This document shows, in pieces, positions 1-64,000 of a stretch of 64,000 nt of DNA. A model generated the notes under the pieces. That model did not search any database. It saw only the letters and a list, made by a program, of their open reading frames with translations, and had not been told where the DNA came from. Source of the stretch: Pegea sp. RAD2-039. Taxonomy: Eukaryota > Chordata > Thaliacea > Salpida > Salpidae. Location of the stretch: assembly GCA_034620365.1 (NCBI GenBank), contig JAQGEQ010000380.1, forward strand, positions 1,240,001 to 1,304,000. Reading direction: 5' to 3'. Position numbers and translations under genes: made by a program. Numbering within the stretch: position 1 is the first letter of the stretch; each line of letters begins with the position of its first letter.

Positions 1-445
1 TAACAGATGTAAAGTTGTTTCGGTTTTCTACTTGTAATTTATGCACAAGAGTTTTTAAAATTCTTGTTTTTTCAGTTCTTTGAACAATTTCAGTAAACTT
101 TTAACCTCAAGTTTATTATTATAACTAAATGAAGGAAGCAAGTAAATTTTTTAACAAAGATTTTTTTGAAAAGAAGCACATTTGATTATAATTTAGGTAT
201 CAACAAACACATTACCTTGATCTTGATTTGAAAAAAAAACTTTTAAAATTAGTATATAGCTACAAATTTCATTTGTTAGAAAGTTTGAAGATTAATACAC
301 ATAATATATTAAAGATTCTGTTATTGAATTTTGTATAAATTTATTCAGTTATAAATGAAATCAATAAAAATTTACAATGTAACCAGCCGAAAAAATTGAC
401 ATAAAATTGTATTTTGTGAAAAACTTTTAAAAATATTTTTTTCAG
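1..445. other. Upstream flank of carbonic anhydrase gene, possible exon remnant
   Basis: No complete gene is visible. A splice-acceptor-like T-rich tract ending in cag at about position 75 is followed by a short frame reading SLNNFSKLLTSSLLL and then a stop. In another frame it reads FFEQFQ and a stop. Both resemble the segment that starts the last carbonic anhydrase exons downstream ([10 protein letters not shown] at 7178). It may be the tail of a further upstream carbonic anhydrase copy or chance similarity. The signal-peptide exon expected for the gene starting at 446 was not identified here. Confidence 0.2.
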
Positions 446-3400
446 TTTATCTGGTCAGATGTAGCAATGATTGGAGCTACGAAGGTCATAAAGGTATAAA
501 CAGTTTTTAAATATTATTTTTACTCAAACTGTATACCATTAAGGTCCAAAGTTTTGGAGTAGTTTAGATGGCAACACATGTGGAGGCGATAATCAATCCC
601 CAATCAATATTATTGAAAGCTCTGTGATATCAGATCAAGCTCTTACAAGATTGGAATTTCAAAACTATGATAAGTCACTAAACAAATTGGATTTAATTAA
701 CAATGGCCACAGCAGTGAGTAATAATAATAAAATTAAATTAGTTTTTACGATTTTAGACAAGCTCTAAATATTTTATTTGAATAAATTAGTAGCTAAATA
801 TTACTTAAGGAAAGTTGATAGTAAAACTTATCAGAACTTAGGAGATGCTTGCGATATTGCATGAAATAATTGTTACAGAAATAAAAATATCATGATTTTA
901 ATTATACTTAGCAAGTAGTAAACTAATACCTTCAACAAATTCATCATAATTGACAACTTTCTTTAAAACTTCTTTTACTTTTACTTCAACCTCTTGTTTT
1001 GTTGCAATAAAACTAGTTGTAACAAGAATGAGCTTATGAAAACAATGCTGTACAAATAATAGAGTTGAATTCAAATTTGTTTGTCAGTAAAGTGTCTTTT
1101 ATTAACTGTGTATCTGTGTAACTTAGGTTTAAAATAAAGTTTAAACTACATTATTTTTAAGCTACAAACAATCACAATGAATAATTATTATATAAAAAAT
1201 ATATTGTTTAATCAGAAAATGCTTTCACATTTATACTTTCTATTCATTTACTTCTCTAATAATGATTAAATACATGATAATGTAAACAAGTCAATTTATT
1301 TTCGATTGCATATTATAAGTTTTACTGTTTGGGCGAAAGCAACATATCATAACCAAAAATCTTTACTAAGTAATACTGTTACAAGTACTATTTGCACTGT
1401 AATGATTTAAAATAGTTTTAAGAACATCATTTTACTATTGTAAGTTCAAACGTGAATATTAAATTTTTTTTAGTAAAACTCATTTTGAAAAGCAATGATA
1501 AGCCTATGAAGATGACTGATGAATTAAATCAAACATATACTGCCTTACAACTTCATTTTCATTGGACTTCTGAAGATTTCCGTGGTGGTTCTGAACATAC
1601 TTTAAATGGGAAACATTTTCCTATTGAAGTAAATTTTTGATATAAATCTTTAATTCAACTACTTAAACTGTAGACCTAGTCTTTAGATCAATCTTATTCT
1701 CGGAACTTTTTTGAAACAGTTAAAAAAACTATTGAAATAGTTACTACTGATTAAACAAGTATTCTAGACTATTCACAAGAGTTTGTTTGAATAAGAAGTT
1801 TTATTTACAGTTGAAATTAAAATAAAGCAGCTTCAACAAAAGGCTTTCACGTTTTGAAATCTACATTTTGTACTAATAAGCTTAAGTTGATTATTCAAAT
1901 TACTTATCAATTATGTAATTTTGAATTTTATTTTAAACGGCTAGACAAAATACTGGAAAAAATATTATATTTTTTTCAACAATTATTATTAATTTAACAT
2001 TCAACTTAACTTGCTTTGATAATTGTGCATTTTATTCAAGTTTTGTTTATTTGTATATTCTCACTATTATTTCTCTATGAATCTGAAATAACTTTGATAT
2101 GATTTTTATTTTCCACTTATCGTATAAAATAAACCTAGATTAAATTAAAATAAATAAACTAGGAATAAACTAATTCTCTTAACCTAAATTAAAAACAATT
2201 TTTCACTTAATAAGAAAACAAACTTTGGGTTTAGTGACTTAAACTGAGTGTATTTAATTTTTAAAAGCTATATGTGGTAAAGCTCTTTTTACAAAAATAA
2301 AACTAAAAGTTTGGTTCTATGTGACTAGATAATTATAAGCTCGGATATAAATAAAAGTAAATGCAGTATCAGTATAATTTGTTGATCATTAGTTTAGAGA
2401 AGACACTTTTAAGAAGTTCAATTGGAACTGAATGTTGTTTCAAATTTGAATCTGTTTTTCAGATGCACATTGTTCATATTAAAGATTCATTTGAAAATTT
2501 AGATGATGTTCGAAGTATAAGAGATGGTTTGGCAGTCATTGGAGTTTTTCTACAAACTGATAATTTCACAGAAAAAAGTTCATTTGATAATCTTCTCCAA
2601 ATTCTTCCAAAATTTCCAGGTTAGTCTAAAAAAATCTATTTTTATAACTTTCAAATTAAACTAATCATCAACCACCTTATACTTTTTTATCGCTAATCTT
2701 AACGGGTATTTATTCGCTACATCAAATTTTTAATTAACAGATAAATGAAAAGATTTAATTGTTAATTAATTGGCACAATAATAAATTTTTATTGCACATT
2801 TTTTATCACCGTGCAGAACCATATTAGCATTTACTTATTATTTTACATTTCTTACTAGTGATAACTACAGGCTCAAAACTAATTTTTCAGAAAAATGTTT
2901 CAAAACCGATTAAATTAAAAAAAATAGTAAATATCTTTTTGGTGATCCTTTTTTTTGCTTTTTCAAATTTTCAAAAATTCTTATCGATTTTAGATCACTG
3001 GCTACATATATTTTGAAGTAATTGAGGTCTATACGACTGTCTTAAGTAATCATTTCTCGGAATTCTTAATCACCAAAAAAGTGAAACATTAAAAAACCTG
3101 ATGTTTAGTTTGCCTAACTTGTTTTTTTCAAATAGTCACTAAAATGTGATGAAACGTAAATATGTCAAATGCAGTAATGATAAACCAATGAGAAATACCA
3201 GTTTGAATCAATTATAAGCTGTCTAAGAGAAGGCAAAAATAAACAATATTTGGCATAAGATCGATAATTACTTGAAGATCTAAGCTGATTTCAAGCTTGC
3301 TGTATTTCTTATAAATTTACAAAAATAATTAGATGAAAAAAAACAAACCAATTTTATATCTTTGGTTTGGAAATTTGCATTGGACAGTAAATTTTATATG

Positions 3401-4609
3401 TTTATACATAACGCAACTAACGATTGAAATGTCAAGTTATTAGAACAAATATTTGTCAATTAAAACAGGTTTTGATGCCACTAAGTGTGTTAAAATGACT
3501 TAATTTATTAAGTACACAGTTAAACTAAGCTTTCTTGAATATCTGGATAAAAAATGCTTTAAAATTACCAGTTTGAGAATTCTTATTCTAGAATGTAATT
3601 ATAAAGCCTTTATTGAGTAACTGAAACATGAAACAGTTATTAAGAAAAACAATTTTATTGTCATTTGTTTATACATCAATCTAATTTTTCATCCAAAGAC
3701 TAATCGTGCTAGAGTGGTTCGAAACACAAGTTCTTAGAAGAGACATGGTAATCGCAATTTTTGAGAATAAAATACTTATTAATTCGATATTATTTATTTA
3801 CTTTCGTTGTTCTTTTAAATAAAACCAATCTGTAATGAGTGTAAATTCTAATTCTTTATTTTTAAGTTTCTTTTTTTTGAGTATTCATGATTAAAAGTTG
3901 ATGTGAATGTAGGTGACAAGATATCAGTAGATACAAAAGTATCTTTGGATGACCTTTTACCTTACTCCGCTTCATATTATCGTTATTATGGATCTTTAAC
4001 AACACCTCCATGTTACGAAGTTGTTAAATGGTCAGTGATGAAAGAACCGGTGAAAGTACCAGCCTCTCTGGTGAGAAAATTTAAGAATTTAAGAATTGAA
4101 AATATGAAACATATAAATGGTTTTGTCAACATTTTCTGTTTTTAATCATTCCTTAATAATCATGTATATAAAAATTACTCTTCATCAACTAAACTATATA
4201 ATTTATATAAAAAATTATACCATTAAAAGAGTAAACTTTGTTCTACTTTTGTATTTTTAATAAAGTTAAATCTAGTTGTAAAAATAACTCAGACAAAGCT
4301 GATTTCTAGAAGCAAACACAATAAAAAAAGTTAGAAAAAATTGAGTTGTAAAGTAGCCGTTATAATGAAACTTCTAGACAAATATAAAACACAAGATTTA
4401 ATTGTCAATTGTTCAAAAAAAGTTTAATTCTAAAAGTTTTTTTTTTGAGTTAATCTTTTTTCAGCTGAGAATGTTGCAGAAAAATACTTTTAATAGTAGG
4501 CAAAGAGAGGAATCAAACTCTTTTCATGAAACATATCGAGAAATTTCTGGAAATTTTCGTCCAACTCAAAATCTCAACAAAAGGATTGTTACGAGCTTTT
4601 TCGAAAACG
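446..4609 (+). CDS. Alpha-carbonic anhydrase, first of two tandem domains (5' end not found)
   Basis: Zinc enzyme for reversible CO2 hydration. Phase-consistent exons are 446-493, 544-714, 1474-1628, 2463-2619, 3913-4070 and 4465-4609. The order of alpha-CA landmarks is complete: DWSYEGHKGPKFW, QSPINI, NNGHS (proton-shuttle His region), QLHFHW and SEHT (the three zinc histidines), MHIVH, DGLAVIGVFLQ, SLTTPPCYEVVKW (active-site Thr) and ISGNFRPTQNLN. The loop between QLHFHW and SEHT is about ten residues shorter than in the second domain. The exon frame is already open at 446, so a start or signal exon lies further 5'. The last exon ends in phase 1 and joins in frame to 4904, so this is probably the first half of a two-domain protein. 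Reading through its donor instead gives a stop at 4648-4650. Confidence 0.85.
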
Positions 4610-4903
4610 GTAACTTTGATTATAAGTTCAAGTTTTACAGAAAAAAGTAATATAAATAGACGCGGAAATTGTAGCTTTTAGTTTTGTATCAAAAATATTT
4701 GATAAGTCAAAATTTTAATTTACTAAATAGTTATAAAAATAAAAACATCAACAAGCTCCATTAAACTTTCTCAATAACTTTGTTTAAGGTAATGATTCTA
4801 TATCAATAAAAATGTAACGTAATCGTGTCATTAGAAACTAATACTGACGTCAAAGATTTCTCTTCTCTAGATTCATTAAATAATTTTTCCATTTGTACTT
4901 TAG

Positions 4904-7900
4904 ATATACTGATAGATAAGAAAAGCCACAGTTGGACTTATTCAGACACTACAAGTTAGTATTTTACTTTCTAATAAACTAGCTAAACACATTTATCTTT
5001 AATTTCTTTTTAAACTTATAATATTTTGATCTTTAGATTGCTGAATAGCTGCATAAAAGAGCTAATTTAACCGTACCGCAATCAGATTAATACTAAAAAA
5101 TATATTGTTTTTCTAAAACATTTTTTTACTTACCACATATTTATTTTATGTACAAATGCTTCACGTTTTAGAAAACTTATTTTTCTTACACCAAATTTGC
5201 TGCATCATTTGCTGTTTATCAATCTAGAGACTTGTAAATGGCTTAAGGGAGATGGTATTAATGAAGAAACAGATGACCACTGTAAAAAATGTGCAGGCAA
5301 AGAACAATCACCAGTAAATATCCAAACATCTATCGTAAAATCTTATGAACTCGTCTTACATGAATTACAATTTTCTACAACTTTCTCCAAAACTTCTAGT
5401 GGAACTTTAAGCAATAATGGCCATACAAGTACTCGATGTTTTTTCAAATTACTTTGATTCGCGAAAATTCATTCTCTAAGCTGTGTTAATTTCATAAATA
5501 CGAGCTTTTATTTACTAATTGTTCTATAAAATATTATTCTTAAAGTTGTTTACACACTTGGTCGAGACGATTTGACATTTAGTGAAGGAAGTAGAAAGTA
5601 TCAAGCCCTACAATTACATTTTCACTGGGCATCTGCTACTTTTAGTAATTTAAACAAAGACTTTGCATATCAAGGAGGATCAGAACATACTGTAAACAAT
5701 CAGCACTATCCAATTGAAGTAATCAAGTTAGTTCCACTGGCATATACACTTTATTTGATACTTTGTGTAGATGCATATAGTGCACAAGAAATTGTCTGGT
5801 GGAACTAGTGATGGTAGAGATGTTTTAGGTGTGATTGGTGTTTTTTTTGAAATTGCTAAAGACGAAGATACTGTGGTAAATGTTGAAGATGAAGAATTGC
5901 TGAAACTAACTTCCTTTTTTAAAGATGTTTCTTATGCAGGTTCTAATTGAGATTTATTGATAATAACGGTTAAGTGTCTTATAACATTACCATTTTGTAT
6001 GGAGCGCTATTATCTAAAAATTTAAATCAATAATGGCGCCATAAACTTTAAACTTAATACTTTAAAAATTTGCTGAATTTAAACATATTTTCTCAATTAT
6101 TTTTTGCAATCAAAAATTTGTTATCAAAAATTTTATTATCAAAAAATTTGTTATCAAAAATTTGTTATCAAAAATTTGTTATCAAAAATTTGAAGCAGGT
6201 TTCCTCAGAAGTATTTTTAAAGAGACAATATCACTGAGAAATTCGTGATTGTTTGACAGAAAATAAAAAAAAAATGTTTGAAGCTTTATTTGCTCTTTTT
6301 ATAAAAATGACGTTTTATTAGAAAAAAATTGAATTTATAGTCCTTACAATAAAACTCGTTTACAATAAAATTTGACGATCAGTTGTTCATAATCTATGAA
6401 TCAATTAGCGGACTAGATGCTACCTTGCTAACAAATAAGCCGTGACAAGTCACTTATATTATCTTGATAGATAAAATTTAACTTCAATCACTGTAATTTT
6501 TAAAACAAGAAAAATCATTTGAATTTTAGGAAACAAATTTGGCTTTTAAATTTTTTTTATTTCTAGAATTCTAAATTTTGATTTCAGCTAACAACAACTT
6601 TTTAACGAAAAACAAATTCTATAAATAATAATGATTTTATAGGTTTACAACATCACATCAAAGTTGGGCCAATATTAAGGAAACTTATTCCGGATACGTT
6701 GTCTTATTATCGGTATATGGGCTCGCTTACTACGCCGCCTTGTACTGAATCTGTTTTGTGGACAGTAATTAAAAGTCCTCTTATTATTTCGAAAAATCGG
6801 GTAAAACATTAGATACAACTATCTTGATATTATTTGGTAGCACTATCTAGTCTTTATAACAATGATAATCAAATGACTGTTAGTAAACTTTTAAACTGCA
6901 AAGCTAAATAATAAAGTTTGTTATTAGAATATTTTTGCAATATATAGATTACTGTTCCAGAAAAACTATACTTTAGTTATTTTTTTTTATCTAAAGCATT
7001 AAGTAAGTCAACAAAGAAATCACAACTGTTTTGAATTTTGAGAAGAAAGGTACTAGCTTACGTATAAGTAAATTAATTTGCATCTCATTTTTATTATTTT
7101 TTAAATAGGATGCAAAAATATTACAAAAATATTCAAGACTTCTTGGTTTGTTAAACATCAGATTTCTTTTATTTCAGTTTTTTGAATTTCAAAACCTTCT
7201 AAGATTTTCTTCAGTATCTGTAGAACCAGATAACAGCACACAAAAAACAGGTAATTCTTTATAGTTAAACAGTATAAATTACACACAAAGAACCTAATCA
7301 TTTATTGTAAGACCGATATTTTTGCCTTAGCAATGAAATCTAGTAAAATAATTAATGCTATTGATAAAGTTATAGAGTATCATAATAAATTGTTTTTGCA
7401 GAAAAACTGATCAATTCTCAAACTTGTCTTGCTGGCAACTATAGACCAGTACAAATGTTAAATGGAAGAACTATTTATTTTTACAAATCAGGTTACATTA
7501 GAAAAATAGTTAGGCTGAAACTAAACAATTTTTCAAGCAAAATAGCTTGTTGCGGTTAATTTAGTACTGTGTCCAACTATTTTAATCTTCGAAGAATTAT
7601 TATCTCATAGTCTAAAAATGGTATTTTTAATTAATTTAACTTTTTGGCACAAAACATTATGAATAGAAGCTTAAAGATTTATTTTTTCAAAGATAAAGAT
7701 TTATTTTACAAAACAAATTTTTAACATAGCTTACTGGATTATAGATTAATTTCATAAGTTATTACAAAATATTTTTAGTATTGTATTTTATTCAATTAAG
7801 AAAACCGACAAAATTTGTTTCACAAATATTAATAGCAACTTCATCATGGACAACTTTATTTTATGTGATCGCAATCATGACATCTGCTTTCATTCTCGTG

Positions 7901-8605
7901 GGAGGCTTCTATGCTTGTCGAAAAGTTTTTACGAAATCGACACCAGACGAAACAAGTTATACTAAAGGTGAATCCTAACTGATCAATCATTACTCAATTT
8001 TTGAAGCCCCTAAGTACTTTGTAGATTTATGTTTTAATTATTTCAACTTTTTACTTGACTGCTATAAAACACTAACGGCTGTTTCAATGGCTTACATGTT
8101 TTTGATTAATCGCTTGATTGTAAAATTGTTCATTTGCAGCAACTAATCTTGGCTAAAAGTTTAATTTTTCTGAGTTTTTATCACATTTATTTGATTAATC
8201 AAAAAGTAATATTTAATTTTAATCACTGCATTTATAAACAAACTATCAAGGTACCCTAGGCTCTGCTGACTGTATGAGATTAAATGACCTACAAGAGGTG
8301 GATGAAAGTAAGCACAAACGTTTAATCTAAATCTGCTTTGCAATCAGTATTAAGCTGTTTTGAGATTTAATCAAAATCAAATTTAGATTTTATGTTAAGT
8401 TTGAAAGCTAATTGTAAAACCTAAAAACACCAAAAGACTTAATTGTTTAACCCAAAACAATAACAAGTAATTTTGCTGATTATTATTAGTAATCAATTAT
8501 TCATTAAGCTTTTTTATGCTTTAATATTTTTGTACTTTTGCAAATACATTTTAGAATATTTATTTAAAAATAATTTCAGGGAAAGTTTCTTCTTACGAAG
8601 CTTAG
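4904..8605 (+). CDS. Alpha-carbonic anhydrase, second tandem domain with C-terminal transmembrane anchor
   Basis: Exons are 4904-4954, 5228-5428, 5546-5718, 5771-5939, 6643-6800, 7178-7250, 7402-7491, 7779-7967, 8260-8307 and 8580-8605, all phase-consistent. Landmarks: HSWTYSD, EQSPVNI, NNGHT, QLHFHW with SEHT (all three zinc histidines), [26 protein letters not shown] and [12 protein letters not shown]. Then follow a hydrophobic helix ([17 protein letters not shown] and onward) and the basic stop-transfer CRKVF, giving a type I membrane enzyme with an extracellular catalytic domain. The cytoplasmic tail either ends GES at 7978 if the last intron is retained, or continues through two small exons to a stop at 8603-8605. 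An AATAAA signal about 200 bases later supports the longer form. No ATG exon was found just upstream, which favours fusion to the domain at 446-4609. One intron (7251-7401) has no counterpart in the first domain. Confidence 0.87.
6106..6193. repeat. Minisatellite in a carbonic anhydrase intron
   Basis: Five to six imperfect copies of a 14-base unit, ttatcaaaaatttg, lie in the intron between exons 5771-5939 and 6643-6800. The first two units differ by small substitutions and indels; the last three are identical, which suggests recent expansion. Confidence 0.85.
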
Positions 8606-11600
8606 ATGAAACTAGTACCTACCAATAGCACTTATGTAAGTATAAATAGAAACTTTCTTGTTATTTACCGTCCTAAAGTTTGAATATTTCTTCTATAACC
8701 TTACACAAACCTATTTTAGGTTAAATTCTTGCTTATTTTGTTCTACAATTGTACTCTTTAACTTTTTTTCTTCTTACTTTTCAATCTTTCATCTAAAATC
8801 CATCAATAAAATGTTTGATTAAATGAATTCAGAATTCCTATCTCCGCTGTATGCTTTTAATTCCAAATGGCTCAAGTTGACTGAAAAGGTTTTTGAAAAA
8901 TATTTATACTGCAACATTTCTTACACAAACTTGGAGTTTTTCATTTGGATTAGAAACATATAAGAGCAGAAAATATTAAAGCTTAGCTTTACTAAAAACT
9001 TATAAGGCTTAATGAACTAAATTTGAAGCGATTATTTGAGTAAATACGTTGATAGATCAATAGTATTCTAGTGTAATTTAATCTCTACATGAATGTAAGG
9101 AGTTAAATTTTATTAGAAAATTGTAATTTTATTATTTACTTCTCTTTGAATTTAAAAACAAAACCTGTCAAGCTAAAGGTCATTATTCAAAGCTCAAAAG
9201 CGTTAAGATATTTTATAACCTTTGAATTTGAAACTTTCTTAATTGATTTCATAATTGTAAGGCCACGCTTTTTGAAAATAATAATTATTTGCTAACAACT
9301 TGAATTGCTTTAATATTGACTTTTAAACTTTTCGTTTTGTAAACTTCGTTCAAATATGAATCTGTTATTAAAAATAAGATTTTTTTAATTCAGCTGTTTT
9401 AACATAATAATCAAACAAAATAATTTTAACAAAATTTAAGTAAGTTTGAGGAGGATATATCAAAAAAGTTATTTTATTGTTTTTAAACATAAATCATTTT
9501 CTACATCACGTGTATTAATAAACTCTAAGAAAACTTTTACAAGAAATTAATTATCTATTAAAGGTTAAATGTCACTCAGAAGTTATTTTTTCATCGATTT
9601 TTAGTAAAAGTTATTCTGAATTTATAAAATATACAAAACAACTCAGCAAGATTTTCGATAGTAAAAGTTTGAAAGATATTTCATTCGAAAATTCTAATGT
9701 TACCAGGATTGCGATACAGAATTTTATAACTTTTAAAAAACATAGTTTGGTAGTAAACATTAAGAAGATAAGGAACAAAAGTTAATTTTGTTTAGTTAGC
9801 ATGATTAAATACTTTTTGGAATCGGCTGGTAGTTGCAGAACCATGTATAAACCTTAGCATTACTAACAGCAATTAAAAACAAAAGCATTTACGATAACGA
9901 AAAGTAGCTAAAATTGTATTTAATGTAATATTAATCTATTGCTTTAACAAACATCGTTTTAGTTTTTCCACATTAGTGATGACGGTCTTCTACTTAAAAT
10001 CGACTATCTTTTAATTTTATTTTGTTTAAAACTTAATGATTTATTTTTTAATAATCAACAATTTAAAACATATATGTTTGTGTGAAAATTGTGAATTAAC
10101 TTTTAGCTCAGGATTTACTTTATAAAAATACTTATGCAGCAATCTGAATTAAAGATATACTGCTTTACAATTTGCATAAGTTGGTATACCTAAGTTGGTA
10201 TACCTGATAAACAGCGCTATAAATAAAGCGATATATTTATATGAGGATACATTTGCACCCCAGCTGGATAAACCAATTTAACAAAGAACCAAATTAGTCG
10301 ATCTGGAACTTTAATCTGTAAAACTCCCAGATAACAAAGTTTTACATCTTGTGTTTAGTAGACGTTGCTTTTGGCAGTTTCTCTCACCTACCTTGGTGGT
10401 ATTTTCTACGCTTCTTAAAAATAGTTTAAAAGCAAATATAGAAGTTAAGATAAATGAAATAGTTGTCAGAAGCTTATCTTGAAGTAGTATTTTCTACATG
10501 TCTGAACGTCAATACAATTAAAGTGTTGAAAAACTTTTTTTAAATAAGTAATCAAACTTATTTTAATGAGTAGTATAGCTTACAGACTATAAAGCACTTT
10601 ACACTCATAAAACTTAAATAGTTAATGAGATTGTTACAACTTTATTTTAAATAACTTTCATGTCGTTTTTTTAAATTTTAATTTTATGTAACTCAAACGA
10701 TGTTAAAAATTTGTTTAATGATGCATAATGACTGAATATGCTTTTTGATGTAGTAATAAACGATCTAGTAACTTTGTGATAAGCATTGTTTGATTACTCC
10801 TGTGTTTTACCAAATACTGCTGATGATGACTTTTATTATCTGTTTGTTATTTTAGAATTATTTTTAATTTTAGGTAGCTAAATAAAATTTAGTTTCAATT
10901 TAATCTAACTTTTATTTGTTCAATTAAAGTTTAATATAGTTAAATTAGACAAATCTATTTTCAACTGATGGTCACCATTTTCTGACATAAAAAAAATAAA
11001 TTTATGATGTTTAAGCAAAATGAGAAGAAATATTAAATAAATAAGTTAAATAGTCCAAACTTATTTTGACGTATTTGAATAGACGACCGCGACCAGAAGA
11101 ACAGTCCAAAGCATTAAGTTTTGTGGAATTTGAAACTCGTAAATTAATGCTACCAATTTTTGGGATTTAATTTAATCAATTTAGAAAAAAAGGCTATAAT
11201 GAAAACTAAAAAATTAATTTTATGGAAAACGGAATTTTCAAAAGTTGAACTTTCGAATATAAAAATATTTTTAGATAAAAATTAACAAAACAATTTTATT
11301 TTTATGGTTCACTTGCTAATTTGCTCAATTCAAAGCTAACATTTTTAGTTAAAATTAAAATGCTGGCAATCTAAAAAGTAGAAAAATCTTAAAAAGCACA
11401 ATAATGCTGAAGTTATGTCATTTTACGAGTAAATATTTTTAGTTTTAACAATATTTGATGAAAGATAGAAAATTAGAAGTGAAAATATGCAATTCGTTCA
11501 AATATAAAAAAAAACTGGTAAAACTTCTTGTTTGAGGCAGCACATCATTAGTATTTAATTTTCTCATCTTTATTTCCTCTATTTATGAAATAAATTAGAA

Positions 11601-12881
11601 ACTCAACAAAAATTTTATAAGAAAATTTATGAAAACTGTTTTTAAATCTAAGGAATAGTCTTAATGTCAACTAATAATAAAGTAAATACGAAAGTACGTC
11701 ATTAATAACCAACCAATTAAGAAACTAAGTTTAAATTTAGATTGAGTTGTTGCTTCCTTTCCTTATTTGGTTATGAATTTTATATCATATAAATTGCAAT
11801 TATACAGGTTCAGTTTTAGTGTCTTATAATCAACCAGAAATCTTTTTTCGCTGAGATTTAATACAATTTCTAGTGCCACTAATAATCAAAAAAGACAAAT
11901 TTATTATAATATCAATCTAAACAGAATTAAACCTTTGAAACTAGTATTCAGTTTTTAAGTATGCGTTTTTTTTAGTTTTTATGAATTATATTTCAATTAG
12001 TCAACAAAACTTGAAAAATATTTGTTCTGTGAGTTAGCAACAGCTATGCATTCAAATTTCAGTTTACAAAAACTAATCTTAACAACTAGACGTATATTCA
12101 GTCTAGAAACAGGCTTAACATGATATAATACAATTAGAAATTGTTTTTTGATATGTTTAATATTTTTTCAAGTTTTCATGTAAAAAACTTTAAACAAAAA
12201 TGAAATTATAAGAGATTAAATTATACTGAAAAAATTAAAAATCAAGAAATTTTATGCTCTTGAGGTAATACATTAAGTTTAAGTGTGCCTAGAAATATCT
12301 AAAAAACTAAAATCAACCGAAAAATTGATGTGAGCTTTGAACCGGAAACATTAACGAGCTCTTTTTAACAAACCTTCAAAATATGACCTTTTAATTGTTC
12401 CTTTAGTGTAGCAATCATTCACCAATATTAATGAATCTAAATTTTAGCAAAGTGAAAGTTTGAGTTTTTACTTGTATATAAAAAAAAGTTAATTTTGAGA
12501 TGTAATTTTTTTAATTAATTGCAAGTTTATACTTTAATTGAAACTTATTTTTTCAAATAATTTAAATATATTTGATAATATATTTCTTGCAAGTTGATTA
12601 TTCTGTTACATTAGCTAACAAAAAATTGGCAAGTTTTTACATCTAAGTAAATAAAAAGTTGGACTATTGACAGCTGATCATTTTACATTATGGCTTCAAA
12701 CAACATCTTCAATTTCCCTTGAGAACAATGAGATCACTGCGGACTTAATGTAAGATCTTGATGCTATTTAAGTCAGTCAACTGATTTGAAAAATCTTAAA
12801 TTTTTCAGTCTCACCTATATTTTAATTTTGGTATATCACTAGTTACATTTTAATAAAAAATTATTAGTTTTGTTTTAAAGG
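8606..12881. other. Long AT-rich intergenic stretch
   Basis: Apart from the polyadenylation signal at 8805 there is no convincing exon, RNA gene or repeat array. Open frames are short and of low-complexity Asn/Lys/Phe composition. Distant regulatory sites or untranslated exons cannot be excluded. Confidence 0.6.
8805..8810 (+). terminator. Polyadenylation signal AATAAA, carbonic anhydrase gene
   Basis: Canonical AATAAA about 200 bases after the stop at 8603-8605. It fits the use of the two small terminal exons at 8260 and 8580. Such hexamers are frequent by chance in DNA this AT-rich. Confidence 0.4.
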
Positions 12882-13040
12882 ATGTTTTTATTTCACTTTT
12901 TAGAACAATGTTTGCAAAAAGCGTTAGCTGAAAACTATTCTATATTTGTTAAAAGTCTATTAAGTAACAGATTAAGTTTAAAGTTTACGAATCAACCCTC
13001 GCAAGCGATAATAAAATTTCCATTACCATATGAAGGTTAA
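12882..13040 (+). CDS. Small open reading frame or exon, unrecognised
   Basis: An ATG-to-stop frame of 52 codons opens MFLFHFLEQCLQKALAENYS and ends KFPLPYEG. From about 12904 it also has an acceptor-like tttttag and, at the end, a donor-like gaag|gttaat, so it could be an internal exon of a longer gene. The composition (Gln, Ser, Pro and Leu rather than only Asn/Lys/Phe) looks more coding than its surroundings. No family is recognised and no in-phase partner exon was found. Confidence 0.25.
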   Translation: MFLFHFLEQCLQKALAENYSIFVKSLLSNRLSLKFTNQPSQAIIKFPLPYEG

Positions 13041-14241
13041 TATTTAATTTCTTTGGTTCCAATGTAAACACGTTAAGACATATGCTTAGTGTTAAAACAC
13101 AAAATGTGTTCTAGTGAAACTGTACTTTAATTTCTACTTAAATTTTGTTTAATTTTTTTTTCTACAAATATTAACAGCCTATAGGTAAGAAAAGGTTATA
13201 GAATAATTATTATTAACAAAGAATTTATTTTTTTATTTCAAAAGAGCTAGCTATATTACTTATAATTATTTACATTATTTATTATTGCTGAGTAAATTTA
13301 ACGTAGATTAAAAAATATTAGAATAAAGTGAAAACTAACCAAGTTTTTGTTTCAAAAGATAGAGATTGTATTATTCTTTAATATAACTTTCAACCAGATT
13401 AGTTGTACAAAAGTCTAAGCTTAAAAAGGACAAAAAATATTAGAAATACTTATTTAGTTACTTTGGGCCTTCCTGTTTTTTCATTACTCTAGAGATTTGT
13501 TTAATTAAATTACGTGCTTTAAATCTATCAGATATTATTGCATGAATCTAGTTAGGTTTTTAAAGTCTCATAAATGTGTAGCGCCAGTTAGAATTTAACA
13601 AAAATCATTTTAAATCTAGTAATATAATTGATTTAGCTTTTTTCTATTTTATAGATAGGTGAAAATTGTTTATATTTTAAAGGTAGCGCTTTGATACAAA
13701 AATCTAGCTAACCATAAAAATAAAATGATTTTCATTTAAAATCTTTTCATTAAACAATATAAAGAGTCAAAAACAATTTAAAAATGTTTAATTCCATTTT
13801 TGGAGTATTTCATTAGTTAAATGTAATTAGTAACATATAGAATTAAGATTTATTTCTTGTTAATTAACGGTTTTTTAACTATTTGAAGCAAGATAAATAA
13901 AACTTATTTTCAGTTTTCAGACAACTTTGAACGATTGCGCAAAATTTAATTTCTATTTTAAAGCAATTTTCTTTAAATTTTTAATTCTAACAAAATTTTG
14001 ATACAAATATTTTAGTGACTACTTTAGTATTATTTTGAAAGTATTGCAATTAATTTTGTGGAAAATATATAAGTGATGCTTAGTATTTCTTTGCTTATAA
14101 GCAATAGCTCTATTTACTACATTTTGAAATCTATTTTTAAAGAAAATAAATACCAAAATGTTGCAACATACATTTTCCAGAACTTTCAACTTATAGTTTG
14201 TATGTTAAAACAGTATTGTTGACAATTTTACAAAGTTTGTA
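13041..14241. other. AT-rich non-coding stretch
   Basis: No exon, repeat array or RNA gene is seen between the two small open frames that flank this stretch. Confidence 0.6.
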
Positions 14242-14415
14242 ATGACATTGATTGAAGAACGATCTGTAGCAAGTGGAGACTTTCTTAATTATAATAGAAA
14301 TCGACGAGTTGTTTGTCTTCCAGGATATTCAGGAGCAGATGAAATTGTAGATCCATCTACACCACTTCGATATTGCAGTTTTAGGTATCAACAATTGTTT
14401 TTAATCGTTTTTTAA
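14242..14415 (+). CDS. Small open reading frame or exon upstream of ANKRD29, unrecognised
   Basis: A 57-codon frame starts MTLIEERSVASGDFLNYNRN and contains VVCLPGYSGADEIVDPS. Codon use (GAA, CGA, GCA, GGA) is protein-like and unlike flanking DNA. A donor-like ttttag|gtatca lies at about 14384. If used, splicing to the ANKRD29 first exon at 14911 would be in the wrong frame for ankyrin repeats. It could therefore be a 5' leader exon carrying an upstream ORF, an exon of another gene, or a small gene of its own. No homology is recognised. Confidence 0.3.
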   Translation: MTLIEERSVASGDFLNYNRNRRVVCLPGYSGADEIVDPSTPLRYCSFRYQQLFLIVF

Positions 14416-14922
14416 TGGTGTTTACTTTTCTTAAATGATTTTAAGTTAATTTTTTTCGGAATCGTTTAATTTCTGTTAGAAATTCAAAGTTGTCAACAGA
14501 TCACAGAAATAAATTAAAAAATCAATTAAACATTCTGTTTAATTTCTGTCTATTTTACTCGATTCAAAATACTTTACCATCAACATCTTAGATATTTCTT
14601 AAATAAAAGTAATTTAGCGAAAGCTGATGAAATAAAAAAATTAAAATCATTGAAAAAGTCTTCTCAAGTAATATTGAATGTCAGATTAAAATCCAGATTA
14701 ATATGATGATATCATTACTTTGGGTCACAAAACTATTTGAAGTACGGATTAACGATAACGCCGAATAAGTTTTAATTAAAGTACTAAGACTCAAGTTCCA
14801 TAAGCTTAAGAAGCTGATTTGACCTTGGATATTTATATTGAGTAACTGAGTAACCAATGTTGTTTCTACAGTCTTAAAAGCTTTTCCTAAAAGTTGTTAT
14901 TTTTGTGCAGACGCTTCAGGCC

Positions 14923-17900
14923 ATGGAGGAACCACTTCACCACTTTGCAGCGTCAGGGAACGGACAAGCGTTACTGGACTTATTAAAAGCGAAGCAAATT
15001 TCCAGTGTTGATAGTTTTGATGATGTAAATATGCTTGTTGTACACAAATCTTGTTAGTTACTATCAACTAAATAATATGAATTTATCTGAAATTTAGAAA
15101 GGAAAAACTAATAAGAAGCTTTTTATGGCTCATTAGTTTCTACAAATTTGTAAATAGTATTTGATGTTGGTTTATTCAAGTGATATTACAAATGTTAACT
15201 GAAAAGTTAATAATAGTCAATAATTAGAAATTGACTAGTTTTTACAGAGTCTGAAATATTTGAGTGTTTAAGCATAACGTCTTCCCAATTTCAATATGTT
15301 ATTTATTATTTATTTCATTAAAAGTAGGATACTGGCATCACTTAATGACAAAAAAACATCTTAGATTACTTTTGGCTAATATACCTTCAAAATATACCTT
15401 GTTTTTTATTATGAAATTTGTGAATCTAACAGACTAACATAAATAAAGCTGAATTACAAAGTTGTTTAGTCAGGGTTGGTATAATTGCTTTATTAATACC
15501 ATTTTCCTGTTAAACTAAAAATGATTGAATTGAAGTACTAGACGTTTTCTGATTTTTCTGACTATTATATTAAAGTTATACTAACAGAAAACTTTAGGTA
15601 AACAAATATTTGATTTTTTAATTGAAGCTTAGCTGACAAAGATCTGAAGTAAATACTCAAAAGCAAACATTGAAACGATTATTTATAAACGGCTAATTAA
15701 TTTTATAAGGTGATATCATACATAAATTTTCTCATGTTGCCATTTTTTATTTAAAAATTTGATAACTTTTTTTTATCAATTCTTTAGATTTGAAAAAATC
15801 ATAAAACATTATTAAAATTTGACTGAAATTTGCTGAAAAACTGTTAGCTGGATAAAATTTAGTTAGCTTGTTAATTTTTCACAAACAATTATTTTGTAAA
15901 ACAAATAAACTTTTAATTTAGTAGTTGTAATAAATCGAAAAGCATTTTGAAACAAATTTGTTAAATTATCTTGAGTGACGAATTATCGTAAAACAGTTCT
16001 ATATTACTCGGTTAAAAAGCTTCTATTAACTGAATAGGCTTAATAAAAAAACTTAATTTCTCTACTAAATAAGAGTATTACTTTTGTTTGTAGAATATTT
16101 TTATATGTAACTTAAAATTGCAAATAAAATTAACATAACAAGCTTTTAATTTAACATAATAAATTTATTTCAAAGTTTTTTATTTAACTAAGCATTTATT
16201 TTTAACTTATCATGATATAATATTTATTCCTTTGAATAACTCACAGAAATAAATTCTGAAATATTTTCTTTCCAAAATTGAATGCTTATGCCTTTATAAG
16301 AGAAAATGGACATTGTACTGTGACTTTCAGCAACAAATTCATAATGATTTTCACAAAGCTTTCCGTAAGATAGTAAAATTGTGAAATATATCGAATAATG
16401 GAATTATATCAGCTATATGGACTCATTATTAAATATCTTTTTAATTAAACAGTTTTGTTAATACAAAAATATACAATGCTTATCTTTTATTCTTAATCTG
16501 AAAAAAAAAACATTTTGATTAAAAGTTATTTTTGAAAATATTTGTTGGTCTTTTAAATATATTATTTTTTGTCTATGTATTTGTTGCTTGTTTTTTTGAA
16601 CTGGTTTTACCAGCTATTTTTTTAATACTTTTGCAATATTATTTACAATTTTTCAATTTTTAGAATGGAAACACTGCTTTGATACTTGCTGTCTATTCTA
16701 ACTCTTACTTCTGTGTCAAAATTTTATTAGAAAATAAAGCTTCTCCAACGATTTGCCGAAAGGTTAGCAAACTTTTTTGCTTTAAAGTTTTAAAAAATGC
16801 ATAATTCATTTGTTAATCGAAAGCTGTTTTAAGCCACGTAATACTTTACTAAAATATGATATCTTAATTTAATTAACATTCTACACAATTTTTTTAATTA
16901 AATATTGAAGGCAAATATTTTTAATAATTAAGTTATTTTGAAGTATATCTGTTAGAACAATGAACAAATCAACATGATTTAATCAGAAATTTACCAAATA
17001 ATTCAGTTATTTTGTAAAACTTGTTGAAATTGCAAATGAATTTTAGTCCGGAACAAGTGCTTTATTTTTTGCTGCCCAAAATGGAAATATTCAAATTGTC
17101 AAACTTTTACTTCAATATAAAGCTCCAATTAATAGCCAAAATGTGGTAAATATTTCTTTGTTTTATCTTTAAATTTTTTCATTTTAATTTGTTATTTTAT
17201 TAAACCATAAATATCTATCTAATAGTTCATACTAAAAAAATCTTTTGAGATAACTCCGATACTACAAAATAAATCTTACAGTCGAAAAGAATATATTTAT
17301 TGTATGTACTATCTAACAATTATTAAATAAATAATCAAAAAAAATTTTGGATAAGTAATCTTTTCAAGTATCTGATGATTCAAGCTAGTGATTGATAGAT
17401 ACGTTTAAAAATTAGCCGAGTGCTTTTAGATTGGAGCAACGGCGCTGTTAATTGCTTCTGAGCTTGGTTATACTGAAATTGTTCGATGTCTTTGTTCTAA
17501 TGGAGCAGACGTTTCATTATCTTTGTATGATGATACTACTCCTGTGTTTGTTGCTGCGCAAAACGGACATGTAAATATACTAAAAATTCTTGAGCAGCAC
17601 AAAGCAAATCTTAATTCGATTAGAGTGGTAAGGTTTTTGTTTTTGATATATTTTAAGTTTAAGTTGATAATAATTTAGATAAAAACTAGCTAAAAATATT
17701 TCAATAGTTTGAAGGTAATTTTTAAATTATTTTGAATTGAAATCAGGATGGTGTGAGCCCTCTTTGGATTGCAAGCCAAAATGGTCATGAAAATGTAGTT
17801 TCATTTTTGTTAGAATATGAAGTAGACAGTCAATTGTAAGTAGTCAATTGTAAGTAGATTTACTTTCAAAACTCTTATTCAATATTTTTATTAATATTAA

Positions 17901-19146
17901 TTATATGTGCAACGATTTAAAATGAAAATCTAAATTACAACAAACTTACTGTATTTATATTTTCAGAATTTATAATGGAATAACTCCGCTTTTCAAAGCA
18001 GCTACAAAAGGATATGAAGAATTAGTTCGGATTTTCTTAGAAGGAAACGCATCTGTAGATAAACTAAAAGTGAATAACTTAACTTCATGTTTTTGAAACT
18101 CTTCTCTCTTATCTTTAAAGTGTGGATATTCTCCTTTGCATGGCGCTGCGTATTGTGGTCACCGAAATGTCGTAATTGATCTTTTGAAATATGGAGCCAA
18201 TCCGGATAGTATTGATAAAGTTAGAATATTTTTAACAATTACTTAAATATATTTTTAGTAGATTTGTAATTTCATAAAGTTTATCAACAAACTATTTTAG
18301 TTACAAAAGTATTTCAATTTTTCTAACTTTCAATCAGAAAATTAACTGCATTTTTTCATATAAATCTAATTGTAGAAATCTTTAGGTTGAACAACAATAA
18401 TCTTCTATTAACTTGTTATTAATAAACTATAATCAAACAGTTTTTAAATATTTAAAAGTTATTTTTTTAGGAACGCCAATACTTTTGAACATCTTTAATT
18501 AATCACATGAATTCATACTTTACACTTCAAATAAAACATCTTTTGATGATGATGATGAGTTTATTAAATGATAGATTACTTTTGATTCATTTCTAAAATC
18601 TAACTTGTTTGTTTGTTACAAGTATTGAAGCACAATTAATGCTAGCTACTATTAAAGTATTTCTTAGTTTTTAATAAAAAGTTTATCTATTGTTTTTATC
18701 AAAAATGTGAGACTAATGAATTTTAGATTTTTTTCTCAACTATTTTTCTATCGCTTTTTGTCAAATGTAGTTCAAACCTTTTAAAAAATAACGATTCTGT
18801 TTTCCTGACAAATATTCTGAGTTAAACGTTTCTTCATAAAAAAACCTTTTCATTTTGTAACATTTCACAACTAATTTTAATAACTAAAAAATAACCATAC
18901 AACTTTTAGAACAAAAAATATAACAGCTATAAAAATTGTTTAAGTTTATTTTTATATCAAATTATATAAAAGTAAAAAATACCAGCATAACTTGGTTACT
19001 AATTTTTACTGTAAATAAATTCTAAAATTTCTAAATTGATTATTAATTTGTTTAAGGATGGAAACAATCCAGCAACAATTGCTTCATTAAAAGGATTTGA
19101 AACATTATCTGAAGAGATAGCTAGTCAGCAATCAATCACATATTAA
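14923..19146 (+). CDS. ANKRD29: Ankyrin repeat domain-containing protein 29
   Basis: Soluble protein made almost entirely of ankyrin repeats; its cellular role is poorly known. Exons are 14911-15024 (ATG at 14923 in a strong gccATGg context), 16664-16762, 17047-17145, 17430-17627, 17747-17835, 17967-18069, 18121-18219 and 19057-19146, giving about 292 residues against about 300 in vertebrates. The repeats are nearly one per exon: four exons are exactly 99 bases (33 codons) or a double of that, in phase 0. The characteristic series SGTSALFFAAQNG, IGATALLIASELG, LYDDTTPVFVAAQNG and DGVSPLWIASQNG matches the order of the same motifs in vertebrate ANKRD29, which is why this ortholog is named. The exon ending at 17835 is followed by a duplicated splice donor. 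The gene converges on TTC5 and has an AATAAA at 19198. Confidence 0.88.
17836..17863 (+). repeat. 14-base duplication that doubles a splice donor
   Basis: The segment gtaagtagtcaatt at 17836-17849 is followed by a second copy of the donor start (gtaagtag from 17850), after a duplicated gtcaatt. Both donors are strong GTAAGT sites. Only the first keeps ANKRD29 in frame with the exon at 17967; the second would add 14 bases and a stop. Confidence 0.8.
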
Positions 19147-19597
19147 ACCTAAAGAATGTTGAAGAAAAGAGTTATTTTAAGGATTCATCAAAATTTAAAT
19201 AAAAGAACTTTGTAAACATCGCAAATAAATAGAATCACTGATATATGCTAATTAATCAATTGATAGATTATTTAATTAAATAAATATGGATTAATATATT
19301 AGAACAATATTTTCCAACCGAAGTCTGGTTAAGTTTTCTCATTTGATGATCTTAATAACTCAGATAACTTTATTTAAGACGCTGCATCAGACATATAGTT
19401 CAAAAAATCTTTATATATAATTCTTTAATCAAAGAACATATTTAGTACTGCAAAAATAGTGACACAGAATGAAATGAGCAAGTTTTATAAGAGTTCACCA
19501 GGATATTGCAAACTTTTAATATTAAATAAAAATAAAGAAAGTAAAAACAGTAACAACTAAACATGATAAATTTCACTAAGACTTTTTACAAATCAAA
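19147..19597. other. Convergent intergenic interval between ANKRD29 and TTC5
   Basis: About 450 bases hold the two 3' untranslated ends. An AATAAA at 19198-19203 serves the + strand gene. A plus-strand tttatt near 19368 could serve the minus-strand gene. Nothing else is seen. Confidence 0.6.
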
Positions 19598-21327
19598 TTA
19601 GTTAAATATTTGATTCACTGAGTCTGTTGCTGTCATTGAAGCTTTTGTATAGCAGCAATGACTTGTTGTCAATTTTCTTTTATTAATTACTAATTCAATT
19701 GGATTATCAACTCGAATTGATTTGAATTGCCATTTTTGCTCTTTTTTTATTCCGTCTTCATCTTCAACTGATTGAGAAGTTAGTAAAGGGTTAGGAATAG
19801 CAACAGTATCACCAATAATTACCCCACTACTCTGTAATTAATTCATAAAATTTATCCTTCAACCGAACACACAAACTTTAGTTACCTTGTTAAGATTGTA
19901 AACGCTGACAGCAAATACTAATGAGTCCTGATCCATAGCAATGAATGTAAAAGGTACGAGAGTTAGATGTGCCATATTAGAAAGCACTTTCATAGTAATT
20001 ATCTGAGAATAGAAATAGAAATAATTCCATCAAACTAGATATCAAGTTGATGATACTAACATTTCCAATATTTTTTCCTTCTTTTAAATCTTTTATTCTT
20101 ACATGATTCAAGTTGATTAGCTTTCCTTCATACAGAGCTCCGTCTGCATAAGGACCTTGAAAAAAATGAATTTTATTAACTGTAAAAAAGTGATTGTAAG
20201 ATAAGATCAAAACAAACCTAAATCTTTAGAAGAGAAAGACTTTAAAAGAAGTTGAATTTTACGGTTCTTTAATTTGCCTTTTTCTTTAATCAAACAAGTA
20301 ATATTATCAAGATAGTTAAGAAGTTGTTTGATTTTTTCTGAGGGGTCTTTCCACTCTGGGTCTAGTTTCGAAGCCATTCTCCAGCCTTCGAGAGCAAGAC
20401 TAAAGTCTTCTTTGTATCTAAGCAACATTTTTTAATAATTTTTTTAATCAATCATTTTAAATATTGATTTTTGCAAATTTTTACTGAGTAAAAGTCTAAT
20501 TGCTGCAAAAAGTTTTATTAAATGTGAAATAAACAAACCTATTAGCTTGAGCCCTGTTAAAGTGTAAGTCCGGGTTGTTTTTACAATCATTTTCAACAGA
20601 TTCTGCTTTGATATAGCAATTTAATGCTAGAGTGAGTACCTATGAATGAAAATATCAAGAAAAGTGATTTGTTGGAAATTTTAATTAAACAACTATCATT
20701 TATTACTTAAAATTGGAAACAAATTTATACAAGTTGAAATGAATATTAACAAACCTTAGAATTTTGACTAGTCATGAAGAACAGCGAAAGGTAGGCATTT
20801 CCTAACACATACCAGGAAACCCCATCAGTTACATCCAGTTCAACCGCATCTTTTGCACATGTTACACTTTCTAGAATACTCTTTTCATTGTCACCAGCTT
20901 TTTCTGTTTTAACTTGTCTATAAACCATCGATAAAGAACGTAAAGAAATTATATTTTTCTTTCTTTTTAAAGCTCCTTCAAAGCAATTTTTAGCAGCTAT
21001 AATATCAGCCTTTTTCCAAAATGTTTCTCCAAGCATATTCCATCCATCTATTAATGATGGGTCTCTCTTTACTACTTTTGATAAATAATCTTCACAATCA
21101 GCACTATATTCTGGCAGCACATTTAGAGTTCTTCCACATTGTAGTAAGTAATTAGTTTTGCTACAATTGGCTTCCAGTTTTTTCAGGGAAGCTAGAGTTT
21201 TTTGAACTTCATCATTGAGTAAAGTACGTTTTTGTGGTAATTTATCAATACCCATTTTAATCACAAAATTATCGTTCAGATCATAAAGATTATCAACTAA
21301 ATTCACTGCTTCCTTATCACAATTCAT
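19598..21327 (-). CDS. TTC5: Tetratricopeptide repeat protein 5 (Strap)
   Basis: In vertebrates TTC5 is a p300 and stress-response cofactor, and it recognises nascent tubulin at the ribosome for tubulin mRNA autoregulation. Minus-strand exons are 21327-20755, 20639-20539, 20417-20218, 20155-20061, 20002-19886 and 19831-19598, all phase-consistent, giving about 438 residues against 440 in human. TPR helices run from about residue 60 (DPSLIDGWNMLGETFWKKAD, AVELDVTDGVSWYVLGNAYL) to HFNRAQANRYKEDFSLALEGW and DPEW. The C-terminal OB-fold region includes VPFTF, FAVSVYNL and VIIGDTVAIPNP, the last a close match to the TTC5 family. The start at 21327 is the first ATG of a 573-base first exon. The gene is head-to-head with POMK. 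Confidence 0.92.
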
Positions 21328-21547
21328 ATTTCACTTTATATTAGCTGTAAATACGAAAGTTTATACAAAATATTTCATAATAATTATCATGGAACTGTTA
21401 AGACCACAAAGTGAGAATGAAATAATTGCTTAAAATTATAAGTTGATGAACAAGTTAGAGAAAAAGAATTCGAGCCCTAAGGCAACATTGAAAAGAATTC
21501 GACAAATTATTACTAAGAAGTAACTTTGTTAACGACTTCTTACAAAG
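21328..21547. promoter_or_regulatory. Shared promoter interval between TTC5 and POMK
   Basis: The start codons of two divergent genes lie 220 bases apart, so the transcription starts and core promoters must lie here and may be shared. No clear TATA box or CpG richness is seen. The function is inferred from the arrangement only. Confidence 0.5.
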
Positions 21548-23566
21548 ATGAATAAAAATATTTCATTAAATTTGATTTTAAAACGACATAGTAAGAATTT
21601 GATAATAATACTACTGCTAGGGTTTATGATTTATCTTCAAGTGACATTATCAAGTTGTCAAAAATGGTTTCAGGATAATTGTCAGTTATATAATTATTAT
21701 TTTTGTTTTTTTTATAATTGTTTTTTGATTTAGATCATGAAACGTATAAGTATTTGGATTCTGAAACTATCCAAAGTATTCTTACAAACGGAGCAACAGA
21801 ACAGGTAAAAAAAGTATACAATCAAGCTAATTAAAATTATTTATCATAAGACTTTAGTTAAATACAATAAAGAAATTCATTAAGCTTTTAAATTAAGGTA
21901 GATTAAGGCGAACTAATTGTGTTTATTTATCGATTATGACTTGTCTATATCAACAAAACTAGATAACTATTTATATAATTACCAGATTCATTAGTTTAAC
22001 TTAATTTTTCTTAATTTACATTTCAGAAAGAAACTTTTCACTTGGTTGAAGGTGTAGTAAATTATTCAAAGAACAGAACAACAGAAATTAAAGCAAGCAC
22101 AACCAAATCAGCAAGAAAAAGAGAAGATCTACAACAGACTGAAGATGTGAATAAAACTATCCTAACAAATATCACAAAAGAACAATCTAATGAACAGTGT
22201 GAAAAAGGATACTTTAAAGTAGAATCAATGAAGAAATGCCACAAGTGGTTATCATGTGATGAGATTACTAATTCATTGACACGTATGGATAAGATTGGTA
22301 GGGGAATAGGAAAAGAGGTAAACTCATTAAATATGCGTTTAATGTGCTAAAAATCTGTTTGAATTTCAAACAGAATCTAGACAAGTGTAAATAATTCTTA
22401 TGAAAGTTATTTTTCAGGCTTATGTTGTAAGATGGGACGACAAAAATATAACGTTTGCAATGTTAAAAACAAGACCAGTAAGAGAGGAAAGTTGGATAGA
22501 AGAGAGAGTAAAAATTGGTTTAAATAACTTGATTCATTTTCAACCAAGTCCATATTTTAATCAGGTGAATCTGATAAATCTATCATGTTATTTCATTCAA
22601 ATAAAATTACATAAATGAAGTCTTATAATTGAATATTTATATAATTTAATGAAATAAAATCTGCCTGATTTTAACTTATTCAAAAACTAGCTTGCAGGTT
22701 TCTGTATCAGGAATAAAAGTACAATAATAATAGTTGAGAATTGTGCCAAGTATGGTGATTTGAGATCATTTTATAGATCAGAAACATTTAAACAAACTTC
22801 TATGAAAAAACGTTTTGAAATGGTTTTAGATATTATAAATGGATTTGTTGAGCTTCATACTGATAAAATGGGGCCTCGAGTCCACTGTGATCTACATGAG
22901 ATATTTCAGGTAAAAATAATAAAATAACTTTTAAACAACCTTTGAAAAATGTTTAACAAAAAATATTAAAATGAAGGCAATGGGACAATATCTAGTGACA
23001 AATGATTTAAGAGTTGTGGTAAATGATATTGATGAAATTCCAATTAGTGACCCCACAAGGAACAAAACTGCAAGATGCAGGTGAATTATTAAGAATTGAA
23101 ATTTTCTAAAAATGTAAAAGCTGAAATTTCTTATAAAAGTAAAAACAGATTAATTAGTGAACTTGTAAATAAAAACCATTCAATTCAAAACTTCAAACAT
23201 TATTTCTAAAAATAATTTGTTAATAAACTTTTTTTTAATATTCAACAATGTTGTAGATACCTTCATGCTTGTGAGCCTTCAGCATTTTTAGCACCAGAAC
23301 AACAATATACAGAAGAAAATTGTTTAAAAAACTGGCCAAGGGGATACATTGGAATGAAAAAAGCAAGCCCCAAGTCAGATGTGTGGAAAATTCCAGATTT
23401 TATCAAAAAGATTTTGGGACTTACTAATAAACATCGATCATTAAAAGATGAAATGACAGAATTTTATGCAAATTGTAAAATCATAAATGAAGAAGATAGG
23501 TGGAACTCTACTCAAGTTTTAAAAGCTTTTACAAAAATATATGAAAAACATTTCAAAAATGAATAA
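21548..23566 (+). CDS. POMK: Protein O-mannose kinase (SGK196 type)
   Basis: Type II membrane kinase of the endoplasmic reticulum that phosphorylates O-mannose (C6) on the core M3 glycan of alpha-dystroglycan, a step needed for matriglycan. Exons are 21548-21680, 21734-21804, 22027-22317, 22418-22564, 22691-22909, 22977-23080 and 23257-23566 (424 residues; human 350). A signal anchor (LIIILLLGFMIYL) lies near residues 17-33. It is followed by a lumenal stem longer than in vertebrates. The family signature GYFKVESMKKCHKWLSC (residues 129-145) aligns with human GHFRIGQMKNCSPWLSC. Kinase landmarks: LAGFC, RVHCDLHE (catalytic-loop Asp281), VVNDIDEIP (metal-binding Asp304/306 region), FLAPEQ and SDVWKIPD. 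At exon 5 two acceptors lie 7 bases apart; only the upstream one (22691) keeps the frame. AATAAA follows at 23631. Confidence 0.92.
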
Positions 23567-24192
23567 ACTATTTCTTATCATATTTATCTAAATATATAAA
23601 ATCTTAAATATTGCAAAAAGTGTTTACAGAAATAAAAAAGTTTCAGAATATCATATTTCAAAAATTGTTTTCTATTTATAAGAAAATTTCTTAAAAAAGA
23701 GTTTTTGTTTGAAGCATTAATTCATAAAGTAGTTATTCAAAAAAGAGCTTAATTGTCTGAAAGTTTCTTACCTTAAATCACAGCTTAAGCATTTCAACTA
23801 CTTGATATGATTGCTAGATGATTTAAAGCATTTTTACTGCTTCTTACTTGTTTATTATTTCATATGTCTACTTTAATCATCAATTTTATATCACTTAAAT
23901 TCAACATTGAGTATATTAAATTTATAATTAAAAAAAACCTTATAAAACAAAAACATAAGTTAAAAAACTTTTTGCTACAAACATCAATCATTCTACAGTG
24001 AATAAAATAAACTAAATAACAATTTTAATGTTCATTAAATGCTACATATTTTAATAGAAAACAAATTTGGCTGCAAAATACATTTTAGTCAGCATTGCAT
24101 GGGATTGAATTACTAAGCAATTAAATCACAATATTTTGTATGTATTTGGTAGAAATCCACATAAAAGTCTAAAGATAACTAAGCCAATTTAT
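23567..24192. other. Convergent interval between POMK and MEIG1
   Basis: It holds the POMK 3' end, with AATAAA at 23631-23636, and the MEIG1 3' flank. No further exon or repeat is seen. Confidence 0.6.
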
Positions 24193-24480
24193 TTATTCAT
24201 AAGAATAGATTTTAATCTTATGCAGGTCTTTATCTTTACACTCTCTATCTTTGTTATAGTAGTAAAAGGTGCCATCTTTACGTTTTAACTTCTTGACATA
24301 GCCTGGTTGAATTGTCCATCTCTCGGCTTCATAATTATGAAACTTTTTATATTCAATTTCATCACGATAACCAGCAGATTGAAATCTAAAAGCATTTTCA
24401 ACCTCTTCATTCCAATGTTTTGCTCTTTTCATTGATATTGGTTTTCCACCTTCTCCATGGCTAACTTTTGATGACATCAT
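24193..24480 (-). CDS. MEIG1: Meiosis-expressed gene 1 protein homolog
   Basis: A single open exon of 95 residues (human 88). In mammals MEIG1 binds PACRG and is required for manchette-dependent cargo delivery and sperm flagellum assembly. The conserved core is plain: AKHWNEEVENAFRFQSAGYR, then RWTIQPGYVKKLKRKDGTFY, YYYNKDRECKDKDLHKIKIY. It aligns along its whole length with the vertebrate sequence; the first 15 residues (a Gly/Ser stretch) are divergent. No intron interrupts the coding region. The neighbouring POMK gene is convergent. It suggests an animal with flagellated sperm or motile cilia. Confidence 0.93.
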   Translation of the reverse strand: MMSSKVSHGEGGKPISMKRAKHWNEEVENAFRFQSAGYRDEIEYKKFHNYEAERWTIQPGYVKKLKRKDGTFYYYNKDRECKDKDLHKIKIYSYE

Positions 24481-24656
24481 TTAAAAACTTTAAAAAGTTA
24501 TAACTAAGCTTTTCACAAATTTAAGAAACATACATTCAAAAATCTAAATAAGCATTTAAACTTTTAATAATTTTTTCAAGTATATTTTCAACTTTATAAT
24601 TCTATTAAATTTTTTATATAAATTAAGCTTAGACTAATTTAAAACTAGCAAATATT

Positions 24657-24689
<33 letters not shown>

Positions 24690-27410
24690 ATATAAAGTAT
24701 TATTTAAGTGTTGTAATTCTTAATGTTAGAAAATAAACTTATCCTTAAAACTGATATACAAATGATAAATCTAGAATGAATCTAAATAACTTGTTGCCAT
24801 AAAAACAATTTCTTTATAGACTCAAAGTCATGTAAAACATATAGAATATACATCAATAAGAAAAAATTAATTCATACAAGTAAAAAATAAAATATTAATA
24901 AATATATAATTCAAGAATTTAGCCAACACCTTCAGTTCAAGTCTAATAAGAAAAATAGAAAGAAGAAAAAAAGAAGTAATGGCAATAAGTATTTTAAATA
25001 TAATTAATAACATCTAAAAATAATGGTTAAACAGATAAATACTTTTTTTTATCTTTTTTTTTATCAAAACAAAATAACTAGATGATATTTGAGATAACAT
25101 TAAAATGTTTAAATTATTGTTTAGATCATAAATTCCACCTTAAGCTTATAGTATCTTAAAGTTTTTTTATTTCTAATAAAATAAGTTTAATAATCATTAT
25201 AATAATACAATAACAGATAAAAATGTTGGTAAATTATTAACAGTTAATCATAAAGTGCCTAAGTACTTTTCAAACGTTAAAAATTTGAACGTTATTTTGA
25301 ATAATAAGATGTTCGTCATTGTTGCTAAGACAAAACTGGTGGAGGGTTTACATACTTAATATGTGATTTTAGATCAAAAAGGTTTAAAACTTTATTAGAT
25401 AGTTGTAAAAATAATAACGATGTACTATCAAAATAATTATTAAATTTCTTACTTAATTATTTAAAAACCAGAAAATAATAATGTTATTATATAATATAAT
25501 CTATTTTTTATTGCGATATATTTGAAATTATTAGCTAGTAAATCAAGAAAAAAAAGTACTTTATAAACAATAGCAGTAGTCTTTATAAATGATTCAATTT
25601 TTAAAAGTATGGCTTAAAAAACCTACTATAAGCCTTATATTATCTTACTATTATCTTATAAACCATGGTTTTCAAAAATGTATATCGCTTATAAAAATAA
25701 GTAATATATAATTATACAATATGGTATAAAAGTATAAAATCATTTGATTACCAAATAAATACAAGTTAGAAGATTTTTGTTCCAATAACGCTTATAAGAT
25801 TTTTTAGACCAAAGATTATTTTAACAATATTATAATCTTAATGAATAACTGCATCTTATGATATAAGAAAACAATTAATAAGAACAAAATCAAATTAACG
25901 ATGTATCTGAACTTCTAAGACTAAGAAGTTTCATTTATCTTTACAACTTTTTCGATTGAATAATGAAATATGAGTAGAAACAGTGAAATGACTAGATAGT
26001 AGATTATTATCGACTTGTGTCATGTATTATTTGCTATTCACACATAAAGCAAGTGCATCTGTAAATGCAAAATAAATTAAATAAGAGTTTATTAGAATAA
26101 AATATTGTTTGCTACTCAATATTTTTCGATGAAACATGTATTATATTTAGGATTACTAAACTATCTCAGATATTTTTTAAAAGTTAAATGTTTATAACTA
26201 TCTACCTGAGTAAAGAAAATTGTGCAAAAAAAAGCAAACCATTACACAAGCGTTAATAAAAAATAAATTACTTTTTTTCGAAATGCTAGAGTTCTGTAAG
26301 TGAAAGAAGTATGCAGGACTTTATGCTGCAATAAGTACAAATTACTTTTTTATATCATAAGCAACTTACTTTAAATGTATAAAATTGTTTTTTTTTAAAC
26401 AAAAGTTGCAAATGAATTATTCGTGTAAAAATAACAGAATGTTTAAACAATTTATATTTTAAGGTGCTTCAAAAACTTTAGTTTCATTAAAAAATCATAG
26501 AACATAATTGTTAAAAATAATTGATTTTTACAAAAATGGTAATCTACTGGGATCAAATTAAAATTAAATTTATTATTCAACTTCTTTAAATAACATAATA
26601 GGTAAAAGTTTGTACTAACACAAATTAAATTTGAAATTTTTTGGTAAAATTGTTATTGGTTATTAATTCATGAAAAGAATTAAATTAATCTTTCACTAAT
26701 GCCTATATAATGTAAAAATACATACTAAGGTTTATCAAGTTTTAAATTCTATGAATTAATCTTAAATTGAAAACAAAATAATTCAGCACAATTTTAAAAT
26801 TAATTTAAAATAATTTAAGAAGATAAGAAAAGCCTTGCAAGCAAGACTAAAGATAGTTCAACATTAGAAACTATTCTATTTATATCCTGACTAAAACTAC
26901 ATATATATTTATTTATTAAATTTTCTTTAATTGAACCTAATTAGTAAATAGAAGGTAACTATTTGTATGAATCAAAAAATTTGTAAAAATGAAATAAATA
27001 AAAGGTGGTTGCTTTATGCTTTCAGATTTCTAACTTTAACGATTTTAACTTTCGGCTCAATTCAACTTCATGAATAATTCAGAGAAACGTCGAACACATA
27101 TGGCCCTCACTTTTTTTCAAATTGTTGCTGAAGCTAGCAGATGCTACAAATTATATTGCTTTGTTACCGAAAAGTTTATAGATAGAAAGACTTAGAATAG
27201 TTTTTTTCTGATTGTGCTAAGAGTTTAATTTGCTTATTTTTATGAATATTTTAATTTTTTTTAAATTATAAGTTTTGATGTTGTATGAAATTATACAATT
27301 GAATAAAAAAGATGACATTTTTATGCAATAATGTTTTTTGAAATTTATTTACACTTTTTGAAATCTATATTTGTATACGATGTGTATTATCTAAATAGTA
27401 AAATTTGAAA
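24481..27410. other. AT-rich intergenic stretch
   Basis: About 2.9 kb without a supportable exon. It starts with the MEIG1 5' flank and contains a (TTTA)n microsatellite at 24655-24687. If the eMIC gene downstream has more 5' exons, they could be hidden here, but none was identified. Confidence 0.55.
24655..24687. repeat. (TTTA)n microsatellite
   Basis: About eight uninterrupted copies of TTTA. LINE copies in this window carry similar (AATA)n tails, so it could be the relic of such a tail, although no adjacent LINE sequence is recognised. Confidence 0.85.
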
Positions 27411-29770
27411 ATGACAATTCAACCAAACAAAAGAGACTCCACACTATCCAGCAGGTTTTTCGAGCTTGTTTCTTTATATTTTAAAGAAATACTTATTTTT
27501 TAACTCTCTGCAATAATCAATATTATTCATTTTTCGTCATAACTATGTTTATTTATTTGGTAAAAAGCCTCACAAGCAAAGTTTATAGTTTATTTATTGG
27601 TAGAAATATTTATCAGATGTTCTAATGAAAGTAGATAATGCTTCAATAGATTTTAGTTTAAAAAGTATTTAGCAAACGTCAATATGTAATGGTGAAAAAT
27701 AAAACTCTTTTAAACTTTAATCATATCATATCTATCTTCAGATAAGTGAATAAACTTTAATAATAATAAGCTTTCAAATTAAGAATTAATTTTAAAACAC
27801 TTTCTTAATTTTTATGCATTAAACTGCATACAAATAAATGGATCATGATTAGTTGAAAATAAAAAGTTTTTGTTTGCTATGCAGCAGAAAACAATATCCG
27901 TTACCTGATCTTTAAGAGTAAGCCCTCAATAATCTAGTCATATGCATCAAAGTATACTTACATTATTGGGGCATTAAAGATTTTTTTCCATCTCTTGTCA
28001 AATACTCTAAGATACAAACTTTGCTTTACTGAATGGTTTTCATTTGTCATATAGAAGTCCTTTACAAGCCGTTGTACACATTTTTGAACCTAGTTGTAGT
28101 TCTATTCAATTAATAGAGAAGCTATACTGTTATTGATTTTGAATTCTCATTTTGATCAACAAGGCTTTTATGAATTTTTACACATAATTTGATATTGATA
28201 TTAAAGTTTGATATTTTACTTAAAAGACAAAAAGAAGTTTTTGTATTACAGACTCAATATGATCACAAAGATTAAAAAAGTTGCTTAAAGCATGAAATTA
28301 TCCAACTATACAAAATGGCTTTTTATTATAGTAATCCGTGAGATATCTTAAAAAAGAGAATGTAAAGCAAAAATATAATAAATCATCTTTTACGAGAAAA
28401 ATGCTTTTTCTCGTTTATTAATGAATAAAGCCATAAAGGTTAACTGAAAGTGATGAGACAACGTTTTGTTTAACTTCAATTGCTTAATGTAGGGTCAGCT
28501 ACAACAGCTCGTTGTACGTAAGCAGTTCACAGTTTGACCCTTGACTGACTTGCTTTATTACTCTGGTCCTTTCTCAGATACTTCTCCAAGAATATTAATT
28601 TCTTTAAAAAGATTATTATAGTATTATTACTGAACTAACGGTAGTGACTAGATGAAAATTTCATTTTCATCTACCTTTATTAAAAGCATATTTTTAAATT
28701 GACAGAACATCAACTAAAAAAAGATCACGTAAAAATTCAAAATGTTGTCAAAAGTGCCGAAAAAGAAGAGAAGTAAACATCTTTTTGAGATCATTGTCTA
28801 ATACTTCCCTTAATCATTAATTAAAAGAACATTTTTAGAATTATTGCTGGATGATCTAATTTTTTTTATTATGATACAGAAAAAGCTTGAGAAAAAACGT
28901 GAAAAAATGAACAATTGTACAAAAGCAGGGAGCAGGTAACATCATCCACAGAGTTTAGATAGAAGTGTTTGAAGCTGCTTATTTTTACAGATCAAGGTCT
29001 CGATCCTGGACACCATTTCGAGAACGCTCTCGAAGCATTTCAATACCGATAGATCCAAATAGAACATCTCCATCTTTTCTTGAAGTTCGTCGAATTACAA
29101 GGTTGGTAAAGTGACAACATCTGTTTTAACTTTGTGATTTTCAGGTTTTTGTTCTTTAATTTGTAAGATATTTTTTATGAGTTTGAAATAATCTATTTAG
29201 ATTTATCTTTTTATTAGTGATTGCAACCATTTTCATGTGATCTCATTTTCTAATGTGTATGACCCCCAAAAATAGTACAAATTAAATAAAAATTCAATCT
29301 ACTCTTTATGATAAGTGATCATTTAAGCTACCAGTTTGATCTTGATTATCAAGATTGTGATAAAAAGTTTGAAATCTCTCATACTTTGACTCCAAGCTTA
29401 AAAGTAATAAATAAAAATCATTAAAGATGATTGTGTTTAATGTGGAGTTATAAATTTGAATTATTAAATCTTAAATTTATTATTAAACTAACAAAACTAG
29501 TTGCTTAATGTTTAAAATAAATTTAGAAAATACTTAAAAAGTCATCATCAAAATCATTTACGAATCTCATAACAATTTGTGATTAGAAGTAATAGTTTTA
29601 ATAAAATTAAAAAAAAACTTTAAATATCGTTAAACAGTTGTAATTTGTTGCCTGTAGATTGCCCTATTCAAGTTAGAAATTAACATTGTTTTTTTACGCG
29701 CAGTGCTCGTAAGCTTCCTATTCCATACCGACGAAAATGGACTAGTGACGAAAATTCCGAAGAAAATTAA
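27411..29770 (+). CDS. eMIC-domain protein (Srrm234 / SRRM3-SRRM4 type), compact
   Basis: The eMIC (enhancer of microexons) domain of SRRM3/SRRM4/Srrm234 promotes inclusion of very short, mostly neuronal exons by acting with early spliceosome factors. Exons are 27411-27454 (ATG), 28706-28772, 28880-28935, 28991-29101 and 29704-29770, all phase-consistent, giving 114 residues. The C-terminus reads SRSRSWTPFRERSRS, then SPSFLEVRRITSARKLPIPY (exon junction inside RITS), close to the vertebrate SPSFMEPRRITSARKRPIPY core. Before it is a short Lys/Arg-rich region (KKRSRKNSK, KLEKKREK) with CCQKC. AATAAA follows at 29780. The first exon is tiny and assigned only by its ATG and matching phase. Srrm234 genes usually have an N-terminal Cwf21 domain, not seen here, so either upstream exons are missing or this is a stand-alone eMIC gene. 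The eMIC call is strong; the 5' end is weak. Confidence 0.82.
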
Positions 29771-30561
29771 TCTCACTTAAATAAAGCTTTAATCTCTTCA
29801 CTAGTCATCTTAAGATCAATTTTGTATCTTTATCACTTTTTATGAACATCAAATTTTTTAAATTTGAAGATTTTTTTCAATACCATTATTAAATGTTTCG
29901 ATTTTGTTATGTGCCGTGTTTACATTTTTTATTTGTTTGCTTAAAAAAAAAATCTTGTAATAAAATATATAATAAAATTGAATGAAATTATAATAACTTT
30001 TTTCGTTTATAGTCTTTTTTAAATTTAAAATTACTTCAATTAAAATATAGAATTCAAAATACTCATAAAGTGAAAATATTTGAAATGAAAATTCAACTTT
30101 TAGTTGATAAATAAATCTCTACTAAACCAGTTATTCTTGATTGACAAGTTAATCAGCTAAAAGAGAAATTTTCACATTTTATTTAAAACTTTTCTAAATA
30201 AGTACTTATTTCAAATCTACAAGATGACTACTAGTTCAAATTTTAGTCACATCTATGTCTCATATCTTTTCTACTTCAACTGTATAAACCGCTGGTTTTT
30301 TAATCTGTCCAAACAAATTATCGATCTTTTGATTTTTGTTGTATTTGATGAAGGCTTGCATGGAGTAGTACAAGCTACAAGCAGTCATTTAGTTTTGCAG
30401 CAAAATGTAGAAAGAAGAAATTGCAAAAGTTTAACTCAATAAGAAAAAGTAGAAAAATAAAAAGTGAAATATTGAAGTCACAAAAATAAAAGGTTTTCAA
30501 CGACATGTAATGAATATAGCTTTTACAAAAGACAAATTTGAAGAACATTTTAGAATAGAAG
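29771..30561. other. 3' flank of the eMIC gene and intergenic DNA
   Basis: AATAAA at 29780-29785 lies right after the eMIC stop. A 72-codon + strand frame at 30224-30442 (starting MTTSSNFSHIYVSYLFYFNC) has no recognised homology and no clear partner exon; I do not call it a gene. Confidence 0.5.
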
Positions 30562-32329
30562 TTATTTTTGTATCAACTTTATCAGCTTTGCTTTATTTTT
30601 TGATTTTAACATTTTTGCACAAAATAGCATCACAACAAAAAGAATTTTCCATTTTTTCGTTTTACTTTTTTCTTTCTTTTTTTTTACAACGTATGTTTGA
30701 TTGTTAGTTATTAATAAATGTAAGTAGTCCTTCCAATTCAAATCATACTCAGTTTTCTTGCACAAAGACATACTATCGATTACAAAAGAAGATTTATCCA
30801 TTGGGCATCCTCCCCTAGGCTGAGACACAAACTTGCAAATGAAATACTTTCCAGATTCAAAATGAAAAACAGCTTCGGGTACAAAAGGTGATGAAAAATG
30901 AGGAATTAAAGAAGAGATGAATGTAAACTGCCATAAAGATCGATGAAAATTAGCGTTGTTACGAGTTATACTGAGAGCAAACCAACAAGAGTTATTAGCA
31001 GTGTTGTTGTGACTTTGCTTTTCATTGGAGGAATCAGCATAGTTAAAAGTCTTTAAGACACACAAATCTTTTTTTAAATGATTATCTTTACTAAGTTTCA
31101 AATACAAAATGAAAGGTTTAGTGGTGGTCATGGGAAAAGGTAAAGAAGAGAAAAGTATTAAAGAGTTTTCAGAATCTATTAAACACTTTTCAGCAATAGA
31201 GTAAATAAAACAAAGTTGAATATGAGTATTTGTAAGAGAAGTGACTTGTAGTTTGTTACTTGGCAACAAAACTTTATCAGATGATTCTTTTATCTATTAA
31301 AGAATTAAATCAAATATTATTAAAAGGCGAAATTGTTTTAAATAAAAGCTGAGAAATAAGTATAAGGCATTTTGAACTTTCAAATAATATTACATTGACC
31401 AATTAAACCAACTTTTAAACTTAATAATCAGATTTAAGATAACTTCTGATCACAAAAAAACAACATTTTTACTTTAAAGTAATCAAGATTATTAATTTAA
31501 CATTTTAGACCCACATTAATTTCTAAAAGATCATTATTATCATTTTAAATCTAATTTTGTATTTACTTAGCAATGTTTATTTATTTCCTTATAAATTCAT
31601 TTTTAAGTTATCCTTATTATTTACAAATAAAAAAAAGTTTTGAAATTATAATTTAAATATAATCCTTAAATTACTTGATAATCACAATTCGAAGCATCCA
31701 GAAGAAAAGATGAAGAACTTGAATTATCTTTAGAAAAAGTATCCTTTAGACATGATTTAACAAGCTGAGAGCATTCCAAAGTAATTATTTGTTTATTAGG
31801 ATCAACATCAGGTTCTAAACTTCCTTCTTGTGGATTCTTTTCATTAAATGATAATAAAATCTGAAAGTTTAATATAACTTAAGACTTTTACATAAAAAAT
31901 TATAAAACTTTTTTCAAAAGAGCGAAAATTTGATCACAATAAAATATTTATAGTGAAAACTTGTTTTAATTATAAATATTTCACCTTAGTAGTATTATGA
32001 AATTTGTGATATAACTGTGATGACCAAGCTCTTAAAAAGAAGTCTTCAATATCATTTAATTTTCTTGAAACATATCTCTATTAAGAAAAATATATAATTA
32101 TAATTTGTAGAAAATTAGCAAAATTAGAAAGTAGATAATTGGAAGAGATATTTTTACCTTAGCAACAGATTGTGGAATTATTGCGTTGGCTAAAGGTGTT
32201 AGAAATTTATTCTGAATCATTTTAAAGCTACTATCAATTTTTGCTAAAGATAAGAAAGTCTCCAAGTTTGTAATTAATTCCATTTTGCCCCAAGATGTAA
32301 TTAATCTTCTTGGCAAAATCATTTTAACA
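30562..32329 (-). CDS. Unrecognised multi-exon gene
   Basis: Four minus-strand exons splice in phase: 32329-32158 (ATG at 32322), 32077-31985, 31860-31675 and 31293-30562, giving about 391 residues from the internal ATG. All introns are short (80-380 bases) with good GT-AG sites. Exon 1 includes RRLITSWGKMELITNLETFL, exon 2 the motif FFLRAWSSQLYHKFHNTTK, and exon 3 is Ser/Asp-rich. The large last exon has alternating hydrophobic stretches (SLWQFTFISSLIPHFSSPFV, FHFESGKYFICKFVSQPRGG) suggestive of a beta-rich fold. It ends with a Lys-rich tail followed by a hydrophobic stretch and a second Lys run. No signal peptide is evident. I do not recognise the family and assign no function. Exon 1 begins one base before a codon, so an upstream exon ending in phase 2 may exist. 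Confidence 0.6.
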
Positions 32330-32553
32330 CTAAAATGTTTCCTTCAAAAAATTATTAAATATTGAAATTAAAAAAAAGTTAAAGAATTTTTATGCAGAGT
32401 TATAAGAATTTTAACCAAAAAAATCCCAATTACTTGATCAATTCTACTGTATGAATTATATGAATTAATAATAATTGTATGAATTTAACTGTTGTGAAAA
32501 ATTGAATAAAATTTAGTGTATACAAATGATAATTTTATAAAATAAAAAAAAAA

Positions 32554-32931
32554 TCACATAGTATGTAAGAATACAATTTGCAACAAAAATAGGTTTTCAT
32601 GAACTTCAATAATATTTTTATTCATGAACAAAATAAATAAATAAATAACATTATATAACAATAAAAAAACTTCATAAGTAAATATTATATGAAATAATTC
32701 TAAGAAATAAACCTTTTTGATAAGCCTCTCTTTAGATTTATCACATAAATAACTTTTTACGTTTATGTAACTATAGCATAATTTTCTTAAAATACAACAC
32801 AGAGTAAACTTATTTCTATCCAATGAGAGAGCAGCTTTGAATGAAAAAGTTCTAATGTTATGCGTAGTATTTGATAACAAAAAGGGTGGTGTGATAGTAC
32901 CGTGATTTTGTTTGCGATATAATGGCTTCAA
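32554..32931 (-). CDS. Possible 5' exon or separate small ORF, unrecognised
   Basis: A minus-strand frame begins MKPLYRKQNHGTITPPFLLS at 32931. It looks coding (Pro, Arg, Cys, Ser and Leu mixed) for about 73 codons as far as a donor-like aaaaag|gtttat near 32713. That donor is phase 0, whereas the next exon downstream (32329) needs phase 2, so it does not join cleanly to the unrecognised gene. It may be a separate gene or a chance frame. Confidence 0.25.
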   Translation of the reverse strand: MKPLYRKQNHGTITPPFLLSNTTHNIRTFSFKAALSLDRNKFTLCCILRKLCYSYINVKSYLCDKSKERLIKKVYFLELFHIIFTYEVFLLLYNVIYLFILFMNKNIIEVHENLFLLQIVFLHTM

Positions 32932-33656
32932 ACTGATTTTACTTTCTCAATACTTTTTAAGATAATATACTAATTTTATAAAAATAAATTTTGATTAAAT
33001 AATGGAAAATGATTGAAAATTTAAAAATTATATTGTATTTTTCCTAAGTTATTTTACAAGAGTAAACACTTTTTGTCAAATGTTATACTGAACAAAACAA
33101 CCTCTAATCATAAGATCTTTATAAATGTTATAAAAATAACATGCATTCAGAAATGTTTAGAACTTAAATCATATCTATTTAAGATTTTACTTTCTCGTGA
33201 TTAGATTTACTAGAAAGAGCTTAACAACTTTTATTGAAAAATGTTTAAAAGTGTTCTACTTAAAAACATATACTTTACCACTACTCGAAAATTAGGACTT
33301 TAAATCTGATTCCGAATCGGTTTGATATCTAATTGAAACTTTTAAATTTAAATTATAAAGAGCTTTTTTATTTATACAGCCTTTATTTATAATTAAGTTA
33401 TTTCTGTTTTTGTAGTGGTCTTAACTTTTTAAATTGCTTTTAATTCCGTTTATGCTTATTCTCTGATAACATAATTTTTTCTAGTTAAAAGTGCTTTGAA
33501 AGAAACAAACCGATAGGAATCTTAAACAAGAAAGTAGAAATGATGACGAACCCTAATTACAAGACATATTTATCTAAAGTAATTTTTGGGATTTCAAGCA
33601 TTTTATAAACTTAATGTATCTTTTGAAACAAACGATTTTGAAAATCACTTACCTAC

Positions 33657-33845
33657 TTATTTATTTATTGTTTTTCTTGTTTTTATAACAATAATACAAA
33701 GGAGGGTGCCTGAAAAGAGCACCTCTCGCTAAAACACATTCTCACAAATAATATCTATTAAGTTAGAAAAACAGAAAATAAAAGATGTAACATATGGCAT
33801 TTCAGTAGTCCTCAAAGCATATAACAGTGAACATAGATTGTTAAT
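33657..33845 (-). mobile_element. 3' end of a LINE, minus orientation
   Basis: On the minus strand this reads as the 3' untranslated end of the LINE family also found at 50.6-51.4 kb. It runs from ttcactgttatatgctttga through agcgagaggtgctcttttca and the GGCACCCTCC block to an (AATA)n tail. Only the last 190 bases are present, a typical 5'-truncated insertion. Confidence 0.75.
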
Positions 33846-34813
33846 AATATATATATGGTATTTAGAAAAAAGTTATTCGGTGGATGACATTGTGGCCTTT
33901 TAAAATAAAACCAAAAACTTGTAAAACGTTTTTTTATTTATTTATTTAATCTATCACAAGCTTCTTGCAACTCAATCAGTTAAAAGTTAGACGAAGCCAT
34001 CTAAAAAGACTGTGATGAAGTGGTCAAGTAGAAAAATATTCAAGTTATCTTTGATTGTTATTCGTGTTATCTATAATTGACTGTGGCTTCATAGAAAAGA
34101 TTAAAAACTGAAGAATAAGAAGAATTTATATCTACATGCTAGTTTGTAAGCTTTAAAGTACTGAAACTCTTATTTATTAGGTGACGACGAGAAAGTTTTT
34201 TAAAGTATTAATAAAAAACGTTACTTTCTAGTTGTGAAACAGTCTATATAGATTCACTAGGTGTCAGACACAGTTTAAAAAGCCATATCTGAATGCAATA
34301 CCAAGATGATGAGGACATTGTAAACTATCTAAGAAGTTATGTAGACTCTGATACAGGGTAGTAATTGAAAGAATTAATTATTTGCGACTAACTTTTCAAA
34401 AAATTAATTGAATTGCTTTTATCAATGATGTTGTTGATTAGAAATAAACCTAAACATGATTTAACAGTTTTTAAGCTAGCAATGGAATATTATCAATTAA
34501 TGACAAACGTTTAATAGTTAAGTTTATTTTCAAGTCGATTAAACAACATAAGTTTTTACTATGACTGAAAAGATACCTATTGAAAAGAATTTGATGAAAA
34601 AATTTTCATAGAAGGCAGTGTTCAAGAGAAGCACTTTATTTTTACTTTCATTAAAAGTGAATTATTCTTCTATAAATAGATTATAATCATGTTTACAAAC
34701 ATCAAAAATTCCACCAATAAATTGGATGCTTGTTTGAACTGCATATGATGTTGATAATGAATCCCAGAGATCAAATTGGTCAAGAAAACTAAAGATCAAG
34801 TTAATTATGTGTC
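33846..34813. other. Intergenic DNA downstream of the RASSF gene
   Basis: No exon or further repeat is recognised. It probably contains the RASSF 3' untranslated region on the minus strand. Confidence 0.55.
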
Positions 34814-37800
34814 TTATCTTTCTTCTTTGGTTGTCAGTTTGGCTTCGCGCAAATATTTTCGAATCATTCGTCCGTAGAAATCAAATCTAGTCAAAAAAGA
34901 TTTAATCTAGGTATTGTAATGATTATTCAACTAAAAAATTAAGTTTTAAATAAAACAAGTTAACACTAAATGATTTTTTAAATGTATAATATTTATGTTT
35001 AATGTTTTCTACGAAAATAAACACAAACTTAATTTGATCAGACAGATATGTTTTAAAAAGATACAAAATTAGACTATGTAAGCAACATATAAGTTTAGTT
35101 TACGTTTTTGCATTTTTCGAATCTTAAACCAATAATATATTTGTTCATAAATACCTTCGTTTCATTCTATTGATTTCTCTTTCTTCTTCTTCATGAAATT
35201 TTGATAAAAACACTCGCAAGATGTTGGGATCTAACTTGATATACTGCGCCACCTTCAGTTAAGTTTTAGAAATCTTATAAAACTAATCAAATGAAACAAG
35301 ATAGATGAAACCAGCAAATCAAAGAACTATTTTTTAATCTCTTTTTACCTCTTGACTAATTTCCTTGTGCATCTTTTTCTCCATAATAAATATTTTTCCT
35401 AATTGCTCGTTGGGACCTACAAGAACCCGAGTAACCAACGGGAACTCGTCTTGTGGCATCTCTCGAAGTTCTATGAATTTTATATTTCAAATGATGCTTT
35501 AAATATTAAGAATTTTGTTTAGTAAAACTAAAGTAATGAATTTTAATATAAATCAATTCTAAAGTAAATTAAAAATGAATTTTTGTTAACAAACCCTGTG
35601 TCTCTTTAACGACATACAATGAAAAGTTGCTAGCTTGGTTTTCAACCCGAAATTTCTTGAAAAGTTTGACTATTACGTCATGTGCGTTGTTAGTGCTCAT
35701 GACACGCACTTTAGTAACAGAGCCATGACTTGGTGTAAACACTGAAGTCTTAAAAGGTTAGTTCTTATTATTATAAATAAACTAGCTGGTGTGACACTTG
35801 TCAAGTCGACTTGATACTTAAACCAAATGCAATTTATCGATTTATTTTTTTACATTCAAATAATTTCCAAGCCTTTAAAGTAATTGTTTAAGAATGTAGT
35901 AAAGAACCAAGACTTTAAAATGACATCACAGCTGTAGTAATCAGGAAAAACTTACAGCTTGGTTGTAGATGTGACCATTAATTGAAGCTCTGTATCTATT
36001 TGAAGCTCTAGTAATTTTCTTTCTCATAACAACACTTCGACCACGAAGCTTAACAGTATTTGAAACATCATTATTGTCCGCTGCATTATCTCCTAAATAG
36101 CCTATTAAAAGCAAACATATTAGATACCATTATTTATTCACTTTTAAGGGAAAGCTTTTATATAAATAAGATGAATTCTAAATTGAAATTTTCAACAATT
36201 GTATGGTTGAATGTTAATGATTTCTACTACCAATAAATTTGTAAAATTTACAATTTTTTTATTTTAAACTTTACATTTTTTGAATAAACTAAATGTGTTC
36301 AGCTAAGCCAGCTAATTATTTTGCAAATAATTGCTAGTTGTAGCATGTTTAGAGTAGGGAACAATTTATAAAAAAAAATTGTTACTCTACTTACAATGCA
36401 ACTTAACTTTATAAATCAAGAACTACTAAAAAACTTTTGACATGCAACAATAAAAAAATTCTTAAAGTAAATCACCACTTGAGTTTATTCATATCTTATA
36501 AAATAAAAAAATATGCAAATTTCAATAGAAAATCTATGATTAATTGGTTTATACAATTTATCAAAATCTCTCTATATTTTCATCTGAAATTATTATTTTC
36601 ATCTGAAATTGTTTTACAAATTTCGCTGAATTACGCCAAATGTAAGAGCAAAACCTGCAGACTTTTCTTTTATCCTCATTGCAGTTCGTCTGACGTCATT
36701 AAGCCGATGACGTGTATTAGCCTGGGTAGACGTATTTTGTTTGCGTAGACTATAATACGAGCCTACTTCAAATGAATTTATTTAGAATTGATTTTTTCAT
36801 GTCTTAATTGATTGAATTTTGAATGATGTTATTAAACGAGAGGGTTAAGTTTTAGTAAAATTAAATCAATTAAGAATTAAAATGTTTTCAAGTACACTGT
36901 GAATTATTGCAAAATTTGTTTGATTAATGAATCAAAGTTACATCTTGAATATTTTAAAACACTCATCAGACAGTTGATTTAAACTCGAATTAATGAAGCT
37001 AATGAATAAGAAAAAGTCAACATGCAAAGAAGTTTTGATTCAAATCATGCTGCTTGTTTAACAGAAAAATTTCATTTCATAAGTAACATAAATATCAAAT
37101 TGTTTATCATTCCAGTACATTGTCTACAACATTTGATAAACATGCAAAAATAAAAGTTCAAAATAAATCTTATTTCATGCTAATTGACTATCAGACGTTA
37201 CAGCAACAGATAGTTTTTGATTTACAATTGAGAATAATTCTTAAACAAAGTTTTACAAACTAAATATATATCTTCAGTAAATACAATTTTAAACTTATTT
37301 ACTCAATAACAATTAATCAGAAAATCTTTAAGAAAATAAAATAGCTGTTTAATAACATTTAATTATGGTTAATGACGTTACCTCTATATGTATAATAGAA
37401 TTTTATTTCACTCAATAGCCTGAGAACCCATTTTAAGGGCTTCAATTTTAACTTATATAAATAACTTACACAATTTAAACAATTTCTAATAAGTAGTATA
37501 TACACCTTTAGATTTATTAAGATTTTTTTTCGATATAATAAAAGACTTTACCTTCCATTTGAGTTTGAACTGAAGTGTCGTTAACCTTGTTTATTCTATA
37601 TAAATATAACAAAGTTATAAATAAACTTGTTTATTTAACAAAAGTCTACCTACCGTTTCGTTCCAACCTTGACATTTTCTATTTTACGACACTGATTGTT
37701 TACATCATCAGCAACCTAAACATAAAGATATTAGTTAGGCTGTTTATAAGTAAAATGTTTAAGATGATGTTGATGGTGCTAATTTCAAATGATCCTAGTT

Positions 37801-39944
37801 AATAGTTTATAACGGAATTGATATAAATATTTCTGATTTCTATTGATTTGTATTTATAAACCTGCTATATTTATATAATACAATCATTTTATACTACTTT
37901 AAAGTTAGAAAAAACGTTATTCAATAAATCAATTAATAATGAATATAAAATTAAGCTATAAATCGAAACCAAAGTATTAAAAAAATGTTTATGTTGAATA
38001 AATGATTTACGACAAAAAAGTAAATTGATTTGAGAATAAATTGGATTTGATTAGAAGATATAACAATCTGAACTCATTCACAATATTTAATCAATGTGAG
38101 CGCAGTGTTACAGCATATTAAGAGTTGATTTCGTCGAATCAATAAAAGTAAGTAATTTAATAACAAATTTCATTAAAGATTACTCGCTGAAAAGAGCTTA
38201 CAAACGATGACTCTAAAACGATTTGCAAAATTTAAATTTATGCAAGAAGCTTGATTGTGAAGAGCAATATTTAAACAATCAACACAAAACACACAACATG
38301 CATCTAAACGCTTACACAAGAATTGGGCGAATTAACTTTTCCATCCACCTAAAAAACCGTCGAAAGAAATGTGAATCAAATCACTATTTGCAATATGTGC
38401 GTTAGGCAGTTTTTAAAGTTTATAAAACTTTTCTTTAAATGATAGTTATGGATCTCTAAACAGAATGGATCTCAAAGTTGAAACATTTGTTTTATATAGC
38501 TAAACACGTTCAAAGCTTTAAACATAATTTTCGTTTTATGGTTCTTATGATTAATATTATTTTAAAACTTTGATCTTTTCAAAACTGTTAAGCTCAAAAA
38601 AATATTATTTAAGAATCTGAGTCATAAAGTCATAAGTTATCTGAAAGCTGTCATACTTAGAAAATATAATTCTAATTTAGAATCTTCAAATAGATTCTTA
38701 ATCTGATTTTGAGTGGCTTAGATAAACAGATAAAAAATTATTTTCATGAAAAATGGTTTCCATGAAAAAATCAACTTTCTTAGAAGTATAAATGAAAAAG
38801 TTTGATGGTAACACGAAAATTTTATTAGATTATTAAAAAGCAAATTAAAAGCCAGATGACGGATGCCACCACGAATTGATTTGCAGTTTAGTTTTAAGCT
38901 TGTCACCAAACCCTTATAAGTCATCAAAGTTTGATTTTAATGATTTTATTTTTTAGGCTTATTTAAAATCAAAAGGTTTTAATCTCTTAAACCTTTCAAA
39001 TATTCAAACTAAATAAAATCTTATCAGTTTATTATCTTCAAAAAAAAATTCATTGAATTTTCAAATATTTCAAATGTTTCAAATATCACTTAAAACTATC
39101 TTAGCTTTTGTATCAACTTTATGTTCATTATTTCTTAATTTTGTTTAATAATTTTCACTTTCAAAAAACAAATTAAGTTATATTGCAATTAGAAGACTTT
39201 AAATTTAACTTTTTTCCAAAAAATACATTCACGTAAAATTATAAAATATCATCAAACCTGTAATCGAATACTAGTCTTCAAGCCCCAGTAGATATTCAAA
39301 AGTCCATCAATTACTAATTCCCCTTTTTTATCTTGCCGCTGACGTAATTGTTCCGGACTATCTTGATGATAAGTATTATAATCTTGTAACCTGGCAGCAA
39401 AAACATCTCTACAAAAATAAAATAAGCTGCTACTAATGATCAAATCAACTTTGTTTTTTCAAATATTTATTTACAAGAATTTTTTAAACAAAAATTTAGC
39501 TTCAAAGCAACGTTACTAGAAATGATGTAAGTAAAAATTGGTGCAGATAAAATTCTCATCATTTATTTACATAGGCATGACTCGTTGGTTGTTGAGGTGA
39601 ATTTCTGTCATCACTCTTCTTTTCTGCTTAATAGTTGGAAAAATCTTTCTGATATCTCCTTTAGTAAAGGCTCGTCTTCTAATTTTCAAAGAATCTGTAT
39701 TTGTTGAGATTGTTGTTTGAATTATACTTCTAAGAAAAGCAGAACGAGGTCTTCGATCAGTTGTGACTCTTTTTAAGCCAGATGTTCCTCTTAAAACCAC
39801 TTTTGGTTCTTTTTGATGACAACCTTGAGTAGTTTCCTGGATACGATCTTTTTTGGGGCTCTTTTGGGAGCTTGAAGGAGTTTCTGGAGCGCTTTTGCTT
39901 CTTCGAAATCGATGAAATAATGCAGTTATCCTGTCGTAGGCTCC
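34814..39944 (-). CDS. Ras association domain family protein (RASSF2/4 type), 5' end not found
   Basis: Adaptor that binds Ras-like GTPases through an RA domain and MST/Hippo kinases through a SARAH coiled coil. Minus-strand exons are 39944-39571, 39408-39258, 37715-37654, 37595-37552, 36101-35956, 35748-35595, 35470-35349, 35252-35155 and 34886-34814, all in phase (about 407 residues visible). The first is a basic, Ser-rich N-terminal region. Next come LQDYNTYHQ and LVIDGLLNIYWGLKTSIRLQ, a signature of RASSF2/4. Then RASINGHIYNQATSVFTPSH with GSVTKVRVMSTNNAHDV opens the RA domain, ending PLVTRVLVGPNEQLGKIFIM. The SARAH helix is VAQYIKLDPNILRVFLSKFH followed by EEEEREINRMKRR. The protein ends KEER. 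The 5' exon begins at an acceptor with no ATG in frame, so at least one more exon lies upstream, perhaps near 40.2 kb. Confidence 0.9.
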
Positions 39945-42900
39945 CTAATAAAAACGTGATATTTTTATTCATAAAATAATCTTATCTAATTTTCTTATTA
40001 ATCAATCAAAAACTTGAACAAATGATTCTTTATAAAAATCAATTTACTTAAAAATAAAGATCAATAATAGGATTCGATTTTCAACAACTTTATTTATCTT
40101 TTACAAGTTTAATAAAAACTAAAATAACCTTTCAGCTAAAATCATCTTAAACCTATCTGTTAATCTTTTTAAAATTAATCTGTTCAAAGTAAATGATTTA
40201 CAAGCTATGTTCTTTACGTCTACTTTTAGCTTCCAGTTTCTTGACGATATCACTGTATGAGCCTCAAGAGATAGATAGTATAAAAAATGAGCTTTTCTCC
40301 TTTCATAACAGATTTGCTACCACCACCAGCAGTAAAACTGAAATAGCCAGCCAGTAATGATTTTCATAGCTCAATAGTTTCCTCTTATCAGCTGCTACGC
40401 TTTATAATCACGTGTTTCCTTATGCGTTTCTCATTTTTATATCATTTGCTTATGATTATGAAGCATGTGATCTTCTTGTAAGTACTAATTCGGTTTCAAT
40501 TAAGATTTTTTATTTTCGATTTTTAACTCGTGATTTTTTTACAGAATGAGTTTTAACAGCGTTTGACGTGTTTGCTAGATGTTAAGAGCTATCAAATAAG
40601 ATTAAGAAATTGGGTTCAGGTTATTTAATAAATGTGTTTTTGTTACTACCTAGTAACAGTGTAACACTTCACCAAAATTTCAATTTTACAATTATCAGTC
40701 CTTAATGGCAGTTAAAAATCTTAAAAATTTTAAATTTTAAAATAAAGAATAATAATCATTAATATAAATAAATTTGAATTCAAATATTTATCTTTCACTA
40801 ATGACTTTATAATTGCATCAAAATCTAACAAAACTGCTAATCTAAGTGAATTAAAAGTAACTGAAAAAATCAAATCAATATTAAATTTTATAAACCAGAA
40901 GTAAAAACAGATTCAGAAAATCGATTTTTCTTCGTTTTAATTTGTCAGAAAAAAATTCTGTCTTTAAAAACAACGAAATAATTTTATACATAGATTAAAT
41001 GATATGTACAGCTTTTTAACTATTATAAATCAAAATATTTTAGCATTGTTTTTTATTAAAATTTGACAGAAATATGTGAAAGAATAAATTGCTAAGCGTC
41101 TATAGTAGTAAAAAGCTTTTGAATTTTGAGATATTTCAAACTTTTCAAGTGGCCACTTGTTTTCGAAAAAGCTTTTAACATTAAGGCTGTTTTTAAATTT
41201 TCTGTTACAAAACAACTTAGTTTTCTAATCATCAATATAAATTCTCTTATAAATATTTAAAGCTAACTAAAGTTTATTAATAATGAAACTCAAATAAATT
41301 TTAACTTTCAAAAACTTGGTTTTCTTGTAAAAAAATCATATACATTGATAGCTAAAGTATACAGTTCTAAAACTTTATGTGTTTATGTACTTTATAACAC
41401 AAGCTTAATGTGTACTTTAATAAAAAAGTTTTTAAGTTGGTGTAAAATATATAAAAATAAACTTTATAATTTTAACTAAACCTCAACAACAAATGTTTTT
41501 CAGTTATACTTTCAGTTTATTTTATACTGCTACTTTAATTAGCTGAATAAGACTTTATTTTTAAACGTTTTCCTGAAAACGTTTCTGAAGTTATAACTGT
41601 TAATGTTGAAAATATCAAGCTTGTTTTTCTTTATATCAAGCTATACATGAAAAAATCACCATAAAAAAAAATTTCAATTTTTTAAAAAATGAGCCTGTTG
41701 AATTTCATCTTTTAAACAACTTGCTCTAAGAAAACTGTACTTAACACTCTATCTAAAATCTAATTGAAACTAGTCTCCGTTTTATAATATTTTATTATAA
41801 CTCTAATAAGAAAACTTTAAAATGATGAGCAGTTACTTTATTTTCAGAGAACAAAGAAGCTCTGACGAGCAGTGTTTATGTTTTGTAAAACTTTATTTGT
41901 ATACAAACATTTTTTTATTTTCATAAATTAGCTGAAAATGGTTTTAAAATAATTGAACAAGATTTGTTTAAAATTAGTCGATGATTTTGATAAAACTTTT
42001 TATTATTAAAGTTTTATTCTAATCTTTAGTTTATATGAACAAGTAAATTATCTAACTATCAAAGCTATTTATTTGAAAAAAAGCGGAAAAAACTAAAATT
42101 CTAATAAAAAAATGTATTTTGTATAAAGCTAAACATTTTACAAAAAAGCTGAAATATTTTGACTTTAATAAAAATGATTTTAGCAAATAAATAAAATTTT
42201 CTAGATTATTAATCATTGCAAGCAATTCTTGATTTTATGGGCAGATTTTATTTAAAATAAAAATCAATACTTTTTAATTAATACTTTTTTTAATAATGTC
42301 AAAGAAATATTCAAAATAACGCACAACAAATTGACCATATAACTTGATGAAAGACTTACAAGTAATTTTTAAATTAAGTTGTACACAAATATAATTCTTT
42401 TTCGTTCTAAATAAATCACAGCCTCATTCTAATACTTTACTGTGTTTAAAAACTCGAGCTCAAGTAAGTTTTTCCTTGCGAAAATACAAACTAAGCTGTT
42501 AAAAACAGAATATAAGAAATAATGCTTTATATAAAAATAAGCTAAGAACTGTTTTTCAAACATATATTTCCTTTAGTATTTTTATTTATATATTTTGTTT
42601 AAAATTTCAAAATAATTTATTTAAAAGTTGTAATCAATTATTCTAAAAATAAACAAAAATTTTTCATCTTGATTTTAAATTGATTAAAATTAGAAACTTC
42701 AATAAGCTTCGAAAGCTATTTTTAAAAACTTTCAAATATTTTCTTTGAGATAAGTTTTGGTTTTAAGCATATTTTTGCAAATCAACTTTTACTTTAATGC
42801 TGTTACGAACTTTTTGGAGATAATTGAAAAGCTTAAAAGTTTATTTTACTTTTAAAGATGTTTTGTTTATCTGCTAAACTGAGTTAAAAATCAATTGATA

Positions 42901-44281
42901 ATATAAAGAAATTTTTAGATGAAAAACTATAAAGTAGCAACTTAATATTTCTTATATCAACATTTCAGCAATGCAATCTTCTCTTATTCGTTTTATACAA
43001 AACTATCTGTTTATCTATGCTACTTATAACCTAGTTTCAACCAAGTAAGTTTTTGCTTAAAAAAGTAATAAAAAAATAAAAATAATAACAAACATTTAGT
43101 ATACTTTAAGTAGTTTAAACACTAAGCTAAAATTATTTAAGTTCACAAGCTCTAATTCTCAAATGAAGTAAATACTGGTCAATACTATCAAAAGATTTTC
43201 ATATTTAAAGGATAACTTGTACGAACTTTAAAAGTAATTTTGAGATGTTCAATTTATAACTTTACAATAGTTTGCAATACTTTTAATTTTTTAACAAAAA
43301 ATAAAGAGATTTTGTCATTGGTTTGAGCTTAAATAAAAACAAATTAACAATTTAAACTTAAATCAAAATTAACCTTTTAATAAAAATCTTTAATTTATGA
43401 TAATGTCTTATTCTATATTTATAAAGTCACTACAGATTGGAGTTCAACATTCATTTAAGAAAAGTTTATGCTTGTTTAGTCACAAAAAATGAAAACTATA
43501 GATAAGTACAAGCTTCTTTAAAGATAAATAAAGTTAGCAACATAATTTAATAGAAAACATTTACTACTAACAGAAAAAAAGCAACTAACCTTAACTGTAG
43601 ACATTATCAGTTACCCCTCTGCATAATTAATTTCAATCTAGATTTTCTACTTTAATTGTTTTGTTCATTAAACTTTCTGATATGTTTTCCACACTTCATG
43701 AGTTGACTGATGTAAAAATACTATCAGCACTTTATCAGGAAATGAAGTATGCCTCGAGTCAAAGCTTCCTCACAGTTTTATCAAACTATATAAATATATG
43801 AAACATTCATGTCTGTGCTTTTTTTCGACAAATATCAACAAATAAAACGGAAATGATGAACCAGCAGAGTTATTGTAACTGATATGCAACTAATAATTAG
43901 CATTATGAAATTTACTTATGACTCTTAAGTAGTAGAAACAGTTTTACTGATTATATAAAGCTGAAAATCCATTTGTACCATCAGATGTACAAATATTTGT
44001 TAAATTCTTTAGTGGTGCTTTACAAGCTTTACTAAATAAATTTTGAAAAAGAGCTTTAATTAAACTTGAGATTAAAGTAATATGGAAGAGTAATCTTCAT
44101 CCTTTCTGAATTAAGCAGATACCTTAAACTGTATATTGGCTGCTTATCAGACTAATGTATTTTAGAGATGATTTTCCTATAGTAAAAATAAAGTTTATTA
44201 CAATGAAAGCCGATGTAAGTTTTAATTTTAGTTTAGATGTTAGCTCAATATGAAATGTGAGATTTTGAGTTAAGAAAGATC
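39945..44281. other. Long AT-rich stretch upstream of the RASSF gene
   Basis: About 4.3 kb. A minus-strand frame near 40.18-40.26 kb reading SYSDIVKKLEAKSRRKEHSL lies between an acceptor-like and a donor-like site. It might be an upstream RASSF exon, but its phase does not match the exon at 39944. The rest (40.3-44.2 kb) shows no exon or repeat I can support. Confidence 0.5.
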
Positions 44282-44840
44282 ACCGTTTCACAAAGCCATG
44301 CTGGATATCAAATATTAGATGGTGCTCCATTAAATGACTGGTCATATAGTTGTACATGATAACTGTATTTCAGTTCTGCAGATAACTGGAGTAATGGTAG
44401 CTTTCTTCCAAACTTGTGGAAACCTCCTTCGCTTCAGAGTGATGTTAAAGAGTAGCGATAAAGGTTTGATAAAGAGGAAGTAGTTTTTCTTAAAAACAAA
44501 GCAGGGATATGATGTGGGGTGTAGGAAACTGTTAATTTTAAAGTAGAAATAGCCTTAACTACCATATCGACAGTTATTTCAAGATCTATTATCTCAGAGA
44601 CATGTGTGAAAATGTCGGAGTGGGAAAGAGAAGGAGTATTGTCATCATCGGTTATAAAAACGCTATTCAATTGATTGTTTAGCAATTCAGCTTTATTCTC
44701 CGGTTCTATCGAAAACTGGTTGTTGTTGTTATTGAGCAAAGGAGGTATTTAAGATCTCACCTTAAGCTTGTGATTTAGCAAGCCAAACAGGTGTTCTTGC
44801 TAGTTGAAGATATGACTACACTTTTTCTTTCTGAGTTTAG
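44282..44840 (-). mobile_element. LINE reverse-transcriptase fragment, minus orientation
   Basis: The minus strand encodes the linker before the reverse transcriptase core (KAELLNNQLNSVF, then DMVVKAISTLKL and TPHHIPALFL), RFPQVWKKATITPV, and DNA about 85% identical by eye to 63200-63275 (the HLMEHHLISD..HGFVKR segment). It is the same family as the + strand element at 63-64 kb and is clearly broken by stops and frameshifts. Confidence 0.75.
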
Positions 44841-45109
44841 ATTAGAGATACAACTTTTTAAAACTATTTTTACTGTTTGTAAATAAATTCTTTAAATGTT
44901 TTAAGTGTGCCAAATCTTCTTGTCATCTGCGTTTTGGTGTTTATTTGTTAACTAAAATTGATCTTGTTTTGAAATCCATAATAAACTACACGTTGTATCA
45001 TTAACACTTTAGAAAAAATATTTTATCATACTTAAAAAATGCAATCTTATGCATGCGAATGTGAACATAGAAATTAGTGGTGACTTGAGGTTCGAAAAAA
45101 GTACATTCT

Positions 45110-45900
45110 TGCTGAAAGAAGTACTATATGAAACATCATTCATCAGGAAAGATCCGTAGAAGGTATAATGATGGAAGTATCTTCATTTATTATCTTTTAG
45201 TTGTTTTGTTTTTTATTAATTTATTTAATGTGGCAAGGAAAGAACAATCCGCCATTTCTTCAAGGAAGTTATTGAGGTTTGTTTGTAAAAATAAAACCCT
45301 TTAATCTTTGTACTTCTTAGAAAATTGTCTTCTGCTTCGCTTCTTCAAAGATGTTGATACACTCTTGATGACTCTTTCTTATCATAGCAAGTTAAGAAAT
45401 TTGAAGATGTTGTACATCTAACTATTTCAACAACATTTGTTAAGAACGTCTGTAGCATTTTTTGAAGTATCTCTTTTTGTGCAGCCAGATGTTTCTGTAT
45501 CGTCGAACTCAGTTTTAGGTGGACGATTATTTTCCATCTTTGAGACATAATCCAAGAAGTCTATTTTGTGAGCGTGGCTTTGATGCTGGGCAACTTAGCT
45601 TTAACAAGTACAGTGACCTTGGGAATAGAATCTAGCTATTTGAAGCGAAAGATCTTTCGACGACAGATTTGATTAAAGTAGTTCAGAAGTTGTAAGTGAT
45701 ATCCGTATAAGACCCGAAACCCGGATGTATATGGAGTAGTCAGCACGACAGTTTTGTACATGTTCACTTTTTGTTCTCAGTCTTGAACTGTTTTGCCATC
45801 TGTAGGTTAGTTGTACTCTCATCACTTTTCTTGGTGGTAGATGAAGTTCTGCATTTATCGAAGGTGGAAGCTCGATAAAAGTCTTCACTATTTATGAGCA
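45110..45900 (-). mobile_element. Fragment of a second LINE family, minus orientation
   Basis: Read in mixed frames, the minus strand gives LYGYHLQLLNYFNQICRRKI, then VLVKAKLPSIKATLTK and SVSTSLKKRSRRQF. This is the C-terminal region after the reverse transcriptase seen in many animal LINEs (pattern LxxRHLxLLxxFHQRCLRxI, LPSIEAxLxKxQLRWxGH, KGVSTFEExR). It is an old, frameshifted copy. A related piece lies at 62.2-62.5 kb. Confidence 0.65.
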
Positions 45901-45949
45901 AGATTATTTCACTTTTGTCTTAGTCATTATGAGATTCTTAAACCTTTTT

Positions 45950-46205
45950 GTGTGTTTGGGTCAAAACGGTCCCCCAGAGTTACTCGACGCCCCGGGTAAG
46001 GCTAATTACACCCAGGGAGTCGCCAAGCTCCTGAGGTGTACGTACAATGCACTACTTTTCATCCTTAAGCACGTTACTCCACCAAATATTACGACCATTT
46101 GTCCATAGCTGAGGGGTCAGTTTGTGGGCATCAGAGTGTATCCACACATGTGGGACATGTAGGTCACACGGCAAGGGGACTAATTAGAGGACTGAGCCTC
46201 CTCTT
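45950..46205. other. Isolated GC-rich block of unknown nature
   Basis: About 250 bases at roughly 50% GC in DNA otherwise below 30%. It includes ggtcccccagagttactcga and a region with cgccccgggtaa. On the minus strand one frame stays open for about 45 codons. It abuts the LINE fragment at 45110-45900 and may be its untranslated or internal part, or a separate repeat. No tRNA-like promoter boxes were recognised. Confidence 0.6.
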
Positions 46206-47114
46206 GAATTATCTTATATGAAATATACTTCATTTTTAGTATTGTAGAAGAGTTCAAATCTTGTTGTTATCGTTGAGATTGAAACTAAGCTTCATTTTCT
46301 GTTGTTTTCATCTTGCATAGTAAATGATGCAGATAAAGATGCCAAGTCTTTATAACATTATAATTATTATATAAGAATTCTTTTCTTATCATATTACATT
46401 GTATTATTTATATTATATTATAACATATAATTATAACTTGAACAAAACTTTGTACATTTTTTGGCTAGCTTGTATAATTTAAGTACAAAACTCCCTGCAT
46501 AGCATCTCTATTATAATTATTTTTATATTTAATAACATTTAGAAGAATGTGTGTTGCAAGATGTACTCCTTTCTCACGTTTATTGCAAAAAATAAAAAAA
46601 ATAAACTAAAAGATTGTGTCTGTGAAGACAACCTGTTTTCGACTATCATTACATTTTTATCCGTTACTAGTTTATGAAAATCACTGATTATAAAAACTGA
46701 AATTACATATAACAGCATATAAGAAATACATTAGTTAGCAAATTAAATACTAGATTTTTAAATCTTTTTTTTTTGCATTTATTTAACGAGATTAGATTGT
46801 TTGAATGCAAGAAATTATATTCTCTAAAGAGAGAAATATATTTAGAGATAAAAGGCATTTGTGAAAACCAAAGTTTAAATCTTTATTTGCTTAAATCATA
46901 TTTATAAAGAATTAATCTAACGGTGAACTGACTGAAAAAAAGAAAATATATTTTCACAAATTTTTACAGAACTTTAGTCGTTCATACATTTTTCAATTTA
47001 TTGTCTGCATATAAAAAAACGGGATAGAAATTGAGAAAACTTGATATTTGTTGAACTATGTCAAAGCATCAAATATCTAAGTATTGAACTAATTAGATAT
47101 CGACCATAACTAAC
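46206..47114. other. Intergenic DNA downstream of the metalloproteinase gene
   Basis: No exon or repeat is recognised. It probably includes the 3' untranslated region of the minus-strand metalloproteinase. Confidence 0.55.
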
Positions 47115-49998
47115 TTAGTAACACCCAAGAAAATGTTTATCAAATGGATACGGTCCAAAAGTAGTCTTTTGTTTCAAGTCATGCTCATAATATTCCTTAT
47201 TGATAACAAAATAAAGTTTATTATGCCCTGTAAAAAAATACGTTTATATCATTTCATCATAACTTTGATTTAATTTAATTTGATTAAGTTTCAACAAGTT
47301 TTTCAATAAATATTATAGTTACTTCTCAGAGGTCTTGTAAACATGCTGTCGATTCTCTGTGGAGCATTGTAAAATATTTTAGCAAAGTACTGGTCTTGAC
47401 TTTGTTTTTTCCAAAATATTTTTCCTGAAAAGATTTTAATAATTATTTACTTAAAAGTTTATTTTTTCACAGTTCATGTAAAAATATCTAAGTTTCTTTA
47501 GTAAAGTCAATTAAATAGTTTACCAAAATATAATATCCAATTTGTTTGATTGAAAAAAATTAGTAATAAAAAACAGAAGGTTAAAATATCAAGCATTTTT
47601 AGATCGATAAAGTCTATTTTAGCATTTAGTTTCAGGAAAATAGACTTAAATACATTTATGTTTACTTATTTACTTACCATCGTAAACAGTACTTTCATCT
47701 GTTTCTTCTAAGTAGGCAGCTGCTTGAACTTCACTATTTAAACCGAAATTGCTAACTTTAGTTGGTCCCTTAACCAGTCTTGAGAAACGGAACTCTGATA
47801 CTGTATCACCTTCATAATAATTTTGTTTAAAGATAGATTTAAGCTTTAATCAGTATAAAAACTAAACTTGTTGATATCAACAGTTATTTAAATGACTATA
47901 AAAATGATTTTTATTTGTCATTGTAGAGTTTACTTTATCAAATTTTTAGTAAATCCACTTTAGTAAGTTACAACATTTATACATCAAATTTTGAATAAAC
48001 TAACTTAATTCATATTTAGAAACTTCATACATTGCTATCAACAGAGTTGGTTAGCTTAAGAGGCAAGTCATTTGATAAATTAAAAACTAATAGTTTTAAT
48101 TACTAAGAACAAGGCTTATGCGTGATAAATTTATCTATGAGGTTTTTATTAAACCAATGCTCGAGTCAATAGTAGTTTAGGTGCCAAGTCAACCTGATCA
48201 ACTCTATTTACAAACTTTGAGCTTTGTGCAGCATGTAAGCACTTTGCTGATAGCTCAGCCTGAAACACTCAACAAATAAAAGAAATTTAATTTTACCGTT
48301 AAATAGTTTAATACGATTTCTAGAAGAGTCTTCAAAAGCAGCTGTAACTTGTCCAGTAAAACCACGAAAAAATTCGGTAACCATATATGGGCCTTTAAAA
48401 AAACTTGCATCTCGTAATTTCTTCCAATAATAAATTCCTCTGTTTCAAAAAATACAAGTAACTACTTTTTCAAACAAAAATCTCTATAACTGTCTTTTAA
48501 AAATACTCTCCTGCAAATAAAGACCAATTTTACTCACTTGAAAATAAACAAATCTCCACGAATGTAAGAAACAGAATCATACGAGTAGAGATTACAAAGT
48601 TCTGGAACTGATTCAGTTGTTGTAGTTGTTGTAGTTGTAGTAATGGGTGTGGTTGTTTTAGTTCTTTCTTCGGTAGCTTTTGATGATCGACTTCTTCTGG
48701 CTATATTTGAACAATTGTTTTTTGATCATTTTGTATTTAAAGTTACTTACGATACAACCGAACGATCTCATTAACATCGGGTTCAGGTAATCTGAATTCA
48801 TCAAGGTTATGCTCTTGGTACAACCCATACATTAAAGCTTCTCTGTTCCAGGAGTCCCTTAAGCCTAATGAGTGACCAATTTCATGGGCAGCTGTAATGA
48901 AAAAGTTGACCGATCCTGCCAAAGAATAAAGACTTTTTAAGGATCTATTTATAAAATTTCTTAAAAAGTGAAAATAAGTTCTGTTATTTATTATTTATTC
49001 AACATTTTATAACAGTTTTATTAGATTGAAAAATTTCAAAGAATTTTTATTGCAGCGCAAAAAAGTATTTCTAACTTGGTTCGGTTTTAGATGACCAGTT
49101 TTCATCTGCATCAAAATGAATATCGCCACTTATAGCACTGTAACCAGGAGAAAAAGCATGTGCAACAACGTTAGAAGGTCCATCAAAAGCCTTTTCACAA
49201 GTGAGATGCCGTAATCTTTGAAATGAGATTCTGATATCTGCGTTAGAATCTTTCCAAGTTTCTACAAAATCTAATTGAATGTGTTCGCTCCATATATCAA
49301 AAGCTTTTCTCATTAAGTCACGTTGTTTGTTCCAAGGCATTTTTAATGAAAAATTGATAAAGCTTTAAAGAAAGGTTAATAAGTTTTGTTAAAATATTAC
49401 TTAAAATCAAATAATTTAATCATAAAATATTAACTAAAATTCACCTATAAGTAAGAACCTCTTTTCGCCATACATCTGTAAGAGCTGCAGGAGAATCATT
49501 ACTTTCTGTAGTCTTTGAATAATTAAAGAAATTAAATAATGAGCAAAATTGAAAAAGATAAAATTTTATAAGCCTTCCATTTTTTACTTATTTGAAAAGT
49601 AGTTTAAAGTATTTTTTTTACCTTGCTACAACCACAATATGATTTTATAATTTTTGGTGCTGTTGCTTTGTTAAATAATTCCTTTTCTGAAGTGTCTAAC
49701 CCTGTATTCTCTGTAGACAAATCCAGTTGGTCATGATGTTCCATCAATAAGTTATTCTTCTTCTTATGCGTATAGGATTGAACATAGTCCTTCAAATACA
49801 GTAAAAATTATTCATTTTAAACTATACATTTTTAAAAAGTTATTATCGTTATTATAAATACTTCTCTTCTAAAAGCCGTCAGTCTGACAGTATGCCAAGG
49901 TTAATTAACTTAGTGATGCTTAAGTAAAAACATACATTTTTCAATGAAATTGAATTTACAACTGTCCATAACGCAATAATTAGAATAAATTGCTTCAT
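47115..49998 (-). CDS. Matrix metalloproteinase with hemopexin domain, atypical zinc motif
   Basis: Secreted metzincin-type extracellular matrix protease. Minus-strand exons are 49998-49936, 49789-49622, 49512-49445, 49362-49076, 48915-48751, 48700-48538, 48439-48297, 47809-47678, 47424-47323 and 47227-47115, all in phase (467 residues). Signal peptide MKQFILIIALWTVVNSIS; short propeptide to about residue 77; catalytic domain from WRKEVLTY; structural-metal segment DGPSNVVAHAF and DIHFDADENW; active site AAHEIGHSLGLRDSW; Met-turn ALMYGLY. A Thr-rich hinge follows (PITTTTTTTTTES), then four hemopexin blades opening ELCNLYSYDSVSYIRGDLF and closing FLGCY, with the expected terminal cysteines. 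Two oddities: the third zinc ligand is Asp216 where MMPs have His (HExxHxxGxxH), and the cysteine switch PRCGVPD is replaced by YCGCSK (residues 72-77). It may be an inactive or divergent enzyme. Confidence 0.93.
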
Positions 49999-50618
49999 GG
50001 CTAAGCTTAACTGCCTGATTCAATTTGTGACAAACAATAAATATTCTCTTCTAAATTCATTGCCTTTTATACTAAATAAGACTTCTACTTTTGATGAATT
50101 TTCAAACAGAAATACAAAGTATAAAATTTTTTTAGCATAAATATAAGAAAAATGTTTATTAATTTTGAAAATAAGCATCTAAACTTTTAGGTACCATATA
50201 AACACAAAGAAGCAACTTTTGCGTTTCAAGATTACATTTTTCTAGGATCAACTTCTTCTTTTCTATTTAAGTAATTCAGATTAGACTCCAAATTAATTGC
50301 TTAACTATTCTTTGATATAAGTTGTTTTTCTTCTTCAAAACTCAAGGTATTTATCTAAATAAATTTCGAATAAAGAAAGTATACTAAAAATTTTAAAGCG
50401 GAAATTGAAAAAAAATATACTAGTGAGAAAATATTTCTATGAGTAATTATTTTTTTTGAAAAACTGTTTACTATTTATAAATAAATCTTTTTTGTCAATA
50501 AATAGTATGACTTACAAATATTGAAAGTAGATAATGTCTACTGATACGAATTTTGTTTTATTTTAGCCACAAAAGTTTGTAAAACATCCTTTACTTTTCC
50601 TTAATAAAAATTTTCTAA
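49999..50618. other. 5' flank of the metalloproteinase gene
   Basis: Presumed promoter region of the minus-strand metalloproteinase. No specific element is recognised and there is no other gene. Confidence 0.5.
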
Positions 50619-51401
50619 ATTTATTTATTTATTTATTATAATAAATGCGAAGCAGGGTGACTGAAAAGAGCACCTCTCGCTAACACACATTCTCACAAAT
50701 AACATCTATTAAGTTAAGTTCAATTTTTGAATACAATGTTAGTGCATGGATGCTATATCAAGTTAGTGATAACAAAAAAATCGAGTCTGTTCAGGCAACA
50801 TTTACGAGATTGGTATGCAGGAAACTTATAATTAAATACGATAGTTATAAACATCGTCTCAGCTTCTTCAATTTAAATACTCTAGAAGTTTGACGAAAAA
50901 ATACGTCTTAATTCTTATTTTTCAAATTATCAACAATTTAATTGACCTTCAGTTTGATGGTTTCTTTTCCATTAGTCCTTCCCTCAAGTTATACCAACTC
51001 AGACGACACACATCACATCCTAATAAGCCCATATCACCCGGTGCATTAATCAGATTGAATTTTTTCTCATACCGCACAATTAGTAAATGGAACCAGCTGA
51101 CATGAGACATTATCATGTCAGAATCACTCACGTTGTTGAAGAAGAAGTTGAATCGTTATAATTTTGCCAACATTACCATTTCTAAGCTGTGAATTTTTCC
51201 TTTTTTTAATATTATTATAATTATATGTAATTGTTCACTGTTATATGCTTTGAGGACTACCGAAATACCATGTGTTACATCTTTTGCTTTCCTTATTTCT
51301 AAATTAATATATGTTATTTGTGAGAATGTGTGTTAGCGAGAGGTGCTCTTTTCAGGCACCCTCCTTCGCATTTATTGTAATGAATAAATAAATAAATGAA
51401 T
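50619..51401 (+). mobile_element. 5'-truncated LINE copy flanked by inverted copies of its own 3' end
   Basis: The middle (about 50725-51190) is the C-terminal part of a LINE ORF2 in the + orientation. It has NVSAWM, KIESVQATFTRLVCRK, SYKHRLSFFNL, then IINNLIDLQFDGFF, LYQLRRHTSHPNKPISPG and FFSYRTISKWNQL, broken by frameshifts. It ends with the family 3' untranslated region and (AATA)n tail (51297-51401). The first about 98 bases (50619-50717) are the reverse complement of that same 3' terminus including the tail, so the insertion has inverted-repeat ends able to form a long hairpin. Confidence 0.8.
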
Positions 51402-52364
51402 TTTTATTTCTGTCTTTTTCAGAATTGTTGGTTTTGTATGGAAGTTTATCAATTTATTTTTGTTGTAGACACAGCAAAAGGCTTTATATAGCAAAATGTG
51501 TTATATAAATAGATAGATTATATGAATACATAGATTATCATTAAAACTTGCAAGGCATATCTGTTATAATAATTAATTGTATAACAGTTATTTGATATTT
51601 AGTAAATAACTGAATCTAATTAAAATAATTAGTTCTCAGTTTTTCTATTGATGTGTTTTAAGTCTTAAATTAAGTTTCAAACTTTGTTGATAACTTTTTA
51701 TAACTTTAGTCGATAAATCCATCGACAGTAATACTAGGAAAGCTTTAAGAACTCCTCATTTAGGTTTAGTTTTATACTCTACTTTTGAAGTTAGATTTGC
51801 AGAAATAATTTTAAAAAAGTCAAGCCAAACAAAATCTAACTTTTAGTATTCTGTTTTACTCAATCAGATACATTGGTCGAATACAAGTGACAAAAATTGT
51901 TGTAAGTAGATTAAAAAATCCTGATCAGATGAATTTCATTTACAAAATGGCAGTTATGGTGATAATGATGTTCTAATTAGGTATGCAAAAGTTTTGCAGA
52001 CGTATCTGATTACATATTTGATAAGTTAGCTAGATAATTTAGAGAGGCAAAAAAATACTTGCAAAAAATCTTTATATGAAATTGTTGCAGATAGACTCAA
52101 TAAATTGAATTTTTACAATTACCATTACAAATCATTTAAAAATAATTAGTAATTTCCAAGTTTTGACATACTTGATTTCAATAAGTAAACTTACAACTTC
52201 ATTTTTAAAAATTGTTTGTTAAAGAAATATTAAAATCCAATGGCTAAAAATTTCCAGCAGTTCTAGAATACTAAGTATTTTTTGTTTTAATTAAATATGA
52301 AAAAAGCTTGATTAAACTTGGAATGATTGATATCAAATTTAAAACTTTATTTTAAATACAGTAG
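51402..52364. other. AT-rich intergenic DNA between two LINE fragments
   Basis: No exon, RNA gene or additional repeat is recognised. Confidence 0.55.
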
Positions 52365-52910
52365 TAATGAACTTCGTACCAGCTTCTTCAATTTAGATGT
52401 CTTAGAAATTCAACAAATTCCTATTTTCAAAACTCTCTACAATTTATTTGACCTTTAATTTAATACTTTGTTTCCATTAGCCTTTCCCTAAAGTTATATC
52501 AGCTCAGACGACACACAATACACCTTAATAAGCTCATATCGCCTGGTACGTTAACCAGAGCAAATTTTTTCTCATACTGCGCAATTAGTACTTGGAACCA
52601 GTTGCCATCAACAATTATCATGTCAGACTTTCTCATGCTATTCAAGCAGAAATTGAACCGTTTTGTTATTACCAACATTTTTTATTTCTTAGCTGTGATT
52701 CGTTTTTATATGTTTACCATTCTATGTAATTATTCACTGTTATATTGTATGGGGACAACTGAACTGCTATCTTTTGCTTTCTATATTTCCAAATTATTTA
52801 TATATAATAGGTAACATTATAGATAATATTATTTAAGTGTATGTGTTTTAGAGAGAGATGGTCTTTATCATGCACCCTACTTTGTGTCTATTATAATAAA
52901 TAAATAAAAG
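52365..52910 (+). mobile_element. 5'-truncated LINE copy, more diverged
   Basis: It shares the order of blocks with the 50.6-51.4 kb copy: the segment after SFFNL, the LYQLRRH region as ctcagacgacacac, a tggaaccag block, the Met-Ser-Asp region, then the 3' untranslated region ending in an AAATAAATAAA tail at about 52896. It is visibly more diverged than the other copies and no inverted 5' piece is present. Confidence 0.75.
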
Positions 52911-54021
52911 CTATAAACGGCTTACAAGTACAAAAAAATTTCTAAATTAAAAAATAGTGTTTGTTAGAATATGATATATTAGGTAGAATGATTTCATCTA
53001 ATCAATACTTTTTAACTTTTATGTTATAAAAAGAAACTTTCGAATAAAGAATGCTAATCGATGTAGATTGCAACATTCAGTATTTGTTAAGCTGTTAAAC
53101 ACTAACATGTAAAAAAGAACTAGTCAATTAGTAATTCTCAATTTGTTAAAAGTTGAAATTTCAAGTAAAGAAAAATCTAAAAAAAATGAATAAATGCGAA
53201 TTATACCTTTTCGTTTATTTCACAAACTATTTTATAGTCAACGCACAGAAAGTTGATAACCACTAGTTTAACGGTTATCGTTAACCTTCCATTTAGTAAG
53301 ATAATTATAATACAAGCCGATAAAATAAGCTATCAAATAAAAAAAATACGATGTATGTTTTCCTTAAAAAGAGAGATTTAAAAGATATTTGAAGAAACAA
53401 AATACTGACTGTAAAAATAAAAATTTAAAAGTAGTATAAAATTTTTTGCTAAACGTTAAAAACTATAATAGAATAAGTAAACAGTTAATTTTTGTCTCCT
53501 AAAAATATACAAAAATACTTTAAGGTTATATTTTCAAAAAGAAAATGTTTCACATAATAAGTTAGAGCAATCAAAATGAATGTTGATATTTAAAAGACTT
53601 TTAAGATACCCTTTCAAAAAATATTCTAAAACAAGTCTCCTCCTATCCTTTCCTATGTCTTGGTGATCAAAAAACTTTTTAATAAAACGAGAAACAAGAA
53701 AACTAATAATGTAATCGTTTATTTTTTAAGGTAAACGATATTAGAAAGAAACTCTTAAGCTTTCTTCGACTGCATAACAATAACATACTACTACTTTCTA
53801 GGATTTTATCTTTTTGGGTTATTGATTTGTTGTAAGAAATTTATTTTAACAACTAGTTGATGATAAAAATGAGTTGAAGGAAAAAGAAATTGATAATTAG
53901 TATTACCGTTTGATAGATGAATTAATAACTGATTGAATTACAAAAAAGACTTTGTAAATATTATAATGTTTAGAAAGTTTAAAGTAAAATACATAAATGA
54001 TAGAAATAAATTGTCAAAAAA
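52911..54021. other. AT-rich intergenic DNA downstream of the multicopper oxidase
   Basis: No exon is recognised. It probably includes the 3' untranslated region of the minus-strand oxidase. A + strand frame at 53933-54205 overlaps the oxidase last exon antisense and is a shadow. Confidence 0.55.
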
Positions 54022-57000
54022 TTATTTAATTGAGTTGAAAAATTTCCAACTTAAAGTACATATCACCAAAGTGACTAATATTGAAGGTCTTAGCTTAATT
54101 GAAGCGTTGATAAGTTTCTTTTTCTTATTTGTAAGTTTACTGTTTTCTTTACTTTCTAGCTTGTTCCCACATCTCAAAGGACTTGTTGGAGGAGATTTCC
54201 ATTGATCTGGCTCACCGACTTGAAAAACTAGAGCCATTCCTAAAAAAATATGAAGTTGAACTCAATAAAGAAATTCATCATCAATAATCATATTCAAAAT
54301 TGTCTTTAAGAATCAAACTTTATTAGTAAGTTTTAGCAGTATTTCTCTAATCATTTAATTTGCATAACGCTTAAACAAAAATGATTTGGATCTTTTACCA
54401 TCTAATGTTTAAAACTTTAAAAATCTTTTAACAGATTAATAATATTAATAAAACTATTTTTTCTCTTACCATGTTCCAAATGAAACACAACATGACAATG
54501 AAACAGCCACAACCCCTGGTTGGTAGCTCTGAATCTAACCACAGTGTAACCAGCTTTTACTGCTATTACTGTGTCCTTAAGAGGAGGATTATCAAAATTT
54601 CGGTTAATTTCACCGGAACTGTAAATCTCTTTCATCCTTTGATCAGAAATTTTTTCATAAACTCTATAAAAGAAAGGAAATTGAAATATGTGAGTTTTAA
54701 AAGTACATGTAAATTTCAAACATACTGCTTTTGAGCTACAACTGCGTAATATTGTCCATGTAAGTGCATTGGATGAGAAGCGTAAACATATGTTCCTAGA
54801 TCATACATAACTAGTTCGATCAGCTGATTATATTTTAATTTTAATAAATGAACACAAGGAACATGCTGAAAAACAAGACAGTTTTAAAATGATGCTTTTT
54901 ATATCATCTAGAAATACTGATTTTACATTTTTGTCTTTGTTAAATGTCGGTCTATTGGTTGAATTACAAAAGTTGTTCTCACTATAACCTTGAGATTGAA
55001 CCAGCAAAGGATGGTTAGGAAACTTCCAAAATAGTTGGTTGATTTGTGAACGATAAGAACCACTTTTTGACTAGATTAATAAAGCTCTTATATAAGTGTT
55101 ATAATAACCTCACTTTGAAAGTTTACAATTGAGTTGTTATAAAATTAAAAAGACTAAATAATAAGAATTATGGTTTTTAGTTGAAGACCTTAGTCAACGT
55201 TTATTAATTTTACTTTCAAACTATTTTTTAGAAAGCAGTATTTAAACTGCAATTTACTTTAGTATATCCAAGCCCAAGAAATAAAACTTGATCTGGTTTT
55301 CCTGAAATGTTATATGGCTTGTATTTTTCTTTTCCAAATGATTTCAGCTCATTAATATATATTGGATCGGAATATTTTCCATTCCGTAAAGGATTTAAAA
55401 TTGACTTTGAAATGCCGGCTTTTGAAGTTGGTTTACCGGTAAGATTCAAGTTATTGTATCTGCATCGATTATTGATATATTAAACTAATTTTTGAACCTA
55501 AAATCTGACGCCTTATCTATTTTATTTTTTAATTATGATGATACTTATTTCTACGCTGAACATATAATATATTGAGATTTGTTGAGTAGCAACAGTTATG
55601 TTACAAGCCAATATTACTTTAGACATTAGCAGATCACCTGAGTATTGCTCTTTGAGATAAATTTGAACAATCTTTCAATCCTTTGACTCTAATCCAATAG
55701 GCATCATTCGGCTGATTTGCGTTTAAAACAAAATCATATCTTTCTCCGTTGAAAATATTTAGTGTATCTACCTGTAAAAAGTGTTTTAGGAATAATTTTA
55801 CATGAAAAAAAGAATTATATTTTTACAGTTTTAATATTAAGATAAAAACTTCGTTTTCAAAATAGTTTATTAGCTTTGAAATTTATTTTGATATTTGAAT
55901 GGATGAAAAACTCTACAGATTTAAAATGAATTACAAAACGTTTCATTTTCAAATAAAGGAAATAAAGATGTATATACTAAAGTGAGTATTTAAGCAAGCA
56001 GTTTTATTTATCATACAAATATTCTGGGTTTATTAAGATTTATAATCTCACAGTTTTACCTATCAACTTACTGTAACAGGGTTTATATCATACCCATCAC
56101 TCGATATAACTGTCAGATTATGTTGATCAATGGAAATCTAAAAACAAAAGTTAGTTTTTATGATTCTTAGAATTAATTTTTACCTTATTATATTAATTAC
56201 AGCATTTGCAATTTATGTAAAGTAATATACTATTCATTTACAAAAAGGTTTTATTCATATAAAACAAAATAATTTATTGAATTCAATCTTATACATTTTA
56301 TCTGGTAGTTTCGAATTTGCGAAACAAGTTATATAAAAAAAAAGATAAATAATTGTATTCAGATAGATCCTGTTACCTACCTCAATTGGACAAAAACCAA
56401 CAGCACTGTTTATAACTCGAAAACGATACCTTAGTCCTTTCTCGACATTAAACTCACTTAATCTTGTGTAAATAGTAGATCCATTTATTACAAATTTCTG
56501 TAACGTGACAAAAAGTAGTAATATTTTAAACATTATATAAATTATAATTATGATTTACAAAACATATTTAATCTTCAAAACGTAAACTTAACATGAATAC
56601 ACAACCTTAATTTGTCCTTTCCCGTTGAGTAGAATTCCTTTTTTATGTACATGTTTTGAACCTAAATATCTCTTTAAGGTTGTTTCATCAGTCCAATCGA
56701 TTATTATAAATACAAAATCTTTAGTATCTGAAAAAATGAATTTTAAGAAAACATTAATTTCTTGCGTGATTCACCTCACAAACCTATGTCATAAAGATTA
56801 CGATGCTTGTTGGTTTTATTACTTTCGCGAACTATTAATCCTCCAAAAATACCATCTCCTCTTTGTAAACCAACATGGCTATGCCACCAATGGGTCCCTG
56901 AATTGAGTAACCTAAGTTATTAACAAGTGATGATTTATTTATTTTATTACCAGATGGTTGGGCTGTAAAGTTGTATTGCATTGTGTTCATTAGAGGTATT

Positions 57001-58391
57001 GGACACTGAGTTATCATTGGTACTCCATCCATAAAAGGAGTTTCTCTTTGAAACTGTCCGTGCCAATGAATTGTTACTCCTTTTCCGTTTATCATAGAGT
57101 TTTGAACATTCACAATCACCTGATCGCCTTCACAAACCTTTAGTTTGTAAGTTTAGACAAATAAAAGTATGTGTTAAATTTTAAATAGACTTGCAAAGAA
57201 AATTTGAACTATTATAATAACATACAGCTATCTGAAAGTTTTACTTAAATTACGAAATATTTTTCTAAATTCGAAGAATACTGTATGTACGTAGAGATTA
57301 AATATAAAAGCAAAAATTCCTTTTAAAAGTAATTTCATATTTGCTTTCATTAGGTATGTGCTCTTTTTTTGAAAGAACGATTTTCATTGATCAAAGTCTT
57401 TACTAACGAGTATACGCAGCAAGCCAGTCTTCAGATCGCCTTGTAAGTATATTTTAGCTTTTTTTATCTTTGTTGATAAAAATTTTCTGTTTCTAAGATT
57501 AGTTTTATGCTTGAGATGTAATGTTTGAATCTTGGTTTTAAATTGATATAAACAAAACAACAACAAAACACTTAAAAATAATATTGTCAATAAATTTGCA
57601 GAGTATCAAATTGTTAAGCTCAAATTGCTATAATAAAAAATTACTTTTATCAAATTTTAAAAGAACAGAAAATCCTTTAAAGATTTGAAACATTAATTTA
57701 GTGATTGTGAAAATTTATCGACTAAAATATTTATATTAGAAAACTTTATTTTATGTATGTTTAGTTAATTCAACTTATGTTATCAGAACAGTTTTTAGAA
57801 AAAGTATAATTGATTCTATTTTAAGAAAACGCATTTTTGAATAAAGTTAATTAACTGATTAAATGTGCTCTGATAAATATTTATAAGTTTAAAAAGTGTT
57901 TATTAAACTCTTTTGAGGTTTGTGGAGCTGAATACATCTCTTTATATCAAACAATTATTTATTTAGAACAATATAACTAGAAAATCATCAATTCACCACA
58001 ATAGTTGGACCAGGAATTTGTCCATTGACTACAGTGACAACTTTTTCAAAGCCACCTGCTGAAATGCAGCCTTCTTTTGAACAATCAGTTTTATTAAAAG
58101 GACAATTGCCACAAGCTTTTGACATCGTTGTAAATCTGCATATAATTGATGATTGAAAAAGTTTAAAATTTAATCAATAAACAATTTACTCTTCAATTTG
58201 AAAGTTATAAGTACAAGTCCTTGAAAGTCCTGTGATGCATTCTCGGTCACATGATGATTTATGATGAGGATGAGCTGCTAAAAAAGTAGTTTATAATATT
58301 TTCGATAAAGACAGAAATATTACTGACATGAAATTTCTGTTGATGTTAAAATAAGTAAAATAAATCGCCAGCAATTGAAAAATATCATCAT
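54022..58391 (-). CDS. Laccase-like multicopper oxidase, secreted or membrane-anchored
   Basis: Oxidises phenolic or metal substrates with reduction of O2 to water, extracellularly. Fourteen minus-strand exons: 58391-58328, 58277-58190, 58135-57997, 57137-56951, 56897-56784, 56727-56606, 56497-56381, 56137-56072, 55771-55638, 55459-55258, 55070-54927, 54865-54726, 54663-54470 and 54239-54022, all in phase (642 residues). A signal peptide ([17 protein letters not shown]) is followed by a Cys-rich block ([20 protein letters not shown]) typical of animal laccases, and [10 protein letters not shown]. All copper ligands are present: HWHG (121-124), HWWHSH (162-167), HPMHLHG (490-496) and [12 protein letters not shown] (561-572), with Met572 as the axial type-1 position. 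After the last cupredoxin domain comes a Lys-rich linker (NKKKKL) and a C-terminal hydrophobic segment ([16 protein letters not shown]), suggesting a membrane or GPI-type anchor. Physiological substrate unknown. Confidence 0.94.
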
Positions 58392-61071
58392 AACAAGTTG
58401 GATACCAAGTTGTTACAAATCTCTTTAAATCCTTAAAAAAAATTCACAATCTATCTTTATATAAAAGTTGTCACCGGTAAATCAATAATTGTAATTATTT
58501 TGTCGTTAAAAATAATCTTTTTTATATATAAGCTCTACAGAACTCATAGAAGTATATACTTTCCTTGATTAGCTGACAATTAAGTATTTCTAAGCTTTTG
58601 TAATAAAAAAAAAATAAATCAGAGATTTTTATTCTAGCTAAATGAATAAATAAAAAAAAACTGTTTATACATCTTTCATTCGACTTGTTTCATTTCATAA
58701 CAGGATTTAAGAAATAAACGCTTTTGAATTAATGGAAATTAAAACTGTATTGCAAAAAATAAAATAAAAGCAAGTTAAAAGAACATTAAACGTTTTTTAG
58801 TTTTATTTTCATAATTTTGAACTAAAATTTTACTTATTTTATCATTAACATATTTAAAGCTCAAAAATTGAATAGTTCTTTTGTACCGGACATTAAAGTA
58901 TCACTTTGGATATTAAACCTTATTAAATTTCCTTCTTCAGTTCAAAATATAGGTTCAAAATGTATATTAAATACAAAATTTAATAAAAAGAAGATTATTT
59001 TACAAAAATCTTTCATCATCAAGGTAATAAAACAGTGTTAAGGTGATAGAAGTGTGTATCTGATAATATTGAGAGTCTGAAAAAGTTCTTTCTCAAAAAA
59101 TATTTTGGATCTCATTATATACAATGAGGGTGAATTCAATCGCTGTCAATAATGGTCATACTAAAAAATAGTTCGAAGAACTATTAAATACTCTTAATAA
59201 GATATTCTTTGATAATATATATTTTCTTTATTTATCACAACTCATTAGATTAATATTCGTACGTGATCAGGGATTTCTTTCTCATTCTATAATTAACATC
59301 AAGACATATATGCTGAGATACTTCTTTTTAATTACAAAGAAATATAGAAATAATCTTTACATAAGTTTAAAAAATGCAAGACTTAAAAATATGACAACTA
59401 ATTCAGATTACACTTTTTATTATTAACATAACAATTAAGAAGAAAATTTGAATTAATAAAGTTGACTACTAACTTCATTTTAAGAAAATTATATTATTGA
59501 CGTGAGATAGATTTGTATTTTTTGTAGTTTTAATAGCTAACATTCTATGTTATAAAAAATAATAAAATCTAATCACTAAACCTTAACGTTTTTGTCGTTA
59601 GATATAAATAGATCATTTTTAGTTTGTCAAATTGATGGAAGTTAACTTTAGAATCAGAATTGAAATTAAAACGTTAACTATTTTTCAAACTTTCACTTTC
59701 ACTTGCAAGTTTGCACTGTTTTTTGACATTTAGAACTTTGCTGAGAATAATTTATAATTATCAAGAAAAAAAAGGAACAAACTAATAACTCAACGAAATA
59801 AACTTCTTAGCAGTAAGCGTATATGTAATGCTTTCTGTTTTATATTTAAGTATGACTGTCAACTTCCTTCCATGTACTGACTTGGCCTACGAAGCTCAAT
59901 TATCATTAACTGCACTTTTATAAAATCTTCAAATATATTCGGTCTATTTGTTAACTGATGGTCAGTGACCAGCTTATAAACTTCAATGTGATAAAAAAGT
60001 AAGATGATTGAATTAGAGTTTCTCAAATACATTGAAAGAAAGCTCTGAAAAAGTTGTGCTTGTTTCTAATTGCTAACCACATGTGGCTAATTGCTAATCA
60101 TCTGTTTCCTGCAGTATTTAAAGTTAATGAAAATTTATTGCTTCAAAGTTCCCTATACTAAATCTCTCTTTGACAAGTAACAGGTTTTTGACATTTCTTT
60201 TAACCTTGGTGGCAAACATCTAATAGAAGATAGACTGTTGATGATGAACATTTTACAATAATTTTCTTCTGTTTTAGTGTTTACTGAAGACTATAAAAAG
60301 GCATTAGCATCAAATAAAACAAAGACAGACCAAAGAGCATCAATTTGGTTTGTGAGTCCTTTTTTTTCTTATTTTTTCTTCATCATCTCTACTTTAGACT
60401 GAAGGAAACTTATCAGCTGAATAATGGTTTTAATGTGATAAATTATGGAAAATTTTCCCAAAAATATAATTATCAACAGATCTTCAGAATATCAACTGAA
60501 GTTAATGATATTATTTTATTTTTCACCAGAAAGAGCAGCTTTGTCCATAAACCAATCACCACTTTGTAATCAATCGAATCAAGAGAAATTGAGTTACTCA
60601 TTTATTAAAAAGCTAAATGCATTATAATTAATTAAAAAAAAATCTTGTCTTAAAACTTTAAATAAATAAGAAAAACTCGACACTCACCTTAAACTCCTGA
60701 ATTATTTGAGTCATACTCTTGATGTGATGACAAGCGACCATTTTTATTTAAGTTAACATCTCTTTGATAAAGTTCAGAAATAAAATTTGTCGGAAGCTTA
60801 TAGCTTTAGTCCCTTATGGTAGAGTTATAACACAGCTTTACTATTATATTATGGAATTCAAAGTTTTTTATTTTTAACTTTAATCCAATGTCTCTTGACT
60901 TTAATAACACATCTCTATAAATTTTCAAGAAGAATCAATCTTGCTAGTCAGTTGATATTAAAGTGTTTTATCGAATATATGCCCGATCTTAAAAAATGTT
61001 TATATTTTGAAAAGCTCAAAAGCTGCTAGTCTAATGAAAAAAATAACCTAAAAGGCTAGAAAGTACCTTTA
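58392..61071. other. 5' flank of the multicopper oxidase and AT-rich intergenic DNA
   Basis: 58.4-60.2 kb shows nothing supportable beyond a presumed promoter. At 60.28-60.74 kb short exon-like frames occur on both strands: VFTEDYKKALASNKTKTDQR on + ending at a strong gtgagt, and MVACHHIKSMTQIIQEFK on - also ending at gtgagt. None can be built into a convincing protein, so no gene is called. Confidence 0.45.
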
Positions 61072-61520
61072 TTGCTTGTGAGCTGGCAGATCTTAAAAGA
61101 CTTAAAATATAATAATAATTCTTTTTTTTTAATTATCAACAATTTAATTGACCTTCAGTTTGATGATTTCTTTTCTAGTAGTCCTTCCTTCAAGTTATAT
61201 CAGCTCAGACGACACACATTACACCTTAATAAGCCTATATCACCCGGTACATTAATCAGAGCGAATTTTTTTCTCATGCCGCACAATTAGTACAAGGAAC
61301 CAGCTGCCATCAGACAATGTCATGTCAGAATCACTCGCGTTGTTCAAGAAGAAGTTGAACCGTTACAAAATTGCCAACATTGCCATTTCTAAACTGTGAT
61401 TTTTTCTTTTTTTAATATGACTATAATTATATGTAATTGTTCACTGTTATATGCTTTGAGGACGACCGAAATGCCATGTGTTACATTCTTTGCTTCCTGT
61501 ATTTCTAACGTAATAGATGT
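61072..61520 (+). mobile_element. LINE 3' fragment, truncated at both ends
   Basis: It matches the 50.6-51.4 kb copy closely from IINNLIDLQFDDFF and LYQLRRHTLHLNKPISPG through the 3' untranslated region up to taatagatgttatttgta. The terminal agcgagaggtgctcttttca block and the (AATA)n tail are missing, so the 3' end was lost after insertion or replaced. Confidence 0.75.
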
Positions 61521-61989
61521 TATTTGTAAATGAAAATGTAAAGTCATTAGTCTACGACCTTTGATATAAGAAATTGACAAATGTGAAAATCTGATGAGTA
61601 AAACTTGTGAAGGATTTGTCAAAGTATACATAAGTATTTTACCAGACATTAAAAATCTTAAGGTTAAAACATAGCTCCTTTTCTTATTTCACTGAAAAGG
61701 CTGACGAGAATAACATTGACTAACTCTGTATTAGACCCAGTATGACATGATGCATATAAGGCAGTCGTCAATTTCTCATTAATTTCTGTATATGAAACCC
61801 GTATTTTGTGCTTAAAGTTTTCTAATTCTAATTCCTAGCTTAATTATATTCAACGCTCAGTTCTCATTCGCACAATTTTTATATTTTTTTGCCGGAAATA
61901 ATTTAACTTTCTTTACTGCATAATATGATTTCAATTAGAAGTTTGATTTTTGTTTTTGGGGTGTGCATATATTTCTTCTACCTAAGTGT

Positions 61990-62900
61990 TTCATGTTTAC
62001 TTTTGTTTTGTTGAAGTCTAAAATTACAGCAAGCAATTACAACAAGTTGTTTCTTGCATTTAGTTTACAGATTTGCTGCAATTTGTAAAACTGAGATTGT
62101 CATTTGCAGGCCTAATTTAAGGAAGATTTTAAAAGGCCCTTCTATCTTCAAGTCTATAAAACTATTTTTTTGAGGACCTTTATTTCTACAACCAACTGAA
62201 AGTTCATGATGCAATGACATTTAAGTAAGCAGTTATTTTCCATTCTGGAAACAACCTAATAAAGTCTGTATTTCACGATTATGGTTTTGGTGTTGAGAGG
62301 CTGATGAGATGATATTATGAAGACAGCGTTGGTGAAAGTAGCTTAAAAGTTGCAAGTGGCGACCGTGTAAAACTAAAAATTTAGATTCAAACAGAAGTGT
62401 GTTTAGAATGATAACTCTGTATAGGGCGATCATGTCTCACTTTTCAGCTGTTTGTTATTCCAAACTCCCTTTAAAGTCTATTTTAAGCTCTTCTTGCTTC
62501 TAATGTTAGCATCAAATGGTATTATACTACCCAAGTACCGAATGGGCCTGAACCCACCGCTGTTGATGGTGATACAAAGACGAGTGACATTGGAAAAGGT
62601 TGATAAAGGTCCTTGATCTTTATTAAGAGATTTTACTTAGAAGCATCCACTCAGTGTGTCTAAAACAGCGTCATCAGCACAAATAAGTTCACAAACTATG
62701 TGGTAAAATGTTTTAGACCTTGGACGTTTATTTGAACTAGGTAACTATCAAAACGGTATTTAAAATAAGATGACATAAATATACATCCCTGATTTATTGC
62801 AAACAGTATGTCGGAGGCATCTCACTATTTAACCTATTTTAACCTTAATGGAGCTACATCAGGATTTTTGCAGGCTTTGGTGGACATCCAAGATATTTGA
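61990..62900 (-). mobile_element. Fragment of the second LINE family, minus orientation
   Basis: The minus strand at 62233-62433 reads LYRVIILNTLLFESKFLVLH, then GRHLQLLSYFHQRCLHNIIS. This is the C-terminal LxxRHLxLLxxFHQRCLxxI pattern also seen at 45.1-45.9 kb. Flanking sequence to about 62900 is moderately GC-rich and probably belongs to the same element, with many breaks. The outer limits are approximate. Confidence 0.6.
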
Positions 62901-63059
62901 TTTTATTTCACAAGGCTTTTAAAGCATCGAAGGCTTTGGTTGTTGTTTTCTTGTTAGGTTTTTTTATCGATCTTTTTCGCCAGTTGTTCTGCATCATACA
63001 AAGTTTCCATTGAAAAAGGCTACGTGTATCACGCAGGAGTTATTCTTTCAGTGGACAGC

Positions 63060-64000
63060 TCTGCATTTACAGAACAATCTAATGAGCAGATTGTCTCTTT
63101 ACTATAAGGAACCAGTTCCAGTTTCAGAAACACTTCACTTAACTACAAACCAGTTTCACTGACTTCAGTTATTTGCAGAACTCAAGAGCATATTATTCAC
63201 AATCATATGATCAGTCATTTGATGGAGCATCATCTAATATCTGATGTACATCATGGCTTTGTGAAACGGAGATCTTCCCTGGTTCAACATCCTACTTTTC
63301 TCAATGAGCTTACAACCTATATATCTCGATGTTGCTAAAGCGTTTGATTCTGTCCCATACAACAAGCTTAATTTTGTTTTTTAAAAATTGAAAACCAGCA
63401 GCTTTATCTTAAAGTGGATTGAATATAACCTATTAGGTAGAATAAAACTCTGTTAAAACTAATGTTAAAAGATCTTTATTTACTCCTAGTCATGACACCA
63501 GTGATGTTCCTCAGGGTTTCGTTCTTGGCCCTCTTATCTTTACTTTTCATTGAAGATCTTATCAGACGACTTGCAGCAGTAGATGATGTCAGTGTGTTTG
63601 TATATGCAGATGACATTAAGCTTTTATCTTGCAATCCTTCAAACTGCACTACACACTGTAGAAAACTGGTCTACGAATTGACAGCTCAGAATCCAGTCAA
63701 CAAAGTCTGAACTTATAGCTTTTTCTCGTAAGCCAGCTGTAAATTACTTGGACCAACATTCCATCAATGGATTTATTATTTCACAAACATCTTCGGTCGT
63801 AAACTTTGGCATTGCCGTATCATCTGACTTTAAATGCAACATTTATGTTTCTAAAATCTTTGCAAAATCAATAAACCTTGTCTACCTTATTATAAAAACC
63901 ATTATTTCTAAAGATCCTTACTTATTTAACAATCTCTTCAAATTGTTCTTACGTCCAATTCTTGAACACAATGTTAGTGCATAGATGCCTGTTCAGGCAA
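63060..64000 (+). mobile_element. LINE reverse transcriptase domain, + orientation, runs off the window
   Basis: In order: YKPVSLTSVICRTQEHIIHN, HLMEHHLISDVHHGFVKR, DVAKAFDSVPYNKL, GFVLGPLIF, VFVYADDIKLL (the YADD catalytic box), INGFIISQTSSVVNFGIAVS, and DPYLFNNLFKLFLRPILEHN leading into NVSA. The tail of this segment matches the start of the fragment at 50725, which fixes both as one family; a short deletion after NVSA relative to that copy is visible at the window end. Several frame changes and stops make this copy defective. The clade (Jockey, CR1 or RTE) is not settled. Confidence 0.85.

Follow-up and report, generated by a model that had tools for sequence, protein, structure and literature searches.

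The window analysed here is a 64,000-nt stretch of the genome of the tunicate Pegea sp. RAD2-039 (C6:1240001-1304000 of a 105.7-Mb assembly in 387 contigs), in which a small gene with an eMIC domain is predicted on the + strand. The gene model comprises five exons of 44, 67, 56, 111, and 67 nt, separated by introns of 1,251, 107, 55, and 602 nt, all with GT/AG borders and compatible phases. The joined exons give a coding sequence of 345 nt including the stop codon, which encodes a protein of 114 residues; borders, phases, and the open frame were checked in the sequence and agree with the preliminary description of five in-phase exons with their own ATG. The features of the gene are as follows.

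27411..27454, + strand: putative exon 1, first coding exon with the ATG start (coding score and match of the donor to U1)
28706..28772, + strand: exon 2, K/R-rich, with a consensus-like acceptor (ttgacag) and the donor gtaaac (coding score, 4.4 bits)
28880..28935, + strand: exon 3, in which the SRRM_C match begins (PF15230, from residue 41), with the in-frame Met47
28991..29101, + strand: exon 4, first part of the eMIC core (...SPSFLEVRRITS; PF15230; genome search, E 1.8e-17)
29704..29770, + strand: exon 5, second part of the eMIC core (ARKLPIPY...), 13 residues, and the stop codon (PF15230 to the profile end; genome search, E 7.8e-8)
29780..29785, + strand: candidate poly(A) signal AATAAA, 10 bases 3' of the stop codon (pattern scan)

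The eMIC gene and its surroundings

The 114-residue protein matched the Pfam profile SRRM_C (PF15230) with 39.8 bits (E 7e-10; cut-off, 27) over residues 41-104, corresponding to profile positions 14-67 of 67, and the protein from Met47 alone reached 44.7 bits. To exclude a match due to the R/S/K composition, the reversed 114-residue sequence and nine shuffled ones were scanned as decoys, none of which (0/10) matched SRRM_C at E<=1. The C-terminal eMIC core noticed earlier is thereby upheld, and the predicted protein is assigned by its profile score to the eMIC/SRRM_C family (PF15230). A search of solved structures with the 114-residue protein gave no match at E<=10, and NCBIfam gave nothing for it. 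The "minimal RS content" ascribed to the protein does not hold, as its 114 residues contain 20 Arg, 18 Ser, and 15 Lys; only a long RS repeat is missing.

Besides the candidate poly(A) signal, further AATAAA copies were found at 29959 and 29971 by the pattern scan. A short way downstream, the opposite strand carries a 243-residue open frame with further frames (30562-32343, -), the former showing no Pfam match at E<=0.01. On the upstream side, a gene for a TPR protein (19859-21330, -; TTC5-like by eye, with weak TPR matches below the cut-offs) and a kinase-like gene (22015-23566, +; POMK-like by eye, with a weak PF07714 match below the cut-off) were recognised, together with the meiosis-expressed gene MEIG1 (24193-24480, -; a single open frame matching PF15163 with 124 bits), which is located between the kinase-like and eMIC genes. 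MEIG1 is the sole recognised gene between the end of the kinase-like gene (23566) and exon 2 (28706). Farther away, the window contains a carbonic anhydrase exon (5071-5454, +; PF00194, 34 bits) and a multicopper oxidase gene (54420-57152, -; PF07732, 71.6 bits for the exon 56838-57152).

The 5' end of the gene

For the coding score, 33 long frames totalling 21,291 nt served as the training set and 152,500 nt of other DNA as the background, both drawn from 280 kb of 10-kb stretches. Putative exon 1 scored 6.0 bits; of the 1,087 segments of 44 nt (stop-free and overlapping) between 24.5 and 28.6 kb, 0.28% reach this value. Its donor (CAG/gtttttcg), which is devoid of the usual AG at +4/+5, forms a U1 duplex of -5.6 kcal/mol, with 2.9% of 170 GT sites being equal or better. 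Among 16 ATG exons that are phase-compatible with exon 2, five have a U1 energy of -3.5 or better, and putative exon 1 is the second of the 16 by this measure. An in-frame TAA starts 12 bases 5' of its ATG with no AG between them (by eye), so that the ATG at 27411 would be the earliest possible start of this exon. Altogether, putative exon 1 is a plausible first coding exon.

The coding test is discriminating for exon 3 (7.5 bits, reached by 0/702 segments) and exon 4 (9.5 bits, 0/72), and less so for exon 2, the score of which is reached by 4.7% of 446 segments; exon 5 (-0.3 bits, reached by 23% of 446 segments) is not distinctive. Since two true exons of the model (2 and 5) fail to rise above the background, short exons can go unnoticed in this test, and a short upstream one could likewise escape it. 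In the region upstream of exon 2, the longest + strand frame (24.5-28.7 kb) is of 59 residues and is not R/S-rich. The gap holds 107 stop-free AG-GT internal candidates, the best of which has 6.1 bits and a weak donor, in comparison with 24.7 for the neighbouring kinase-like gene. The scan of 24.5-28.69 kb thus yielded no convincing further exon and no recognisable long coding exon, with the proviso that short ones could escape. As to the possibility raised at the outset that long upstream exons were missed, such exons were not seen in this region, and the part that survives is that a short 5' exon may have been overlooked.

The genome also contains repeats of an ascidian-type spliced leader. 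The 16-nt spliced leader reported for Ciona is ATTCTATTTGAATAAG (PMC7986045). A search with the last 15 bases of this leader followed by GTA, allowing up to 2 mismatches, gave 281 + 191 matches, whereas the reversed pattern gave 28 + 42. Among the matches listed, 48 were exact, 33 of them in one tandem array of leader and donor (C4:1134846-1142203) with a period of ~199 bp; one repeat of the array has the full Ciona leader followed by GTAAGT. The Sm motif reported for Ciona (AGCUUUGG; PMC7986045) is absent from the 81 bases covered in one such repeat, and hence the repeat does not simply correspond to the SL RNA of Ciona; a GGAG...CTCC hairpin is visible by eye in the 3' part of the repeat. 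Spliced-leader trans-splicing appears to be in use in this animal. On the strength of this leader, the animal was judged most likely to be a tunicate of ascidian type, and a rotifer origin was rejected. The bdelloid spliced leader had given 0 matches with up to 3 mismatches allowed, a weak test by itself, given that an EST study of a monogonont reports no leader (PMC1925144). A search for COX1 (PF00115) gave no match from which to read the mitochondrial code. The conclusions on the eMIC gene are based on the genome sequence and do not depend on this assignment.

Genome-wide distribution of eMIC and Cwf21

A six-frame search of the whole genome with PF15230 gave nothing at E<=0.001, and 14 control genomes likewise gave nothing; the search missed the eMIC gene described above because its introns cut the domain into exons. 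When the last two eMIC exons were used as protein queries (E<=10), this locus alone was found, both of the two candidates having been scored, in a search that could miss a strongly diverged second eMIC copy. The six-frame search with PF08312 (Cwf21) gave one match in the genome (C262:748276-748404), which was rejected as the missing partner of the eMIC domain, as its surroundings look like U2SURP by eye (frames resembling RRM, SURP, and CID, together with an RS tail). With the N-terminus of human SRRM2 as the query, a match was found from C101:269031 onward and on no other contig at E<=10, revealing the following gene, which the PF08312 search had missed because of an intron inside the Cwf21 domain.

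C101:269025-271383: Cwf21 gene (SRRM2/CWC21-type) with its own start and stop, and AATAAA at 271473

The 5' part of this gene is interrupted by two introns and followed by a large last exon, with the frame ending at 271380 and the stop codon at 271381-271383. Its first 170 residues matched human SRRM2 (residues 3-160) with 161 bits and PF08312 with 46.3 bits; the full 753-residue version gave no PF08312 match at E<=0.1, perhaps owing to its biased composition. Both the YNGIGL...GTNGY N-terminus and the Cwf21 domain of SRRM2/CWC21 are present, and the gene is, as judged from these sequence matches, orthologous to human SRRM2. The closest approach to an eMIC domain in the surrounding 30 kb (C101:255001-285000; tblastn with the 114-residue protein) had an E of 2.1. 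Conversely, tblastn of the 64-kb window with the first 170 residues of the C101 protein gave a best E of 0.81, which is not significant. The whole-genome check for a Cwf21 gene elsewhere, as had been proposed, therefore located one on C101 with no eMIC in its vicinity, and the earlier statement that the eMIC gene contains no Cwf21 agrees with the search of the window. Both loci are well inside their contigs (C6, 4.27 Mb; C101, 0.53 Mb).

Several other loci were noted in this genome. Two posterior-type Hox homeodomains are located 22 kb apart on opposite strands (C235:97000 and 119160), their closest solved structures, behind a chain that contains two engrailed homeodomains, being Hox-B13 and Hox-A9, which is consistent with a chordate but not decisive; in the ascidian Corella, Hox12 and Hox13 are reported on one scaffold (PMC7337526). 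Four clustered homeodomain matches on one strand (C44:190952-193963) are ZFHX-like by position, and the genome as a whole gave 53 homeodomain matches at E<=1e-6 among 150 candidates scored. Two near-identical open frames resemble, by eye, enzymes of the D-cysteine desulfhydrase/ACC-deaminase type.

Interpretation of the locus

In non-vertebrate bilaterians, one Srrm234 gene is reported as the ancestral state (PMC10551640). Srrm234 (Drosophila CG7971 and the amphioxus pro-orthologue) combines Cwf21, an RS region, and eMIC in one gene with eMIC as an alternative last exon, yielding a Cwf21 form that serves as a general spliceosomal protein and, via the neuronal last exon, an eMIC form; in flies, eMIC is confined to neurons through this last-exon choice (PMC8797185). 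The eMIC domain is reported to be necessary and sufficient for neuronal microexons (PMC8797185; PMC13281805) and to act via U2AF and SF1 (PMC8797185). The gene model described here resembles Srrm234 in its C-terminal eMIC domain (PF15230), and differs in that Cwf21 is in the same gene there, whereas here none was detected in the window and Cwf21 is on another contig, and in that the model is of 114 residues, the scan of 24.5-28.69 kb having shown no long coding exon. Vertebrate SRRM3, which has eMIC at the C-terminus (PMC10551640), differs in having a cwf21 domain (PMC4459148), none being detected for the eMIC gene in the window. The related SRRM2/CWC21 family, represented here by the C101 gene, has Cwf21 without eMIC and is thus the complementary half of the eMIC gene.

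The nearest precedent, which lowers the surprise, is vertebrate SRRM4 (nSR100). Human SRRM4 is a long RS-rich protein of several hundred residues that is not known to carry Cwf21, and has an RS tail after the eMIC core. In both cases the eMIC function has a gene to itself and Cwf21 appears to be lacking, and the eMIC cores share 23/43 identities, as counted with a stretch of SRRM4, whereas only 13 residues follow the core here. A query for the SRRM4-type N-terminus found no match in the 64-kb window at E<=10, in a search that short exons could escape. The view that this regulator is simpler than described is overstated to that extent: SRRM4 offers something of a precedent for an eMIC protein that lacks Cwf21, though at several hundred residues it is much longer than the present model.

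We consider that the locus is best explained as a single-copy, stand-alone tunicate eMIC gene, uncoupled from the Cwf21 gene on C101 and working as a separate small RS-type protein (probability about 0.6). The SRRM_C score over the cut-off with silent decoys, the single eMIC locus, and the complete-looking Cwf21 gene elsewhere argue for this reading, as do the coding score of putative exon 1 and the confined territory of the gene, bounded by the kinase-like gene (+) and MEIG1 (-). Weighing on the other side are the atypical +4/+5 positions of the exon 1 donor and the scope of the searches; six-frame searches miss intron-split domains, as seen for PF15230 here and PF08312 at C101, and a diverged second eMIC copy could have escaped. 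The free-standing eMIC factor of the preliminary description is borne out in part, as regards the separate Cwf21 gene and the lack of a recognisable long coding exon in 24.5-28.69 kb, its start at 27411 being putative.

The gene could, on the other hand, be incomplete at its 5' end, with more upstream exons encoding a protein that is longer and resembles SRRM4 in lacking Cwf21, and with the 27411 exon being wrong or an alternative start. This is a possibility to be taken seriously, albeit a doubtful one: human SRRM4 makes such a protein realistic, short exons can hide from a coding test that misses exons 2 and 5 of this very gene, the gap offers the 107 internal candidates mentioned above, and the donor of a second ATG exon (26967-27004) is just as good as that of exon 1. 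The good coding score of exon 1, the short longest frame in the gap, and the SRRM4 N-terminus query speak against it. It is improbable that the spliced leader is joined straight to the acceptor at 28706, leaving exon 1 unused and translation to start at Met47 (28907), which would give a bare eMIC protein of 68 residues. The leader repeat of ascidian type in the genome and the higher SRRM_C score from Met47 would suit this arrangement, but an out-of-frame ATG occurs earlier in exon 2 (by eye), and exon 1 scores as coding.

Two further explanations dispense with a functional stand-alone gene. The shortness of the protein and its 13-residue tail after the core might indicate a decaying, unexpressed remnant of the eMIC end of a former Srrm234 gene; with four of the four introns keeping GT/AG borders and phase, the frame open throughout, and the eMIC core well conserved, we regard this as very unlikely. 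Hardly credible is that the C101 and C6 loci are rejoined, either by trans-splicing into one Srrm234 message or as one gene split by misassembly. The apparent use of spliced-leader trans-splicing and the fact that the contigs are not chromosomes would allow it, but the C101 gene has its own stop codon and AATAAA, and neither locus is near a contig end.

If the gene is stand-alone, the predicted protein would act as the eMIC domain does elsewhere, contacting U2AF and SF1 and promoting the assembly of spliceosomes at neuronal microexons; given the reported sufficiency of eMIC, a gene that encodes hardly anything more could do the job alone. Restriction to neurons would then be exerted by its own promoter and transcription instead of last-exon choice. 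Either the fission of one Srrm234 gene or a duplication followed by complementary losses may have produced the split. The spliced-leader repeats could supply the 5' end of a new gene, which makes fission easy to imagine, but they do not count as evidence for it.

The eMIC domain and its function are known; new, as far as we have seen, is a gene reduced to eMIC with Cwf21 in a separate gene. In the portions of the literature covered (eMIC domain/tunicates and microexons/Ciona/Srrm), no tunicate eMIC gene is described, and the 2019 study that defined eMIC may treat tunicates. We tentatively suggest that tunicates, which are the sister group of vertebrates, may have completely separated the microexon activator from the general spliceosomal protein, leaving a bare eMIC protein under its own promoter. 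This bears on the way in which the neuron-only control of eMIC shifted from the choice of last exon seen in flies to the separate genes seen in vertebrates: if the suggestion is true, the change from last-exon to transcriptional control described for vertebrate Srrm3/4 would have arisen in parallel in tunicates, or before the two groups parted. The gene would also be a natural minimal microexon activator, which would directly test the reported sufficiency of eMIC, and would provide a very small protein for biochemistry.
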